A stretch of 64,000 nucleotides of DNA from Devosia ginsengisoli (GTDB lineage: Bacteria > Pseudomonadota > Alphaproteobacteria > Rhizobiales > Devosiaceae), in the NCBI RefSeq assembly GCF_007859655.1, contig NZ_CP042304.1, positions 3,474,501 through 3,538,500 on the forward strand, in the 5' to 3' direction. The stretch's first letter is position 1; each line of letters opens with the position of its first letter. The translations under genes were made by a program, and so were the position numbers. Of this stretch, positions 1 to 64,000 are shown piece after piece. The notes under the pieces were generated by a model. The model made no database searches, was not told the DNA's origin, and worked only from the letters and a program-made list of their open reading frames with translations.

Positions 1-1
1 T

Positions 2-235
2 GCCTATATCATGCCGCTGGGCGGGCTGCATGCCGAGGAAATCGTGGCGGCCCTCAACCGGCACCGCAAATTCGTGCGCGGCCGCGTGGCGCCGCAGATC
101 AACATGAAATACGCACCCGAAATCCGCTTCTATGTCGACGACACGTTCGAAGAAGCCGGCCGCATCGATTCCATCCTGCGCTCGGACAAGGTGCAGCGCG
201 ATCTCGATCACGACGACGACGGCGAGACCGAGTGA
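2..235 (+). CDS. rbfA: Ribosome-binding factor A, C-terminal part (cut by window edge)
   Basis: The reading frame is open from base 2, so the start lies upstream of the window. The visible 77 residues include the RbfA C-terminal pattern [23 protein letters not shown] followed by an acidic tail. RbfA binds the 30S subunit and helps mature the 5' end of 16S rRNA, and it is needed for growth in the cold. Its TGA overlaps the GTG start of truB (GTGA), which indicates translational coupling in the usual infB-rbfA-truB order. The family assignment rests on this motif and on the truB neighbour. Confidence 0.9.
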
Positions 236-1134
236 ACCAGCCCAAGCGGATCAAGCGCGCCATTTCCGGCTGGGTGGTGCTCGACAAGCCCTATGACATG
301 ACCTCGACCCAGGCGGTGGGCAAGGTGCGCTGGCTGTTCGGCGCGGCCAAGGCCGGCCATGCCGGCACGCTCGACCCGCTGGCGACAGGCATATTGCCGA
401 TCGCGCTGGGCGAGGCCACCAAGGCCGTGCCGCAGGTGCAGGACGGCACCAAGATCTATCGCTTCGCCATAAAATGGGGCAGCGCCACCACCACCGATGA
501 TGCCGAAGGCGAAGTGGTTGCCACCTCGGATATACGGCCGGAACGGGCAGCGCTCGAGGCCGTATTGCCGCAATTCATCGGCACGATCCTGCAGCGTCCG
601 CCGATCTATTCGGCGCTCAAGATCGACGGCGAGCGCGCCTATGACCTGGCGCGGGCCGGCGAAGCGGTGGACCTGCCGCCGCGCGAGATCGACGTGGACG
701 GGATCGAGCTGATCGAACACGGCAGCGAACAATCCGTGCTCGAAGTCACCTGCGGCAAGGGCACCTATGTGCGTTCGTTGGCGCGCGACATTGCCGAGGC
801 CCTGGGCACGCGCGGCCATGTCAGCATGCTGCATCGCGCCGCCGTCGGGCCCTTCCACGACCAGGACGCCGTGACCATCGACCAGTTGGAGGCTTTGGCG
901 CTGGACGAGCGCGACGCCCTGCTGAAGCCGGTTTCGGCCGGCTTTGCCGAACTGCCGGAAATCCGGCTCGATGCGCAGCAGGCGACGGCTGTACGCCACG
1001 GCAACCCAGTGCTGCTGACCGGGGCGGGTGCGCCGATATCGCTGGACGAATGCTGGGTGAGCTTCAAGGGCGAGGTGCTGGCCACCGGCTGGGTCGAATT
1101 CGGCCAGTTCAAGTGCCGCCGGGTGTTCAACTAA
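232..1134 (+). CDS. truB: tRNA pseudouridine(55) synthase TruB
   Basis: This 300-residue protein converts U55 of the tRNA T-loop to pseudouridine. The TruB motif [16 protein letters not shown] lies at about 42-57, with the catalytic aspartate at D48; a [11 protein letters not shown] motif of the same family is near 178-188. The start is GTG, overlapping the rbfA stop by four bases. A rho-independent terminator follows directly. In many relatives rpsO and pnp come next, but here a convergent small membrane gene does. Length and motifs are complete. Confidence 0.96.
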
Positions 1135-1168
1135 AAGGCGGAGCTTTCGCCCCGCCTTCGTTCTTCCT
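1135..1168 (+). terminator. Rho-independent terminator after truB
   Basis: The arms AAGGCGG (1135-1141) and CCGCCTT (1152-1158) form a 7-bp stem, followed by a T-rich stretch (CGTTCTTCCT). It lies immediately after the truB stop and just before the end of the convergent small gene at 1167. Confidence 0.6.
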
Positions 1169-1244
1169 ATCGCAGGAAGAAGATGATGATGATGATCAGC
1201 CAGATCGGCACGCCGAGCAGCCAGAGACCGAGAGCACGAAACAT
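1167..1244 (-). CDS. Small hydrophobic membrane protein (25 aa)
   Basis: This short reading frame encodes 25 residues: start MFRALGLWLLGVP, then a run of tryptophan, leucine and five consecutive isoleucines, ending FFLR and a stop. It is one transmembrane helix with positive ends. A purine-rich AGGAAAGG ribosome-binding site precedes the ATG by about seven bases. It lies 24 bases downstream of the four-helix membrane protein gene at 1269-2159 and on the same strand, so the two are probably cotranscribed. I do not recognise a named family. The evidence is size, hydrophobicity, ribosome-binding site and context. Confidence 0.55.
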   Translation of the reverse strand: MFRALGLWLLGVPIWLIIIIIFFLR

Positions 1245-1268
1245 GGTGTTTTCCTTTCCTGTCCTGGC

Positions 1269-2159
1269 CTAGAAGCGACGGAATACGTCGGCAAAGACGG
1301 TATTGTTGTCGCGATGGTTGCCGCCTTTCTGCGCGGCCCAGAAAGCGCCGATGGCCGAGATCAGCAGCGAGGCCGCCAGCAGGAATGCACCGATAATGCC
1401 GACATTGCGGGCGATACGCGCCGCTTCGATGGCGTCCTGGCGGGCCGTCTCGACATTGGCAATGACCTGGTCGACCCGTGCCTGGGCCTCTTCCGGCGCC
1501 AGGCCGGTATTGGCGGCCACGACATTGGCGAGGTAGGTGCGGTCCTCATCGGCCACCGTGCCGTCGCCCAGCGCCGCCTGGGCGAAGATGCGGCCGGCTT
1601 CGTCACGCGCTACGGTAGCATCCACCGGCTGCGCGCTGCGGAACAGCGTATCGACGAAATAGGCATTGGGGTCCACGGCGTCTTCGGCGACGTTGGAGGC
1701 TGCCGTGGTCACGGTTGCAGCGGCTGAACCCACGGCATTGGCCGCAGCGCCGATACCGCCCACGGCGATCACCGCACCGAGGATGGCCGCGCCGGCCCAG
1801 ACCAGCAGGCCATGGGCGCCGTCGCGCAGGTCGCTTTCATCCTCGCTGGCATCGAAATAGCGACGACGCAGCCGGCCGGTGAGATAGCCGCCGGCCATGA
1901 AGCTCGAAATCTGCACCCAGAGGAACCAGGTCGCGGCGGCAATGCCGACAAAGATCGGCGAAGCGGTGGCCGACTGGTTATAGCCGAAATCGAGGAAGTT
2001 GAGGCCGACAGCCGAGCCAAAGCTGATCAGCACCAGGCTGATCGCCGAGGCCAGCACGATGCCGGCGATGATGGCGGGCCAATCGACATAGGAGGATTGG
2101 TCGCGATTGGTAGCTGATGTTTCGACGACGGCGACGCCCGCAGGCGCATCGATGGTCAT
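1269..2159 (-). CDS. Four-helix integral membrane protein of unknown function
   Basis: The 296-residue protein has hydrophobic segments near residues 28-52, 68-95, 116-140 and 260-283. A long soluble alanine-rich stretch between the third and fourth carries many acidic residues and is predicted helical. It resembles alphaproteobacterial membrane proteins that databases loosely label PhnA-like; the link to phosphonate metabolism is not supported here. I chose the start at 2159 because AGGAGAAG precedes it, not the upstream ATG that would add 12 residues. Small membrane peptides are encoded on both sides on the same strand, suggesting a small envelope-related transcription unit. Confidence 0.75.
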   Translation of the reverse strand: MTIDAPAGVAVVETSATNRDQSSYVDWPAIIAGIVLASAISLVLISFGSAVGLNFLDFGYNQSATASPIFVGIAAATWFLWVQISSFMAGGYLTGRLRRRYFDASEDESDLRDGAHGLLVWAGAAILGAVIAVGGIGAAANAVGSAAATVTTAASNVAEDAVDPNAYFVDTLFRSAQPVDATVARDEAGRIFAQAALGDGTVADEDRTYLANVVAANTGLAPEEAQARVDQVIANVETARQDAIEAARIARNVGIIGAFLLAASLLISAIGAFWAAQKGGNHRDNNTVFADVFRRF

Positions 2160-2197
2160 GGCAGCTTCTCCTGTCTTGCGGGTTGCTCTGGCCATGA

Positions 2198-2272
2198 TCA
2201 GGCGAGACCGATGAAGGACAGGATGGCCATGACGATAACGACGAGGCCGACGAGATAAATGATGGAGTTCAT
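2198..2272 (-). CDS. Small hydrophobic membrane protein (24 aa)
   Basis: This 24-residue peptide begins MNSIIYLVGLVVIVMAILS and ends with a short glycine-containing tail, forming a single transmembrane helix. AGAAGG lies about eight bases before the ATG. Similar tiny peptides starting MNxIIYLVG and ending FxGLA are widespread in Hyphomicrobiales, from memory, with no known function. It lies 38 bases upstream of the membrane protein gene at 1269-2159 on the same strand. A longer in-frame extension upstream is possible but has no ribosome-binding site and an unconvincing composition. Confidence 0.6.
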   Translation of the reverse strand: MNSIIYLVGLVVIVMAILSFIGLA

Positions 2273-2419
2273 GGGAGTTGCCTTCTTGTTGACCGGGTGT
2301 GGCATCAACCGAAGGCAGGCTGAATCGTTCCCGCAGGCTGCACAGATTTTGGGCAGAAGGCAGTCACCCGGACGGGTCAGGCTGGCGGAGCCGGTAGGTC
2401 CATATCGCCATGACGCCAA

Positions 2420-2448
2420 GCAAAAAGGCGGGGATTGCTCCCCGCCTT
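2420..2448 (-). terminator. Rho-independent terminator of the pyrimidine operon
   Basis: A 10-bp perfect stem (2425-2434 with 2439-2448, GGCGGGGA core) has a four-base loop and, read on the minus strand, is followed by TTTTT. It lies 24 bases after the stop of the last gene (2473), so it should end the long minus-strand operon. Confidence 0.85.
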
Positions 2449-2472
2449 CATGCCTTGGCAGTGCTGCGTAGC

Positions 2473-3447
2473 CTAGAGCCCGTCGGTGACCACGGTCGTA
2501 TAGGCGCCTTCCGGCTCGGCCTTGATGATCGACTGGTCGAGCAGGGCCTTCACCGTCCGCTCATAGGTGGCCATGTCGAGCTTGGGGTCGGTGGGATCGA
2601 CCAGCTTGGCGACCTCGCCGGTCATGTAGAGCTGGTGGTCGAGGGTCGCGGCACCGGTATCGTCCATGTCGACGACGATCTGGGCGGCTTCTTCCGGGTT
2701 CTCGGCGGCATAGGCCCAGCCCTTCATCGAGGCGCGGACGAAGCGGGTATAGGCATCGACCTTGGCCGGATCGGAGAGGCTTTCCTCCATGACATAGAGA
2801 CCGTCTTCGAGCAGGTCATTGCCCATCTCGGTATAGTTGAAGATGGTCAGGTTGTCCGGCCCGTAACCGGCATCGAGCGCCTGGCCATATTCGTTATAGG
2901 TCATGACCGAGATGCAGTCGGCCTGGCCCTGGATCATCGGCTGGATATCGAAGCTCTGCTGCAGCACGGTGACGCCGCCCTCCGAGCCGTCGGTGGCAAT
3001 GCCTTCCTTGTTCATCCAGGCAAAGAACGGATATTCATTCCCGAAGAACCAGACCCCCAGTGTGTGGCCCGGGAAGTCGGCGACTTCGGTGATTTCGGTT
3101 TCGGTCGGACAGATCATCATCAGGCCGCTTCGCTTGAACGGTTGGGCGATATTGACCAGCGGCACGCCGCTTTCGCGGGCGGCCATGCCTGCCGCCATCC
3201 AGGTGACGATGATGTCGGCGCCACCGCCGGCAATCACCTGTTCGGGGGCAATGTTGGGCCCGCCCGCCAGGATGGTGACGTCGAGGTTTTCCTCGTCATA
3301 GAAGCCCTTGGATTCGGCAACGAGATAGCCGGCAAACTGCGCCTGGGTCACCCATTTGAGCTGCAGCGTCAGCGCGTCCTGTGCAAAGGCGGGTGCGGTC
3401 GAAAGCGCCAGGGCGCCGACGAGCAGACCTGCGATAGTATTCTTCAT
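2473..3447 (-). CDS. ABC transporter substrate-binding protein, NMT1/THI5-like
   Basis: This 324-residue periplasmic binding protein has a clear signal peptide (residues 1-23, cleaved after APAFA). The mature start LTLQLKWVTQAQFAGYLVAESKGFY is typical of the NMT1/THI5-like (NitT/TauT and pyrimidine) family. It is the last gene of the operon, 19 bases after a permease gene, and a strong terminator follows. The operon makes a pyrimidine, dihydropyrimidine or hydantoin the likely ligand; that is inference, because family members also bind thiamine precursors and sulfonates. The start at 3447 was chosen for its signal peptide; an upstream ATG would add 12 charged residues. Confidence 0.88.
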   Translation of the reverse strand: MKNTIAGLLVGALALSTAPAFAQDALTLQLKWVTQAQFAGYLVAESKGFYDEENLDVTILAGGPNIAPEQVIAGGGADIIVTWMAAGMAARESGVPLVNIAQPFKRSGLMMICPTETEITEVADFPGHTLGVWFFGNEYPFFAWMNKEGIATDGSEGGVTVLQQSFDIQPMIQGQADCISVMTYNEYGQALDAGYGPDNLTIFNYTEMGNDLLEDGLYVMEESLSDPAKVDAYTRFVRASMKGWAYAAENPEEAAQIVVDMDDTGAATLDHQLYMTGEVAKLVDPTDPKLDMATYERTVKALLDQSIIKAEPEGAYTTVVTDGL

Positions 3448-3466
3448 TTTCGTTCCCTTTTCCCTG

Positions 3467-4567
3467 TTACGCCCGTCCACCACGGACAGACGGATGCCAG
3501 AAGGTGACGCCCCTTTCTATGAGGGCGATCACCCCGTAGAAGGCGGACCCCGCGATCGCTGCAACGGCGATCTCCGCCCAGACCAGATCGATGGCCAGCC
3601 GGCCAACGCCTGTCGATATTCGGAAGCCCATTCCCACGACGGGCGTCCCGAAGAATTCCGCTACGATTGCGCCGATCAAGGCCAGAGTCGAGTTGATCTT
3701 GAGGGCGTTGAAGATGAAGGGCCCGGCGGCGGGAAGTCGTAGCTTCAGAAGCGTTTGCCAGTAATCGGCAGCATAGGTTCGCATCAGGTCGCGCTCGATG
3801 CTGGAACTGGCATTGAGGCCGGCCACGGTGTTGACCAGCATGGGAAAGAACGTCATCGCCACGACGACGGCGGCCTTTGACTGCCAGTCAAAGCCGAACC
3901 ACATCACCATGATTGGCGCGATGCCGATAATGGGCAGCGCCGACATGAAATTGCCGATCGGCAACAGCCCGGCCTTGAGGAAGGGCGACCGATCAACCAG
4001 GATTGCCACGACGAGGCCCGACAGGCACCCAATGGCAAAGCCCGGCAGCACCGACTTGATGAAGGTCTGCACGAAATCGGCCCACAGGATCGGGGCTGAA
4101 TTGGCCAGTTGCGCGCCGATCGCCGAAGGCGCGGGCAACAACACCGGTGGTACATTGGCGCCGCGCGTCACCACTTCCCAGATCACCAATAGCGCCGCCC
4201 CGAAGACCACGGGGATCAGCAGACCCAGCCCGGCATTGTCGCCGAGGCGGGGCGCCAGGCTCTTGCTGAGACGCTCCACGAACAGCCAGGCAAAAAGCCA
4301 GGCCACTACCACTGCCATCCAGAAAAATGGCAGTGGCGGCGCAAATGCTCCGATGCTGGTGAGCACGGCGACGCCCCCCAACAGCGCAAAGGCGCCATCG
4401 GCCCACAGGCCCAGCGGCACGAAGAAGCGGATCAGCGACAGACAGCCCAGAGCCAGGAAGGCCTTGAGCAGCAGTGCTTGCTCGAAGGGCGTGACGAAAC
4501 TGTAGGCAAGGGCTGCGGCGGAGAGGCCTCCCGCGACAAGAGCCAGGAAATATTGCAACTGGCTCAT
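3467..4567 (-). CDS. ABC transporter permease with N-terminal extension
   Basis: The 366-residue inner-membrane permease has a BPD_transp_1 domain in its C-terminal two thirds. The cytoplasmic EAA loop is visible as YWQTLLKLRLPAAGPFIFNALKI near 272-294. The first roughly 110 residues add three or four transmembrane helices not found in the partner permease. Its ATG overlaps the stop of that partner by four bases (ATGA). Together with the ATPase and the binding protein it forms a complete importer with two different permease subunits. Substrate is inferred from the dihydropyrimidinase operon. Confidence 0.88.
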   Translation of the reverse strand: MSQLQYFLALVAGGLSAAALAYSFVTPFEQALLLKAFLALGCLSLIRFFVPLGLWADGAFALLGGVAVLTSIGAFAPPLPFFWMAVVVAWLFAWLFVERLSKSLAPRLGDNAGLGLLIPVVFGAALLVIWEVVTRGANVPPVLLPAPSAIGAQLANSAPILWADFVQTFIKSVLPGFAIGCLSGLVVAILVDRSPFLKAGLLPIGNFMSALPIIGIAPIMVMWFGFDWQSKAAVVVAMTFFPMLVNTVAGLNASSSIERDLMRTYAADYWQTLLKLRLPAAGPFIFNALKINSTLALIGAIVAEFFGTPVVGMGFRISTGVGRLAIDLVWAEIAVAAIAGSAFYGVIALIERGVTFWHPSVRGGRA

Positions 4568-5433
4568 GCGGGACGCACCCCCATGCGGGCATTGACCATG
4601 CGTTCGGCCACGCCGACGATCATCACCAATATGGCGGCCAGCGCCGCGGCGATGAACAAGGCGGCCCAGATCTGGATGGTCTGGCCATTATACGAGCCGG
4701 TCAGCAGCCGGACGCCCAGCCCGCCGCCGGCGGCATTGGAAAGCTCGCTGACCACCGCGCCAACCAGCGAAATAGCGATGCCCACCTTCATCGAGGCGAA
4801 CAGGATAGGCATGGCGGCGGGCCAGCGCAGCTTCCAGAACGTCTGCCACGGCGAGGCGTCATAGGTATGCAACAGGTCGAGCTGGATGCTCTCGGGCGAG
4901 CGCAGACCCTTGACCATGCCGACCACGACCGGGAAGAAGCTGAGATACATCGAGATCAGGGCGCGCGGCACCGTGCCGGTAATGCCGACCGAACCCAGAC
5001 CCACCACCACCATGGGCGCGATGGCCAAGATGGGAATGGTCTGGCTGGCGATGATCCAGGGCATCAGGGAGCGATTGGCCGCCTCATTGTGCACGATGAA
5101 CACGGCCAGCACCACGCCCAGCGCGGTGCCCAGCACGAAGCCCAGCAGCGTCGAGGATAGGGTGATCCAGCCGTGATAGGCCAGCGAGCGCTTCGAGGTC
5201 AGCTCCAGCGCCACGGTGGCATTCCAGATTTCGCCCACCACCTGATGCGGCGCCGGCAGCACCGGCCGGTCCTGCGCCCAGGTCTGCAGGGCAAAGTCGG
5301 TGAAGGGCACATCGGTAAGATTGGCCCGCGTATTGAGCGTATTCTGCCAGGGCGCGTTCATGGCAATGGCGCCAGCATACCAGATGACGACTATGGCGAG
5401 CAGGACGGTGATGATGGGCCCTGCGCGACGCAT
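4564..5433 (-). CDS. ABC transporter permease
   Basis: The 289-residue inner-membrane permease has an N-terminal helix followed by about five more. Its EAA loop reads WQTFWKLRWPAAMPILFASMK. A conserved TIPILAIAPMVVV stretch is typical of NitT/TauT-type permeases. The start at 5433 shares one base with the stop of the ATPase gene (TGATG), so translation is coupled. It is predicted to pair with the longer permease encoded next to make the transmembrane channel of the importer. Confidence 0.9.
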   Translation of the reverse strand: MRRAGPIITVLLAIVVIWYAGAIAMNAPWQNTLNTRANLTDVPFTDFALQTWAQDRPVLPAPHQVVGEIWNATVALELTSKRSLAYHGWITLSSTLLGFVLGTALGVVLAVFIVHNEAANRSLMPWIIASQTIPILAIAPMVVVGLGSVGITGTVPRALISMYLSFFPVVVGMVKGLRSPESIQLDLLHTYDASPWQTFWKLRWPAAMPILFASMKVGIAISLVGAVVSELSNAAGGGLGVRLLTGSYNGQTIQIWAALFIAAALAAILVMIVGVAERMVNARMGVRPA

Positions 5434-6251
5434 CACACCACCTCCTCGTAGCTGTGCCCGGCGCGCAGCCCGTCGCGTACCCGCGCGGCAATGGCCAGGA
5501 ATTCCGGCGTCTCGCGAATGTCGAGCGGGCGCTCCTTGGGCAGGTCGCTCTCGATCACGTCGGTGACGCGGCCGGGGCGGGGGGACATGACCACGATCTT
5601 GGTCGACAGATACACCGCCTCGGGAATGGAGTGGGTGACGAAGCAGATAGTCTTGCCCGTGCGGTCCCACAGCTTGAGCAGTTCGGAATTGAGGTGGTCG
5701 CGCACGATCTCGTCCAGCGCACCGAAGGGTTCGTCCATCAGCAGCAGGTCGGCATCGAAGGAGAGCGCCCTGGCGATGGAGGCGCGTTGCTGCATGCCGC
5801 CCGAGAGTTGCCAGGGATACTTCTTCTCGAAGCCGGACAGGTTCACCAGGTCCATGGTGCGCTTGACTCGCTCGGCCTGCTGCCCGGCGCCATAGCCCAT
5901 GATTTCGAGCGGCAGGGCCACGTTCTTTTCGACCGTGCGCCAGGGATAGAGCGCGGGCGCCTGGAACACATAGCCATAGGCGCGGGCCTTGCGCGCCACT
6001 TCCGGCGTCTGGCCATTGATGGTCAACTTGCCCGAAGTGGGCCGCTCCAGGTCGGCAATGGTGCGCAGGAACGTGGTCTTGCCGCAGCCCGAGGGACCGA
6101 TGAAGGAGACGAACTCGCCCTTGTTGATGGTGAGGTTGACATCGCTGAGCGCAACGACGTCGCCGTCATTGGTCTTGAAGGTCAGGCCAAGATTTTGGGC
6201 GGAGACGACCGGGGTCATGAAGCGGCCCTGCTCAAATGCGTCAAAAACCAT
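5433..6251 (-). CDS. ABC transporter ATP-binding protein
   Basis: The 272-residue ATPase carries a Walker A GPSGCGKTT, the ABC signature LSGGMQQRASIARAL and a Walker B LLLMDEPFGALDE, all in order, followed by an H-loop THS. It belongs to the NitT/TauT/SsuB-like importers. The start at 6251 overlaps the stop of the dihydropyrimidinase gene by one base (TGATG). A second in-frame ATG 33 bases later (MTPVVSAQ) is also possible, since neither has a strong ribosome-binding site. It energises import through the two adjacent permeases. Confidence 0.92.
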   Translation of the reverse strand: MVFDAFEQGRFMTPVVSAQNLGLTFKTNDGDVVALSDVNLTINKGEFVSFIGPSGCGKTTFLRTIADLERPTSGKLTINGQTPEVARKARAYGYVFQAPALYPWRTVEKNVALPLEIMGYGAGQQAERVKRTMDLVNLSGFEKKYPWQLSGGMQQRASIARALSFDADLLLMDEPFGALDEIVRDHLNSELLKLWDRTGKTICFVTHSIPEAVYLSTKIVVMSPRPGRVTDVIESDLPKERPLDIRETPEFLAIAARVRDGLRAGHSYEEVV

Positions 6252-7705
6252 CAAACCCCCGTCGCCGGAATGCCCGAGCGCTCCACCTTGCGGGGCGCCA
6301 CGATTTCTTTCCACTGGCTGAGGGCACGATTGACAGGGTTTTTCGCTTCGCGGGCAACGAACCTGCCATGCCCCGGCTCGGCCTTGACCTCGCTTTCCAC
6401 GATGGAAACCTTGCCGCGGGAGAGCACATAGCGCGGCAGGCCGGTGACCTCGAAGCCTTCGAACACATTGTAGTCGATGACCGACTGCTGGCTGGCAGCC
6501 GAAATGGTCTTCTTGCGCTTGGGATCCCAGACCACGAGGTCCGCATCGGCCCCGACCAGAACAGCGCCCTTTTTTGGGTAGAGGTTCAATATCTTGGCGA
6601 TATTGGTCGAGGTCACGGCCACGAATTCGTTCATGGTCAAGCGCCCGGTATTGACGCCCGCCGTCCACAGCACCGGCAGGCGGTCTTCGAGCCCGCCCGT
6701 GCCATTGGGGATCTTGGCGAAATTGCCCACGCCAGTGCGCTTCTGGTCGGTGGTGAAGGCGCAATGATCGGTGGCGACGCAGGATAGTGAGCCCGATTGC
6801 AGCCCGGCCCACAGCGAATCCTGATGGCTCTTGTTACGGAAGGGCGGCGACATCACCCGGCGCGCGGCATGGTCCCAGTCGGCGTTGAAATATTCGCTTT
6901 CATCCAGCGTCAGATGCTGGATCAGCGGCTCGCCATAGACGCGCATACCCTTCTGGCGGGCGCGGCGGATGGCCTCGTGGCTCTGCTCGGCCGAGACATG
7001 CACCACATAGAGCGGCACGCCGGCCATGTCGGCGATCATGATGGCGCGATTGGTGGCCTCACCCTCCACTTCCGGCGGGCGGGAATAGGCATGGGCTTCC
7101 GGGCCGTTATTGCCTTCGGCCAGCAGCTTGGCCGTCATCGCCGCAACCACGTCGCCGTTTTCGGCATGCACCAGGGGGAGGGCCCCCAGATCGGCGCAGC
7201 GCTGGAACGACGAGAACATCTCGTCGTCATTGACCATGAGCGAGCCCTTATAGGCCATGAAATGCTTGAAGCTGGTAATACCGCGATCGACCACTTCGGC
7301 CATTTCCCGCCACACCTGCTCGCTCCACCAGGTGATGGCCATGTGGAAGCTGTAGTCCGCCGAAGCCTTGCCGGTCTTGTTGTCCCACATCTGCAGGGCT
7401 TCGAGCAGGCTCTGGTTGGGGTTGGGCAGGCAGAAATCCACCACCATGGTCGTGCCGCCTGCAAGGCCAGCGCGCGTGCCGCTCTCGAAATCATCGGCCG
7501 AATAGGTGCCCATGAACGGCATTTCGAGATGGGTGTGCGGGTCGATGCCTCCCGGCATGATGTAGCAGCCGGTGGCGTCCAGCACGGTGTCGCCCGACAG
7601 GTTCTGGCCGATCTCGACGATGGTCTCGCCTTCGATCTTGACGTCGGCCTTGTAGGTCAGGTCCGCGGTGACGACGGTGCCGTTTTTTACGACAGTGCTG
7701 CCCAT
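6251..7705 (-). CDS. hydA: Dihydropyrimidinase / D-hydantoinase
   Basis: This 484-residue amidohydrolase opens the ring of dihydrouracil or dihydrothymine to give N-carbamoyl-beta-amino acids; related enzymes act on 5-substituted hydantoins. The binuclear metal site is complete: HxH at H57/H59, carboxylatable lysine K147 in SFKHFMAYKG, H180 (LVHAEN), H236 (VVHVS) and D313 (ATDH). The ATG is preceded by GGGAG. It is followed without a gap by the transporter ATPase and preceded by the carbamoyl hydrolase gene, which acts on its product. Whether uracil-type or hydantoin substrates dominate cannot be told from sequence. Confidence 0.93.
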   Translation of the reverse strand: MGSTVVKNGTVVTADLTYKADVKIEGETIVEIGQNLSGDTVLDATGCYIMPGGIDPHTHLEMPFMGTYSADDFESGTRAGLAGGTTMVVDFCLPNPNQSLLEALQMWDNKTGKASADYSFHMAITWWSEQVWREMAEVVDRGITSFKHFMAYKGSLMVNDDEMFSSFQRCADLGALPLVHAENGDVVAAMTAKLLAEGNNGPEAHAYSRPPEVEGEATNRAIMIADMAGVPLYVVHVSAEQSHEAIRRARQKGMRVYGEPLIQHLTLDESEYFNADWDHAARRVMSPPFRNKSHQDSLWAGLQSGSLSCVATDHCAFTTDQKRTGVGNFAKIPNGTGGLEDRLPVLWTAGVNTGRLTMNEFVAVTSTNIAKILNLYPKKGAVLVGADADLVVWDPKRKKTISAASQQSVIDYNVFEGFEVTGLPRYVLSRGKVSIVESEVKAEPGHGRFVAREAKNPVNRALSQWKEIVAPRKVERSGIPATGV

Positions 7706-7795
7706 TTCTTGCTCACTCCCTTAGTCAAATTCACTGTTTCGTCCGCCCTGTCCGGCCCGTCTTGGCTATTGCTGCAAGTTCGGTGCCATGTGCCG

Positions 7796-7815
7796 GATGA
7801 TCCTCCTCGATCATC
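7796..7815. repeat. Inverted repeat between hydrolase and dihydropyrimidinase genes
   Basis: The arms GATGATC (7796-7802) and GATCATC (7809-7815) are perfect inverted copies around CTCCTC. They lie in the 138-bp gap inside the operon. They could stabilise or separate transcript segments; no T-run follows, so a terminator is not supported. Confidence 0.35.
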
Positions 7816-7843
7816 GGCGGGCGGTTGGTTTATTCCTGTGACA

Positions 7844-9094
7844 TCACTCCACGATCTCCGCCGTTTCCACTACGGCGTGGAACAGCACATCGGCGCCGGC
7901 CGTGGCCCATTCCCTGGAAATGTCCTCGGCTTCGTTATGACTTAGCCCGTCGACGCAGGGGCACATGACCATGGTTGATGGCGCGACCTTGTTGGTCCAA
8001 CAGGCGTCGTGGCCGGCGCCCGAAATGATGTTCATGTGGCTGTAGCCGAGTTTTTCGGCCGCAGCGCGGACGCGGCCCACCAGTGTCGGATCGAAGGTCA
8101 CCGGGTCGAAATGGCCGACCGCCTCCATGGCATAACCGACGCCGGCTTGCCTGCAGATTTCCTGTGCTTTGCTTTCGATCTGCTCGCGCATGGAGTTGAG
8201 CTTGCCCAGTTCCGGCGAGCGAATGTCCACGGTGAAGACCACATTGCCCGGCAAGACGTTGCGCGAATTGGGCGCGAACTTCATCTGCCCCACGCCACCG
8301 ACGGCGCCGGGCTGGTGATCCATGGCGACGGCCTGCACCATTTCGAGGATGCGCGCCATGGCGAGGCCGGCATTTACTCGCATGTTCATCGGGGTGGAGC
8401 CGGTATGGGCTTCCTTGCCGGTCAGGGTGAATTCGAGCCACCACAGGCCCTGGCCGTGCGTGACGACGCCGATCTGCTTGTTCTCGGCTTCGAGGATCGG
8501 GCCCTGCTCGATGTGATATTCGAAATAGGCGTGCATCTTGCGGGCGCCGACCGGCTCCTCGCCGACCCAGCCGATGCGCTGCAACTCGTCACCGAAGCTC
8601 TTGCCCTCCTGAGCCTTGCGGTCATAGGCGTATTCGAGCGTATGGATGCCGGCGAAGACACCCGAGGCCAGCATGGCCGGGGCGAAACGGGCGCCTTCTT
8701 CATTGGTCCAGTTGGTCACGACGATGGGGTGCTTCGTCTTGATGCCGAGGTCGTTCATGGTGCGGACGAGTTCGAGCCCCGCCAGCACGCCCAGCACGCC
8801 ATCATATTTGCCGCCGGTGGGCTGGGTATCGAGATGGGAGCCGACATAGACCGGCAGCGCGTCCGGATCGGTGCCCGGGCGGGTCATGAACATGGTGCCC
8901 ATCTTATCGACGCCCATGGTGAGACCGGCATCCTCGCACCAGCGCTGGAAGAGCGCGCGCCCCTCCTTGTCACTGTCGGTCAGCGTCTGGCGATTATTGC
9001 CCCCCGCAATACCGGGGCCGATCCGGGCCATGTCCATGAGGCTGTCCCAGAGCCGATCACCATTGATGCGAAGGTTTTCTCCTGGGGCAGACAT
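7844..9094 (-). CDS. M20-family N-carbamoyl-amino acid hydrolase / beta-ureidopropionase
   Basis: The 416-residue zinc hydrolase removes the carbamoyl group from the dihydropyrimidinase product, giving beta-alanine (or an amino acid), CO2 and ammonia. Metal ligands of the M20 hydantoinase/carbamoylase subfamily are visible: H87 and D98 (GSHLDTQPTGGKYDG), E132/E133 (TNEEGARF), H194 (EYHIEQG) and a late GHDAC histidine. A dimerisation-domain insert lies at about 215-330. It is cotranscribed with the dihydropyrimidinase gene. Beta-ureidopropionase is favoured over L-carbamoylase because beta-alanine-degrading enzymes are encoded in the same operon; allantoate hydrolase is less likely. Confidence 0.9.
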   Translation of the reverse strand: MSAPGENLRINGDRLWDSLMDMARIGPGIAGGNNRQTLTDSDKEGRALFQRWCEDAGLTMGVDKMGTMFMTRPGTDPDALPVYVGSHLDTQPTGGKYDGVLGVLAGLELVRTMNDLGIKTKHPIVVTNWTNEEGARFAPAMLASGVFAGIHTLEYAYDRKAQEGKSFGDELQRIGWVGEEPVGARKMHAYFEYHIEQGPILEAENKQIGVVTHGQGLWWLEFTLTGKEAHTGSTPMNMRVNAGLAMARILEMVQAVAMDHQPGAVGGVGQMKFAPNSRNVLPGNVVFTVDIRSPELGKLNSMREQIESKAQEICRQAGVGYAMEAVGHFDPVTFDPTLVGRVRAAAEKLGYSHMNIISGAGHDACWTNKVAPSTMVMCPCVDGLSHNEAEDISREWATAGADVLFHAVVETAEIVE

Positions 9095-9104
9095 GGTGAG
9101 CCTC

Positions 9105-9407
9105 TTATGATTCTGCGGCGGTCCAGAGGGTTTCCCCCTCTGGGCGCAAATAAACTTTCAACCCGCGGCCAATGTAGCTCTCGGGCTTGCGACGTTCCTC
9201 CGTCAGGCCAACTCCTCCCCACTTTTCAGAGTAGAGGTGGAAGTGCTCATTACTTTGGCTACCGTCGTTCCAATTCATGGCCAATAATTCTCGCACGAGC
9301 TCATCGCGCCCTTCAGAATCCAGGTAAATCTCAACGAATACGCCGTCCGTCAGGCCATTCGTATCTGGCCTGTCCCCGGGCGGACTAACTTCGAGTGAGA
9401 TTCTCAT
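9105..9407 (-). CDS. Imm32-like immunity family protein (tentative)
   Basis: The 100-residue soluble protein has no signal peptide. Its middle reads NEHFHLYSEKWGGVGLTEE and its end GRGLKVYLRPE. A small protein with H-x-H/F, WGG-x-x-L and a final K-x-YLR strand is the pattern of the Imm32 family of polymorphic-toxin immunity proteins, as I remember it; no search was run. It sits between the hydrolase and dehydrogenase genes with gaps of 10 and 0 bases, on the same strand. Base composition is visibly more AT-rich than its neighbours, suggesting a later insertion. No toxin gene is adjacent. The gene is likely real; the function is uncertain. Confidence 0.6.
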   Translation of the reverse strand: MRISLEVSPPGDRPDTNGLTDGVFVEIYLDSEGRDELVRELLAMNWNDGSQSNEHFHLYSEKWGGVGLTEERRKPESYIGRGLKVYLRPEGETLWTAAES

Positions 9408-10903
<1,496 letters not shown>

Positions 10904-10904
<1 letters not shown>

Positions 10905-12232
10905 CAGTCGATGCTCCTCAACACTTTGCGCAAGGCGTCGATCAGTTCGGCGATCTGGTCCTTGCTGACGATCAGTGGCGGGCTGAGCGCGATGATGTCG
11001 CCGGTGGTGCGGATCAGGTAGCCGTCCTCGAAGGCCTTCACGAAGGCCGAGAAAGCGCGCTTGGTGGGCGAGCCGGCAATGGGCTCGAGCTCGATGGCGC
11101 CGACCAGGCCGATATTCCTGATATCGATGACATGCGGCTCGCCCTTGAGCGAATGGAGCGCATCCTGCCAGACGGGGGCCAGTTCGGCGCCGCGGGTCAG
11201 CAGATCCTCGTCCTTGTAGGTTTCGAGCGTGGCAAGGCCTGCTGCCGACGCGATGGGGTTACCCGAATAGGTATAGCCGTGGAAGAACTCGATGACGTGT
11301 TCCGGCCCCTGCATGAAGGCGTCGTGGATTTCCGACGACACCAGCACGGCGCCCATGGGAATGACGCCGTTGGTCAGGCCCTTGGCGGTGACCATGATAT
11401 CGGGCGTGACGCCGAAATAGTCGGCGCCGAAGGGCGTGCCGAGACGACCGAAGCCGGTAATGACCTCGTCGAAGATCAGCAGGATGCCGTGCTTTTTCGT
11501 GATGTCGCGCAGGCGCTGGAGATAACCTGATGGAGGGATCAGCACGCCCGTCGAGCCGGCGACCGGCTCGACGATGACCGCGGCGATGGTCGAGGCATCG
11601 TGCAGGGTGACGATGCGTTCCAGCTCGTCGGCCAGCTCCACGCCATGCTCGGGCAGGCCCTTGGAGAAGGCGTTCTTCGCCAGGTTATGGGTGTGCGGCA
11701 TATGATCGACGCCGGTAAGAAGCGTGCCGAACATCTTGCGGTTGGTGACGATGCCGCCCACCGAAATGCCGCCGAAATTGACGCCGTGATAGGCGCGCTC
11801 GCGGCCGATCAGGCGGGAGCGGGCGCCGTCACCCTTCACGCGATGATAGGCGAGCGCCACCTTGAGCGCGGTCTCGACCGATTCAGAACCGGAATTGGTG
11901 AAGAGCACATGGTCGAGCCCTTTGGGGGCGATGTCGACAATGCGGTTGGCCAGCTCGAACGCCTTGGGATGGCCCATCTGGAAGGCGGGGGCATAATCCA
12001 GCTCGGCGGCCTGCCTGGCGATCGCCTCGACGATCTTGGGGCGGGCATGGCCGGCATTGACGCACCACAGGCCCGCCGTGCCGTCGAGCACCTGGCGACC
12101 GTCGGAAGTCGTATAGTGCATGTCCTTGGCGGCGACGAACATGCGCGGGGATTTCTTGAACTGGCGATTTGCCGTAAAGGGCATCCAGAACGCATTCAGG
12201 TCGTTCGGCACCACCGCATTTGAATTGGACAC
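10904..12232 (-). CDS. Beta-alanine/omega-amino acid:pyruvate aminotransferase
   Basis: The 442-residue class III PLP aminotransferase binds PLP through K284 in VTAKGLTNG, with D255 in the FDEVITGFGR motif. The N-terminal NAFWMPFTANRQFKK and the late HGYTYSGNP stretch are typical of omega-amino acid-pyruvate transaminases. It transfers the amino group of beta-alanine to pyruvate, forming malonate semialdehyde for the next enzyme. It is the first gene of the minus-strand operon and faces the TetR-type regulator gene. A GGGGAG ribosome-binding site lies rather far (about 15 bases) from the ATG. Confidence 0.92.
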
Positions 12233-12308
12233 GAAGTCGCGCTCCCCTCTGATTCTGCACTGGTCCGTCTTTTGTCTCTTGACGCGGGGGCGTTAAGGTC
12301 CCCAAATT

Positions 12309-12324
12309 TTGACCAGTTGGAAAA
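12309..12324. promoter_or_regulatory. RutR-box-like operator
   Basis: The sequence TTGACCAGTTGGAAAA matches the RutR consensus TTGACCAnnTGGTCAA in the whole left half and in TGG of the right half. It lies between the divergent aminotransferase and TetR genes, 36 bases before the chosen TetR start. It could let the regulator control both the catabolic operon and itself. The right half is degenerate, so strength is uncertain. Confidence 0.5.
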
Positions 12325-12359
12325 ATGTTAGCACTCCAAAACTTTCTAGCAAGGCGAAA

Positions 12360-13079
12360 ATGCCGCCGAACAAAGTGAAAAGTGCCGAGCCTATGCTTAG
12401 CCCGAAACGCCAGCACAAGGCTGACGCCAAGGCCGCAGCGCATCCGCATGCCAAGCCTCGCCCGCTGACGCGCATCCAGCGTGAGAAGCAGGACCTCATT
12501 CTCGAAGCGGCGCTCGACGTCTTTTCGATGCATGGTTTCCGCGGTTCCACCATCGACCAGATCGCCGAAGTGGCGGGGATGAGCAAACCCAACCTGCTCT
12601 ATTATTTCCCCCGCAAGGAGGAGATCCATCGCCGGCTGATGTCGGCTTTGCTCGACACCTGGCTGGCGCCGCTCAAGGAAATGGATGCGACAGGCGATCC
12701 CTTCCCCGAAATCCGCTCTTACATCCGCCGCAAGCTGGAAATGGCGCGCGACTATCCGCGCGAAAGCCGGCTCTTTGCCAATGAAATGCTGCAGGGCGCG
12801 CCGCGCATCATCGAGATGCTGGAACTCGACCTCAAGAACCTGGTCGACGAAAAGGCCAAGATCCTGCTCGGCTGGATGGAGCAGGGCAAGCTCGCCCATA
12901 CCGATCCCTATCACCTGATCTTCTCGATCTGGGCCACGACCCAGCACTATGCCGATTTCGACGTGCAGGTGCGGGCCGTGCTGGGCAAGGACCGGGGCGG
13001 CGAAGGGCGCTTTGAGGATGCCGCCCGCTATCTCGAGCAATTGTTCCTGTTCGGCCTGACGCCGCGATCCAAGACCTGA
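12360..13079 (+). CDS. TetR-family regulator, RutR-like
   Basis: The 239-residue regulator has a lysine- and proline-rich N-terminal extension of about 40 residues. A TetR helix-turn-helix follows at about 45-90 (AALDVFSMHGFRGSTIDQIAEVAGMSKPNLLYYF). The C-terminal ligand domain contains the RutR-type stretch PRESRLFANEMLQGAPR. RutR senses uracil/thymine and controls pyrimidine use. Here the gene is divergent from the pyrimidine operon and has a RutR-box-like site just upstream. The start at 12360 is supported by AAGG five bases before; an upstream TTG would add 17 residues and lies within the operator. Confidence 0.88.
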   Translation: MPPNKVKSAEPMLSPKRQHKADAKAAAHPHAKPRPLTRIQREKQDLILEAALDVFSMHGFRGSTIDQIAEVAGMSKPNLLYYFPRKEEIHRRLMSALLDTWLAPLKEMDATGDPFPEIRSYIRRKLEMARDYPRESRLFANEMLQGAPRIIEMLELDLKNLVDEKAKILLGWMEQGKLAHTDPYHLIFSIWATTQHYADFDVQVRAVLGKDRGGEGRFEDAARYLEQLFLFGLTPRSKT

Positions 13080-13113
13080 TTGTTAAGCAGGTGCTTGAAA
13101 ATCGTTTTGGGTC

Positions 13114-13142
13114 GGCTTAACACTTAAGCCAACAATTAAGTG
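13114..13142. promoter_or_regulatory. Two overlapping inverted repeats before the DHFR-fold gene
   Basis: GGCTTAA-CAC-TTAAGCC (13114-13130) is a perfect 7-bp inverted repeat. Overlapping it, CACTTAA (13121-13127) and TTAAGTG (13136-13142) form a second perfect 7-bp repeat around eight bases. They end 12 bases before the start of the reductase-like gene. The AT-rich repeated TTAA arms look like regulator binding sites or alternative hairpins. No candidate regulator of this type is adjacent other than the TetR protein. Confidence 0.4.
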
Positions 13143-13154
13143 ATGGAGGGAGAA

Positions 13155-13760
13155 ATGACCCAGCAAGTACACGCCCATATGAGCTTGTCGCTCGACGGTT
13201 ATGGCACGGGCCTCAACCAGACCCGGGAAAAGCCGTTCGGCGACATTCCCGACGGGGAGCCGATGCATCGCTGGATGATCGAGGATGCCGAGAACAACAA
13301 GGCCGAGATTGATGCCATCTGCGACTATGGCGCCTTCATCATGGGGCGGAACATGTTCGCCGCGCCGGGACCGGATGTCTGGGAGGAGGAATGGAAGGGC
13401 TGGTGGGGGCCAAACCCGCCCTATCATGCGCCGGTCTTCGTGCTGACCCATCACGCGCATGCCCCGATCGAAATGGAGGGCGGCACGGTGTTTCACTTCG
13501 TGACCGAAGGGCCGGATGTGGCGATGGCCCGGGCCAGGCAGGCGGCAGGCGCGCGCAATGTGGTGATTGCTGGCGGGGTCAGCACTTTGCGGAATTATCT
13601 CAATGCCGGCGCCGTCGACATGCTGCACCTGCAGATCGCGCCAGTGGTGATCGGCGCGGGCGAGTGCCTGTGGCACGGCCTGACCGCAACGCTGGAACCC
13701 AGCGGTGCCCGCCAGACACGGTTTACCACCCATATGGATTATCGCGTGGTGAAGGCCTGA
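13155..13760 (+). CDS. Dihydrofolate reductase-fold (RibD C-terminal-like) protein
   Basis: The 201-residue cytoplasmic protein belongs to the dihydrofolate reductase family that includes the RibD C-terminal domain. Visible are MSLSLDGYGTG at the N-terminus, the FIMGRNMF strand-loop and the nucleotide-binding VVIAGGVSTLRNYLNAG near 135-155. Members are often NADPH-dependent, but most, like this one, have no known substrate. The start at 13155 follows GGAGGGAGAA; a GTG start 15 bases earlier is less likely. It is separated from the TetR gene by inverted repeats and converges on the MFS genes. Confidence 0.8.
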   Translation: MTQQVHAHMSLSLDGYGTGLNQTREKPFGDIPDGEPMHRWMIEDAENNKAEIDAICDYGAFIMGRNMFAAPGPDVWEEEWKGWWGPNPPYHAPVFVLTHHAHAPIEMEGGTVFHFVTEGPDVAMARARQAAGARNVVIAGGVSTLRNYLNAGAVDMLHLQIAPVVIGAGECLWHGLTATLEPSGARQTRFTTHMDYRVVKA

Positions 13761-13772
13761 ACCGGCCGATAG

Positions 13773-14927
13773 TCAGGCCGGGACGACATCGCCTTTCGGC
13801 GCGAGTTTCCCGGCCATCAGGCAGGTCAGCACCAGCAGTGGCAACAGCATGGCAAAGGCCATGCGGATGCCCAGGCCCTGCGCCACGGCGCCGATCAGTG
13901 CCGGTGCCCCGAGATTGACCAGCTGGAAGATCAGCGTCGTTGCCGCCACATTCTGGCTGGCCGGCCGGTCGCCCAATCGCGCGGCGGCCGACAGGGTCAG
14001 CGGGTAGAGTACGCAGATGCCCAGGCCGACCAGGCCGAATCCGGTCAGTGCCAGCAGGGCCGTGGGCGAGATGACGAGCAGTACCATGCCGGCAATGGCG
14101 ATGCCGGCCAGCACGCGGGCCACCAGCACCGGTCCGAAGCGATCGATCCAGCGATCGGCCACGAGCCGCCCACCGGCCATGGTGACCAGCAAGGCGGGCA
14201 GGGCCATGGATTCCACCCAGGCAGCTACCTCGAAATTGTCGCGCAGATAGATGATCGACCAGGCGCGGGCGGCGCCTTCGGTGAGGGCCGCACCGAGCCC
14301 GAATGCCACGAGCCCCAGCGTTGCCAGTGTCGGCCAGGCCAGCTTGCGCCTGTTATTGCCGGCATGCGGCCGCGGCGGGATGAGCGGCATCGGCACCACG
14401 ATAAGCAGCATGAGCCCGATCGCCAGTGGAACCAGCAGCCACAGATGCTGGGCCGGGGAGATATCGAGCCCCCGCATGGCCGCGCCCAGCAGCGAGGTGA
14501 GCAGGAAGCCGATGCTCCACACGCCGTGGCAGGTATTCATCACGCGTGTCCCGGTGGCCGCTTCCACCCGGTCGGCCTCGACATTGATGGCGATATTGGT
14601 GAGCGAGAAGCCCATGCCGTTGAGCGCCAGCAGCAGGAACATCGCCACCGGATTGAGCAGCACCGTGACCAGTGCCGCCCCGACTGTCGCTACCGGCAAT
14701 AACCAGAGAATGACGGCGCGCGGCCCGAAACGCTCGATGATCTGGCTGGAAAACAGGAACATGGTGAGCGCGCCCAGCGGCTGGCCCATCAGCACCAGCC
14801 CGAGCTGGCCTTCGCTGAGCCCGATCAGCAATTGCACATCGGGAATGCGCGTATGCAGCGCGCCGATGGCCAGGGCATGAACGAAGAACAGCGCAATGAT
14901 GCGCCAGCGCAGGATAGTGGGAGTCAC
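13773..14927 (-). CDS. MFS transporter (paralogue 1)
   Basis: The 384-residue protein has about twelve predicted transmembrane helices in two halves. It belongs to the same major facilitator subgroup as the two genes upstream: shared features are TRIPDVQ near residue 27, SEGQLGLVLMG, the INVEADRVE helix and RVMNTCHGVWSIGF. This subgroup contains YbjJ- and fucose permease-like proteins; substrate is unknown. The start is GTG, overlapping the mmcB stop by four bases (GTGA). It is the last gene of the four-gene minus-strand unit. Confidence 0.85.
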   Translation of the reverse strand: MTPTILRWRIIALFFVHALAIGALHTRIPDVQLLIGLSEGQLGLVLMGQPLGALTMFLFSSQIIERFGPRAVILWLLPVATVGAALVTVLLNPVAMFLLLALNGMGFSLTNIAINVEADRVEAATGTRVMNTCHGVWSIGFLLTSLLGAAMRGLDISPAQHLWLLVPLAIGLMLLIVVPMPLIPPRPHAGNNRRKLAWPTLATLGLVAFGLGAALTEGAARAWSIIYLRDNFEVAAWVESMALPALLVTMAGGRLVADRWIDRFGPVLVARVLAGIAIAGMVLLVISPTALLALTGFGLVGLGICVLYPLTLSAAARLGDRPASQNVAATTLIFQLVNLGAPALIGAVAQGLGIRMAFAMLLPLLVLTCLMAGKLAPKGDVVPA

Positions 14928-15385
14928 TTGGGGCCGGGATCCATCAATACATGGATGCGGTCGGCGCCGAGCCGGGCCAGCTTGAGCATCAGCGTCTTGC
15001 GGCGGGCAGGCGCCAGGGGTGTGTCGGGACTGTCGCGCAGGATGGCGCCGTCATGCCCGTCGGCCACGATGAGGCCCTCGCTTTCGGGAAAGATTTCGGC
15101 GTCCAGCTCGGGTGGCTTGGCGAAGAAGAACCTGTCGGAGAATTCCCGGTATTCCGGCCATTTGCGGTCGACCTGGAAATCGATCAGGCTCGATTTGATC
15201 TCGATGATCCAGATCTCGCCCTTCGGCCCTACCGCAAGCACGTCGGCGCGCCGTCCATTGGCCAGCGGCACCTCGGCATAGCAGGCCATGTCGTGCCGCT
15301 CGCGCAGCATGCGCATGACCCCGCGCTGCACGCGCAGGGCCGTTGCCGATTGGCGCAGGTCGACGATGGGCGGCAGCTCAGCCAT
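14924..15385 (-). CDS. mmcB: MmcB family DNA repair protein
   Basis: The 153-residue protein matches the Caulobacter MmcB family, a nuclease-like protein induced by DNA damage. The typical centre CYAEVPLANGRRADVLAVG then IWIIEIKSS has the acidic and lysine residues (D, E-x-K) of a restriction-endonuclease-like fold. The following DRKWPEYREFSDRFFFA is also characteristic. The start at 15385 lies eight bases inside the end of the upstream MFS gene, and its stop overlaps the next MFS start. Its position between transporter paralogues is unexpected. SOS control was not seen: no LexA box is near the coupled start. Confidence 0.88.
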   Translation of the reverse strand: MAELPPIVDLRQSATALRVQRGVMRMLRERHDMACYAEVPLANGRRADVLAVGPKGEIWIIEIKSSLIDFQVDRKWPEYREFSDRFFFAKPPELDAEIFPESEGLIVADGHDGAILRDSPDTPLAPARRKTLMLKLARLGADRIHVLMDPGPK

Positions 15386-16568
15386 GGGGTGGAACCGGCT
15401 CGGGCGGCAATCCGTGCGGCGCATCGACCTTGCGCTTGCCCAGCGCAAAGCTCGAGGCCCAGAGCCCGGCCAGCAGCAATGGCAGGCAGATGAGGTAGGA
15501 ATTGCGGATGCCCAGATATTCGGCGACGAAGCCGAGCAAAGGCGGCGCGAGGAAGAACACCACGAAGCTCACCTGTCCGAGCGCCGCGACATTGACTGCG
15601 GCCGGCCGGTCGGTGCGTTGCGCTGCGGCCGAAACGGCCAGCGGATAGACCGCCGAACAGCCGATGCCCATCAGCGCAAAGCCGGCCAGGGCCACGCTGG
15701 TTCCGGGCGCATAGCCCACCATGAGTACGCCGATACTGGCGAGACTCAGCAGCACCATGGCCACATTGCGCGGCCCGAACCGCTCCACTACCGGATCGGC
15801 GAAGAGGCGCATCACCGCCATGCAGAAGGCGAAGAGCGTCAGCCCCATGCCGCCCACGAAGGGCTCGGCGGCAAACACGTCGCGCATATAGATGGCCGAC
15901 CAGTCGATGCCGGCGCCTTCCACCAGAAAGGCGGCAAAGCCGATAAGGCAGAGCGGCAGCAGGCCCCAATGCGGAAAGGCGATGCGGTTGGTATTTTCCG
16001 ACTGGGTGCGTTGCGGCGCGGGGGCCGGCACAATGCCCGAAATCATGAAGCCGCCGACCACGACGACGACAACAGCCATCAGCCCCAGATGCGCCTCGAC
16101 CGAAAGGCCCGACTGGCGGATCGCCGCGCCGGCCAAAGCCGTCACGAAAAAGCCGACGCTCCAGAAGCCGTGCGCCCGGTTCATGAAGCGCTGGCCGGTA
16201 TGCATTTCCAGCCGGTCGATCTCGACATTGAGGTTGATTTCGAGCGCCCCGGACAGGAGTCCGGTGAGGAACAGCACGCCGAACACGGCTGGCGCCATGC
16301 CCAACCATGGGATCAGCGCGAAGAGCAGCGAAGGGCCCAGCACCGTGACGAAGGCGGTGGTGCGTACGCCCAGCTTTTCGATCACGGCAGCCCCGAAGGT
16401 CAGCGAGATCAGCGAGCCGATCGACATGCCGATCATGGTGAGGCCGAGCTGGCTTTCGGTGACGCCGAGATGGGTCTGGATATCGGGCAGGCGCGCCATC
16501 AGCGCACCCGTGGTCAGGGCGAACAGAAAGAAGCAGGCATAAAGCCGGTGCTGCGGCGCAATTGTCAT
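15378..16568 (-). CDS. MFS transporter (paralogue 2)
   Basis: The 396-residue protein has about twelve transmembrane helices and is closely related to the product of 16565-17737: both contain ARLPDIQ or PRLPDIQ, SQLGL/GQLGL, the NVEIDRLE/NIEADRVE helix, FMNRAHGFWSVGFF and the EGAGIDWSAIYMRD/N stretch at the start of the second half. Substrate is unknown. The ATG overlaps the stop of paralogue 3 by four bases (ATGA). mmcB overlaps its 3' end. Tandem duplication is the simplest origin. Confidence 0.88.
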   Translation of the reverse strand: MTIAPQHRLYACFFLFALTTGALMARLPDIQTHLGVTESQLGLTMIGMSIGSLISLTFGAAVIEKLGVRTTAFVTVLGPSLLFALIPWLGMAPAVFGVLFLTGLLSGALEINLNVEIDRLEMHTGQRFMNRAHGFWSVGFFVTALAGAAIRQSGLSVEAHLGLMAVVVVVVGGFMISGIVPAPAPQRTQSENTNRIAFPHWGLLPLCLIGFAAFLVEGAGIDWSAIYMRDVFAAEPFVGGMGLTLFAFCMAVMRLFADPVVERFGPRNVAMVLLSLASIGVLMVGYAPGTSVALAGFALMGIGCSAVYPLAVSAAAQRTDRPAAVNVAALGQVSFVVFFLAPPLLGFVAEYLGIRNSYLICLPLLLAGLWASSFALGKRKVDAPHGLPPEPVPPHG

Positions 16569-17737
16569 GGCGTCACGACTTTGCGGGCAGCGCGTGGCGC
16601 CAGCGCCTGGGCGGTGAAGAGGCCCAGCAGCACCAGCGGAAAGCCGACGCCGAAGGTCCACTGGATGCCGAAATGTTCGGCGACATAGCCCAGCAGCGGC
16701 GGCCCGAGCAGGAAGGCGGTGAAGGAGAATTGCGCCAGCGCCGCCACATTGATGGCAGCCGGGCGGTCGGTCTGCTGTGCGGCGGCCGACATGGCCAGCG
16801 GGAACAGCGCGCTGGAGCCGACACCGATCATGGCAAAGCCCAGATAGGCCGACCAGGCGACCGGCGCGAAGAAAACCAGCAGCACGCCGGCCCCCAGGAT
16901 GACGAGCAGCGCGCGCGCCACCACGACCGGATTGTAGCGGTCGACAAAGCCATCGGCGAAGAAGCGGGCAAAGGCCTGCGAGCCGGCGACAGTGGCCACG
17001 GCAATACCGGCCCAGAACGGCTCGGCGGCGAACATGTTGCGCATATAGATGGCCGACCAGTCGATGCCGGCGCCCTCCATCAGCATGGCCGAAAGGCAGA
17101 CGGCCACCAGCATCATGATGGGCAGTGTCGGTCGCGCGAAATGCGGTGTTTCATCGGTGCTGGAGCCGGCCCGATGCGGTGCGGGCTCGAAGCGGCCGAG
17201 CACGACGAGCGTGGCGACTGTTATGATCGGGATCATCAGCAGCAGGTGGATCTGCACGGATAGTCCGGTCTGGGCGATGAAGGAGCCGACCATGCCGGCG
17301 GTGAAGAAGCCGAGGCTCCAGAAAGCATGGGCGCGGCTCATGATGCGGCGGCCGATGACATGCTCGACGCGATCGGCCTCGATATTGATGATGACCTCGA
17401 TGGCGCCGATGGTGAGGCCCACCGGCAGCAGCAGCAGGAAAAACATCAGCGGGCCCTGCGCCCACATGGCCAGTGCATAGAATACCGAAAGCAGGGGAAT
17501 GGCGGTCAGCAGCACGCGGCGATAGCCGACCTTTTCGACGAGGCGACCGGCAAAGGTGAGCGAGATCAGCGTGCCGACGGCCGAGCCGATCAGCGCCAGC
17601 CCGAGCTGGCCTTCGCCGACGCCCATGGCCTGCTGGATATCGGGCAGGCGCGGAAACATGCTGCCCATGCAGAACGAATAAACGAAAAACGCCCCGAACA
17701 CCTTGATCTGGGGCGGCAGGTCAATGCCGAATCTCAT
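16565..17737 (-). CDS. MFS transporter (paralogue 3, first in operon)
   Basis: The 390-residue protein has about twelve transmembrane helices. It is the first gene of the MFS-MFS-mmcB-MFS unit. Its second half starts with EGAGIDWSAIYMRNMFAAEPFWAGI, nearly the same as paralogue 2. Two palindromic, LacI-operator-like sites lie 68-103 bases upstream of the ATG, so this whole unit may be controlled by a LacI-type repressor encoded elsewhere. A sugar or sugar-derived substrate is suggested by the subgroup and by the operator type but not shown. Confidence 0.88.
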   Translation of the reverse strand: MRFGIDLPPQIKVFGAFFVYSFCMGSMFPRLPDIQQAMGVGEGQLGLALIGSAVGTLISLTFAGRLVEKVGYRRVLLTAIPLLSVFYALAMWAQGPLMFFLLLLPVGLTIGAIEVIINIEADRVEHVIGRRIMSRAHAFWSLGFFTAGMVGSFIAQTGLSVQIHLLLMIPIITVATLVVLGRFEPAPHRAGSSTDETPHFARPTLPIMMLVAVCLSAMLMEGAGIDWSAIYMRNMFAAEPFWAGIAVATVAGSQAFARFFADGFVDRYNPVVVARALLVILGAGVLLVFFAPVAWSAYLGFAMIGVGSSALFPLAMSAAAQQTDRPAAINVAALAQFSFTAFLLGPPLLGYVAEHFGIQWTFGVGFPLVLLGLFTAQALAPRAARKVVTP

Positions 17738-17804
17738 GCTGAAATACTCGCGAAGTCAGTGGCCTGAAGCTAAGCGAAAACAGAGGCGCGGGAAATAGCG
17801 ACCG

Positions 17805-17840
17805 AAAACGTTTTACGAAGGTTTTTGCAACGTTGCAAAA
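17805..17840. promoter_or_regulatory. Pair of LacI-type palindromic operators
   Basis: AAAACGTTTT (17805-17814) and the perfect 18-bp palindrome TTTTGCAACGTTGCAAAA (17823-17840) both have the central CG typical of LacI-family operators. Their centres are 22 bases apart, two helical turns. They lie upstream of the first MFS gene (start 17737). No LacI-family gene is in the window. Confidence 0.55.
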
Positions 17841-17887
17841 GTGCCGCAGGGGGAGCGTTGGGGCCTTCAGCGCGCTTGGCCCCCCCG

Positions 17888-17922
17888 CCCTCAATCCCTC
17901 CCCATCGAGGGGAGGGAGGCGC
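17888..17922 (+). repeat. 35-bp repeat, left inverted copy
   Basis: This GC-rich segment (around CCCCATCGAGGGG) is an exact inverted copy of 18666-18700. It contains its own palindrome. The two copies flank the receiver-like gene at 17945-18502. Such short palindromic elements are common in Hyphomicrobiales intergenic regions. Confidence 0.8.
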
Positions 17923-17944
17923 CAGAGGAGCGGCTGCCCCAAAC

Positions 17945-18502
17945 TTATCCGGTCGGCGCCATGTGAAGGTCGTCGCGCAGCACGTTCACGCCCGTCATGA
18001 GGTTGCGAACGATTTCCAGCCGCCGGAACTGCCCGCCGAGGCGGGTTTCGGCGGCGCGCCTAGGGGCAGTGACGCGGTCGCGGCGGTCGGGGCCGAAATA
18101 GCCCGGCGTTTCGTAATAGATGTGGCTCTGCCCCACCTGCCGCTCGATCCGCTCAGCCACCCGGGCACGCGTGAAGGGCATGGTGATGACGTCGTCGAAC
18201 CCCATATTAATGCAGCGTGTAATCGCCTCGACCGAGGGACTCTCGGAGAAATAGATCAGCGGCGAGAACCGTACGCGCCGGCTGGGACAGAAGCGAATGG
18301 CATCGGCAACATTGCGCAGCGTGCCGACATCGGGCACGGCCGCGAAGAGGAAGAAGCAGACGGGCGTGCGATTGACCTGCTGCTCCGCCTGCGCCACCCC
18401 GGCATAGGGCAGCACGGCCGAAAAGCGCAGCCGACGCGCCAGATCCATCAATGCTGCGCCCGGCCCATCCAGGGGCCCGACGATATAGGCGGCGGCCTTC
18501 AT
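17945..18502 (-). CDS. Receiver (CheY)-like domain protein, degenerate
   Basis: The 185-residue cytoplasmic protein has a Rossmann/CheY-like pattern: hydrophobic strands at about 4-9, 35-38, 51-57 and 84-88, with a loop FDDVITMPF near 104-112 where receivers have the conserved lysine. No convincing acidic pocket with phospho-acceptor aspartate is seen, so it may be a pseudo-receiver. The C-terminal part carries YFGPDRRDR, a motif found in several alphaproteobacterial response-regulator-like proteins. The start at 18502 was preferred to one 11 codons upstream. It is flanked by inverted 35-bp repeats. Function unknown. Confidence 0.7.
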   Translation of the reverse strand: MKAAAYIVGPLDGPGAALMDLARRLRFSAVLPYAGVAQAEQQVNRTPVCFFLFAAVPDVGTLRNVADAIRFCPSRRVRFSPLIYFSESPSVEAITRCINMGFDDVITMPFTRARVAERIERQVGQSHIYYETPGYFGPDRRDRVTAPRRAAETRLGGQFRRLEIVRNLMTGVNVLRDDLHMAPTG

Positions 18503-18665
18503 GCCCCTGCCACTCCACTCTTTCCCGGCGCGCATGGTAGGGTCCGAGTGCTAAGGGAGGGCTAACGGGCGTTCCGTCTGCGAATCCGGTGTTTGCGACT
18601 CACCCCCACCCTTGATCCCTCCCCACAAGGGGGAGGGAGACGATGAACACTAGCCTCTCAGCTTT

Positions 18666-18700
18666 GCGCCTCCCTCCCCTCGATGGGGAGGGATTGAGGG
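18666..18700 (-). repeat. 35-bp repeat, right inverted copy
   Basis: Exact reverse complement of 17888-17922. A related, diverged palindromic block (CCCTCCCCACAAGGGGGAGGG) lies just before it at about 18615-18640, so the 244-bp gap between the receiver-like gene and the LysR gene is largely repeat sequence. Confidence 0.8.
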
Positions 18701-18746
18701 TGGGGTGGGGCCACGCACGCCGACCCCGCCGGAAGCTTGCGAACAC

Positions 18747-19616
18747 TTACACCCGGGGCGTTTCGCCCCTGAACAGAGGTCCATGCCGCTTCATCAGCGC
18801 GGCGATGCGATCCGCCACCGCATGCACGGCCGGCTCGTGTCGTTCCTCGTGGTGGCTTATCAGCCATTGGTCGGTTTCGAGTTCGGCAATGGGCTGGGCG
18901 ACGCGCACGAGGCGCTGGTCGCTGTCGCCGACGAAACAGGGAAAGACCGACAGGCCTGCGCCAGCCGCCACGAGTTCCCGCACGCCCATCGAGTCATTGC
19001 CGCGCACCGCGATGCGGTCGCCATGGCGTGCCTGCATCCAGCGGGCCGAATGGGTCTGCCCGCCCTCGCCGGCCAGGCCGACGAAATAGCCGGCCTTGAT
19101 GCCGTTGATCAGGTTGAGCCCCGAATAGATGGCATAGGCCACGGTGCCGATCAGCCGCCCGGCCAGCCATTGCTCGGTCGGCCGCTGGTTGCGGATGCCC
19201 AGGTCAGCATTGCGCCGGCCGATATCGACCTTCTGCATGGCGGTGACGAATTCGAGCCCGAAGCGGTCTTCGACGGTCCAGATTTCCCCGATATGGCTGG
19301 CGACGAAAGCGCCAGTCCATGACCCGGCCGAAAGCCGCACCACACGCTCGCCCACCGCGCCCTCCTTCCAGCGCTTGAGCGACAGCATGGCCGCCTCCAC
19401 ATCCTCGGCGCGAGCCAGCAGGTCCTCGCCTGCCTGGGTCAGGCGATAGCCGCTCTGGCTGCGGTGGAAGAGCGGTTCCCCCACCTGCCTCTCCAGCGCC
19501 GCGACGCGCCGCCCCAAAGTGGCCGCGCTCAGCCGCGTCGTCTCGGTGGCGGCGCTGAGCCCGCCCAGCCGCGCCACGTCGAGAAACAGCCGCAGATCAT
19601 CCCAACTGAAGTCCAT
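18747..19616 (-). CDS. LysR-family transcriptional regulator
   Basis: The 289-residue regulator has an N-terminal winged helix-turn-helix (DLRLFLDVARLGGLSAATETTRLSAATLGRRVAALE, about 7-42) and an effector-binding domain from about 90. It is divergent from the DUF1127/aldo-keto reductase pair, the usual layout for a LysR protein controlling its neighbours. A TGCAA-N6-TTGCA inverted repeat lies just upstream of its ATG. The inducer is unknown. Confidence 0.88.
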   Translation of the reverse strand: MDFSWDDLRLFLDVARLGGLSAATETTRLSAATLGRRVAALERQVGEPLFHRSQSGYRLTQAGEDLLARAEDVEAAMLSLKRWKEGAVGERVVRLSAGSWTGAFVASHIGEIWTVEDRFGLEFVTAMQKVDIGRRNADLGIRNQRPTEQWLAGRLIGTVAYAIYSGLNLINGIKAGYFVGLAGEGGQTHSARWMQARHGDRIAVRGNDSMGVRELVAAGAGLSVFPCFVGDSDQRLVRVAQPIAELETDQWLISHHEERHEPAVHAVADRIAALMKRHGPLFRGETPRV

Positions 19617-19626
19617 TTTTCATTTC

Positions 19627-19642
19627 TGCAAAGTGCCTTGCA
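19627..19642. promoter_or_regulatory. LysR-type inverted repeat
   Basis: TGCAA (19627-19631) and TTGCA (19638-19642) are separated by six bases, 10 bases upstream of the LysR start. Size and place fit an autoregulatory site for that LysR protein. Confidence 0.4.
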
Positions 19643-19798
19643 ATCTCGACTATAGCGAAAACCCAGCAAAATGAGCAAGGTATGTCCAGACGACGCCACT
19701 GATGCGCCGTCGCGCAAAGTCAGTACCGCCAGACCTGAAAATCCGAAACCCATGGTTTCGGCGCTGGCCGCGCTTTGCCGTTACGAAGGAGACGAGAC

Positions 19799-19963
19799 AT
19801 GTTTGAACCCCTGACCAGGAAATTCACCGACTGGCGCCTGCGCCGGATTGCTGTCCGCAAGCTGCATACTCTCGATGACCGCCTGCTGGCCGATATCGGC
19901 ACGCGGCGCGAGGATATCGCCTGCTTCGTCGCCAGCGTAGACTGCCGGGGGAGCCTCTCATGA
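19799..19963 (+). CDS. DUF1127 domain small protein
   Basis: The 54-residue basic protein has the DUF1127 core WRLRRIAVRKLHTLDDRLLADIGTRREDI. Small DUF1127 proteins in rhizobia and relatives have been linked to RNA binding and phosphate/stress responses; nothing here narrows the role. AAGGAG precedes the ATG by about seven bases. Its stop overlaps the start of the aldo-keto reductase gene by four bases (ATGA), so the two are translated together. Confidence 0.88.
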   Translation: MFEPLTRKFTDWRLRRIAVRKLHTLDDRLLADIGTRREDIACFVASVDCRGSLS

Positions 19964-20922
19964 AACTCAATACGCTTGGCACATTCGGTTCTGTCAGCCG
20001 CCTCACCCTGGGCGGCGGTGGCATCGGCCAGGTCTGGGGCCCCACCTCCGAGGACGATGCGGTGGCGACCCTTCGCCATGCCGTCGATAGCGGCATCGAT
20101 CTGATCGATGCGGCGCCCGGCTACAAGATCTGCGAGGCCATGATCGGTCGCGCCTTCGAGGGCAAGCTGCCGCGTGGTGTGCGCGTCACCACCAAGCACG
20201 GGCTTGGCACCGTGCCGGCCGACGAGGTCTATCCGCGCTTGCGGGCCTCGCTGGAGCAGAGCCTCAAGGCCATGCGGCTCGAACGGGTCGACATGCTGCT
20301 GCTGCATAGCGAAATCCGGCCCGATGACTTCGAATACCCGCCGGGCCAGCCGCCCAGGGACGAGCGCTCAACCAGCCTGTCGCTCTATCGCGAGGCCGTG
20401 CGACCGGCCTTTGCCCGTCTGGTGAGCGAAGGCCTGATCGGCCATTGGGGCATAACCGGCATCAACCATGCTGCCGCCACCATCGATGCGCTGTCTGCCG
20501 GGCCGCTTCCAGCCGCAGTGCAGGCCATTGCCAACCTGCTCGACAGCCCCGGTGAAATGAACGGTACCGGCCTCGCGCCGCGCCCGCGCACCGTCATCGC
20601 CGCGGCCACGGCCAGTGGCGTCGGCGTCATGGGCGTGCGGGCGGTGCAGGCCGGTGCGTTGACTGCAGGACTGGACCGGGCGGAGGACTCGCCCACGTCA
20701 GAGGATTTCCGCCGCGCCGAGCCCTATCGGGCGCTCTGCGCGCAATGGGGGGAGGACCCGGCCATTGTCGCCCATCGCTATGCCATGGGCATCGAGGGTG
20801 TCGATACGCTGGTGCTGGGCGTCAAGAATGTCGCCGAGCTCAATCAGGCTTTGGTGGCCGAGCGGCGCGGGCCGCTCGATGCCGAACAGGTGGCAGCGAT
20901 CGACGCACTGGGTTTGCGCTGA
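19960..20922 (+). CDS. Aldo/keto reductase family protein
   Basis: The 320-residue TIM-barrel oxidoreductase has catalytic-type residues in order: D50 and Y55 (LIDAAPGYK), a lysine in TTKHGLG (about 80) and a histidine in MLLLHSE (about 116). The late EGVDTLVLGVKNVAELNQAL is the typical NADPH-binding end of the family. Substrate is unknown; a sugar or aldehyde is usual. It is cotranscribed with the DUF1127 gene and ends at a strong hairpin. The divergent LysR protein may control it. Confidence 0.88.
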   Translation: MKLNTLGTFGSVSRLTLGGGGIGQVWGPTSEDDAVATLRHAVDSGIDLIDAAPGYKICEAMIGRAFEGKLPRGVRVTTKHGLGTVPADEVYPRLRASLEQSLKAMRLERVDMLLLHSEIRPDDFEYPPGQPPRDERSTSLSLYREAVRPAFARLVSEGLIGHWGITGINHAAATIDALSAGPLPAAVQAIANLLDSPGEMNGTGLAPRPRTVIAAATASGVGVMGVRAVQAGALTAGLDRAEDSPTSEDFRRAEPYRALCAQWGEDPAIVAHRYAMGIEGVDTLVLGVKNVAELNQALVAERRGPLDAEQVAAIDALGLR

Positions 20923-20929
20923 AAACGAA

Positions 20930-20957
20930 AGGGCCGCCCCCCATCGGGAGCGGCCCT
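20930..20957 (+). terminator. Hairpin terminator between convergent genes
   Basis: The arms AGGGCCGC (20930-20937) and GCGGCCCT (20950-20957) form an 8-bp stem, with extra C/G pairing in the loop. It lies seven bases after the reductase stop and 21 bases before the end of the convergent RlpA-like gene, so it may serve both strands. The T-run is weak. Confidence 0.6.
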
Positions 20958-20978
20958 GTTCAGTTCACTGCCGGCAAA

Positions 20979-21329
20979 TCAGAGCTGGCTGAGGCAGACC
21001 GAGGTCGTGCCGCGATTGCGGAAGCCCAGCTTGGTGGCTGCGGCTTTGCTGAGATCGATGATACGCCCGCCATGGAAGGGGCCGCGGTCATTGATGGTGA
21101 CTTCGATTTTGGCGCCGGTGCGCTGGTCGGTGACCATGACCTTAGTGCCGAAGGGGAGGGAACGATGCGCCGCCGTCATGGCGTTCTCGTTGAAGATTTC
21201 TCCGGAGGCGGCCCGCTTCCCGTTGAAGCCGGGACCGTACCAGGAGGCGCCGCCGCATTGGGCATAGGCTGCAGTGGAGGAGAGGAAGGCTGCAGCAATT
21301 GCGGCGACGAAAACGGCTTTTCTAGTCAA
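20979..21329 (-). CDS. Short RlpA-like secreted protein (double-psi beta-barrel)
   Basis: The 116-residue protein has a signal peptide (about 1-23, AAYAQC) followed by an RlpA domain: CGGASWYGPGFNGKRAASGE, HRSLPFGTKVMVTD and VTINDRGPFHGGRIIDLSKAAA. The histidine and the NDRGPF aspartate are the residues of the lytic-transglycosylase-type active site. There is no SPOR domain, so it is about a third the length of full RlpA. The only available start is a TTG at 21329, because TGA lies two codons upstream. It probably acts on peptidoglycan in the periplasm. Confidence 0.82.
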   Translation of the reverse strand: MTRKAVFVAAIAAAFLSSTAAYAQCGGASWYGPGFNGKRAASGEIFNENAMTAAHRSLPFGTKVMVTDQRTGAKIEVTINDRGPFHGGRIIDLSKAAATKLGFRNRGTTSVCLSQL

Positions 21330-21757
21330 ACTTCAGAACTCACGTCAGTTAGAGGTGAATGTCGAGTAATCTGCTTGCCGGGCCACAATGAGCCCATATT
21401 GGCCGAGACTGGCTCGGTCGGCTCGTGTGTTGCCCATTTGCCGCAGCAACTTCGGCCTTATTGCAACCTTGTTGTTGAATGAATCGCTGGCACTGGAGGA
21501 AATGAATCCATCATCTCCCCGTTTCGGCGGCTTCTCACCCGGCAAAAGGCGTCCATCTGGATTCAGCTTGCGCGCTGTGGCCATGATGCCACGGTTCCGC
21601 GTCAACTGTGCCAAAATGGATCAGCACAGTTGGTTCCACGTGCAATCGGGATGCTTTGGAGGCGAACCTCGTCCAATTGTGGCGCGATTATGGCCGGCGT
21701 TTCCGGCTTCATTCGTCGCCGGCAATCCGCTAGTCAGGAGGGTGAGGGGAGAGAGTC
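21330..21757. other. Gap of 428 bases between RlpA-like and DoxX genes
   Basis: The region is less GC-rich than its surroundings. It holds one doubtful minus-strand frame (21345-21584) and presumably the divergent promoters of the rlpA-like and doxX genes. GGGAGAGAG just before 21758 is the DoxX ribosome-binding site. I see no clear repeat or RNA gene. Confidence 0.5.
21345..21584 (-). CDS. Hypothetical small protein (doubtful)
   Basis: The 79-residue frame starting MATARKLNPDGRLLPGEKPPKRG is polar with a basic, proline-rich start and a serine-rich middle. It has no signal peptide, no recognised domain and no good ribosome-binding site, and it lies in the low-GC gap upstream of the RlpA-like gene. 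An upstream start would add ten residues. It may be a chance frame. Confidence 0.3.
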   Translation of the reverse strand: MATARKLNPDGRLLPGEKPPKRGDDGFISSSASDSFNNKVAIRPKLLRQMGNTRADRASLGQYGLIVARQADYSTFTSN

Positions 21758-22129
21758 ATGACCACAGCCAGCCTTCTGATGCTGACGGGCCGCATCGTCT
21801 TCGGCCTCTTTTTCCTCATTGCCGCCTTGCGCAACACCATTCATTTCCGCGAACGCATTCCCTCCGCCACCAATTATGGCTGGGCTATGCCGCCGGTCCT
21901 GGTAGCTGGCGGCCTTGCCATGCAGTGGATCGGCGGTCTGTCGCTGGTGCTGAGTTTCTATCCGGTGCTCGGCGCGCTGGTGCTGATCGCCTTCCTCGTG
22001 CTGGCCACCGCCTGCTACCACAACCCGCTCGCGTTCGAGGGCAAGGCGCGGGACCCGCATCTCTATCTGGTTCTGGTCAATATCACCCTGGCCGCCGGCC
22101 TGTTGCTGGTGATCGCAGACAGCCTCTAG
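21758..22129 (+). CDS. DoxX family membrane protein
   Basis: The 123-residue protein has four predicted transmembrane helices (about 5-25, 43-66, 69-88 and 100-120). The N-terminal GRIVFGLFFLIAALRNTIHF and the loop between helices 1 and 2 fit the DoxX/SURF4 family. Members are small inner-membrane proteins with poorly known roles, some linked to redox or terminal-oxidase complexes. A GGGAGAGAG site precedes the ATG. The DUF4260 membrane gene follows 95 bases later on the same strand. Confidence 0.8.
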   Translation: MTTASLLMLTGRIVFGLFFLIAALRNTIHFRERIPSATNYGWAMPPVLVAGGLAMQWIGGLSLVLSFYPVLGALVLIAFLVLATACYHNPLAFEGKARDPHLYLVLVNITLAAGLLLVIADSL

Positions 22130-22131
22130 CT

Positions 22132-22145
22132 ATTCAATATTGAAT
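22132..22145. promoter_or_regulatory. Perfect 14-bp palindrome
   Basis: ATTCAATATTGAAT starts two bases after the DoxX stop. A further half-site TTGAAT occurs about 40 bases on. It lies in the 95-bp gap before the DUF4260 gene and could be an operator; no regulator is adjacent. Confidence 0.35.
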
Positions 22146-22224
22146 GATAAACGCCTGATTTTGGCGAATTCACCTCGTTCTTGAATGGCTCTAGGGTTGG
22201 CTCAGTTCAAGAAAGGTTTTTGCC

Positions 22225-22623
22225 ATGAGCACCGTGACTGCTTCCAATCCGATCGCCGGCACTATCCTGCTGCAGCGCCTTGAAGGTCTTGCCGCCCTGG
22301 GTCTGGGCGTGGCTGCCTATATCTGGCTCGGCCAGTCCTGGTGGGTCTTCGCCCTGCTGTTCCTGGTGCCTGACATCGCCATGCTGGGCTATCTGCGTTC
22401 GCCTCGTTTTGGCGCTCTGACCTATAACCTGGTCCACACCTATGCGGCGCCAGCCCTGCTGGCCCTGTCCGGATTGGCAGTCGGGCCGCTGGCCTATGGA
22501 CTGGCCGCCATCTGGACCGCCCATATCGGCTTCGACCGGCTCCTGGGTTATGGCCTCAAGCTCGAGACGGGCTTCGAACACACCCATCTCGGCCTGATCG
22601 GCAAGGCACGCCGCAAGCGCTAG
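22225..22623 (+). CDS. DUF4260 family membrane protein
   Basis: The 132-residue protein has the DUF4260 pattern: LLQRLEGLAALGLGVAAY, WWVFALLFLVPDIAMLGYL, GALTYNLVHTYAAPALL and a final HIGFDRLLGYGLK. It forms four hydrophobic helices. The conserved histidines and acidic residues within helices hint at metal or cofactor binding, but the family has no known function. AAGAAAGG precedes the ATG. It converges with the MBL-fold nuclease gene. Confidence 0.85.
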   Translation: MSTVTASNPIAGTILLQRLEGLAALGLGVAAYIWLGQSWWVFALLFLVPDIAMLGYLRSPRFGALTYNLVHTYAAPALLALSGLAVGPLAYGLAAIWTAHIGFDRLLGYGLKLETGFEHTHLGLIGKARRKR

Positions 22624-22633
22624 TCACCACCGC

Positions 22634-24286
22634 CTATTCATCGAAGCTCTGGCTTTCCACCGGCGTGATCGGGGTTGCCACCGGGGGCGGCGTCGGAGCG
22701 GCGCCGAGCGCGTCGAGTTCCTTCTGCAAGGCCCGCATGACCGCCAGCTTTTCCGCGTCCGATCCGGCCTGCAGGCGCTGGCTCAGGCGGATGGAAAAAT
22801 CGGAAAAGGCATTATGCCAGTCCGAGTGGACCTGCAGCGGGTCGATGCGTGGCGTTGCGGGGCGGGCCTTGCCAGTGACGCCGGCGGCGCTCAGTTCGAA
22901 ATAATCGTCAAGCTGGGGCAGCACGACCTGGTCGCCGGAAACCCCCGTCGCCATCAATGCGGCGCGCAGGGCAGCCCGTTCCTCATCCTCGCCATGGGTC
23001 AGGAAGATTGCGCCATGCGCCGGCAGGCGCTCGCGAATCCAGTCCATCAATTCGGAATGGTCGGCATGGGCCGAGTAATTGCCCATGGAGCGGATGGTGG
23101 CGCGGATGGGCACCAGCGTCGAATGAATGCGCGCTTCCCTGGCGCCGGAGAGGATCACATGGCCCAGCGTGCCCGGTGCCTGGTAGCCGACGAAGAGCAC
23201 GGTGGCATTGGCGCGGATCAGGTTGTTGCGCAGGTGATGCTTGATGCGCCCGGCATCGGCCATGCCAGAGGCTGACATGATGATGGCGCCGCCGCGGATC
23301 GAGTTGATCGCCTTGGATTCATCGACGGATTCGATGATGCGGAAGCGTGGATCGTTGAACAGCTCGTCGGCGCCCAGTTCGACATCGTCGAACATTTTCG
23401 CATATTTCCGGTAGACGCCGGTGACCTTGCTGGCCAGCGGGCTGTCGAGAAACACCAGCCGCGGATCGATCTCACCGCTCTTGATCAGCACGCCGATATC
23501 ATGCAGCAGCTCCTGGCTGCGCTCGACGGCAAAGGCCGGGATCACCAGGTTGCCGCCGCGCGCCATGGCGGCATTGATCTCTTCCTTGAGCGCTTCGCGG
23601 CGCTGCACCAGCGTATAGTCCTCGCGCTCGCGCCCGCCATAGGTCGATTCGGAGAGGATATAGTCGAAGCCCGAGGGGCCTTCGGGCTCGTTGTAGAACA
23701 CCTTCTCATCCGGCCCGATATCGCCCGAGAACATCAGGCGGATGGTCTTGCCGCCATCCTTGACCTCCACTTCGATGGAGGCCGAGCCGATAATGTGGCC
23801 GGCATTCCAGTAACGCGCCCGCACCCCCGGCCCCGGCTCGATCCATTCGCCATATTTGCAGGTCTGGCGGTGCTGCAATGCCTCTTCGGCATTCTCCATC
23901 GTGTAGAGGGGCTTGGCCGGTTCATCGCCGCGCCGGCCGCGCTTCTTGGTCTCGCGTTCGGCTTCGCTTTCCTGGATGCCGGCGCTGTCGGGCAGCAGGT
24001 ATTCGAGCAGGCCTGCGGTCGGCTCGGTCATCCACATCGGCCCGCGCCAGCCTTCGCGGTAGAGTTTGGGCAGCAGCCCGGCATGATCGATATGGGCGTG
24101 GGTCAGTAGCAGGAAATCGATAGTTTTGGGATCGAAGGGCGTTGGCTTGAGATTGAGGTCGCGAACCGACTTGTTGCCCTGAAACAGCCCGCAATCGACA
24201 AGGAACTGACCCTGGCCGTGCATCACCCGGTAGCACGAGCCGGTCACCGTGCCCGCCGCGCCATGGAAGTGAAGGGTGACGGTCAT
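22634..24286 (-). CDS. MBL-fold / beta-CASP RNA-processing exonuclease-like protein
   Basis: The 550-residue protein has a metallo-beta-lactamase domain with the zinc motif THAHIDHAG near 61-69, a later histidine (NAGHIIGSA), then the beta-CASP domain with ESTYGGR, VIPAFAVERSQELLHDI and the terminal motif MGNYSAHADHSELMDWI. This is the CPSF-like or YsH1-like class that cleaves RNA ends. The last roughly 80 residues are a family-specific proline-rich extension. AAGGAG precedes the ATG at 24286. It is divergent from the DUF1428 gene. Confidence 0.88.
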   Translation of the reverse strand: MTVTLHFHGAAGTVTGSCYRVMHGQGQFLVDCGLFQGNKSVRDLNLKPTPFDPKTIDFLLLTHAHIDHAGLLPKLYREGWRGPMWMTEPTAGLLEYLLPDSAGIQESEAERETKKRGRRGDEPAKPLYTMENAEEALQHRQTCKYGEWIEPGPGVRARYWNAGHIIGSASIEVEVKDGGKTIRLMFSGDIGPDEKVFYNEPEGPSGFDYILSESTYGGREREDYTLVQRREALKEEINAAMARGGNLVIPAFAVERSQELLHDIGVLIKSGEIDPRLVFLDSPLASKVTGVYRKYAKMFDDVELGADELFNDPRFRIIESVDESKAINSIRGGAIIMSASGMADAGRIKHHLRNNLIRANATVLFVGYQAPGTLGHVILSGAREARIHSTLVPIRATIRSMGNYSAHADHSELMDWIRERLPAHGAIFLTHGEDEERAALRAALMATGVSGDQVVLPQLDDYFELSAAGVTGKARPATPRIDPLQVHSDWHNAFSDFSIRLSQRLQAGSDAEKLAVMRALQKELDALGAAPTPPPVATPITPVESQSFDE

Positions 24287-24413
24287 GGGCTCGCTCCTTG
24301 GTTTTGAATGCTTTGTCGGAGTTAGCCCCAGCAAAACGTCCTTGTCGAGAAGCTGCCGCAACTATGCGGTCAGCGTGGCGTTAGCCCGCATACCCCCAAA
24401 GAGGAGAAACCCC

Positions 24414-24764
24414 ATGTCCTATGTCGATGGATTTGTCGCCGCCGTGCCCAAGGCGAACAAGGAACTCTACATCGCCCATTCACGGGCAGCGGCCGAAAAA
24501 TTCAAGGCTTGGGGCGCGACGCGGGTCGTGGAAAATTGGGGTGATGACGTCCCCGCGGGCGAAAACACCGATTTCCAGCGTGCCGTTGCCGCCAAGCCGG
24601 ATGAGGTGATCGTGTTCTCCTGGATCGAATATCCGGACAAGGCCACGCGCGACCGCGTCATGGAAAAGATGATGTCACCCGAAGAAATGGCCGGTGTGCC
24701 CGACATGCCGTTCGATGGCGCAAGGATGATCTTCGGGGGCTTCCAGAACCTGTTCGCGCTCTGA
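24414..24764 (+). CDS. DUF1428 (YbaA-like) family protein
   Basis: The 116-residue protein matches the DUF1428 pattern closely: SYVDGFVAAVPKANKELY, WGDDVPAGENTDF, EVIVFSWIEYPDKATRD, MPFDGARMIFGGFQNL. The fold is a dimeric alpha-beta barrel like that of antibiotic biosynthesis monooxygenases; the function is unknown. GAGGAG precedes the ATG at 24414. It is divergent from the MBL nuclease and converges with the RegA gene, three bases away. Confidence 0.9.
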   Translation: MSYVDGFVAAVPKANKELYIAHSRAAAEKFKAWGATRVVENWGDDVPAGENTDFQRAVAAKPDEVIVFSWIEYPDKATRDRVMEKMMSPEEMAGVPDMPFDGARMIFGGFQNLFAL

Positions 24765-24766
24765 GG

Positions 24767-25318
24767 TCAGCGCGGCGCGCGCTTGGCCAGGATCCGCTGC
24801 AGCGTCCGCCGGTGCATGTTGAGCCGGCGAGCGGTTTCGGACACGTTGCGGTCGCACAGCTCATAGACGCGCTGGATATGTTCCCAGCGCACGCGGTCGG
24901 CCGACATCGGATTTTCCGGCGGCTCGGGCTTGTCCTCGCCGGTGGCGAGCAGGGCGTTGATGACATCGTCGGCATCGGCCGGCTTGGAGAGATAGTCGAC
25001 CGCGCCCAGCTTCACCGCGGTTACGGCCGTGGCGATATTGCCATAGCCGGTCAGCACCACGGCGCGTGCATCGGGGCGCCGCGTATGCAGCGCCGAGACC
25101 ACGTCGAGCCCGTTGCCGTCCTCGAGCCGCAGGTCGACCACGGCATAGGCGGGTGGCTTCTCCGCTACGGCGGCTAGGCCATCGGCGACCGAACCGGCGA
25201 TGCGGACATCGAAGCCCCGCCGCACCATGGCGCGTTCGAGGCGCTGGAGAAAGGCCGTGTCGTCATCGACAAGCAGCAGGCTGGGGTCGGTGGCCAGAAG
25301 ATCTTCGATCGTGCTCAT
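24767..25318 (-). CDS. regA: RegA/ActR/PrrA-type response regulator
   Basis: The 183-residue global redox regulator has a receiver domain (acidic pair in LLLVDDD, phospho-acceptor D62 in AVVDLRLEDGNG, lysine in LSKPAD), a proline-rich linker and a C-terminal Fis-type helix-turn-helix ending VSETARRLNMHRRTLQRILAKR, the highly conserved RegA tail. It acts with the RegB kinase encoded just upstream on genes for respiration, carbon and nitrogen metabolism. A second ATG nine bases upstream (25327) is equally possible. In rhizobia the gene is called actR. Confidence 0.92.
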   Translation of the reverse strand: MSTIEDLLATDPSLLLVDDDTAFLQRLERAMVRRGFDVRIAGSVADGLAAVAEKPPAYAVVDLRLEDGNGLDVVSALHTRRPDARAVVLTGYGNIATAVTAVKLGAVDYLSKPADADDVINALLATGEDKPEPPENPMSADRVRWEHIQRVYELCDRNVSETARRLNMHRRTLQRILAKRAPR

Positions 25319-25367
25319 GAATGTCATTTAGGGGTTTGGCGCGAAAAGGTCAAAATATGGCTGAGGG

Positions 25368-26684
25368 TTATCCTTCCGCTTCCACCGCACTGCGTGGCCA
25401 GACGATCCGCACCCGGGCATGGCCTTCGGCAGCGATATTCTCGAAAGCCAGCCGCCCTCCGGTCCGCTCCAGCAGCGTTTTGGCGATGAATACGCCGAGC
25501 CCCAGCCCGCCGGGCTTGTTGGCGTCCGGCCCTTGGGGATCGCGCGGGCGGCTGGTGAGATAGGGTTCGCCCAGCCGGGCGATCAGCTCGGGGGCGAAGC
25601 CCGGCCCGTCATCGGTAATGGAAACCGAGACCGCATCATGATCCCAGGCCGCCTCGACCCGCACGGTGCTGCGGGCAAAATCCGTCGCATTCTCGATGAG
25701 GTTGCCCAGCCCATAAAGCAGGCCGACGCTGCGCTGGAACACCGGCGCCGGGCCGGCCGCATGTTCGGAATAGAACAGGATCGCCTTGCCGCGCCCTTCA
25801 TGCGGCCGCGCAACTTCCGCCAGCAGGTCGGTCAGCGGCACGGCCGCGAAGGGATCGCCGCCATCGCTGCCCAGATTGCGCAACTTGGCCAGGATCGCCC
25901 GGCAGCGTGCTGCCTGCGCGATGATCAGTTCCACGTCATCGGCCAGATCGCTGCCCGGCTCGGCCTCGGCCCGCATTTCCTTGGCGGCGAGGGCAATGGT
26001 GGAAAGCGGCGTGCCCAATTCATGCGCGGCGGCGGCAGCCATGCCGTCCAGGGCCGACAATTGCTCCTTGCGCGAGAGGGCCAGCTCGGTCGCCGCCAGG
26101 GCGTCGGCGATCTGGCGCGCATCATGCGCCACCCGGTTGGTATAGGCCGAGATGAAGACCACGCCGCAGACGATGGAGACCCAGATGCCGATCACATAGA
26201 TGCGGTTGAACACGATCCGCTCGCCCGGCGCCCAGGGCAGCGGCAGGTGCCAGACCGACAGGATCGATGCGATGACAGCCGCGAGCAGCGCGATGAGGAA
26301 GGTCGCCCGCTGCGGCAGCGTCGTCGCCGATACCGAAACTGGCGCCAGCAGCAGCAGCGAGAACGGATTGTGCAGCCCGCCGGTCAGCGCCAGCAGGCCC
26401 CCGAGCTGCAACAGGTCGAACGCCACCTGGCTGGCCGCCTGCAGCGAGGTCGGCCGGTGTGACACGCCCAGCTTCAACACCAGCCAGAGATTAAGCGCCG
26501 CCGAGAGCCCGATCAGCACGAAACATTCCAGCAGCGGCAGCGGGAAGCCGAGCCCGAAGGCCACGAAGAGCACGCCAATGGTCTGTCCACCCACAGCCAG
26601 CCAGCGCAGCAGCATCAGGGTTTGCAGCCGCAAGGGCCGCCAGGTGGAGGGCAAAGGCAGGCCGTCAGCCTGGGTCATGGACAT
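25368..26684 (-). CDS. regB: RegB/ActS/PrrB-type sensor histidine kinase
   Basis: The 438-residue inner-membrane kinase has six predicted helices in the first roughly 180 residues, with the quinone-binding loop GGLHNPFSLLLLAPV at 102-116. The H-box AAAAHELGTPLSTIALAAKEM contains H221, and a cysteine (C261) lies exactly 40 residues later in AARCRAIL, matching the redox-active Cys265/His225 spacing of Rhodobacter RegB. N, G1 and G2 boxes follow (NLIENATDFA, DDGPGF, GLGLGVFIAK). It senses the ubiquinone pool. The start at 26684 has GGAGGGG upstream. It is the partner of RegA, 41-50 bases downstream. Confidence 0.93.
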   Translation of the reverse strand: MSMTQADGLPLPSTWRPLRLQTLMLLRWLAVGGQTIGVLFVAFGLGFPLPLLECFVLIGLSAALNLWLVLKLGVSHRPTSLQAASQVAFDLLQLGGLLALTGGLHNPFSLLLLAPVSVSATTLPQRATFLIALLAAVIASILSVWHLPLPWAPGERIVFNRIYVIGIWVSIVCGVVFISAYTNRVAHDARQIADALAATELALSRKEQLSALDGMAAAAAHELGTPLSTIALAAKEMRAEAEPGSDLADDVELIIAQAARCRAILAKLRNLGSDGGDPFAAVPLTDLLAEVARPHEGRGKAILFYSEHAAGPAPVFQRSVGLLYGLGNLIENATDFARSTVRVEAAWDHDAVSVSITDDGPGFAPELIARLGEPYLTSRPRDPQGPDANKPGGLGLGVFIAKTLLERTGGRLAFENIAAEGHARVRIVWPRSAVEAEG

Positions 26685-26829
26685 CTTCCGGCCCCTCCAG
26701 GGCAAAAATCCACCGCCCCATAGGGAGGCAAAAACTTCATTTCAAGACCAAAAAACGCATGGGCACAGCATTGATCCTACCCCGGCATGGGCCACGTAAG
26801 GTGCATCGTGACTGGGAGAAACAACCGAA

Positions 26830-27312
26830 ATGACCACAGCAATCATCAAACCTCAATGGTCCCCGCTGACCATCGCCCTCATGGTTATGGGCTTCATCAT
26901 CTTCTGGCCCCTCGGCCTGGCCGTACTGGGCTACATCCTCTGGGGTGAAAAGTTCGGCGGCTCGCCCGAAAAGGCTCAAGCCTACTGGAACAAGGGCAAG
27001 GCCTGGTGCAGCTCCAACGCACCGCGCCACCATCGCAACCACTGGAACCGGAGTAGCGGCATGAGCTCGAGCGGCAATGCAGCCTTTGACGACTATCGCG
27101 CCGAACAGCTCAAGCGCCTCGATGAAGAGCGCGCCCGCCTCGACGCCGAGATCGATGCCTTCCACGAATATATGGCCAACCTCAACAAGGCCAAGGATCG
27201 CGAAGAATTCGATCGTTTCATGAATGAACGCCGCGGTTCGCGCCAGGGCTACGACCAGAACAAGCCCGACAATGGCGACAACAACAACGGCTGGGGCAGC
27301 AACAACGCCTAA
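26830..27312 (+). CDS. DUF2852 family membrane-anchored protein
   Basis: The 160-residue protein has a single transmembrane helix at about 13-40 (PLTIALMVMGFIIFWPLGLAVLGYILWG), a histidine/asparagine-rich linker, then a charged coiled-coil around 85-140 (FDDYRAEQLKRLDEERARLDAEIDAFHEYMANL) and an Asn/Gly-rich tail. That layout and the conserved FDDYR-x-E-x-LKRLEEE segment define DUF2852, found in Hyphomicrobiales with unknown function. A hairpin terminator follows. It is divergent from regB. Confidence 0.88.
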   Translation: MTTAIIKPQWSPLTIALMVMGFIIFWPLGLAVLGYILWGEKFGGSPEKAQAYWNKGKAWCSSNAPRHHRNHWNRSSGMSSSGNAAFDDYRAEQLKRLDEERARLDAEIDAFHEYMANLNKAKDREEFDRFMNERRGSRQGYDQNKPDNGDNNNGWGSNNA

Positions 27313-27363
27313 CCCCGGCCTGAGACCTCCCTCCTGAAGCCGGTCGTTTCCCGACGACTGAAC

Positions 27364-27395
27364 TGGCGCCCTCGCAAGGGGCGCCATTTTTGTTT
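27364..27395 (+). terminator. Rho-independent terminator after DUF2852 gene
   Basis: The arms TGGCGCC (27364-27370) and GGCGCCA (27380-27386) form a 7-bp stem followed by TTTTTGTTTT. It lies about 50 bases after the stop. Confidence 0.85.
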
Positions 27396-27412
27396 TGAGG
27401 ACGGGGTACCAC

Positions 27413-27576
27413 CCACGGTCACCCTTCTCCCCTTGTGGGAGAAGGTGCCCGAAGGGCGGATGAGGGGGCGCTGCGTTCTCCTTCAGCATTGAAGCATGGG
27501 ATGACGCAGCCCCCTCACCCGGTTTTCCGCTGAGCGTGGAAAACGACCCTCTCCCACAAGGGGCGAGGGGTGGCCA
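27413..27576. repeat. Composite palindromic intergenic repeat
   Basis: About 160 bases form a large imperfect inverted repeat. Outer arms are CCTTCTCCCCTTGTGGGAGAAGG (about 27423-27445) and a diverged partner around CTCTCCCACAAGGGGCGAGG (27549-27568). Inner arms are TGAGGGGGCGCTGCG (27461-27475) and CGCAGCCCCCTCA (27505-27517). Elements like this are typical intergenic repeats of Hyphomicrobiales. With the terminator it fills the 330-bp gap between the DUF2852 and YgjP-type genes. Confidence 0.75.
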
Positions 27577-27642
27577 CGGTGGTTGGGGGAGTCACCGACG
27601 CAAATTCCCGCTATTATTCTCCCCGCGATTCCCCGAGCTCCC

Positions 27643-28380
27643 ATGAACCTCTTCTTCCGCGCCAAGCCGAAAATCCCTGCCAGCACCACTATCGACATCG
27701 ATGGTGCGCCGGTGACGGTTACCGTGCGCGTCAATGCGCGGGCACGCAGCTATCGGCTGTCCATTCCCCATAGCGGTGGCCCGCTGCTCACCCTGCCCCC
27801 GCATGGCAAATGGGCTGAGGCGGAGGCCTTCCTGTTGCGCCACCACAACTGGCTGGCCGCCCGCATCCGGCGCGCGCCCCAGGCCACCAGCTTCGGCGAT
27901 GGCGGTATCGTGCCGCTGCGTGGCATCGATCATCGCATCATCGGTACGGGCAAGCTGCGCGGGCGCGTGGAAGTGGCCGAGGACGATGGCGCGCCGGTGC
28001 TGCTGGTGCCGGGCGAAGCGGCGCATCAGGCGCGGCGGCTCACCGACTGGCTCAAGGATGAGGCGCAGGCCGATCTTTCCGAGCGCACTGCCATTCATGC
28101 CGCGCGGCTGGGCGTGACGGTCAAGAGCGTCAGGATGCGCAGCCAGTCGAGCCGCTGGGGCTCGTGTTCGTCATCGGGCAATATCAATTACAACTGGCGG
28201 CTGGTACTGGCCCCGCCCTTCGTGCTCGACTATGTCGCCGCCCACGAAGTCGCCCATCTGGTCGAAATGAACCATTCCGCCGCCTTCTGGGCCACGGTCA
28301 AGCGGACCCTGCCCGACATGGAGAAGGGCCGCGCCTGGCTCAAGGCGCATGGGCGGCAATTGATGGCGCATGGGGGATAG
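27643..28380 (+). CDS. YgjP/SprT-like zinc metallopeptidase-fold protein (DUF45)
   Basis: The 245-residue cytoplasmic protein has the zincin motif HEVAHLVEMNHSAAFW (HExxH plus a third histidine) near 198-213, preceded by SSRWGSCSSSGNINYNWRL, the signature of the YgjP-like M48 relatives. The N-terminal half is a beta-rich domain with VRVNARARSYRLSI. Proteolytic activity is not proven for this family. The start at 27643 was preferred; an upstream alternative would begin within the repeat edge. Confidence 0.88.
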   Translation: MNLFFRAKPKIPASTTIDIDGAPVTVTVRVNARARSYRLSIPHSGGPLLTLPPHGKWAEAEAFLLRHHNWLAARIRRAPQATSFGDGGIVPLRGIDHRIIGTGKLRGRVEVAEDDGAPVLLVPGEAAHQARRLTDWLKDEAQADLSERTAIHAARLGVTVKSVRMRSQSSRWGSCSSSGNINYNWRLVLAPPFVLDYVAAHEVAHLVEMNHSAAFWATVKRTLPDMEKGRAWLKAHGRQLMAHGG

Positions 28381-28420
28381 GCACTCCGCCCGGGGTTAGG
28401 CCCCCGGGCGCGAAGCCATT

Positions 28421-30826
28421 CTAGTTCTCGCCGCTGCCGAAGATCAGGTCCATCAGCGTGCGCTGGCGCTGCGGCTCCTGATAGACGGGCTGCTGGCCAA
28501 TACCGGCCGGCGGTTGCATCTGAGCCGGGGCACTGGGCACCCAGACCTGCTGGCCGGTGGCCGGATCGACCACAAGCACCATGGGCAGGCCGGTATTGGG
28601 ATCGATTGGCGCCTGGCCGACGCCGGTGCTCTGCTGCTGCAGCGGATAACCGGTCACTGGATCGATGGCCTGGCCGACCACCTGCCCCACCGGCATGCCG
28701 GTCGTCGGGTCGATCTGGGTGCCGTTGGCATCCACCAGCATGCCGCCATTGCCGCCGACGGGTATGCCCGTGGCAGGATCGACCTGGGTACCGACAGGCA
28801 TGCCGGTGGTCGGATCGACCATCTGGCCGGTCTGGATCGGCTGGTTGGCAGCCTGCGCGGCACTTGCCGGTACATATTGTCCCGTCGCCGGATCGAGCCG
28901 CATGAGCTGGCCCGTGGCCGGATCGGTGGCGGTCTGCACCGGCTGGCCGGTGCTCGCATCAACATATTGCGTCATGGCCTGGCCCGTTGCCGGGTCGATC
29001 GCCACCTGCCCGGTGGCCGGGTCGATCACCTGCTGGGCCACCAATTGGCCCTCATAGCTGCCGCCCGGAATCGGGGCGATGGTCTTGCCGGCATGGGCCT
29101 TGGTCATGAATTGCGACCAGATCGCTGCCGGCACATTGCCGCCCGACAAGGTGGTCTTGGTGTCATTGTCATTGCCCAGCCACACCCCGGTCACCATGGC
29201 CGAGGTATAGCCGACAAACAGCGCGTCGCGGGCATTCTGGCTGGTGCCGGTCTTGCCGGCAAATTCCCAGCCGCCCACATTGGCGCTCCGGCCGGTCCCA
29301 ACCTCGACGGCGGTTTCCAGCATGTCGTTCATCTCGGCCAGGATATTGGGGGCGACGACCCGGCCGGGGCCGGCATCGGAGGCCTGATAGAGCACTTCGC
29401 CATCCTTGGACTCGATCGAGGTGATGACATTGGGGATCACCCCGATGCCGCCATTGGCGAAGGGCGCATAGGCGCTGGTCAGTTCGAGCAGATTCACTTC
29501 CTGCGTGCCGAGCGCGATCGAGGGCACGGCGGTCAGCGGCGAGGAAATGCCCATGCGGGTGGCGACATCGACCACCGCCTGCGGCGTGACATTGATGGCC
29601 AGGCGCGCCGCAACCGTGTTGAGCGAATAGGCCAGGCCCTGCCGCAGCGTCACCGTGCCGGCATATTTGCCCGACGCATTGCGCGGGCTCCAGCCGTTAT
29701 AGTCGAACTGGGCATCCTCGGCCAAAGTGTCGGGCGTATAGCCTTTTTCCATGGCCGCCAGATAGACGAAGGGCTTGAAGGTCGAGCCGGGCTGCCGCTT
29801 GGCGGTGACCGCGCGGTTATACTGGCTGGCCTGGTAATCGACGCCGCCCACCATGGCGCGCACGGTGCCATCGACATCCATGGCCACCAATGCGCCCTGG
29901 CTGAAGCCGCGCTTGGGACCTTCGGAAGCCACCAGTTCCTTGACGATGAACTCGGCGTCCTTCTGCATCTTCCAGTCGATCGTGGTCTGCACCACCACGT
30001 CGCTTTCGATCTCGCCGATATAGGCGGTCATGAGGCTTTCGACCCAGTCGGCCACATAGGATTCCGAGCCGGCAATGCGCGTGCGCACGGTCTGGTCGGG
30101 GTCGATCTGGGCGGCCTGGGCCTCTTCCTGGGTGATGTAGCCGTCGCGCGCCATGGCGGCGAGCGACAGGCGCTGGCGCTCGATGGCCCGTTCGGGGCTC
30201 GACTTGGGATTGTAGGCCGATGGCGCCGGCAGGATGCCGGCCAGCATGGCGGCCTGGCCCAGCGACAGGTTACGCGCCGAAACGCCGAAATAGGTCTGCG
30301 CCGCTGCCTCGATACCTGTCGCCCCGGCGCCGAAATAGACGCGGTTCATGTAGAGTTCGAGAATTTCTTCCTTGGTGAAATTCTGCTCCAGCCACACGGC
30401 CAGAATGGCTTCCTGCACCTTGCGGCCCAGGGTCTGGTCGGGGGTGAGGAACAGGTTCTTGGCCACCTGCTGGGTAATGGTCGAGGCGCCACGGGTCACG
30501 CCGCGCGCCTGCACCATCTCGATCGCCACCGAGATGAGGCCGAGCGGATCGACACCGAAATGGCTCATAAAGCGACGGTCTTCGCTGGCGATGATGGCCG
30601 CCGGCACATAATAGGGCAATTCGCGGTAGGTCACCGCTTCGCCGCCGGTCTGGCCGCGATTGGAGATCAGGCTGCCATCGGCGGCCAGAATGCGGATATT
30701 GGGCGGGCGCTCGGGGATGGCCCAGGTATTGGACGAGGGCAACTGGGCGCCGTAATAGACGATGACGCCGATAACGGCGATGCCGCCCCAGAGGCAGGCA
30801 ACGAACCCCCACCAGAGCAGGCCCAT
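28421..30826 (-). CDS. mrcA: Class A penicillin-binding protein 1A with DPxTG-repeat tail (5' end frameshifted)
   Basis: This 801-residue frame begins at the membrane anchor (3-26). The glycosyltransferase domain (GT51) has E82 in SEDRRF, STITQQVAKN and LGRKVQEA; the transpeptidase domain has S348-TFK, S401-LN and K525-TG. It polymerises and cross-links peptidoglycan. From about residue 596 the C-terminus is a 200-residue low-complexity tail with about eleven DPATG-like units (DPATGQ, DPTTGM, DPNTGL), ending RTLMDLIFGSGEN. The normal cytoplasmic N-terminus is encoded in another frame at 30827-31092; one extra A in the A4 run (30855-30858) would rejoin them as PAAKKKRSRSGGFLMGLLWW. Confidence 0.9.
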   Translation of the reverse strand: MGLLWWGFVACLWGGIAVIGVIVYYGAQLPSSNTWAIPERPPNIRILAADGSLISNRGQTGGEAVTYRELPYYVPAAIIASEDRRFMSHFGVDPLGLISVAIEMVQARGVTRGASTITQQVAKNLFLTPDQTLGRKVQEAILAVWLEQNFTKEEILELYMNRVYFGAGATGIEAAAQTYFGVSARNLSLGQAAMLAGILPAPSAYNPKSSPERAIERQRLSLAAMARDGYITQEEAQAAQIDPDQTVRTRIAGSESYVADWVESLMTAYIGEIESDVVVQTTIDWKMQKDAEFIVKELVASEGPKRGFSQGALVAMDVDGTVRAMVGGVDYQASQYNRAVTAKRQPGSTFKPFVYLAAMEKGYTPDTLAEDAQFDYNGWSPRNASGKYAGTVTLRQGLAYSLNTVAARLAINVTPQAVVDVATRMGISSPLTAVPSIALGTQEVNLLELTSAYAPFANGGIGVIPNVITSIESKDGEVLYQASDAGPGRVVAPNILAEMNDMLETAVEVGTGRSANVGGWEFAGKTGTSQNARDALFVGYTSAMVTGVWLGNDNDTKTTLSGGNVPAAIWSQFMTKAHAGKTIAPIPGGSYEGQLVAQQVIDPATGQVAIDPATGQAMTQYVDASTGQPVQTATDPATGQLMRLDPATGQYVPASAAQAANQPIQTGQMVDPTTGMPVGTQVDPATGIPVGGNGGMLVDANGTQIDPTTGMPVGQVVGQAIDPVTGYPLQQQSTGVGQAPIDPNTGLPMVLVVDPATGQQVWVPSAPAQMQPPAGIGQQPVYQEPQRQRTLMDLIFGSGEN

Positions 30827-31092
30827 GAGAAAGCCGCCGCTGCGCGAGCGCTTCTTTTCGCCGCCGGCTGGGCCTTGCCGCGCTTCTGCCTGGGTGGTTT
30901 GGGCGGCTTGCCGCCGCCGGAGCCGCCGGCATTGCCAGGGCGTTCATCGGCTACGGAAAAGGGCATGGACTGGCCCAGGGTGGGCTCCACCCGGCCGTCG
31001 CTTCCCTTGCTGCCGCGCGCCTTGGCCTGGGGCTTGGCGCTCCGGGCCGGCTGGTTGCCAACGCGGTCATCGGCGGAAATGCGAAAATCCAT
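30827..31092 (-). pseudogene. Displaced 5' segment of the PBP1A gene
   Basis: From the ATG at 31092 the frame reads MDFRISADDRVGNQPAR, then a Gly/Pro/Lys-rich stretch ending PPRQKRGKAQPAAKR. This is the usual start of rhizobial PBP1A proteins (cytoplasmic basic tail before the membrane helix). It goes out of frame with the membrane helix at the A4 run 30855-30858. Adding one A restores a continuous gene 28421-31092. It is therefore a part of the same gene, not an independent one. Confidence 0.7.
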
Positions 31093-31386
31093 CAAGCGGA
31101 CCCTGAAACTGGTGCCTTTGGCCTGCTTCTACCCCTGTTCGCGCCGGATGGGAAACACGAGGTTGGCAGGCGGTAAAAGGCGGATCTGACCGGCTCATGG
31201 GTTATATTCGGGCGCGGCATCCCTGCCGAGGCGCTTCCCACGCGATCACGCAATTCTTCTCCGGGGAAATTGTGGCCGGTTTATGTGGGGTTTTGCGAGT
31301 TTGCTGGCGCTGTTGCGACAGCGTCACAGCATTGCCGGGTCGCGGCGAACCGGCTATGTGCGCCATCGTCCAGACGAAAGCCCGCA
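31093..31386. other. Divergent intergenic region (294 bases)
   Basis: It separates the PBP1A gene from the secreted metallopeptidase-like gene and should hold both promoters. I see a 6-bp hairpin CGCTGT-TGCG-ACAGCG near 31308-31323 but no convincing -35/-10 pair and no RNA gene. Confidence 0.4.
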
Positions 31387-31920
31387 ATGCTGTCTCGCCT
31401 CGCCTCGCTCCTTCTCGCCCTTCTTGCCAGCCCGGCCTTGGGCCAGGAACAGGCAATGCTCGACCGGGCATTCGACAATGCCGTTGCCACTTTCGAGACG
31501 GCGTTGCCCCGCCTTGGCGTGGACGAAGCCGGTGTCGACATCGCGGCCTATCGCGACGCGCTGACGCTGCGGCGCTTTGCCTCCAGGCATTGGGGCGGCC
31601 CCGTCACCGTCGATCTGGCTATACGCGAGACGCGCACCGGCTCCTGCACGCGCTTTGCCGCCTTTGTCCGCATCCCGCCGGAAAACGGCGTGGTGCGGCT
31701 CGTGCTCTGCCCTCAGTTCTTTTCTGATGGCGCCGATGCTTTGCGAGAGCTGACCATACTGCACGAAATGGTGCATGTCGTCGCCGGGCCAGACGAGTGT
31801 CAGGCCATGGCCTTCGCGGCCCGTATCGAACAGACCGCGAAGGGGCGGTTTACGCCGGTCGATGCCTATTGGCAGGCGAGTGGCTGTGCCGGATCGGGGT
31901 TCAGCCTGCCGTCGCGGTAG
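31387..31920 (+). CDS. Secreted HExxH protein of unknown function
   Basis: The 177-residue protein has a signal peptide (1-19, LLASPALGQ). The mature part carries HEMVHVVAGPDECQAMAFAARIE near 124-146, a zincin-like HExxH with a downstream glutamate-free helix, and two possible disulfide cysteines. It resembles small periplasmic putative metallopeptidases of alphaproteobacteria that I cannot name. Cys-containing CTRFAAFVRIPPENGVVRLVLC suggests a beta hairpin. The start at 31387 was chosen because it begins the signal peptide. It converges with the LLM oxidoreductase gene, three bases away. Confidence 0.7.
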   Translation: MLSRLASLLLALLASPALGQEQAMLDRAFDNAVATFETALPRLGVDEAGVDIAAYRDALTLRRFASRHWGGPVTVDLAIRETRTGSCTRFAAFVRIPPENGVVRLVLCPQFFSDGADALRELTILHEMVHVVAGPDECQAMAFAARIEQTAKGRFTPVDAYWQASGCAGSGFSLPSR

Positions 31921-31923
31921 CTC

Positions 31924-32946
31924 TCAACGCCAGCCCAGTTCAGGCGCCACCAGCTTGACGATGCTCTCGATCACATGGGCGTTATAGTCCACGCCCAACT
32001 GGTTCGGCACGGTCAGCAGCAGCGTATCGGCCTCGGCAATGGCTTCGTCCGCCGCCAGTTCCTTGATCAGCTGTTCCGGTTCGGCAGCATAGCCGCGGCC
32101 GAAGACGGCCCGCTTTTCCGGCTCGATATAACCAAAACTGTCCTCCTCGCGCCCGCCGCCACCGAAATAGGCACGATCCATGTCATTGACCAGGGCGAAG
32201 ATCGAGCGGCTGACCGAGACGCGAGATTCGTGGCTGTGGCCGGCCTCCTTCCAGGCCGCCCTATAGGCGCGGATCTGTTCGGCCTGCTGGATGTGGAAGG
32301 GCTTGCCGCTCTCGTCGAATTTCAGCGTCGAGCTCTGCAGGTGCATGCCCAGCTTGGCCGCCCAGATCGCCGTGGCGTCGGTCGCGGCGCCCCACCAGAT
32401 GCGCTCGCGCAGGCCTTCGGAATGCGGTTCGAGCCGCAGCATGCCGGGCGGGTTGGGGAACATCGGCCGCGGATTGGGCTGGGCGAAGCCGTGGCCCTTG
32501 AGCACTTCGAGCAGCACTTCGGTCTGGCTGCGGGCCATATCGGCATCGGTCTGGCCTTCAGCCGGGGCATAGCCGAAATAGCGCCAGCCATCGATCACCT
32601 GCTCGGGCGAGCCACGGCTGATGCCCAATTGCAGCCTTCCGCCGGCGATGAGGTCGGCCGCGCCGGCATCCTCCGCCATATAGAGCGGGTTTTCGTAGCG
32701 CATGTCGATGACGGCGGTGCCGATCTCGATCTTGCTGGTTTTTGCCCCGATAGCCGCCAGGAGGGGAAAGGGCGAGGCCAGTTGCCGGGCAAAATGGTGC
32801 ACCCGGAAATAGGCGCCATCAGCCCCCAATTCCTCGGCCGCCACGGCCAGCTCGATGGATTGCAGCAGCGCATCGCTGCCCGACCGCGTCTGTGATTGCG
32901 GCGAAGGCGACCAATGCCCGAAGGAAAGAAAGCCGATCTTTTTCAT
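31924..32946 (-). CDS. LLM-class flavin-dependent oxidoreductase
   Basis: The 340-residue protein is a luciferase-like monooxygenase relative: KKIGFLSFGHW at the N-terminus, ELGADGAYFRVHHFARQLASPF, IEIGTAVIDMRYENPLYMAEDAGAADLIAGGRLQLGISRG and a C-terminal DTLLLTVPNQLGVDYN. It probably uses reduced FMN or F420; the substrate is unknown. The start at 32946 places the first strand correctly; an upstream ATG would add four residues. Confidence 0.85.
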   Translation of the reverse strand: MKKIGFLSFGHWSPSPQSQTRSGSDALLQSIELAVAAEELGADGAYFRVHHFARQLASPFPLLAAIGAKTSKIEIGTAVIDMRYENPLYMAEDAGAADLIAGGRLQLGISRGSPEQVIDGWRYFGYAPAEGQTDADMARSQTEVLLEVLKGHGFAQPNPRPMFPNPPGMLRLEPHSEGLRERIWWGAATDATAIWAAKLGMHLQSSTLKFDESGKPFHIQQAEQIRAYRAAWKEAGHSHESRVSVSRSIFALVNDMDRAYFGGGGREEDSFGYIEPEKRAVFGRGYAAEPEQLIKELAADEAIAEADTLLLTVPNQLGVDYNAHVIESIVKLVAPELGWR

Positions 32947-33071
32947 AGCAGGCCTCACGGGGTGACAGCGTCGCCACGATAGCGACCGGCCTTAGCTATG
33001 TCGCCCCCGCCGCATAACCAAGCTGGTTCTGCAGAACGCATTGTTCAGGAGCATGAACGCTGCCCGGAGTC

Positions 33072-33098
33072 CTCATGGTTCGCAAAGCTCACCATGAG
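33072..33098. repeat. Palindromic repeat (CTCATGGT / ACCATGAG)
   Basis: The 8-bp arms CTCATGGT (33072-33079) and ACCATGAG (33091-33098) flank TCGCAAAGCTC. The sequence is related to the paired repeat at 63777-63847 and belongs to a common intergenic repeat type. It lies 21 bases after the end of gyrB and could also act as a hairpin for its transcript. Confidence 0.7.
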
Positions 33099-33119
33099 AG
33101 TAGCCGTTGGGCGATGAGC

Positions 33120-35547
<2,428 letters not shown>

Positions 35548-35650
35548 GGGGTCCGAATCAGTCGTTTTCTTGTTCGTTTCGTTCTAGCGGAGTGGGGGTA
35601 TATCCCCAAGTAAAATGGGCTTTTGAGGGCGGTTTGCGGGGGATTGCAGC

Positions 35651-36763
35651 CTACCCCTTCGAGACCCGCCCATCGCGCACCGTCACCATCTGCGCGCGGT
35701 TTCCCAGAGCCTCGAAGAGCAGCCGGTCCGTGCCGGTCAAAAAGCACTGCGTCCCCAGCCCGTCCAGCGCCGAAAACAGCGCCCTGCGACGGTCGGGATC
35801 GAGATGGGCGGCGATTTCGTCGAGCAGAAGGAAGGGCGTGATTGACGTCCTGAGCTTCACCAGGCGCGCATGCGCCAGGATCAGACCGATAAGCAGGGCC
35901 TTCTGTTCGCCTGTCGAGCCCAAAGCGGCCGGCATGGCCTTTTGGGCATAGGTCACTTCGAGGTCCACTCTATGTGGTCCTGATATGGTGCGTCCGGCGG
36001 CCCGATCAAGCCCGCGCGCGGCCCGCCAGCGGGCGGTCAGCGCGGTTTCGAGGCCCGCCGAAGAGGCAGGCTCCGCCCCATCCTCGAACAGCGGCGTCAG
36101 CGCCAGATGGGCGGCGGGAAAACTCTCGTCATCGAGGCTCTGTTCGATCAGCGCCTGGAGATGGGTGAGGCTATCCATGCGCGCCAGGTGGATCGACGCG
36201 CCCAGTTCGGCCATCTGCGCCTCAATCGCGTCGAGCCAGGCCGCATCGCCATTGTCTTCGAGCAGGCGATTGCGCTGCCGCATGGCCTTTTCATAGTCGC
36301 CTACCGAGGCCGAGTGGCTGGGGATCAGCGTCGTCACCAGCCGGTCGAGAAAGCGCCGCCGGTCGCCGGCAGGCCCCGAAAACAGCCCGTCCATGGCCGG
36401 GGTCAGCCACAGCACGCGCAGATAGTCGCTCATCGCCTCGATGGAGCGGGCATTGGCGCCATTGATGCGCACCCGCCGCCCGCCATCGGGTGAAGCGCCG
36501 GTGCCGATATCGGCCGGCCCGTTATCAGTTTCGACCGTCGCAGCCACCGCCCAGCCAATGTCGGAGCCGTGCGCCTGCAATGTCTCGAAACTGGCCCCGC
36601 GCAATCCGCGGCCGGGCGAGAGCACCGAAATGGCTTCGAGCAGATTGGTCTTGCCGGCGCCATTGGGGCCGGTCAGCACGACATGGCGGGCATCGAGGTC
36701 GAGCGCCGCGGCTGTGTAATTGCGGAAGGCAGTGAGGCGCAGGCGGGAGAGATAGCGGGTCAA
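35651..36763 (-). CDS. recF: DNA replication and repair protein RecF
   Basis: The 370-residue ABC-type ATPase helps load RecA on gapped DNA. It has the N-terminal LRLTAFRNYTAAALDL, Walker A GPNGAGKTN (about 33-41), the ABC signature region LGSTGEQKALLIGLILAHARL and Walker B PFLLLDEIAAHLDPDRR. The start is a TTG five bases after the dnaN stop; no better start exists. It lies between dnaN and gyrB as in many bacteria. Confidence 0.93.
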   Translation of the reverse strand: MTRYLSRLRLTAFRNYTAAALDLDARHVVLTGPNGAGKTNLLEAISVLSPGRGLRGASFETLQAHGSDIGWAVAATVETDNGPADIGTGASPDGGRRVRINGANARSIEAMSDYLRVLWLTPAMDGLFSGPAGDRRRFLDRLVTTLIPSHSASVGDYEKAMRQRNRLLEDNGDAAWLDAIEAQMAELGASIHLARMDSLTHLQALIEQSLDDESFPAAHLALTPLFEDGAEPASSAGLETALTARWRAARGLDRAAGRTISGPHRVDLEVTYAQKAMPAALGSTGEQKALLIGLILAHARLVKLRTSITPFLLLDEIAAHLDPDRRRALFSALDGLGTQCFLTGTDRLLFEALGNRAQMVTVRDGRVSKG

Positions 36764-36768
36764 GGGCC

Positions 36769-37890
36769 TCAGACGCGCATCGGCATCAGCACATAAAGCG
36801 CGCGCGTCTCGCCTTCGTCCTTGACCAGCGTGGGCGAGCCCGCATCGTTGAACATGAAGACCGCGTTGTCGCTGCGGATCTGGCTGATAATGTCGAGTAG
36901 GTAGCGGGCGTTGAAGCCGATCTCGAAGCCGTCGGTGTCGAATTCCACCGCCAGTTCCTCGCTGGCCGTGCCGTGGTCCGGATTGGTCACCGACAGTTCC
37001 AGCAGGCCTTCGCGCGCCTGCAGCTTGACGGCCTTGCCGCCGCGATCCGAAGCAATGGTCGAAACGCGGTCGACGGCGGTGGCGAAGCTCGCCCGGTCGA
37101 CATTCATCTGCTTGTCGTTGTTCTTGGGCGTTACCCGGTCATAGTCGGGGAAAGTGCCCTCGATCAGCTTGGAGAGCAGCACGACCGAACCCAGCGTGAA
37201 GCGGATTTTGGTGTCGCTGACTTCCACCGTCACGTCGCCCTCGGCGCCGTCGAGCAGCTTCTGCACTTCGCCCACGGTTTTCTTGGGCACGATGATACCA
37301 GGCATGCCCTGGGCGCCTGAGGGCGCCTCGATTTCGGCGCGGGCCATGCGGTGGCCGTCGGTGGCCACGGCGCGCAAAACCACGCCGACATTGCTCACAT
37401 CGACGGTGTGGAAGTAGATGCCGTTGAGATAGTAGCGCGTCTCTTCATTGGAGATGGCGAATTGCGTGCGCTCGATCAGCTCGCGCAGGGCCGAGGCCGG
37501 CATGGAAAATTCGTGGCCAAAGCTGCCCGATTTGAGATCGGGGAAGCTGTCGGGCGAAAGGCAGGCGAGGTTGAAGCGCGAACGGCCGGAGGTGAGAACC
37601 ATGTTCTCGCCGCCATCGGTCTCGAGCCGCACTTCGGCGCCGTCAGCCAGTTTGCGCACGATTTCGTAGAGCGTGTGCGCCGGAACGGTTGTGGTACCCG
37701 CCGTGGACACCATGGCCGGCACGCTTTCGGTTACCTCGATATCGAGGTCGGTCGCCCGCAGCTCGACCTTGTCGTCGCCGGCCTTGAACAGCACGTTGGC
37801 CAGGATGGGGTAGGTATTACGCCGCTCCACCACCCGATGCACATGGCCCAGCGACTTGAGCAGATGATTGCGTTCGAGCGTGACTTTCAT
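36769..37890 (-). CDS. dnaN: DNA polymerase III sliding clamp (beta subunit)
   Basis: The 373-residue clamp begins [35 protein letters not shown], the usual alphaproteobacterial start, with three clamp domains and the end VLMPMRV. It forms the dimeric ring that tethers the polymerase to DNA. The start at 37890 fits homologues; 20 upstream in-frame residues are not needed. recF follows five bases after its stop. A terminator lies between dnaA and dnaN, so dnaN-recF probably has its own promoter in the 140-bp gap. Confidence 0.96.
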
Positions 37891-37918
37891 GCGGGCACTT
37901 CCTGGCGGTACGCAGACG

Positions 37919-37944
37919 GCAAAAGCCCCGGCGAACCGGGGCTT
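37919..37944 (-). terminator. Rho-independent terminator after dnaA
   Basis: The arms AAGCCCCGG (37923-37931) and CCGGGGCTT (37936-37944) form a 9-bp stem with a four-base loop. On the minus strand TTTTGCC follows. It lies about 90 bases beyond the dnaA stop and 30 bases before dnaN. Confidence 0.8.
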
Positions 37945-38030
37945 GGACATTTACAATTCGGTGACCAAAAGGCAAGGGCAAGCGGCAGTTTTGCCAAGGG
38001 TTTTGGCTGGCTCCAGCGCAACCCTGTGCC

Positions 38031-39484
38031 TCACTCCTCGAGCATGCGCTTCAGCAGTTCGATTTCCTGCGCCAGTTCCACGTCGTCCTTGATCATCTGT
38101 TCGACCTTGCGAACCGAATGGAGCACCGTGGTGTGGTCGCGGCCACCGAAGCGCCGGCCAATTTCCGGCAGCGACCGCGAGGTCAGCGCCTTGGCGAGAA
38201 ACATGGCGATCTGGCGCGGGCGCACCACGTCGCGCGAACGGCGCGCCGACAGCAGCTCGTTGCGCGGCACCTTGTAGTGGCGGCTGACGATCTTGAGGAT
38301 GTCTTCGATGCGCACGCGGCGGGCTTCGCGTGACCGGATCAGGTCGCCCAGCGTTTTTCCGCCAGCGGCACGGTGATCAATTCGCCGGTGAGCTGGTTGG
38401 CTGCCACCAGCCGGTTGACGGCGCCATCGAGGTCGCGGCCATGGCTCACCACGGCGCGCGCGATATAGTCGATGACAGGGGCCGGGAAATGCATGCCATA
38501 GCGGGTCGCCGACTGTTCGGCGCGGCGCTGCACGATGGCCTTGCGCAGGTCGAGATCGAAGCCGGAAATCGGCACGACCAGGCCGCCGCTGAGACGCGAG
38601 CGGATGCGCTCATCGAGCATTTCGAGATCGCGCGGCGGCGCATCGCCGGCCACCACCACCTGCTTGGCCCCGGTCAGCAGCGTGCCCAGCGTATGGCCGA
38701 ATTCGGTGGCCGACTTGCCCTGCAGGAACTGCATGTCGTCGATCAGCAGCAGGTCGACCCGGCGCAGCCAGTCCTTGAAGCCGAGCGCCGACTGGCGCTG
38801 CACGGCGGCAATGAAATGGTACATGAAGTGGTCGGCGGTGAGATAGACGATGTTCTTGGTCGGATCGGCCTGCTGCACCTGATGGGCAATGGCGTTGAGC
38901 AGGTGCGACTTGCCGAGCCCGACGGTGGAATGGATATAGACCGGGTTGAAGCTCACCGTATTGTTGGTGACGGCCTGGGCGATCTGGCGGGCTACGCCGA
39001 GAGCCATTTCATTGGCCGAGCCGCCCACGAAACTGTCGAATGTCATGCGCGGATCGATCGCGCTGCCGGCCAGGGCATCACCCTTGGCGGCGGAATTGTC
39101 GCGCACCAGCCGCGGCTGGCTCACCGGCGTCGGCGTGGCGGCCACGGCGGGCGCCGCAGTCTGGCTGGGTGAGGCGGGTTCTGCGGCGGGCTGCGCCAGG
39201 CGGGGGCGGGCCTGGCCGTTGACGCGCAGCGTTATCTGGATGCGGGCGACCTCTTCGGTGTCCAGCCGGAAGGCTTCGAGAATGCGGTCGGCATAGTTGG
39301 ATTGTACCCAGGAGCAGAGGAAGCGCGTCGGTGCCGACAGATGCACCACATCCTCAAGCATTTCCTCGAGCTCGAGCCGGGCGAACCACGAGGTAAAGAC
39401 ATCTTCGCCCACACCGGCCTTGAGGCGGGCGCGCACCCGGTTCCAGAGTTCGCGCTGACCTTCGGAGCTATCGGAAGTGGCCAT
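38031..39484 (-). CDS. dnaA: Chromosomal replication initiator DnaA (single-base frameshift in an A run)
   Basis: The initiator protein should be about 484 residues. Frame one (from 39484) holds the N-terminal domain ([23 protein letters not shown]), a proline/alanine linker, Walker [15 protein letters not shown], Walker [14 protein letters not shown] and the sensor regions. Frame two (ending 38031) holds the DNA-binding domain with the DnaA signature [18 protein letters not shown]. The break is at the A run 38354-38358 (minus strand): six A instead of five would read [23 protein letters not shown]. An essential gene, so sequencing error is likely. An upstream ATG (MMRQVTAG, 30 residues earlier) is an alternative start. 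Confidence 0.92.
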
Positions 39485-40311
39485 GACAGGTTTTTCGCCT
39501 TTCGTGTTCGGGAGGGAGGAAGAAGGATTGGCGCCGGTCCAATCGTCCCTTCCGGCGGTTACCTGTCGCATCATCGTGAAGTGCCCCATTTTCTGTTCGA
39601 TCCACCCGGCCCGCAAAGCTCGGATGGCAGTCTGCCCTGTTAGTGCCGCGTATGGACTTTCTGTCCTTTGGCCACGGCTTCGCCATCACGCCCGATTCAA
39701 GCGGGCGCATTTTTTCTGCCCGGTGGACGAAACCACCGGCTTCAAACTCAACCTTGTCATGAACCCGGCCATATGGCCGAAGGCTTTACTGAAACCCTCC
39801 GGTCTAGATCAAACCGACAGCCAGCTTGCTGCCGATACAACCCCCACCGGTATGAAACAACGATGGCATCACTGCCGAGAAATTGAAAACCAACGCCCCA
39901 AAAATGACCCTGTCATCCCCGCTCGACACTCATTCGTGGTGTCCTTTTCCGGAGCTGACGAGATTACTTTAGAGGGACGATTTTGGGGCTGCAACCGTGG
40001 AATCTGCAAAATGGGGGCTTGACTCTGAGGATGTCATTTTTGCCGTCGCGGCCCTGGCAAAGTCCCCCAAACCAAGGGTCTGTGACTCAACGCAGATTCC
40101 AAACCTTAGCCCCGTTCGGCTGACAAAAAATTTATTTCCGTCTCGCCCGGATTTTGCCGCTCTGCCCCTTTCCGCAGAAGGGGGTGTTCAAAGCCAAGGT
40201 CCTGAAAACGCTTGTGAAACACGCGATGAGCGTATCCTGGCCATCCAGTCATCCAGCTGTCACACCGGCGACACAAAACCGTCAATTCGGAAAAACCTTG
40301 CGCGCTACCAT
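39485..40311. other. Long intergenic region upstream of dnaA
   Basis: About 830 bases between dnaA and the rpsT terminator hold no credible gene. It is less GC-rich than the surroundings, with an AT-rich patch at about 40124-40141. It must contain the dnaA promoter. I looked for DnaA boxes (TTATCCACA and close variants) and CtrA sites and saw none, so an origin here is possible by position but unsupported by sequence. Confidence 0.5.
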
Positions 40312-40314
40312 ACA

Positions 40315-40340
40315 AAGAAAAAGGGCTCCCTGGGGAGCCC
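40315..40340 (-). terminator. Rho-independent terminator after rpsT
   Basis: The arms GGGCTCC (40323-40329) and GGAGCCC (40334-40340) form a 7-bp stem; on the minus strand a TTTTTCTTT run follows. It lies 48 bases downstream of the rpsT stop. Confidence 0.85.
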
Positions 40341-40388
40341 GATTTCACTTGCCGTGGCTGCGCTGGAAAGGCGCCGCGGCGGAACGAA

Positions 40389-40655
40389 TTAGACGCTGAG
40401 CGCCTTGACCCGGTTATTGAGGCGGCTGACCTTGCGGGCGGCCAGGTTGGCATGGACGATGCCCTTGGTCGCAGCACGGTTGATTTCTGGCTCGGCAGCC
40501 TTGAGGGCTTCCATGGCAACCTTGTGATCGCCGGCCACGATGGCTTCCTCGACCTTGCGGATGAAGGTGCGCACGCGCGAACGACGCGACTTGTTGACCG
40601 CGGTGCGGGCTTCGATCTTGCGGGTAGCCTTCTTGGCTGACGGCGTATTGGCCAT
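40389..40655 (-). CDS. rpsT: 30S ribosomal protein S20
   Basis: The 88-residue basic helical protein has the S20 pattern: [39 protein letters not shown] and the C-terminal [26 protein letters not shown]. It binds 16S rRNA early in 30S assembly. The start at 40655 gives the standard length; an upstream frame extension is not homologous. It is followed by a strong terminator and then dnaA, a common Hyphomicrobiales order. Confidence 0.96.
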
Positions 40656-40826
40656 AACGGTCCTCTTGGCGTCCAACCGGACGTTTGCACGCATTTTCGC
40701 GCTGCAGTCGTTCGGGATGAAATGAAATCGGCGGCTTTCGACTGCCGCCAAGTTGCGCGGTCTATAGGGGAAAGGCAGGGGAGCGTCAACTGGATTCAGG
40801 GGGATGGAAGAGGCTCACTAGCCCAT

Positions 40827-40858
40827 CACCCACCATCCCCAGTTGGGGAAGGTGGGTG
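40827..40858 (-). terminator. Hairpin downstream of the reductase gene
   Basis: CACCCACC (40827-40834) pairs with GGTGGGTG (40851-40858), and CCCC with GGGG inside, around AGTT. It lies 22 bases after the stop of the minus-strand reductase gene. No T-run follows, so it may be a palindromic repeat acting as a transcript end. Confidence 0.5.
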
Positions 40859-40879
40859 GGACGATATCGAGCTTGGGCC

Positions 40880-41509
40880 TCAGGCTGCCAGCTTGGTCCA
40901 GCGCGGAGCAATGGCCGTACCGTGGCCAAGGCCGTAGCCGAAGCGGATATTGAGCATGCCCAGCGGTTCGAGCAGGCGGGCAGCGTCCACGCCGCCGGTC
41001 TTTTCGACGGCGAAGCCGGCCTGGCTGGCGAGATCGGAGACTGCGGCAACGGCGGCCTCGTCATTGCCGGCGACGAAGACCGGCACAGAAGCCGTCTCGG
41101 CGGCGGGCAGGTCGAACAGGCCGGCAAAGATGGTGTTGAACGCCTTGACGACCTTGGCAGCGGGGGCAGCGGCCTGCACCTGCTCGGCGGCCGACGTGGT
41201 GTGGCCGATGGCGAGGCCCGAGAAATCAGCCTTTACCGGATTGGAAATGTCGATCACAACCTTGCCCGCCAGAGCCGGATTGGCGGCGGTTTCGAGTGCG
41301 GCGTCGAAGGGCAGAGCCAATACGACAATGTCGGCCTTGGCGATGGCGCCGGCCTGGTCGAGCACGGTAACACCGGCCGGCAGGGTTGAGGCGAAGGCAG
41401 TGGCGGCAGCGCTGTCGCGCGAGGCGAGCACGAGGTCAGCCTTGCCGGCGAGACGCTTGGCGAGGCCCTTGCCCATATTGCCGAGGCCCAGGATTGCGAT
41501 TGTGGTCAT
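40880..41509 (-). CDS. F420-dependent NADP reductase-like oxidoreductase
   Basis: The 209-residue protein starts with a Rossmann fold, TIAILGLGNMGKGLAKRLA, with the GxGxxG nucleotide motif. VVIDISNPV and VVKAFNTIFAGLF follow, the pattern of NADPH-dependent F420 reductases and their relatives. In organisms without F420 such proteins reduce other substrates; the partner here is unknown. GGGAG precedes the ATG. It is divergent from a LysR regulator with an inverted repeat between them, suggesting that the regulator controls it. Confidence 0.85.
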   Translation of the reverse strand: MTTIAILGLGNMGKGLAKRLAGKADLVLASRDSAAATAFASTLPAGVTVLDQAGAIAKADIVVLALPFDAALETAANPALAGKVVIDISNPVKADFSGLAIGHTTSAAEQVQAAAPAAKVVKAFNTIFAGLFDLPAAETASVPVFVAGNDEAAVAAVSDLASQAGFAVEKTGGVDAARLLEPLGMLNIRFGYGLGHGTAIAPRWTKLAA

Positions 41510-41585
41510 TGGAAGTCTCCCGTGATGTGCGGTTGCGATGACCCCTAGATGCGCCCTGCCGATTGCAAAGAGAATTGCTTGTCTG

Positions 41586-41603
41586 ATGCAAACATAATTG
41601 CAT
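41586..41603. promoter_or_regulatory. LysR-type operator between reductase and LysR genes
   Basis: ATGCA (41586-41590) and TGCAT (41599-41603) are inverted around eight AT-rich bases, 11 bases before the LysR start. Extra TTGC motifs lie upstream (41562, 41576). It fits a T-N11-A type LysR site in the 105-bp divergent gap. Confidence 0.45.
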
Positions 41604-41614
41604 AAAAGTATCGA

Positions 41615-42499
41615 ATGGCCGAACTCGACGAATTGCGCACCTTCATCGCCGCTGCCCGCATTGGCAGCTTTGCCCGCGCGGCGCGGCAGCTCAACCTGTC
41701 GCCCGCCATGGTGGGCCGGCGCATCCAGGGGCTGGAGCAGCGCTATGGCGCCACCCTGATCGAGCGCACCACACGCAGCCAACGGCTGACCGATGCGGGC
41801 CAGGCTTTCCTGCGGCGTGCCGAAGCGGTCATCGAGGCCACCGAGGCTTTGGGCGACTGGGGCGAGGGCGGCGCGCTGACCGGGCGGCTGCGGCTGAGCG
41901 CGCCCACGACGCTGGGCATCAGGCGGCTGCCGCCCATCATCGCGCGCTTCACCGCCACCCATCCCGGCGTGATCTTCGAAATGAGCCTCGCCAACCGGCG
42001 GGTGGACCTGGTGGCCGAGGGCTTTGACATGGCGGTGCGCATCGGCGACCTGCCCTCTTCGAGCCTGGTGGCACGGCGCATCGGTACCTACCGCTTCGTC
42101 TGCTGCGCGGCGCCGGAATTCCTGGCGCGGCATGGCGCGGTGCAGCACCCCACCGACCTGGCGCGCTGCCGCTGCGTGCTCAATCTCAATATCGTGCCCC
42201 GCAACCGCTGGAGCTTCATTGACGCGGCGGGCGAGACGCTGACCGTAGAAGTGGCGGGCGGATTCGAGATCGACAATGACGAGGCCCAGCGCATGCTGGC
42301 CATCGACGGGGCGGGCGTGGTCTATCTGCCGCGCGATCTCGTGGAGGACGATATTGCCGAAGGCCGGCTGGTGCCGTTGCTCGCCGATTGGCAATTGCCG
42401 ACCATGCCCATCCACACGTTGCACCCGTCCCGGCATTTCGTGCCGCGGCGGGTCAGCACCTTCATTGCCGCGTTGGCGGAGAGCTTTCGGGGCGACTAA
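41615..42499 (+). CDS. LysR-family transcriptional regulator
   Basis: The 294-residue regulator has an N-terminal helix-turn-helix (DELRTFIAAARIGSFARAARQLNLSPAMVGRRIQGLEQRYG) and an effector domain with LTGRLRLSAPTTLGIRRLPPII and VDLVAEGFDMAVRIGDLPSSSLVARRI, typical of the CrgA/DmlR-like group. It is divergent from the F420-type reductase gene and likely regulates it. Its last four bases overlap the convergent ribokinase gene. Confidence 0.9.
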   Translation: MAELDELRTFIAAARIGSFARAARQLNLSPAMVGRRIQGLEQRYGATLIERTTRSQRLTDAGQAFLRRAEAVIEATEALGDWGEGGALTGRLRLSAPTTLGIRRLPPIIARFTATHPGVIFEMSLANRRVDLVAEGFDMAVRIGDLPSSSLVARRIGTYRFVCCAAPEFLARHGAVQHPTDLARCRCVLNLNIVPRNRWSFIDAAGETLTVEVAGGFEIDNDEAQRMLAIDGAGVVYLPRDLVEDDIAEGRLVPLLADWQLPTMPIHTLHPSRHFVPRRVSTFIAALAESFRGD

Positions 42500-43389
42500 C
42501 CCAGGTGTGCTGCCACTTCGTCCTTGGTTGGGATGGCCGGCTGGGCGCCGGGCTTCAAGCAGGCGAGGCTGGCCGCGACGGCGGCACGGCGCATGGCGGC
42601 TTCGAGATCCAGCCCGGCATCGAGCCCGGCGGCGAGATAGCCGCAGAAGGTGTCGCCGGCGCCAACCGTATCGACCGGTTTGACCGGCAGGGCGGGAACA
42701 TGGACCAGCTTGCTATCGAATGCCGCCTTAGCGCCATCGCCACCCAGCGTAACGATCACCGCCTGATCGTGCGCGGCAGCCCATTCGGCCATGGCCGCGT
42801 CGAGCTCGGCCACGCCGCGGCCCGAGAGCAGTTCGAACTCTGTTTCGTTGGCGATCACGATGGACGCCTTGGGCGCGAGGGCGGCCGTGGTGTCGAGGAA
42901 CGGCGCGATATTGAGGATGGTGCCGAGGCCGTTGGCTATGGCGATATCAAGCGCGCGCTCGGTGGCAGCCTGGGGGATTTCCTGCTGCAGCATCACGATG
43001 CTGCCCGTCGGCAGGTCGCCGAGTGCGGCATCGGCATCCTCGGCGGTCATGGCGCCATTGGCACCGGGCAGGATGGCGATGACGTTCTCGCCGTGGGAAT
43101 CGACGAAGATCATGGCGATTCCGGTGGCCCCATCCACCACTTTCATGGCGGAAAGGTCCACACCGTCGGCTTTGAGCAGGTCCAGAGCGAGATCGGCGAA
43201 GGTGTCATTGCCGACGCCCGAGATATGGCGCACCTGCGCCCCAGCGCGGCGCGCGGCCAGAGCCTGATTGGCCCCCTTGCCGCCGGCCGCCATGGAGAAG
43301 GTGCCGCCGGCCACGGTTTCGCCCGGCTGGGGTAGGCGGCTGACAGTGCCGATCTGGTCGAGATTGGTCGAGCCGAAGACAGTGATCAT
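42496..43389 (-). CDS. rbsK: Ribokinase (PfkB family)
   Basis: The 297-residue sugar kinase has the family signatures GGKGANQALAARRAGAQV near 36-53 and DTVGAGDTFCGYLAAGL near 245-261 with the catalytic aspartate in GAGD. The start VFGSTNLDQI is typical of ribokinases, which make ribose 5-phosphate. No ribose transporter gene is adjacent. Its ATG overlaps the stop of the DUF1697 gene by four bases, so it is the last gene of the nat-ydeI-DUF1697-rbsK unit. Confidence 0.88.
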   Translation of the reverse strand: MITVFGSTNLDQIGTVSRLPQPGETVAGGTFSMAAGGKGANQALAARRAGAQVRHISGVGNDTFADLALDLLKADGVDLSAMKVVDGATGIAMIFVDSHGENVIAILPGANGAMTAEDADAALGDLPTGSIVMLQQEIPQAATERALDIAIANGLGTILNIAPFLDTTAALAPKASIVIANETEFELLSGRGVAELDAAMAEWAAAHDQAVIVTLGGDGAKAAFDSKLVHVPALPVKPVDTVGAGDTFCGYLAAGLDAGLDLEAAMRRAAVAASLACLKPGAQPAIPTKDEVAAHLG

Positions 43390-43925
43390 GCGAGCATCTT
43401 TTCGATAGTGTTCCAGTTGCGCATCGTGTCGAGCGCGCCCTTGCCGAGTTGGGCATAGAGGGGCTTCAGCACCTCCTCGACGCCCTCCGTATAGCGCCCA
43501 TTGGGCTGGCGGTAACCGGCAATGTAGATGTCGCGCGGGTCTATGCGCAGGATTTCGGTATGGCCGGGTCTGTCCTCGATCCTGAGGCCGGCCGGCAGCG
43601 GCTGATCGAACATCAGCACATGGCGCGTGACATCGGCCTTGGGGTCGAGCGTGTCGAAGGGATGCTTGTCCAGCATGGCCTTGAGTTCGGCTTGGGAGCG
43701 CAGCACCACGCCGACCTTGAAGCCGAATTGCGCTTCGATGGCCGTTTCCAGCTTTCCCTTGATGGCGTCGGCACCGCCCTCGGCTTCAAGGCGCACATTG
43801 CCGCTGGCCACCACTGTCTTGACCGCGACAAAGCCTGCTGCTTCGAGACAGGTGCGCAGCTCGGCCATCTTGACCTGGCGCTTGCCCAGATTGATGCCGC
43901 GCAGGAAGGCAAGCCAGATCGCCAT
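43386..43925 (-). CDS. DUF1697 family protein
   Basis: The 179-residue cytoplasmic protein has the DUF1697 pattern: WLAFLRGINLGKRQVKMAELRTCLEAAGF, TVVASGNVRLEA and the end TMRNWNTIEKMLA. The N-terminal half is an alpha-beta domain with the RGINVG-like loop; the function is unknown. Its ATG shares one base with the stop of the YdeI gene (TGATG), and its own stop overlaps the ribokinase start. Confidence 0.9.
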   Translation of the reverse strand: MAIWLAFLRGINLGKRQVKMAELRTCLEAAGFVAVKTVVASGNVRLEAEGGADAIKGKLETAIEAQFGFKVGVVLRSQAELKAMLDKHPFDTLDPKADVTRHVLMFDQPLPAGLRIEDRPGHTEILRIDPRDIYIAGYRQPNGRYTEGVEEVLKPLYAQLGKGALDTMRNWNTIEKMLA

Positions 43926-44524
43926 CAGGCCTTCCCCTTGCCCTGCGGATAGATGGTTTCGCCGCGTGCCAGCATGTCCACGAAACCGGCAATCTTCTTC
44001 GCCCGGCTGGCCGGCGTCTTGAGGCTGATGGTGCGGAAAGTCAGCGCGAAGCGGTTTTGCGCGCTGAGCGTGGCATAGGTGGCCTGCGCCGCCGGATTGG
44101 CCTTGATGGCGGCCAGCAGATCCTCGGGCGCTTCCATCGTGGTGCGATAGGCGGCATCCCAGCGGCCATCGGCCTTGGCGAGCTCGACATGCCTCAGGCC
44201 ATGCTGGGTCATGCGGCCCTCCTCGACGAGGCGGGCGACATTGTCCTTGTTGATCTGGCTCCACAGGCTTTTCGGCTTGCGGTGGGTATAGCGCTGCACG
44301 AAGGACACGTCGTCCCAGCTCTTCTTGATGGCGTCGATCCAGCCCCAGCACAGCACGACATCGATCGCCTCTACCGGTGTGATGGTCGGCTTGCCGCTGG
44401 CCTTCTTGAAGATGCGGATCCACACCTCGTCCGCGCTGTCGTGGTGCTGGGCGAGCCAGTCGTAGAAGGCCTGTTTGTCAGCGAATTCCCGGATTTTTGC
44501 CGGATCGACGATGACAGGCGCCAT
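43925..44524 (-). CDS. YdeI/OmpD-associated family protein
   Basis: The 199-residue cytoplasmic protein carries the YdeI pattern EVWIRIFKKASGKPTITPVEAIDVVLCWGWIDAIKKSWDD and QRYTHRKPKSLWSQINKDNVARLVEEGRM near 33-107. The C-terminal helices (FRTISLKTPASRAKKIAGFVDML) are family-typical. The function is unknown. It is translated in a chain with the neighbouring genes, with gaps of two bases or less. Confidence 0.88.
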   Translation of the reverse strand: MAPVIVDPAKIREFADKQAFYDWLAQHHDSADEVWIRIFKKASGKPTITPVEAIDVVLCWGWIDAIKKSWDDVSFVQRYTHRKPKSLWSQINKDNVARLVEEGRMTQHGLRHVELAKADGRWDAAYRTTMEAPEDLLAAIKANPAAQATYATLSAQNRFALTFRTISLKTPASRAKKIAGFVDMLARGETIYPQGKGKA

Positions 44525-44526
44525 GG

Positions 44527-45354
44527 TCAGGCCTCGGTCCCGGCCGCAGCGAGAATTTCTTCAAGCTTGGGATCGAGAAGTTCGGCAGAAGGCAGTTGGA
44601 TGCCGAATGGGCCGCTGAGCACTTCGCGCATCTCGGCCAGGCTGGTCAGCAACCGGCTCTCGGAGGGCTCGCCGACCGTGTGGGTGGTGAAGCGATTGTT
44701 GCGCAAGGCCAGCCGCTGTCCGCTGGGCGACAGCGCCACGCGCAATTCGCGGGTGAAGGGCGAGTCGGTCGAGAGGATGAGATTGGACGCGGCATAGTCT
44801 TCCAGGGTCCTTTCGACCGTGTCGAAGATATAGAGCGCCTTCCACGCCTCCCCGATCTTTGCTTCCAGTGTCCAGTCCGGCGCGCCGCCGGTGAGGCGGA
44901 AGGTTTCGTGCGGGGTGGCCTGTTCGGTTTCGGATTTGAGCTTGAGTGGGGCGGTCAGCGTCAGCCCGCCAAAGCCGACATCGGCAATATAGGTGGCCCC
45001 GCCAATCTCGACGGCCAGCAGCATATGCGTCGGCGGTCGGTCCACGGCGCTGGGGTCGCTCCACAGCACGCGCGCGGCGAGGCCCCGCACGGAAAAATCG
45101 AGCTCGCGCAGAACGGCCATCAGCAGCAGGTTATGCTCGTAGCAATAGCCGCCGCGCTTTTCAGTCAGTAGTTTCTTTTCGATGCTGGCCAGGTCGAGAT
45201 TGACCGGCAGGCCGAGCAGCGGATTGAGATTTTCGAAGGGAATGGCTGCCGGATGCAGCGCATGGATCAGTTCGAGAGTCGCCAAGGTCGGGGCGATCGA
45301 TCCGGCAAAGCCGATTCGCTCGAAATAGGCGTTCAGATTGACCTTTTGGCTCAT
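44527..45354 (-). CDS. nat: Arylamine N-acetyltransferase
   Basis: The 275-residue enzyme transfers acetyl from acetyl-CoA to aromatic amines or hydrazines. The catalytic triad is complete: C71 in KRGGYCYEHN, H110 in PPTHMLL and D125 in IADVGFGG. PFENLNPLLGLPVNLD is also typical. The start at 45354 follows AAGG; a longer frame of 21 extra residues is not needed. First gene of the nat-ydeI-DUF1697-rbsK minus-strand unit. Confidence 0.93.
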   Translation of the reverse strand: MSQKVNLNAYFERIGFAGSIAPTLATLELIHALHPAAIPFENLNPLLGLPVNLDLASIEKKLLTEKRGGYCYEHNLLLMAVLRELDFSVRGLAARVLWSDPSAVDRPPTHMLLAVEIGGATYIADVGFGGLTLTAPLKLKSETEQATPHETFRLTGGAPDWTLEAKIGEAWKALYIFDTVERTLEDYAASNLILSTDSPFTRELRVALSPSGQRLALRNNRFTTHTVGEPSESRLLTSLAEMREVLSGPFGIQLPSAELLDPKLEEILAAAGTEA

Positions 45355-45489
45355 TGGCCACCCTTGCCGCTGGTTGCGCACGGCGCGCAATATGGGCGAT
45401 GCGGCCGCCGCTGTCACCGGCCGGTTTGGCGATTTAGCCGTGCTAGGGGGCTGGACAAGCCTGCGCGCGGCGCCGGAACCGACCGCAAA

Positions 45490-46167
45490 TCAGGCGGCGT
45501 AGGCGACCCAGCCGCGGAAGCTGAGCGCGGCATAAAACAGGCTCACACCGACAAAGCCCGCCTCCCGCAACATCGCTTCTTCCTCCTCGGGCGCGATGAT
45601 CGAGAGGCGTGTGCCGATGGCCTGCCGCGCCGCTTCGAGCTGGGCCAGATCGGCATCGGGGGCGGTCGGCCAGGCGACATGGCGCGCAATCCAGGCCGAA
45701 CGCTCGGGCTCGCTCTGGGAGAAGCTGATATGGGCGAGCAGCAGCGGCGCGCCGGGCTTGAGGCGGCGGCGCAACTGGCGCAGCGTCCCGAGCCGCTCCT
45801 CACGCGGAATGAAGTGGAAGGTGAGGAGGCTCACCGCGCCGTCGAACGGCCCATCGGGTGCGACATCGACATAGCCTTCATGCAGTTGAATGCGGTCGCT
45901 GTGCGGAGCAACGGCCTGTTGGGCCAGGCCCAGCATGGCGGCGGATGGGTCGACACCATGAAACGACCAGCCGGCATGCGCATCGGCCAGCGCCTTGAGC
46001 TCCAGCCCGCCACCGGCGCCCAGCACCAGCACGCTGCCATTGGCCGGCACGCGCTCGGCCAGCAGCATTGAGACCATGCGATGGAGGCTGGCAAAGCCCG
46101 GTACCTGCCGCGGCGGACCTTCGGCATAGGAGGGGGAGGCGTAACTGCCAAAGGCGTTGGGTTTCAT
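45490..46167 (-). CDS. Class I SAM-dependent methyltransferase
   Basis: The 225-residue protein has the SAM-binding motif I VLVLGAGGGLELKALAD (about 46-62), motif II WSFHGVDPSAAMLGLAQ and a motif IV-like FDGAVSLLTFHFIP. Substrate is unknown; the start FGSYASPSYAEGPPRQVPGF suggests a small-molecule methylase such as the UbiE/TrmB-like group. It is divergent from an HTH protein gene, and an AT-rich inverted repeat lies in the gap, which may regulate both. Confidence 0.85.
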   Translation of the reverse strand: MKPNAFGSYASPSYAEGPPRQVPGFASLHRMVSMLLAERVPANGSVLVLGAGGGLELKALADAHAGWSFHGVDPSAAMLGLAQQAVAPHSDRIQLHEGYVDVAPDGPFDGAVSLLTFHFIPREERLGTLRQLRRRLKPGAPLLLAHISFSQSEPERSAWIARHVAWPTAPDADLAQLEAARQAIGTRLSIIAPEEEEAMLREAGFVGVSLFYAALSFRGWVAYAA

Positions 46168-46188
46168 GTTCGGACCATGCGTGATTAA

Positions 46189-46209
46189 ATGTAACTATTA
46201 TTGTTACAT
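46189..46209. promoter_or_regulatory. Inverted repeat ATGTAAC-N7-GTTACAT
   Basis: The perfect 7-bp arms (46189-46195 and 46203-46209) are in the 85-bp gap between the divergent methyltransferase and HTH genes. TGTAAC/GTTACA arms are typical of dimeric repressors of the TetR or MarR type. Confidence 0.5.
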
Positions 46210-46252
46210 GAAAATCCGAGCGAGGCGAGGCCTTTCATTGTAGGGTTGCCCC

Positions 46253-47461
46253 ATGGATTCCATACTCAACGCAGCAGCTTTGGCGCTGGCCACCGGCGAT
46301 GTGCTGGGCGCCCTCAATCGGGTCGCCTTGCGAGACGACCCGGCGGCACTGGCGCTGCGCGGCATCGCCATGGCGCAACTGGGCGACCTGGCGCGGGCCC
46401 GGGAGCTGCTGAAACAGGCGGCCCGCGGCTTCGGCCGGCAAGAATCGGTGGCGCGTGCCCGCTGCATTCTCGCCGAGGCCGAGATCGCACTGGTGTCGCG
46501 CGACCTGGCTTGGCCGGAGCGCTGGCTGGAAGGCGCCAGGGAGGTGCTGGCGAGCCGGGGCGACCGCGCCAATGCGGCCCATGCCGGCATTATCGAGGCG
46601 CGCCGCCACCTGCTGCTGGGCCATCTCGACCGCGCGGACGAACGATTGGCGACATTCGCGCCCGAGACGCTGCCGCCGGCCCTGCTGGCCGCCTATTGGC
46701 TGGTCCATGCCGGCACGAATATCAGGCGCCTGCAGATCGCATCGGCGCGGCAGGCCCTGCAGCAAGCCGGAGCCGCGGCGCGCCGGTCTGGGATAGCGGG
46801 GCTGATGGCAGAGGTGGAGGCGGCAAGCCTGCCGCTGGACAGCCCAGCCGCCCTGTTGCGCCGCCATGGCGTCGAGACCGCAGTTTCGCTGGACGAGGTG
46901 GAGGCGCTGCTGGCATCCGACACCCTGGTCGCCGACGCCACCCGCAATGCCCTGCGCCAGGGTGGCGAGACGATTTCGCTGGCGACGCGGCCGGTGCTGT
47001 TCGCCCTGTTGCGCACGCTGGCCGAAGCCTGGCCCGGCGATGCATCACGCGAGACGCTGCTTAAGCGTGCCTTCCATGCCCGCCATGCCGATGAATCGCA
47101 TCGCGCCCGGCTGCGCGTGGAGATGACCCGGCTGCGCCAGCTCATCGCGCCGCTGGCCGATATATCAGCGACGCCGGCCGGATTTCGCCTGGTGCCGAAA
47201 CGGGGCGAGGCAGCGGTGCTGGTCTTTCCACTGGAAGACCAGAGCGCTGCCGTCATGGCGCTGCTGGCCGATGGCGAATTGTGGTCGAGCTCGGCGCTGG
47301 CACTGGTGCTCGATACCAGCGCTCGTACCGTCCAGCGGGCGCTGCAGGCTTTGCAGCAGGCCGGGAAAGTCGATTCTATCGGGCGTGGCCGCGCCCAACG
47401 CTGGACCATGCTGACCCTGCCCGGCTTTCCCACAACCCTGCTGCTGCCGGGCGCCGGGTAG
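46253..47461 (+). CDS. Helix-turn-helix protein with helical-repeat N-terminus
   Basis: The 402-residue protein has an all-helical, TPR-like N-terminal region (about 1-190: LALATGDVLGALNRVAL, RGIAMAQLGDLARARELLKQA). The middle contains a winged-helix-like segment around 245-300 (SRETLLKRAFHARHADESHRARLRVEMTRLRQLI, similar to SARP/OmpR-type effector domains), and the C-terminus has an HTH (LWSSSALALVLDTSARTVQRALQALQQAGKV). It lacks a receiver. I take it as a transcription regulator, probably of the divergent methyltransferase gene. The family name is unknown to me. Confidence 0.7.
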   Translation: MDSILNAAALALATGDVLGALNRVALRDDPAALALRGIAMAQLGDLARARELLKQAARGFGRQESVARARCILAEAEIALVSRDLAWPERWLEGAREVLASRGDRANAAHAGIIEARRHLLLGHLDRADERLATFAPETLPPALLAAYWLVHAGTNIRRLQIASARQALQQAGAAARRSGIAGLMAEVEAASLPLDSPAALLRRHGVETAVSLDEVEALLASDTLVADATRNALRQGGETISLATRPVLFALLRTLAEAWPGDASRETLLKRAFHARHADESHRARLRVEMTRLRQLIAPLADISATPAGFRLVPKRGEAAVLVFPLEDQSAAVMALLADGELWSSSALALVLDTSARTVQRALQALQQAGKVDSIGRGRAQRWTMLTLPGFPTTLLLPGAG

Positions 47462-47463
47462 TA

Positions 47464-48084
47464 TCAGGTGCGGCGGACGATATGGACCTTGCCGCTCTCG
47501 CCGCCACCGCAGAAGAAGCGATCGGCACCATCGGATTCGACGCCCGAAACGCTGATGCCCGGCATGTCGAGGCTGACAAGCACATTGCCATTGGCCGGGT
47601 CGATGCGGGCGATGCCGCCATCGCCATCGTCCGAATAGCCATGCCACAATTCGCCATCGACCCAGGTCACGCCCGTGACGAAGCGATTGGTCTGGATGGT
47701 GCGTTGCACGGCGCCCGTATCGGGATTGATCTGTATGATCTGGCGTTCGCGATACTGGCCGACCCAGAGCGAGCCGTCGGCCCAGGCCAGACCCGAATCC
47801 TTGCCGGCGCCCGGCGCCGGTATGGTGCCGACGACTTTGCCGGTCTGCGGGTCGACCTTGTGGATGACGGCATCGGATACCTGGTAGAGGTGCCGCCCGT
47901 CATAGGCGGTGCCCGCATGGGCGGGCACGTCGAAGGCGGCGATTTCGGCTCCGGTGGCCGGATCGAACGAGCGCATCCGGTCACCCGTGGCGGCCCAGAC
48001 ATGGCGGCCATCATAGCTGACCCCATTCACGGCCCCGCCGGCATTGCCGACGAACTCGCCCACGATTTCTGCTCGCTTGTTCAT
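47464..48084 (-). CDS. Beta-propeller (glutamine cyclotransferase-like) protein
   Basis: The 206-residue protein is made of repeated strands: YDGRHVWAATGDRMRSFDPATG, YDGRHLYQVSDAVIHKVDPQTG, ADGSLWVGQYRERQIIQINPDTG, VDGELWHGYSDDGDGGIARIDPANG. This gives about four to five blades of a propeller related to quinoprotein or glutaminyl cyclotransferase-like folds. No signal peptide is present, so it is cytoplasmic unless exported otherwise. Its ATG overlaps the stop of the DUF1127 gene by four bases. Function unknown. Confidence 0.75.
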   Translation of the reverse strand: MNKRAEIVGEFVGNAGGAVNGVSYDGRHVWAATGDRMRSFDPATGAEIAAFDVPAHAGTAYDGRHLYQVSDAVIHKVDPQTGKVVGTIPAPGAGKDSGLAWADGSLWVGQYRERQIIQINPDTGAVQRTIQTNRFVTGVTWVDGELWHGYSDDGDGGIARIDPANGNVLVSLDMPGISVSGVESDGADRFFCGGGESGKVHIVRRT

Positions 48085-48257
48085 GCCGACTGTCCTTTCG
48101 AGGTGTCCGGACGAAGCCGCTCTGCCACGAATAGCTCGATACTATCGCGGAATGTGCCGACATCGGCCAGCCGGTGATCGTCGAGTGAACGCAGCGTATT
48201 GATAGTGTGACGCTCGAAGCGCCATTGGCGATAGCGATTGATCCAAGATCGAAACAT
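48081..48257 (-). CDS. DUF1127 domain small protein
   Basis: The 58-residue basic protein has the DUF1127 core WRFERHTINTLRSLDDHRLADVGTFRDSIE. The second such gene in the window. The start at 48257 is set by GAGGAG six bases upstream rather than an ATG six bases earlier. Its stop overlaps the beta-propeller start (ATGA). Confidence 0.85.
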   Translation of the reverse strand: MFRSWINRYRQWRFERHTINTLRSLDDHRLADVGTFRDSIELFVAERLRPDTSKGQSA

Positions 48258-48398
48258 GATCATCTCCTCTGCAAGTGGCCAAAATCGGCCAGTGGCAAAG
48301 GTCTAGCAGCGCCATTCCCTCTAGTGAGAGTTACAGATGTGACGGCATTTCACCGGCGCGGGAAACGCGGGTGTTCGAGCGGCATGGATATCGGAGGG

Positions 48399-48845
48399 CT
48401 ACGCCTGCGCCTTGCGTACGCGGATCACGACATCCACGTGGCTGACCTTCATCCCCTTGGGCGCGTCCGGCAGGCTGGCGAACTCGACCGAGGAAGCGGG
48501 AATGTCGATCATCCGCTGCTCGTCTTCCACGTAAAAGTGATGATGGTCCGACGTGTCGGTGTCGAAATAGGAGCGCGAGGCATCGACGGCCACTTCGCGC
48601 AGCAGGCCGGCTTCATGGAACTGGTGCAGCGTATTGTAGATCGTGGCCAGCGAAACGTTGACCCGGGCCTCGGACGCTTCGCCATGCAACTGCTCGGCGC
48701 TGACATGGCGATGCGGCCCGCCGAACAGCAGCTCGGCCAGCGCCACGCGCTGGCGGGTGGGGCGAAGACCGGCCATGCGCAGCACCGCGGTGAGGCAGGG
48801 CTTGCGCGACGGCATGGAACGGACGGTCTGAATACGATCGGTCAT
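48399..48845 (-). CDS. irr: Irr, Fur-family iron response regulator
   Basis: The 148-residue Fur-family protein shows the winged helix (LRPTRQRVALAELLFGGPHRHVSAEQLHGEA, SLATIYNTLHQFHEAGLL) and the Irr-specific DTDTSDHHHFYVED with HHH at 101-103, the haem-binding histidines. The N-terminal haem motif GCPWHD of Bradyrhizobium Irr is absent, as in most rhizobial Irr proteins. It controls iron and haem genes, being degraded or inactivated by haem. It is divergent from fabA. The start at 48845 is standard; an in-frame extension lacks homology. Confidence 0.93.
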   Translation of the reverse strand: MTDRIQTVRSMPSRKPCLTAVLRMAGLRPTRQRVALAELLFGGPHRHVSAEQLHGEASEARVNVSLATIYNTLHQFHEAGLLREVAVDASRSYFDTDTSDHHHFYVEDEQRMIDIPASSVEFASLPDAPKGMKVSHVDVVIRVRKAQA

Positions 48846-49030
48846 TGGGTCCTTGAAGGTCGGAACGGCCGGAAATGCTGGTTTCCTTATAACTATGGCA
48901 GAAAGTTCATACAAGCGGCAGGGGCGCCGCAGGTCCGGCATTTGCCCACAATGGCTAAGACCCGCTGACTTGACCCTCTCCCCGCGCCTCTATACGAGAC
49001 AAAACACAAGGTTCTCAGGGGTATCAAGGC

Positions 49031-49537
49031 ATGGCCGAGCGGCAAAATGCATTTGGGTATGAGGAGCTGCTGGCCCATGGCCGCGGCGAACTGCCCGGTC
49101 AGATGGATGCCCGCCTGCCGGCACCGCCCATGCTGATGTTCGACCGCATCACCCATATCGGCGATACGGACGGCGAATTCGGCAAGGGCTATGTAACCGC
49201 CGAGCTCGATCTTCGGCCCGATCTCTGGTTCTTCCAGTGCCATTTCATCGGCGACCCAGTCATGCCCGGTTGCCTGGGGCTGGACGCACTCTGGCAGATG
49301 ACCGGCTTTTTCCTGGGCTGGTCGGGCTCGCCTGGCCGTGGCCGGGCACTGGGTGGAGAAATCAAGTTCACCGGCCAGGCGACGAACGACAAGAAGCTCC
49401 TGGAATACCGCATCGACATCAAGCGGCACATGCGCTCGCCCTTGCCCTTCGGCATTGCCACCGGCAGCGTCAAGGCGGATGGCGAGGTCATCTATGTTGC
49501 GGAAAACCTCAGGGTGGGCCTCATTCCCGTCGCATGA
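49031..49537 (+). CDS. fabA: 3-hydroxydecanoyl-ACP dehydratase/isomerase FabA
   Basis: The 168-residue enzyme dehydrates 3-hydroxydecanoyl-ACP and isomerises the double bond, starting unsaturated fatty acid synthesis. The active site H71 in [24 protein letters not shown] and D85 match E. coli FabA. It is followed by fabB 102 bases on. A possible promoter is TTGACC (48970-48975) with TATACG (48991-48996), but the 15-base spacing is short. irr is divergent, an arrangement common in Hyphomicrobiales. Confidence 0.95.
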
Positions 49538-49639
49538 ATGCTGAAAGCATCTCATAGGGGTGCAATCGGCCCAATTCGCACAAGATAACAAGAGACGCCT
49601 TCGTAAGGCGCCCGAGCAGGACTATAGAACGAGGACACG

Positions 49640-50866
49640 ATGAGACGAGTTGTCGTAACCGGCATGGGTATCATTTCCTCGATCGGCAATTCGCTGGACG
49701 AGGTGACCGCGAGCCTGCGCGCCGCAAGGCCTGGCATTGTCGCGGCGCCGGACTATGCCGAACTGGGTTTCCGCAGCCAGGTCAAGGGCGATCCCGGCCT
49801 CGATCCGTTTGAAATCCTCGACCGCCGCACGACCCGTTTCATGGGCAAGGGCGCCGCCTGGAACTACCTCGCCATGCAGCAGGCTATCGAGGATGCCGGG
49901 CTGGAGGAGAGCGACATTTCCAACCCCATGACGGGCATTGTCATGGGTTCGGGAGGCGCCTCGACCCGCACCATCGTCGAAGCTGCCGACATCACCCGCA
50001 AGAATATGAGCCCCAAGCGCATCGGGCCGCTGGCCGTGCCCAAGGCCATGGGCTCCACCGCCTCGGCGACGCTTGCCACGCCCTTCGGCATCAAGGGCAT
50101 CAACTATACGATCACCGCCGCCTGCGCGACGTCCAAGCATTGCATCGGCAATGCCATGGAACAGATCATGCTGGGCAAGCAGGATATCGTCTTTGCCGGC
50201 GGCCACGAGGATCTGGACTGGACGCTGTCGGACCTGTTCGACGCCATGGGCGCCATGAGCTCGGATTTTAACGATACCCCGGAAAAGGCCTCCCGCGCCT
50301 ATGACGCGGCGCGCGACGGCTTCGTGATATCAGGCGGCGCCGGCGTGCTGGTGCTCGAGGAATACGAGCATGCCAAGGCGCGCGGCGCAAAGATCTGGGC
50401 CGAACTGGTGGGCTATGGCGCCACCTCTGATGGCCTCGACATGGTCGCCCCGTCGGGCGAAGGCGCCGAGCGCTGCATGCGCATGGCGCTGAAAAACGTC
50501 CGGCAGAAGGTCGACTACATCAACCCGCATGCCACCTCGACCCCGGTGGGCGACCTGCGTGAGATCGAGGCCATCCGCGAACTGTTCGGCAACGAAGACA
50601 AATGCCCGCCCATCTCGGCCACCAAGTCGCTGACCGGCCATAGCCAGGGCGCGACGGGCGTGCATGAATCGATCTATTCCATCCTGATGATGAAGCACCG
50701 CTTCATTGCCGAAAGCGCCAATATCGAGGTGCTCGACCCCGCCTTCGAGGACATGCCCATCCTGCGGCAGCGCCGCGATGATGTGGATCTCGGCGTGGTG
50801 CTCTCCAATTCATTCGGCTTTGGCGGGACCAATGCAGCGCTGGTCTTCAAGCATCCGGATGCTTGA
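49640..50866 (+). CDS. fabB: 3-oxoacyl-ACP synthase I FabB
   Basis: The 408-residue condensing enzyme elongates acyl-ACP and is needed for unsaturated fatty acids with FabA. The Cys-His-His site is present: C162 in [21 protein letters not shown] and [12 protein letters not shown]. The end [15 protein letters not shown] is characteristic. A GAGGACACG sequence precedes the ATG. In relatives fabI often follows, but here a palindromic repeat and a GIY-YIG gene do. Confidence 0.95.
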
Positions 50867-50907
50867 TTAGCCGGCTCAAGCGACAGACCTTCCCACCCAC
50901 AGACGCT

Positions 50908-50934
50908 TCCCGCGGACTTGATCCGCGGGTCTCT
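50908..50934 (+). repeat. Palindromic repeat, left copy beside GIY-YIG gene
   Basis: The palindrome has 8-bp arms CCCGCGGA (50909-50916) and TCCGCGGG (50922-50929) around CTTGA, plus a TCTCT tail. The whole 27 bases recur inverted at 51252-51278. It ends 18 bases before the GIY-YIG start. Confidence 0.9.
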
Positions 50935-50952
50935 TGTCACGCATGTTGAGGC

Positions 50953-51240
50953 ATGGCTTGGGTTTATATCCTCACGAACCGAAAGTTCGGGACGCTCTAT
51001 ATTGGCGCCACGACCGACCTAGTGCAGCGCGTCTGGCAGCACAAGGGTGAGTTCATCCCGGCCTTCACCAAACGCTACCACCTCAATCGGCTCGTCTATT
51101 TCGAAGAGCATCAGACCATCTATGGCGCCATGCAGCGCGAGCGGACGATGAAGCACTGGAAAGCAGAGTGGAAGGTGGCGTTGATCGAGAAGGACAATCC
51201 CGAATGGGACGACCTTTATTGGGTGATCGCACCAGGATAG
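50953..51240 (+). CDS. GIY-YIG nuclease superfamily protein
   Basis: The 95-residue protein is a single GIY-YIG domain: VYIL (4-7) and LYIGATTDLVQRVWQHK (15-31) with the catalytic arginine R26, then FTKRYHLNRLVYFEEHQT and RERTMKHWKAEWKVALIEKDNPEW with the metal-binding glutamate region. It belongs to the UPF0213-like small GIY-YIG group, whose cellular target is unknown. It sits between exact inverted copies of a palindromic repeat, 18 and 11 bases from its ends, so it may belong to a mobile or repeat-associated unit. The ATG lacks a strong ribosome-binding site. Confidence 0.9.
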   Translation: MAWVYILTNRKFGTLYIGATTDLVQRVWQHKGEFIPAFTKRYHLNRLVYFEEHQTIYGAMQRERTMKHWKAEWKVALIEKDNPEWDDLYWVIAPG

Positions 51241-51251
51241 TGCCCGGGGAG

Positions 51252-51278
51252 AGAGACCCGCGGATCAAGTCCGCGGGA
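51252..51278 (-). repeat. Palindromic repeat, right copy beside GIY-YIG gene
   Basis: Exact reverse complement of 50908-50934 (arms 51257-51264 and 51270-51277). It starts 11 bases after the GIY-YIG stop. Beyond both copies the flanks share a diverged CCCACCCACA-like segment in mirrored orientation. Confidence 0.9.
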
Positions 51279-51320
51279 GGCAATTGTGGGAGAGGTGTGG
51301 GTGGCTCCCTGGACCAATCC

Positions 51321-52037
51321 TCAATACGAAAATTCGCTGAACCGCCCGCCCTTGCCGTCATAGGTCAGCACCCGGCCGATCAATGGCTCGCCAATCCCCG
51401 TGATGAGCTTGACGGCTTCCATGGCCATCAGCGTGCCGATGACTCCCGTCAATGGCCCCAATATGCCTGACGCCTCGCAACTGGGCAGGTCCGTGTCGTC
51501 GGCCTCTTCGGGGTAAAGATCGGCAAAGCGCGGGCCGCCAGGGACGAAGACGGTGACCTGCCCGTCGAACATGGAGACCGCACCCGAAACCAGTGGGACG
51601 CCGAGCGCTTCGCAGGTGGCGGCGACCAGGCGGCGGGTGCCCAGATTGTCGGTGCCATCGAGCACGAGGTCGTAGCCGTCGAGGATGGCGGGCGTATTGG
51701 CGCTGGTGAGTTCTTCGGAATGAACCACCACGCTCACATGCGGATTGAGCGCATGGACAAAGCGCCCGGCGCTTTCGGCCTTGCCGATACCGGTCTCGCT
51801 ATGGATCACCTGGCGGTGCAGGTTGCTGAGCGAAACCGTGTCGTGATCGACAATGCCCAAAGTGCCCACGCCCGCGCCGGCGAGATAGGCGATGACCGGG
51901 CTACCCAGCCCGCCCGCGCCGACCACCAGCACTTTCGCCCGCTTCAGCGCCTGCTGCCCAGCCCCACCCATGCCCTTGAGCACCAGATGGCGCGCATAGC
52001 GGTTTGTTTCGTCGGGCGAGAGCAGGTCAGAGGCCAA
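51321..52037 (-). CDS. moeB: Molybdopterin-synthase adenylyltransferase / ThiF-family E1-like enzyme
   Basis: The 238-residue E1-like protein adenylates the C-terminal glycine of MoaD- or ThiS-type sulfur carriers. It has the start NRYARHLVLKGMGGAGQQAL, the nucleotide loop VLVVGAGGLGSPVIAYLAGAG, DTVSLSNLHRQVIH and DGTDNLGTRR. There is one cysteine in SCEASGILGP; the CxxC pairs of zinc-bearing MoeB are not seen. The start is uncertain: TTG at 52037 ([10 protein letters not shown]) was chosen; a TTG at 52073 would add 12 residues. It overlaps the DUF2259 gene by 11 bases. Confidence 0.85.
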   Translation of the reverse strand: MASDLLSPDETNRYARHLVLKGMGGAGQQALKRAKVLVVGAGGLGSPVIAYLAGAGVGTLGIVDHDTVSLSNLHRQVIHSETGIGKAESAGRFVHALNPHVSVVVHSEELTSANTPAILDGYDLVLDGTDNLGTRRLVAATCEALGVPLVSGAVSMFDGQVTVFVPGGPRFADLYPEEADDTDLPSCEASGILGPLTGVIGTLMAMEAVKLITGIGEPLIGRVLTYDGKGGRFSEFSY

Positions 52038-52752
52038 GCGGCACCGCGAGGAACCGCCGGTCGGGGCCTTCAAAGCCTCCCGGATAGACCGAGATCAGCG
52101 CCACCGCCCCTTCGACCGAACCGGCATTGAAGGGCAGGGTGACGCCATAGAGCCGATAGGTGACCGGGCAGCCGCGCGAGCGGGGCAGGCTTTCGTCGCG
52201 ATGCACCACCCGCTCAGTACCATCAGCGCTGACCGTCAGCTGATAGCCCATGGGATCGACCGAGAACCAGTCGGCGCAGGGCGCCGCGGCCGTGGTGGCA
52301 AAGCTGGACAGGCGCAATTCATAGTCGCCCATCACGGCGCCGGGTTCATAGCCCGGTGCACCAAAGCGCAATGCCTGGGCCTCAACGCCCGGCGCACCAT
52401 CGCCCACCAAAGCCGCCATTTCGGCCGGCACGTCGATCTCGAGCGATGCTATGGTCTCGGCGGCCTTGGCCTGAGCCTCGGCGCGGATCTGGCTCAACGT
52501 GGCCGTCTCGTCATCGGCCCGTACGCGGACCGGGGTGCCCAAGGCCCAGGAATCGGTTTCGAGATTGACGACATAGATGTTGGAATAGGCAAAGCCCGAA
52601 CCGTCCTGGATGCCGAATTCCTCGAAGGCGAAATAATCGGCATCCTGCGAATAGCCGATGACGTCGATCAGCGCCCGGTCGCCCGCCAATGCGGGAGTGA
52701 CCAGGAGCATGAGGCCGCACAGGCCGGCGAAGCTAGCGCCCGGTCGAGCCAT
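52027..52752 (-). CDS. DUF2259 family secreted protein
   Basis: The 241-residue protein has a signal peptide (about 1-24, [10 protein letters not shown]). The mature part begins [38 protein letters not shown], the typical DUF2259 (predicted secreted protein) pattern. A C-terminal [12 protein letters not shown] follows. The function is unknown. The start at 52752 lies 20 bases inside dut; an ATG at 52779 is an alternative. It is translated between dut and moeB in one unit. Confidence 0.82.
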
Positions 52753-53191
52753 GACCGCCCGTGCCGCGTTCGGTTGCATCCAGCGTCTCCCGTTCCCTGA
52801 ATATGACCCGGCTGACCGGCGCCACCACCATCTGTGCAATGCGCTCGCCCCTGCGCACCACAAAGGGGGCAGGCCCGTGATTGATCAGCAGCACCTTGAC
52901 CTCACCACGATAGTCCGCATCCACCGTACCGGGCGAATTGAGCACGGTAACGCCGTGCTTGGCGGCAAGGCCCGAGCGCGGCCTGATTTGTGCCTCATAG
53001 CCCTCGGGCAGGGCGATTGTGAGGCCGGTGGGGATCATGGCCACGGCGCCGGGCGCGATCTCGACCACTTCATCGGGTCCAAGCGCCGCCGCCAGGTCGA
53101 GCCCCGCGGCGCCCGGGGTCTGCTGGCGCGGCAAAGGCAGGCCCTCGCCATGGGCGAGCCAGACCAGACCGATCGAAACAGGGTCGCTCAT
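52733..53191 (-). CDS. dut: dUTP diphosphatase
   Basis: The 152-residue homotrimeric dUTPase hydrolyses dUTP to dUMP. All five motifs are visible: [47 protein letters not shown] and, at the end, [11 protein letters not shown]. The last motif lacks the typical phenylalanine (GGFGSTG becomes GGHGSTG), a natural variant of note. The start at 53191 is standard. Confidence 0.94.
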
Positions 53192-53270
53192 TAAAGGGGA
53201 TGCTCCGCCGCTGCGCCGGCATGATTGCTATCGGGCAATCTAGGGCTAAGTCCTTGAACCGGCAAGAGAC

Positions 53271-54836
53271 CTACCACGAAGCCATGGTCAGCAAACGATA
53301 GAGCAGGACCAGCATGGTAAGGCTGGTAACCCCGATCAGGCCCAGCAGCGCCCAACGCATCAGGCGATCTCGGCGGGGCGCCATCTTGCCGGCATGGTAA
53401 TCGGCCAAAGCCAATTCGGCCTGGGCGGCGATGACCGGCAGGCGCCCTGCCGCTTCGGCAATGGTGTCGAAATGATCCTTGAGGTCCTGCAGCCGCCCCA
53501 GGGGTCCGGCTTCCTTGCGCAGCCAGTCGCCGACCACCGGCTCGGCCACGGTCCAGATATCGAGGTCGGGATCGAGCGCACGGGCGACGCCTTCCACCAG
53601 CACCATGCTCTTCTGCAGCAGCACTAGTTCGGGGCGGGTCTGCATGGAGAACAGGTCGGTAATGGCAAACAGCTGGCCCAGCACTTTGGCCATGGAAATG
53701 TCCGCCGCCGTGCGGCCATGCAGCGGCTCGCCGATGGAGCGGATAGCTAGCGCAAAGTCGTCGACCGACTGATCCCCAGGAACATAGCCGATATCGAAAT
53801 GCCGCTCGGCCACCAGGCGATAATTGCGGGTGATGAAGCCATAGAGGATATCGGCGAGGAAGCGCCGTTCCTTGCGATTGATACGGCCCATAATGCCGAA
53901 ATCGACGGCGATGACGTCGCCGGTCCTGGGATCGGCGAACAGATTGCCCGGATGCATGTCGGCATGGAAGAAGCCGTCGCGGATGGCGTGCTTGAGAAAG
54001 CTCTGCAGCAGCTTGGCCGCCAGCGCCTTGCGGTCGACGCCGGCGGCATCGAGTGCGTCATGCTCGCGGATCGGGATGCCCTCGACCCAGCTTGTGGTCA
54101 GCACATTCTGCGCCACATGGTCCCATGATACGGTGGGAATGACAAAGCCGGTATCGTCCTTGATATTCTCGGCCATTTCCGAAATGGCAGCGGCTTCCAG
54201 CCGCAGGTCGAGTTCGAGCCGGGCCGAGCGGTCGAGGGTTTCGACCACCTCGGTGGGGCGCAGGCGGCGCGTCGAACGCACCAGCCCCTCGGCCAGGCGC
54301 GCGGCGGCATAGAAGCTCTCGATGTCGGACATGAAGCGGGCTTCGACGCCGGGGCGGAGAACCTTGACGGCCACGGTTTTCGGCAGCCCCTTGGCCGGCT
54401 TGAGCCGCGCCTTGTGCACCTGGGCGATGGACGCGGCGGCGACGGGGGGCGACAGTTCGGTCAGCTCGGCCGCCTTGTCCCCGAGCGCCGTGGCGAGAAT
54501 GCCGGGCACCAGAGCCGGGTCGAACGGCTCCATCTTGTCCTGCAGGCCCGAAAGGTCATTGGCGATCTGCGCGCCGACCACATCGGGGCGGGTCGCCAGC
54601 GTCTGGCCGAATTTCACATAGGTGGGGCCAAGCCGGTTCAGCGCCTTGTTGAGGCGTTCGACATGGCCGGTCTTGCGCACGCTCGGCCGTTCCACCAGCC
54701 GCCCCAGCCAGATGCCGAACCGCAAAGGCGCCAGCGCCGGCGGCAGCTCGCCGGGAATGGAGAGGGCCCCTTCGCGCGCAAGCACATAGCCGGCCCGAAA
54801 AAGGCGGAGATAGGCGGAAAGGATCAAATCTTCCAC
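53271..54836 (-). CDS. ubiB: UbiB, ADCK/UbiB atypical kinase for ubiquinone synthesis
   Basis: The 521-residue protein has the KxGQ motif ([14 protein letters not shown]), the alanine-rich loop [14 protein letters not shown], a lysine in [22 protein letters not shown] and VDFGIMGR, the ATPase/kinase residues of UbiB. Two C-terminal helices (about 492-517) anchor it in the inner membrane. It supports ubiquinone biosynthesis. The start is GTG at 54836, 13 bases inside the 3' end of ubiE, so both are coupled. Confidence 0.94.
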
Positions 54837-55588
54837 CCCGAGAACAGCGTGGCGATGTTGCCGGTGAGGGAAGTGTGCTTCACCCGCTTGAAGCCGGCGC
54901 TGGTCAGCATCCCGGAAAAGGCCTGCGGATTGGGGAATTTGCGGATGGATTCCACGAAATACTGGTAGGGCTGGGCATCCCCGGTCACCACCTTGCCCAT
55001 GGGCGGGATGACACGGTCCGAATAGAGCCGGTAGATGGCGTCGAAGCCCGGCACGTCGACCTGGGAGAATTCGAGCACCAGGATGCGCCCGCCCCGCTTG
55101 AGCACGCGATGCGCCTCGTTCAGCGCCTTCTGCACGCGCGGCACATTGCGGATGCCGAAGGCGATCGTATAGGCGTCGAAGCTGTTGTCGTCGAAAGGCA
55201 GTTCCTCGGCATTGGCCTCGACGAAACTGGCCTGCGCAGGATAGCGCCAGCTCTTCGCCCGCTCGGCGCCCACCCGCAGCATATCGGCATTGATGTCGGA
55301 GACGACGACTTCGGCATAGCCCACCGAGGCATTGACGATGCGCTCGGCAATGTCGCCGGTGCCGCCTGCCATGTCGAGCACCCTATAGGGGCGCGACCCG
55401 GTCTTGGGCGGGGCCAGCTCGTTGACCATGGCGCCCTTCCATAACCGGTGCACGCCCCCGCTCATCAGGTCGTTCATCAGGTCATAGCGGTCGGCGACGT
55501 CGTGGAAGACCTTGTCGACCAGGCCCTGCTTGTCGGCCATGGCCACGGTCTGCTCGCCGAAATGGGTGGTCTCCTGCGCGTCGGTCAT
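54824..55588 (-). CDS. ubiE: Ubiquinone/menaquinone methyltransferase UbiE
   Basis: The 254-residue SAM-dependent C-methyltransferase acts in ubiquinone synthesis. Family signatures are [32 protein letters not shown], the [29 protein letters not shown] stretch and the end [12 protein letters not shown]. The start at 55588 was chosen because [15 protein letters not shown] resembles homologues; the frame is open far upstream without coding character. It is divergent from mutM. Confidence 0.95.
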
Positions 55589-55706
55589 GGCCTTCGCCTC
55601 GTGCTTTGCGTATTGGTCGATACGCTCTGTATTGACAGAACGATACATATTCAAAGCAAACCGGCTTTGCCATGGCACAAAGCCGCACAGGTAAATGAGG
55701 CAAAAA

Positions 55707-56594
55707 ATGCCCGAACTGCCCGAGGTCGAAACCGTTCGACGTGGCCTGGAGCCCTGGCTGGTAGGTGCGACCATCGACAAGGTCACCCTCAACCGCAAGG
55801 ACCTGCGCTTTCCTTTCCCCGAAGGGTTGGCGGCGGCACTGGAGGGCCAGAGCATCGTCTCGGTAGGGCGGCGGGCCAAATACCTTCTCATGACGCTGGG
55901 CAATGGCCGGACCGTGCTGAGCCATCTGGGCATGACCGGCTCGTGGCGTTTCGCCGAACATGGCATCGACAAGCCGCCGCGTTATTACGAGCCGGGTACC
56001 GAGCCCAAGCACGACCATATGGTGTGGGACATCACCCACCCTGTTCATGGCAAGAGCCATTTGATCTATGCCGATCCACGTCGCTTCGGCTTCATCGATC
56101 TCTATGATGATGTGGCGGACAGCCCCTATCTCAAGGAGCTTGGCCCCGAGCCGCTGGGCAATGACTTCAATGCCGCGGAAATGGCGGATAAGTTCAAGGG
56201 CAAGAAAACCCCGATCAAGGCGGCTTTGCTCGATCAGCGCGTGGTGGCAGGGCTGGGCAATATCTACGTGGCCGAGGCTTTGCATCGCAGCCACATCCTG
56301 CCCACCGTGCTGGCGGGAACGCTGGTAACCGCCAAGGGCGCCCCCAAGCCGGCGCTGGACGATCTGGCCCATGCGGTGCGGCAGGTTCTGGTCGAAGCCA
56401 TTGAAGTCGGCGGCTCGACTTTGCGCGATTTTCGCAATGCCGAGGGCGGCTCGGGCTATTTCCAGCACCACTTTGCCGTCTACGACCGCGAAGGCGAGCC
56501 CTGCCCGACGCCGCTTTGCACGGGCACGATACAGCGCATTGTGCAGTCCGGGCGCTCGACGTTCTTTTGCCCGGTTTGCCAGAAAGCGCCTTGA
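55707..56594 (+). CDS. mutM: Formamidopyrimidine-DNA glycosylase MutM
   Basis: The 295-residue repair enzyme excises 8-oxoguanine. The catalytic start [18 protein letters not shown] requires proline right after the initiator, so the start must be at 55707, not four codons upstream. GAGG precedes it. [28 protein letters not shown] and the C-terminal zinc finger (CPTPLC and CPVC) are complete. It is divergent from ubiE; the ubiE-mutM neighbourhood is typical for the order. Confidence 0.96.
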
Positions 56595-56655
56595 GCTCGG
56601 GCTGCTTTTGCCGCAGTCGCCTGCTAAAGATGGCGCATAAGAAGACTGCCGGAGG

Positions 56656-58338
56656 ATGCGCCAATTGGCCCCGATCGACCTTTCCGCCGCCCCCTTCAAC
56701 CTCGATGACGAGGCCATTGCCTGGGTCGCGTCTACGCGCGATGGGCTGACGCCGCGCGACAAGCTGGCCCAGCTTTTCGTGCTTCTGGCGCGCGGCACGT
56801 CGGAAGAGGTCGCAGCCGAAGTGCGCAGCTTCAAGCCGGGCGGCATTACCCGCATCTATTCCGACGATATCGTCGCCGAGATCAACCTGGCGCGCGAACT
56901 GGGCGCCCTGAGCTCTATTCCGCTGCTGGTCAGCGCTGATCTCGAAGGCAGCCGGATGAGCCTGCCCTTCGGCACCTCAGTACCCAATCCGCTCGGCCTC
57001 GCCGCTGTTGACGATGTGGAGGCGACGACGGCCATCTCCACCATCATGGCGAAAGAGGCGGCGGCCGTCGGGCTCAACTGGAGCTTCACCCCGGTCATCG
57101 ACATCAACCAGGCCTGGCGCAGCGCCATTGTCGGCACCCGCTCCTATGGCAGCGACATGGGCAAGGTCGAGCGCCACGCTTTGGCGCAGATCGCGGCCTT
57201 CCAGGCCAATGGTGTCGCTGCCACCGTCAAGCACTGGCCGGGCGAGGGCTATGACGACCGCGACCAGCATCTGGTGACCACCGTCAATCCGCTCTCAATG
57301 CCCGAATGGGAAAAGACCTTCGGCCAGCTCTACCGCAAGGCCATCGCCGCGGGCGTGATGAGCGTCATGTCGGCCCATATCGCTCTGCCCGCCTTCGTGC
57401 GGGCACTCGACCCCGATGCGGGCGCCGAGGCCTTCCGCCCCGCCTCGCTGAGCAAGGTGCTGAACGAAGACCTGCTGCGGCGCGAACTGGGCTTCAATGG
57501 CCTCATCGTCTCCGACGCGACACCCATGGCCGGCATGGGCGATTGGGGGCCGCGCGACGACGTGCTGCCCGAAGTCATCATATCGGGCTGCGACGTCATC
57601 CTCTTCACCGACGACCCCAATGGCGACCTGATGCGGCTGGTCAAGGCCGTCGCCGACGGTCGCCTGAGCCAGGAGCGGGTGGACGAGGCGGTGACGCGCG
57701 TCCTGGCGCTCAAGGCCGCCTTGGGCCTGCACAAGGCAGACCGCCCCGAACCCAATCTCGACACGGCGCGCACTGTGGTGGCCTTGCCGGAAAACCTGGC
57801 CTTGGCGCAGACCGTGACGGCGCGCGTGCCGACCCTGGTCAAGGATGTCAAAAACCTGCTGCCGCTCTCGCCTGCACGACACAAGCGCGTGCTGGTCTAT
57901 TCGGGCGGCGTCATTCTGCCCTTCGTGCCCCATCCACTGCCGCTCAGCCTACCTGAACGGCTGGAAAAGGAGGGTTTCGAGGTCGTGGTCTATGCGCCCG
58001 GCATGGAGGTGAGCCCGAAGAATTTCGATCTCGTGCTCTACCTCTTCGCCGAGGAAACCGTACTGACCCGCAGCCGCATCTTCCTCGACTGGATGAAACT
58101 CACCGGCTCGGTCTTCGGCGCCATGAGCCGTCTCTGGCACGACGTGCCCACGCTGATGATTTCCTTTGGCTATCCCTACTATCTCTACGACGCCCCGCGC
58201 GTGCCGGCCTATGTCAACGCCTATGGCTCGAGCGAGGACATGCAGGCGGCGGTGCTGGAAGCCATCATGGGCCGCGCACCTTTTGCCGGAACGAGCCCGG
58301 TCGATCCCTTCGTGGGCAGCGAGCAGGGGAAGTATTGA
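56656..58338 (+). CDS. Glycoside hydrolase family 3 protein
   Basis: The 560-residue protein is a GH3 beta-glycosidase, most like beta-N-acetylglucosaminidases: SIPLLVSADLEGSRM, NWSFTPVIDINQAWRSAIVGTRSYGSD, VKHWPGEGYDDRDQH and the nucleophile D287 in NGLIVSDATPMAG. The loop reads KHWPGEG where NagZ has KHFPGHG, so the catalytic His-Asp dyad differs. A second domain (about 380-560) follows. No signal peptide is seen. GGAGG directly abuts the ATG; a TTG nine bases on (MAPIDLS) may be the real start. Substrate unknown. Confidence 0.85.
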   Translation: MRQLAPIDLSAAPFNLDDEAIAWVASTRDGLTPRDKLAQLFVLLARGTSEEVAAEVRSFKPGGITRIYSDDIVAEINLARELGALSSIPLLVSADLEGSRMSLPFGTSVPNPLGLAAVDDVEATTAISTIMAKEAAAVGLNWSFTPVIDINQAWRSAIVGTRSYGSDMGKVERHALAQIAAFQANGVAATVKHWPGEGYDDRDQHLVTTVNPLSMPEWEKTFGQLYRKAIAAGVMSVMSAHIALPAFVRALDPDAGAEAFRPASLSKVLNEDLLRRELGFNGLIVSDATPMAGMGDWGPRDDVLPEVIISGCDVILFTDDPNGDLMRLVKAVADGRLSQERVDEAVTRVLALKAALGLHKADRPEPNLDTARTVVALPENLALAQTVTARVPTLVKDVKNLLPLSPARHKRVLVYSGGVILPFVPHPLPLSLPERLEKEGFEVVVYAPGMEVSPKNFDLVLYLFAEETVLTRSRIFLDWMKLTGSVFGAMSRLWHDVPTLMISFGYPYYLYDAPRVPAYVNAYGSSEDMQAAVLEAIMGRAPFAGTSPVDPFVGSEQGKY

Positions 58339-58378
58339 GGGTCGGGGATTGCCCCATCTCTCCCACCCACAATCGCCT

Positions 58379-58451
58379 CCCCCGGACTTGATCCGGGGGG
58401 CTCTCACTACTTGTGCCGGATTGAGATTGACCCGCGGATCAAGTCCGCGGG
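58379..58451. repeat. Inverted pair of palindromic repeats without ORF
   Basis: The left palindrome CCCCCGGA-CTTGA-TCCGGGGG (58379-58399) and the right one in inverted orientation, CCCGCGGA-TCAAG-TCCGCGGG (58431-58451), are 31 bases apart. They are the same element that frames the GIY-YIG gene. The left copy has compensating changes in both arms. They fill the gap between the GH3 gene and folC and may also end transcription. Confidence 0.9.
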
Positions 58452-58482
58452 AGGCGTCGGTGGTTGGGGGAATTCCAGCCCC

Positions 58483-59778
58483 TCAATCCGGCGGCGTCTT
58501 GTTCTGCGCCAGCACGGCGCCCGCGAGATAAAGCGAGCCGCAGATCAGCACCCTGGCATTGGGCACATCAGCGGCGGCCTTGAGCGCCGCGGTCACCGAC
58601 CGCATCGGCCGCGCATCGAAGCCCGCCTTCCTCGCTTCATCAGCAATGTAAGCAGCCTTGTGGGCATTGGGTTCGCCGGGGATAGTCAAGGTGAACACCT
58701 GCTGCGCCATGCCGGCAAAGGGCGCCAGAACCGCTGCCGGCGCGCGGGTATTCATCAACCCCATGATCAGCACCAGTGGCGCCGGGCGGACACGGTCGAG
58801 ATCGCGCAGCGTGGTCGCCACCGCCGCCGCGCCATGGGCATTGTGGATGCCGTCGAGCCACAGCTCGGCGCCGGGACCAAGCAGGTCGCGCAGCGGCCCG
58901 GTCTGCAGCGGCGTCATCCGCGCCGGCCAGCGCACCGCCCGCAAGCCGCGGGCAAAGGCGTCCGCATCGACAGGGAGTTCGAAATGCCGTGCCGCCGCGA
59001 TGGCGAGGGCGGCATTGTCGAACTGATGCGCCCCCAGCAGGCCCGGTGGCGGCAGGTCGAGCAATCCGGCCTCGTCCTGGTAGACCAGCCGCCCATCCTG
59101 CTCCATCCCGTGGAAATCCTCGCCCTGCCAGATCGGGCCGATGCCCAGCTTCCGTGCGGCACGATCCAGCACGGCGCGGCCCTCGTCCTTCTGGAGCCCG
59201 ATCACCGCCTTGCTGCCGCGCTTGAAAATGCCGGCCTTGTTGACGGCGATTTCCCCAATCGTATTGCCAAGAAACCCCTGATGATCGAGGTCGATGGGCG
59301 TAATGATCACCCCCAGCGGCTGGGCCACGACATTGGTCGTGTCATAGGTGCCGCCCATGCCGGTTTCGAGCAGCAGGTAATCGGCCTTGGTCTCGGCGAA
59401 GAGCAGGAAGGCGGTAGCCGTGGTGATCTCGAAAAAGGTCATCGGCCTTTGCGCATTGACCCGCTCGACCTGTTCCAGCGCCGCATTGAGCCGCCGCGTC
59501 CCCACCAGCCTACCGGCCAGCCGGATGCGTTCGTTGAAATGCACCAGATGCGGGGAATTATAGGCATGCACCTTCTTGCCTGCCGCTTCGAGAAAAGCGC
59601 GCAGATAGGCGATGGTGGAGCCCTTGGCATTGGTGCCGGCGACATGGATCACCGGTGGCAGATGTTCATGCGGGCTGCCCAGATCGGCCAGCAGCGGCAG
59701 GATGCGGTCGAGGCTGAGATCGATCAGCTTGGGGTGCAGCGCCGAAAGGCGCTTGAGAATGGCATCGGTACGGGACAT
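58483..59778 (-). CDS. folC: Folylpolyglutamate synthase / dihydrofolate synthase
   Basis: The 431-residue Mur-ligase-like enzyme adds glutamate to dihydropteroate and folates. It has the P-loop HVAGTNAKGSTIAYLRAFLEAAG, SPHLVHFNERIRLAG, LLLETGMGGTYDTTNVV and LWLDGIHNAHGAAAVA. The start ILKRLSALHPKLIDLSLDRI matches alphaproteobacterial FolC. It lies downstream of accD on the same strand (71-base gap), the usual accD-folC order. Confidence 0.95.
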   Translation of the reverse strand: MSRTDAILKRLSALHPKLIDLSLDRILPLLADLGSPHEHLPPVIHVAGTNAKGSTIAYLRAFLEAAGKKVHAYNSPHLVHFNERIRLAGRLVGTRRLNAALEQVERVNAQRPMTFFEITTATAFLLFAETKADYLLLETGMGGTYDTTNVVAQPLGVIITPIDLDHQGFLGNTIGEIAVNKAGIFKRGSKAVIGLQKDEGRAVLDRAARKLGIGPIWQGEDFHGMEQDGRLVYQDEAGLLDLPPPGLLGAHQFDNAALAIAAARHFELPVDADAFARGLRAVRWPARMTPLQTGPLRDLLGPGAELWLDGIHNAHGAAAVATTLRDLDRVRPAPLVLIMGLMNTRAPAAVLAPFAGMAQQVFTLTIPGEPNAHKAAYIADEARKAGFDARPMRSVTAALKAAADVPNARVLICGSLYLAGAVLAQNKTPPD

Positions 59779-59849
59779 GGACTCACCAGCGGCAGGCCCT
59801 GATCAGGTACCCCTGATTGGTCCGCCGCTCAATGGTTGTCCGGTCTATG

Positions 59850-60824
59850 CTACTCCGCGTGCGCGGCCGCCACCGGGGGCAGGTCGCCATCGTCGCCTTC
59901 GGCAGCAACGGCGGCATCACGCAGGCTGGTCCGCACCACAGCCGGAGCCGTGTCGGTCAGCGCGCCCGAGGCTTCCGCCTTGGTCAGGATGGCCGCGAGC
60001 GAGCCGATGGTCGAGCGCAGGTTGTGGCGATGCACCACCATGTCCACCATACCGTGCTCATAGAGATATTCCGAGCGCTGGAAGCCCTTGGGCAGCTTTT
60101 CGCGGATGGTTTGCTCGATGACGCGCGCGCCAGCGAAGCCGATCATCGCGCCCGGCTCGGCGATATGCACATCGCCCAGCATGGCGTAGGAGGCAGTCAC
60201 CCCGCCGGTGGTGGGATTGGTCAGCACCACGAAGAAGGGCAGGCCCGCTTCGCGCAGCCGCAGCACGGCAACGGTGGTGCGCGGCATCTGCATCAGGCCC
60301 AAAACGCCTTCCTGCATGCGCGCGCCGCCCGAAGCCACGAACAGGATGAAGGGCGTCTTGCGCTCGACGGCGGTTTCGAGGCCGGTAATGATGCCCTGCC
60401 CCGCCGCCATGCCGAGTGAGCCGGCCAGGAAATCGAAATCCTGCACCGCCACCGTCACGGCGCGCTCGTAGAGCTTGCCGGTGGCGACGATGACGCTGTC
60501 GTCATAGCCGGTCTTGGCGCGGTTTTCCTTGAGCTGGTCGACATAGCGCTTCTGGGCGCGGAATTTCAGCGGATCGGCGGCCACCGATGGCACCGGCACC
60601 AGCGTATAGTCGCCATTGTCGAGGAAGGTCTTGAGCCGGTCCACCGGCTTGATCTTCATGTGATAGCCCGAATTGGGCACCACCCACTGGTTCGCCTCGA
60701 GATCGCGATAGAACACCATCTCGCCGGATTCCGGGTCCTTGACCCAGAGATTTTCGGCAATCTCGGACCGCTGTCCAAGCATGGAGCGGATTTTGGGGCG
60801 GACGAAATTATCGATCCAGTTCAT
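59850..60824 (-). CDS. accD: Acetyl-CoA carboxylase carboxyltransferase beta subunit
   Basis: The 324-residue subunit, with AccA, transfers carboxyl to acetyl-CoA for malonyl-CoA. The crotonase-like core is complete: [70 protein letters not shown]. The N-terminal zinc-ribbon position ([32 protein letters not shown]) has none of the four cysteines of E. coli AccD, as in other Hyphomicrobiales from memory. The start at 60824 is standard. Confidence 0.95.
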
Positions 60825-61201
60825 CGGGGTGCCTCGCTGGGACTGTAGCGTCACCTAAGGGTCAATTGTGGCGAATGTTATCAGGGGGATAGCCTCGGGG
60901 CAAAGGCATCCGGCGTCGCAGGCGGGCTGTGTACAACTTTTCCAACCGCCCGTCGTGTAATCCCTCACAAAATCGTGTCTACAAGAAAAGATACTGGCGG
61001 AATTCTTCCCGCTACTTGATTCTTTCTTTGTAGGGATTTCGCAGAATCCAGAATGTTAAATAGATACAACAAGCAGGAGCGTCGCCATCTATACTTCAAG
61101 TTAACTGCCACTGTCGCATTTAAGCACCGAATATGCCACCATTCCACCATAGTCGGGGCATGACCGCCGACATGTGACAAGAAACGACTGGAGGGGCAAC
61201 T
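60825..61201. other. Divergent AT-richer intergenic region (377 bases)
   Basis: It separates accD from the divergent membrane protein gene and should carry both promoters. The part from about 60960 to 61190 is clearly poorer in GC than the flanks. I see no convincing gene, RNA or strong palindrome. Confidence 0.45.
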
Positions 61202-61654
61202 ATGTCATCGATCTCAGAGAAATTTCGCGACTTCAAGGCCGGCAAGGCAGCTTTGTTCTGGTCCTGTGCGGGCTGCATCGTGGCGACCATGGTCGTGGGC
61301 TTCACCTGGGGCGGCTGGGTAACGGGGGGCTCGGCCCAGGAACGGGCAGACAAGGCCGCAGAACAGGCCGTTGCCCAATTGGCTGCCGATATCTGCTTCA
61401 AGCGTTACCTGGCTTCGCCCGACGCGCGCGTCAATCTGACCGCGCTCACCGAGGAAAGCAGTTATCGCCGTGGCGGGATGATCGAGGATGGCGGCTGGGT
61501 AACCCTGGCTGACCGTGAAGACCCGATCGACGGCGCTGCCGGGCTTTGCGCCGCACGGCTGGCGGAGGTCGATCTGTCCACATTGCCCACCATGCCGGTG
61601 GCCGATGCGGGCGCGGTAGCGGCAACGGTGCCGGCTGCAACTACAGTACAGTAA
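61202..61654 (+). CDS. Membrane-anchored protein of unknown function
   Basis: The 150-residue protein has one N-terminal transmembrane helix (about 17-40, ALFWSCAGCIVATMVVGFTWGGWVTGG) preceded by a basic cytoplasmic start. An alanine-rich periplasmic part with several cysteines (ICFKRYL, LCAARL) and an acidic valine/alanine-rich tail follow. The WGGWVTGG-type membrane exit is conserved in unnamed rhizobial proteins as I remember them. It lies on the opposite strand between trpA and accD, splitting the usual trpFBA-accD-folC run. Function unknown. Confidence 0.8.
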   Translation: MSSISEKFRDFKAGKAALFWSCAGCIVATMVVGFTWGGWVTGGSAQERADKAAEQAVAQLAADICFKRYLASPDARVNLTALTEESSYRRGGMIEDGGWVTLADREDPIDGAAGLCAARLAEVDLSTLPTMPVADAGAVAATVPAATTVQ

Positions 61655-61713
61655 CGCCGTTTCTGTCAGGGAACTCCGGCCCCTGCCCCTCCAAGGGCGG
61701 GGCCGGTAATTCG

Positions 61714-62535
61714 TCAGGCCCTGGCCCGCTTCACGCCACCGGCCAGGTCCGCCACCAGGTCCCGTACGGCCGCCACGGTCTTGTCCGTGGCCTTGCCATC
61801 GACCAGCGACTTGCCCACCGCATCGACCAGCACAGTGCCTACCACGATGCCATCGGCATGCTTGCCGATCTCTTCGGCGTCTTCGGCCGTCTTGATGCCG
61901 AAGCCAACCGCCACCGGCAGGTCGGTATGGCCCTTGATGCGCGCCACGGCCTCGCCCACCGCCGCGCGCGACTTGATCGCAGCGCCGGTAATGCCGGTCA
62001 TCGACACATAGTAGACAAAGCCCGACGTGTTCTTGAGCACGGCCGGCAGGCGCTTGTCGTCGGTGGTCGGCGTGGTGAGGCGGATGAAGTTGAGCCCGGC
62101 TTTCAGTGCCGGAATGCAGAGCTCCTCGTCTTCCTCGGGCGGCAGGTCAACGATGATGAGCCCATCCACCCCGGCATCCTTTGCTGCGACCAGGAACCTG
62201 TCGACGCCGAAGCTGTAGATCGGGTTGTAATAGCCCATCAGTACGATGGGCGTGGTCTCGTCCTTGCGACGGAAATCCTCGACCATGCCGAGCACGCCGC
62301 GCAGGGTCATGCCGCCGGCCAGGGATCGCTGTCCCGCCAGCTGAATGGCCACGCCATCGGCCATCGGGTCGGAAAACGGCATGCCGAATTCGATGATATC
62401 GGCGCCGGCCTGCGGCAGCGCCGCCATGATGGCCTGGCTGGTGGCCAGGTCAGGATCGCCCGCCATGACATAGGTGACGAGCGCCGGGCGACCGGCGGCC
62501 TTGGCTTCGGCGAAACGCTTTTCGATACGCGACAT
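61714..62535 (-). CDS. trpA: Tryptophan synthase alpha subunit
   Basis: The 273-residue TIM barrel cleaves indole-3-glycerol phosphate to indole. Catalytic E49 and D60 ([16 protein letters not shown]) are at the same numbers as in Salmonella Trp[10 protein letters not shown], the phosphate-binding [13 protein letters not shown] and [12 protein letters not shown] follow. The ATG lies two bases after the trpB stop, so the two are translated together. Confidence 0.96.
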
Positions 62536-62537
62536 GA

Positions 62538-63749
<1,212 letters not shown>

Positions 63750-63776
63750 CGTGGTCCTCTCGATGCCCCGAGAGAA

Positions 63777-63847
63777 CCTCATCCTGAGCTTGTCGAAAAC
63801 GAGGTTCGGTGCGCACGACCTCGTGGTTCGACAGGCTCACCATGAGG
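63777..63847. repeat. Inverted pair of intergenic repeats between trpF and trpB
   Basis: One copy lies at 63777-63804 (CCTCATCCTGAGCTTGTCGA...) and a diverged inverted copy at 63819-63847 (...TTCGACAGGCTCACCATGAGG). They share the CCTCATnnTGAGCnTGTCGAA core, also found in part at 33072-33098. A common Hyphomicrobiales palindromic repeat type. Confidence 0.75.
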
Positions 63848-63867
63848 GTCTGTCAGCGCTTTGCTTT

Positions 63868-64000
63868 TTAGCCGGCCGCGCGGGCATTCCGGATGAACGC
63901 CTCGATCAGCCTCTTGTCCTTGACACCAGGCGCGCTTTCGACGCCGGAGGACACATCGACCCCAAAGGGGCGCACGGTCTTGATGGCGTCGGCCACGGTC
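63868..64000 (-). CDS. trpF: Phosphoribosylanthranilate isomerase, C-terminal part (cut by window edge)
   Basis: The last 43 residues read [21 protein letters not shown], then [18 protein letters not shown] and a short tail, ending at TAA (63868-63870). The [16 protein letters not shown] motif is the phosphate-binding end of TrpF, which isomerises phosphoribosylanthranilate. The start lies beyond the window. It is upstream of trpB-trpA on the same strand, the normal order. Confidence 0.92.

What the first reader, a model, noticed from the sequence alone, without database searches (positions are those of the whole stretch)
50908..51278. GIY-YIG nuclease gene tightly framed by exact inverted copies of a palindromic repeat
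A 95-residue single-domain GIY-YIG nuclease gene is enclosed by two 27-bp segments that are exact reverse complements, each with an 8-bp-arm hairpin, only 18 and 11 bases from the ORF. The same palindrome pair exists without an ORF at 58.4 kb. This resembles REP/BIME elements with their REP-associated transposases, but with a GIY-YIG enzyme in place of the transposase. It may be a nuclease-dependent repeat mobilisation or spreading system. The gene, palindromes and spacing are seen; mobility is inference.
Basis: partly seen in the sequence, partly recalled or inferred. Interest (0 to 1): 0.75.

Follow-up and report, generated by a model that had tools for sequence, protein, structure and literature searches.

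The report
Nuclease gene inside its own repeats
In a Devosia bacterium, a gene for a small DNA-cutting enzyme sits between copies of a hairpin repeat that is scattered through the genome, and in relatives the type of enzyme tends to go with the type of repeat, so enzyme and repeats look like one system.

Summary
A 95-aa GIY-YIG nuclease gene lies inside 39-nt inverted arms, each holding a 21-nt palindrome. The genome (a Devosia) has 38 exact copies of the palindrome core, 0 of the reversed control; 17 further inverted pairs, 52-53 bp apart, form ~109-bp REPIN-like elements. At 109 of 121 related nuclease loci (Devosia and other phyla) a palindrome lies within 200 bp, and its type follows the nuclease clade (15 changes on the tree, 59.7 when shuffled). 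Copy number of five of six palindrome types is higher where the cognate nuclease is present; the window's own type cannot be judged (3 genomes). At two orthologous junctions many relatives are empty or hold other repeats. Best reading: autonomous (nuclease) and non-autonomous (REPIN) forms of one element, working like REPIN-RAYT but with a GIY-YIG enzyme. Many flanking repeats are CGTC-tagged REPs, published in 2013 as lacking a dedicated transposase. The closest known enzyme, from recall, is the Neisseria Ssn ssDNA nuclease. That the nuclease mobilises the repeats is inference. Against it: several genomes rich in this palindrome lack a nuclease flanked by it, and no target duplication was seen.

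The parts
50892..50934 (+). left terminal arm of the nuclease element: outer CCCACCCAC..., then palindrome 50909-50929 (8-bp stem, 5-nt loop), then subterminal GTCTCT
50953..51240 (+). 95-aa single-domain GIY-YIG nuclease gene; catalytic-type residues Y5, Y16, R26, E63, N82 conserved in the family
51252..51290 (-). right terminal arm, inverted copy (39 nt, 90%) of the left arm, palindrome 51257-51277
58361..58470 (.). REPIN-like non-autonomous element of the same repeat family (palindromes 58379-58399 and 58431-58451, cores 52 bp apart), between convergent genes; this junction is empty in several relatives

Best explanation
The nuclease gene and the dispersed palindromes form one genetic system. 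The 39-nt inverted arms plus the GIY-YIG ORF are the autonomous form; the ~109-bp paired palindromes (REPINs) are short forms that share the arms and subterminal sequences and lack the gene. SHOWN: the shared arms, the pairing, the match between nuclease clade and palindrome type, the association of copy number with cognate nuclease for five palindrome types, lineage-specific occupancy of junctions, purifying selection on the gene. INFERRED: the nuclease recognises its own palindrome as a single-stranded hairpin, exposed for example on the lagging-strand template or during DNA uptake, and nicks next to it. The released or primed single strand is then copied into another gap by annealing of the arms, or the nick biases repair in favour of the repeat. 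GIY-YIG enzymes hydrolyse DNA and, as far as I know (recall), form no covalent intermediate as HUH transposases do, so a repair-assisted copy step is more likely than direct strand transfer.
For: 38 exact copies in the own genome, 0 control; 17 pairs at 52-53 bp, all + then -, plus the pair round the gene at 348 bp. 26 arms from 13 of the 17 pairs are conserved for about 19 nt outside the core and not beyond. Hairpins (stem >=8) on both sides in 64 of 118 nuclease loci, 1 of 458 shifted control placements. Flank type against nuclease tree: 15 changes, shuffled mean 59.7, 0 of 200 as low. Copy number with/without cognate nuclease: B p 6e-5, C 0.003, D 2e-4, E 9e-4, F 0.02; swap-randomised incidence 0 of 2000. 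Sequence just inside the hairpin is most like REPIN spacers of the same type in all four types tested. Empty or otherwise filled orthologous junctions. dN 0.070, dS 1.44 between the G000 and G074 copies. 13 genes of another GIY-YIG clade in the same genus: none has a hairpin on both sides.
Against: Type A (the window's own) is abundant in genomes without an A-flanked nuclease: G058 127 copies, G037 49, G057 38, G015 36, G016 34. The own genome has 75 type-B and 27 type-C palindromes but no nuclease flanked by either. No consistent target-site duplication; filled sites carry about 11-27 nt of non-repeat sequence at each end. 12 of 121 nuclease loci have no recognised palindrome type. Some nucleases share a context across species, i.e. 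were inherited in place. Genomes are related, and no species tree was used for the copy-number test.
Confidence: 0.5

Rival explanations
1. Ssn-like function without mobilisation: the nuclease cuts incoming single-stranded DNA at its repeat and so tunes natural transformation; the repeats are maintained as target or protection sites and spread by recombination, not by the enzyme.
For: Same enzyme superfamily and size, repeat in many copies, clade-matched repeat type. The Neisseria Ssn precedent is recalled, not read (paper not held).
Against: Shared arms and subterminal sequences between gene-bearing and gene-less pairs and repeats sitting in junctions that are empty in relatives look like an element, not only a target site. 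Recognition of incoming DNA alone does not explain copy gain.
Confidence: 0.3
2. The palindromes are elements moved by some other enzyme (RAYT or an IS transposase); the nuclease gene is a passenger, or gets repeats inserted near it by chance.
For: Type-A-rich genomes without an A-flanked nuclease; REPs of the GTAG kind are hypothesised to be moved by RAYTs (PMC3733652, abstract).
Against: Clade-matched flank types, copy-number specificity, control placements 1 of 458, and no hairpins on both sides of 13 genes of another GIY-YIG clade. The 2013 survey found CGTC REPs not associated with transposase genes. RAYT presence in this genome was not searched.
Confidence: 0.12
3. The hairpins are ordinary transcription terminators or mRNA-stabilising structures placed between genes.
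For: Intergenic position of the two pairs in the window and GC-rich stems; the 58.4-kb pair lies between convergent genes.
Against: No T-run after the stems at 50.9 and 51.3 kb, bounded 109-bp paired units with conserved arms, presence/absence between close relatives, match with nuclease clade. No terminator scan was run.
Confidence: 0.05

Closest known systems
Ssn family of site-specific ssDNA GIY-YIG nucleases with NTS repeat, Neisseria (recalled, Nat Commun 2025; not held)
   Same: small single-domain GIY-YIG enzyme; a cognate repeat in many genomic copies; in Neisseria the CGTC-1 REP is dRS3 (PMC3733652)
   Different: here the gene lies inside inverted arms shared with dispersed paired elements; Devosia type A is untagged; orthologous junctions differ between species; ssDNA cleavage and a role in transformation are untested
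REPIN-RAYT systems (GTAG REPs with HUH tyrosine transposase)
   Same: inverted pairs of short palindromes, tens of copies, enzyme gene flanked by its own repeat, short forms without the gene
   Different: enzyme is GIY-YIG, not HUH/Y1; no GTAG tag
CGTC-tagged REPs (Di Nocera et al. 2013)
   Same: mostly alphaproteobacterial, stem 8-9 bp, loop 4-5 nt, head-to-head dimers; many nuclease loci of the family carry hairpins with such a tag
   Different: the window's own type A lacks the CGTC tag; the 2013 paper reports no associated transposase

Membership tests
GIY-YIG nuclease superfamily | GIY-YIG domain above Pfam gathering score | tested here: met
   44 bits against 22.6
GIY-YIG nuclease superfamily | conserved Tyr, Tyr, Arg, Glu, Asn (motif assignment from recall) | tested here: met
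   Y5 119/121, Y16 119/121, R26 121/121, E63 120/121, N82 117/121
Ssn (recalled) | cognate repeat in many copies in the same genome | tested here: met
   38 exact copies
Ssn (recalled) | sequence homology to the characterised Neisseria enzyme | not tested
Ssn (recalled) | cleaves its repeat only as single-stranded DNA | not testable with these tools
   needs biochemistry
REPIN-RAYT | inverted pairs of short palindromes in many copies | tested here: met
   17 pairs at 52-53 bp in the own genome
REPIN-RAYT | flanked enzyme is an HUH tyrosine transposase | tested here: not met
   the enclosed gene is GIY-YIG
REPIN-RAYT | GTAG tag | tested here: not met
   arm next to the core is CCCACCCACNNNCGCYTCC
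CGTC REPs | CGTC (or TGTC) 5' of the stem | tested here: not met
   0 of 3 type-A nuclease loci; but 84 of 121 nuclease loci of the family carry an outward [CT]GTC-tagged hairpin (57 with strict CGTC); control windows, one 206-bp window each counted in either orientation, 6 and 4 of 231
CGTC REPs | stem 8-9 bp, loop 4-5 nt | tested here: met
   8-bp stem, 5-nt loop
CGTC REPs | mobility shown | not testable with these tools
   only presence/absence comparisons possible

The most novel reading that the evidence does not exclude
A widespread class of bacterial repeats, including CGTC REPs such as Neisseria dRS3, are non-autonomous copies of tiny elements whose only gene is a stand-alone GIY-YIG nuclease. 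That nuclease, not an HUH transposase, drives their spread, with clade-by-clade co-evolution of enzyme and hairpin. It would be a further way, beside HUH, DDE and recombinase enzymes, for a minimal element to populate a genome.
Probability: 0.4. Interest if true: 0.87.

Novelty: new variant of a known kind. Interest (0 to 1): 0.68.

Why it matters
[quoted passage not shown] The data here name a candidate enzyme with clade-specific repeat matching, at loci from several phyla, in a form that can be tested with one purified protein and a few oligonucleotides. If true, it adds a nuclease-based route for spreading repeats in bacteria and gives a ready-made series of nucleases with different hairpin specificities.

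Tried and rejected
Divergent GIY-YIG genes in type-A-rich genomes were tested as the missing type-A enzyme. None of 13 genes of the SYYVGLT clade (one of them broken) has a hairpin on both sides, and only one (L221) has a family-type palindrome, 163 bp downstream. Among 53 further GIY-YIG loci searched for a type-A core, only the window's own gene (L210) and a UvrC-length locus of G013, about 1.4 kb away (L212), had one. UvrC-length matches that got no locus were not checked. Rejected on this evidence. Target-site duplication: none consistent in the five junctions laid side by side. Rfam: no match in 50000-59500 at gathering score. PADLOC gave only a weak UzuA match (E 0.0028), PHROGs only weak homing-endonuclease matches (best E 0.001), NCBIfam none: not used. 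PDB by sequence: the top hits are WD-40 repeat proteins, judged spurious because no single stretch passes; UPF0213 BH0048 (1zg2) at E 0.23. The CGTC-tag count was faulty (zero by construction) and was redone. The subterminal comparison mixed in repeats from the nuclease loci themselves; it was redone with spacers from other loci only, 7 cases dropped, and the result stands. Structure prediction was not run: Pfam and residue conservation sufficed. No held paper was found in the listings linking GIY-YIG nucleases with REPs; the Ssn paper is outside the held library, so this is no claim of absence from print.

Full report
OBSERVATION. The gene (50953-51240, + strand, 95 aa) is a single-domain GIY-YIG protein. 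It sits between inverted arms of 39 nt, 90% complementary, each holding the palindrome CCCGCGGACTTGATCCGCGGG; each arm folds as a hairpin of -11.3 kcal/mol as single-stranded DNA, z -4.0 and -4.6. The ORF-less pair at 58.4 kb folds as one long hairpin, z about -8 on both strands.

THE REPEAT FAMILY. The window is 3474501-3538500 of a 4.48-Mb single-contig genome. The genus contains Devosia: G036 and G052 contigs coincide in length and match position with records named Devosia sp. Root436 and A8/3-2. The core CSCGGACTTGATCCGSG occurs 38 times exactly, 0 times reversed. With one mismatch it occurs 40 times: 34 of these form 17 inverted pairs, 16 with starts 52 bp apart and one 53, always + then -; two more form the pair round the nuclease gene, 348 bp apart; four have no matching partner. 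Aligning 26 arms from 13 of the 17 pairs shows conservation for about 19 nt outside the core (CCCACCCACNNNCGCYTCC; outside the variable NNN and one C/T column, majority base in 18-26 of 26) and none beyond (majority base at most 14 of 26): a bounded element of about 109 bp.

THE ENZYME FAMILY AND ITS FLANKS. The homolog search at E <= 1e-5 hit 54 of 75 genus genomes; 34 loci came from named genomes, including Alpha-, Beta- and Gammaproteobacteria, Planctomycetes and Chloroflexi. I examined 125 nuclease loci (not every weak match was fetched) and dropped 4 duplicates, leaving 121. Recognised palindrome types lay within 200 bp on both sides in 83, on one side in 26, and on neither in 12. A type-free test (perfect stem of 8 or more, 150 bp) gave both sides in 64 of 118 loci (3 left out for short flanks) against 1 of 458 shifted placements. 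Three of the 12 unlabelled loci show a partial CGTCATTGCGA-type repeat (L084, L090, L091). Thirteen genes of a different GIY-YIG clade in the same genus show no hairpin on both sides.

CLADE-REPEAT MATCH. On a tree of 121 nucleases the flank type needs 15 changes, shuffled mean 59.7, 0 of 200 as low (14 rows not counted; only 98 columns, 52 of 118 inner branches unresolved). The window's nuclease and its G074 ortholog (86%) carry type A (CGGACTTGATCCG); their sister rows carry type B (CTCGGGCTTGACCCGAG), and L034 carries both. Type-A flanks on this tree need 2 changes, as low in 6 of 500 shuffles. Sequences just inside the hairpins also match: with spacers taken only from loci without a nuclease, mean identity over 12 positions to cognate REPIN spacers is A 9.25, B 9.88, C 10.2, E 8.82, against 4.1-8.0 to non-cognate ones (4, 40, 15 and 11 sequences; type A rests on 4, with 8.0 to type C; with equal small spacer sets the order is the same).

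COPY NUMBER. In 68 of 75 genomes (completeness 90% or more), with 4 copies subtracted for the gene's own flanks, copies are higher where a nuclease with that flank type is present: B 25 against 43 genomes p 6e-5, C 16/52 p 0.003, D 8/60 p 2e-4, E 9/59 p 9e-4, F 6/62 p 0.02; A 3/65 p 0.12 (counts). Only the fetched and labelled loci count as 'present', and for D only the sub-clade with ATTCCGGC-type flanks (10 of 22 D loci), matching the pattern searched. Off-diagonal comparisons among A, B, C and E were weaker than the diagonal for B, C and E; the type-A row was not (A-nuclease against B copies p 0.014). Keeping the number of types per genome and of genomes per type, 0 of 2000 swap-randomised tables reached the observed sum. 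Against: type A is abundant without an A-flanked nuclease in G058 (127), G037 (49), G057 (38), G015 (36) and G016 (34), and a Pfam search in these genomes gave no alternative flanked by type A among the loci checked. The own genome holds 75 type-B and 27 type-C palindromes without such a nuclease. Loss after spread, or service by another enzyme, would explain this; neither is shown. Genomes are not independent.

EMPTY AND FILLED SITES. At the fabB-moeB junction 30 loci were fetched, 26 with both genes readable; the nuclease gene is there only in G000 and G074. Junctions of 3-10 bp occur in G013, G049, G025 and G010. G058 holds a type-A pair there without the gene, G048 at least one type-A palindrome (its moeB was not found). 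Others hold type B (G022, G043, G015, some degenerate), C (G034, G047), E (G008), F (G026; G065 mixed with D) or unrelated sequence. At the 58.4-kb junction (30 loci, 28 with both genes) the two genes overlap by 4 bp in G013, G065, G026, G056 and G009, while G000 has 144 bp with the REPIN, and G016 and G033 have types D and E. Of 13 G000 elements compared with G013, 10 had both flanks (89-96% identical, one flank 78%); 1 is shared and 9 (8 REPINs and the nuclease element) are absent there (only part of the G013 genome was fetched). Filled sites also carry about 11-27 nt of non-repeat sequence at each end and no consistent target duplication, so clean transposition is not demonstrated, and loss in G013 is not excluded for sites seen only there. 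Nuclease genes of one flank type occur in many gene contexts (for example 17 contexts for 30 type-B loci), but some are shared.

SELECTION. G000 and G074 copies: dN 0.070, dS 1.44. Broken copies beside remaining palindromes exist (L233-L235).

COMPARISON. Read: PMC3733652 abstract, sections 6 and 16, part 1 of section 17, and passages. CGTC REPs are mostly alphaproteobacterial, stem 8-9, loop 4-5, head-to-head dimers; Neisseria dRS3 is CGTC-1; they 'apparently lack a dedicated transposase'. Outward [CT]GTC-tagged hairpins occur at 84 of 121 nuclease loci (57 with strict CGTC) against 6 and 4 of 231 control windows; the window's type A is untagged. PMC10688885 (passages) reports two Caulobacter GIY-YIG genes controlled by XRE factors and a phage regulator; whether they belong here was not tested. 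PMC12306157: one passage seen. REPIN-RAYT papers: search listing only. The Ssn nuclease of Neisseria is recalled and not held.

VERDICT. Works like REPIN-RAYT with a GIY-YIG enzyme; not a member of REPIN-RAYT (enzyme and tag tested, not met). Probably a relative of Ssn (homology not tested). Mobilisation by the nuclease remains inference.

Noticed in passing
window 17880-17922 and 18600-18708: Another repeat family, CCTCCCC(ATCGA/TTGTG)GGGGAGG-type palindromes in inverted arrangement (43 nt, 95%); similar repeats lie in the 58.4-kb junction in G022, G043 and G034.
   Followed up: partly
window 27417-27575: Paired inverted repeat CCTTCTCCCCTTGTGGGAGAAGG / CCCTCTCCCACAAGGGG, about 160 bp, a further REPIN-like family.
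   Followed up: no
window 33071-33101 and 63819-63849: CCTCRTGGTTCG...CTCACCATGAG repeats; the same kind occupies the fabB-moeB or 58.4-kb junction in G037, G036, G050, G064 and G020.
   Followed up: no
G000 contig C1 3761307-3761576 (L002): A second nuclease of the family (49% identical) with CCCGGCCTTGAGCCGGG repeats downstream; that repeat has 65 copies in the genome.
   Followed up: partly
G025 and G065: 100 and 79 copies of the type-F palindrome without a type-F-labelled nuclease in the set.
   Followed up: no
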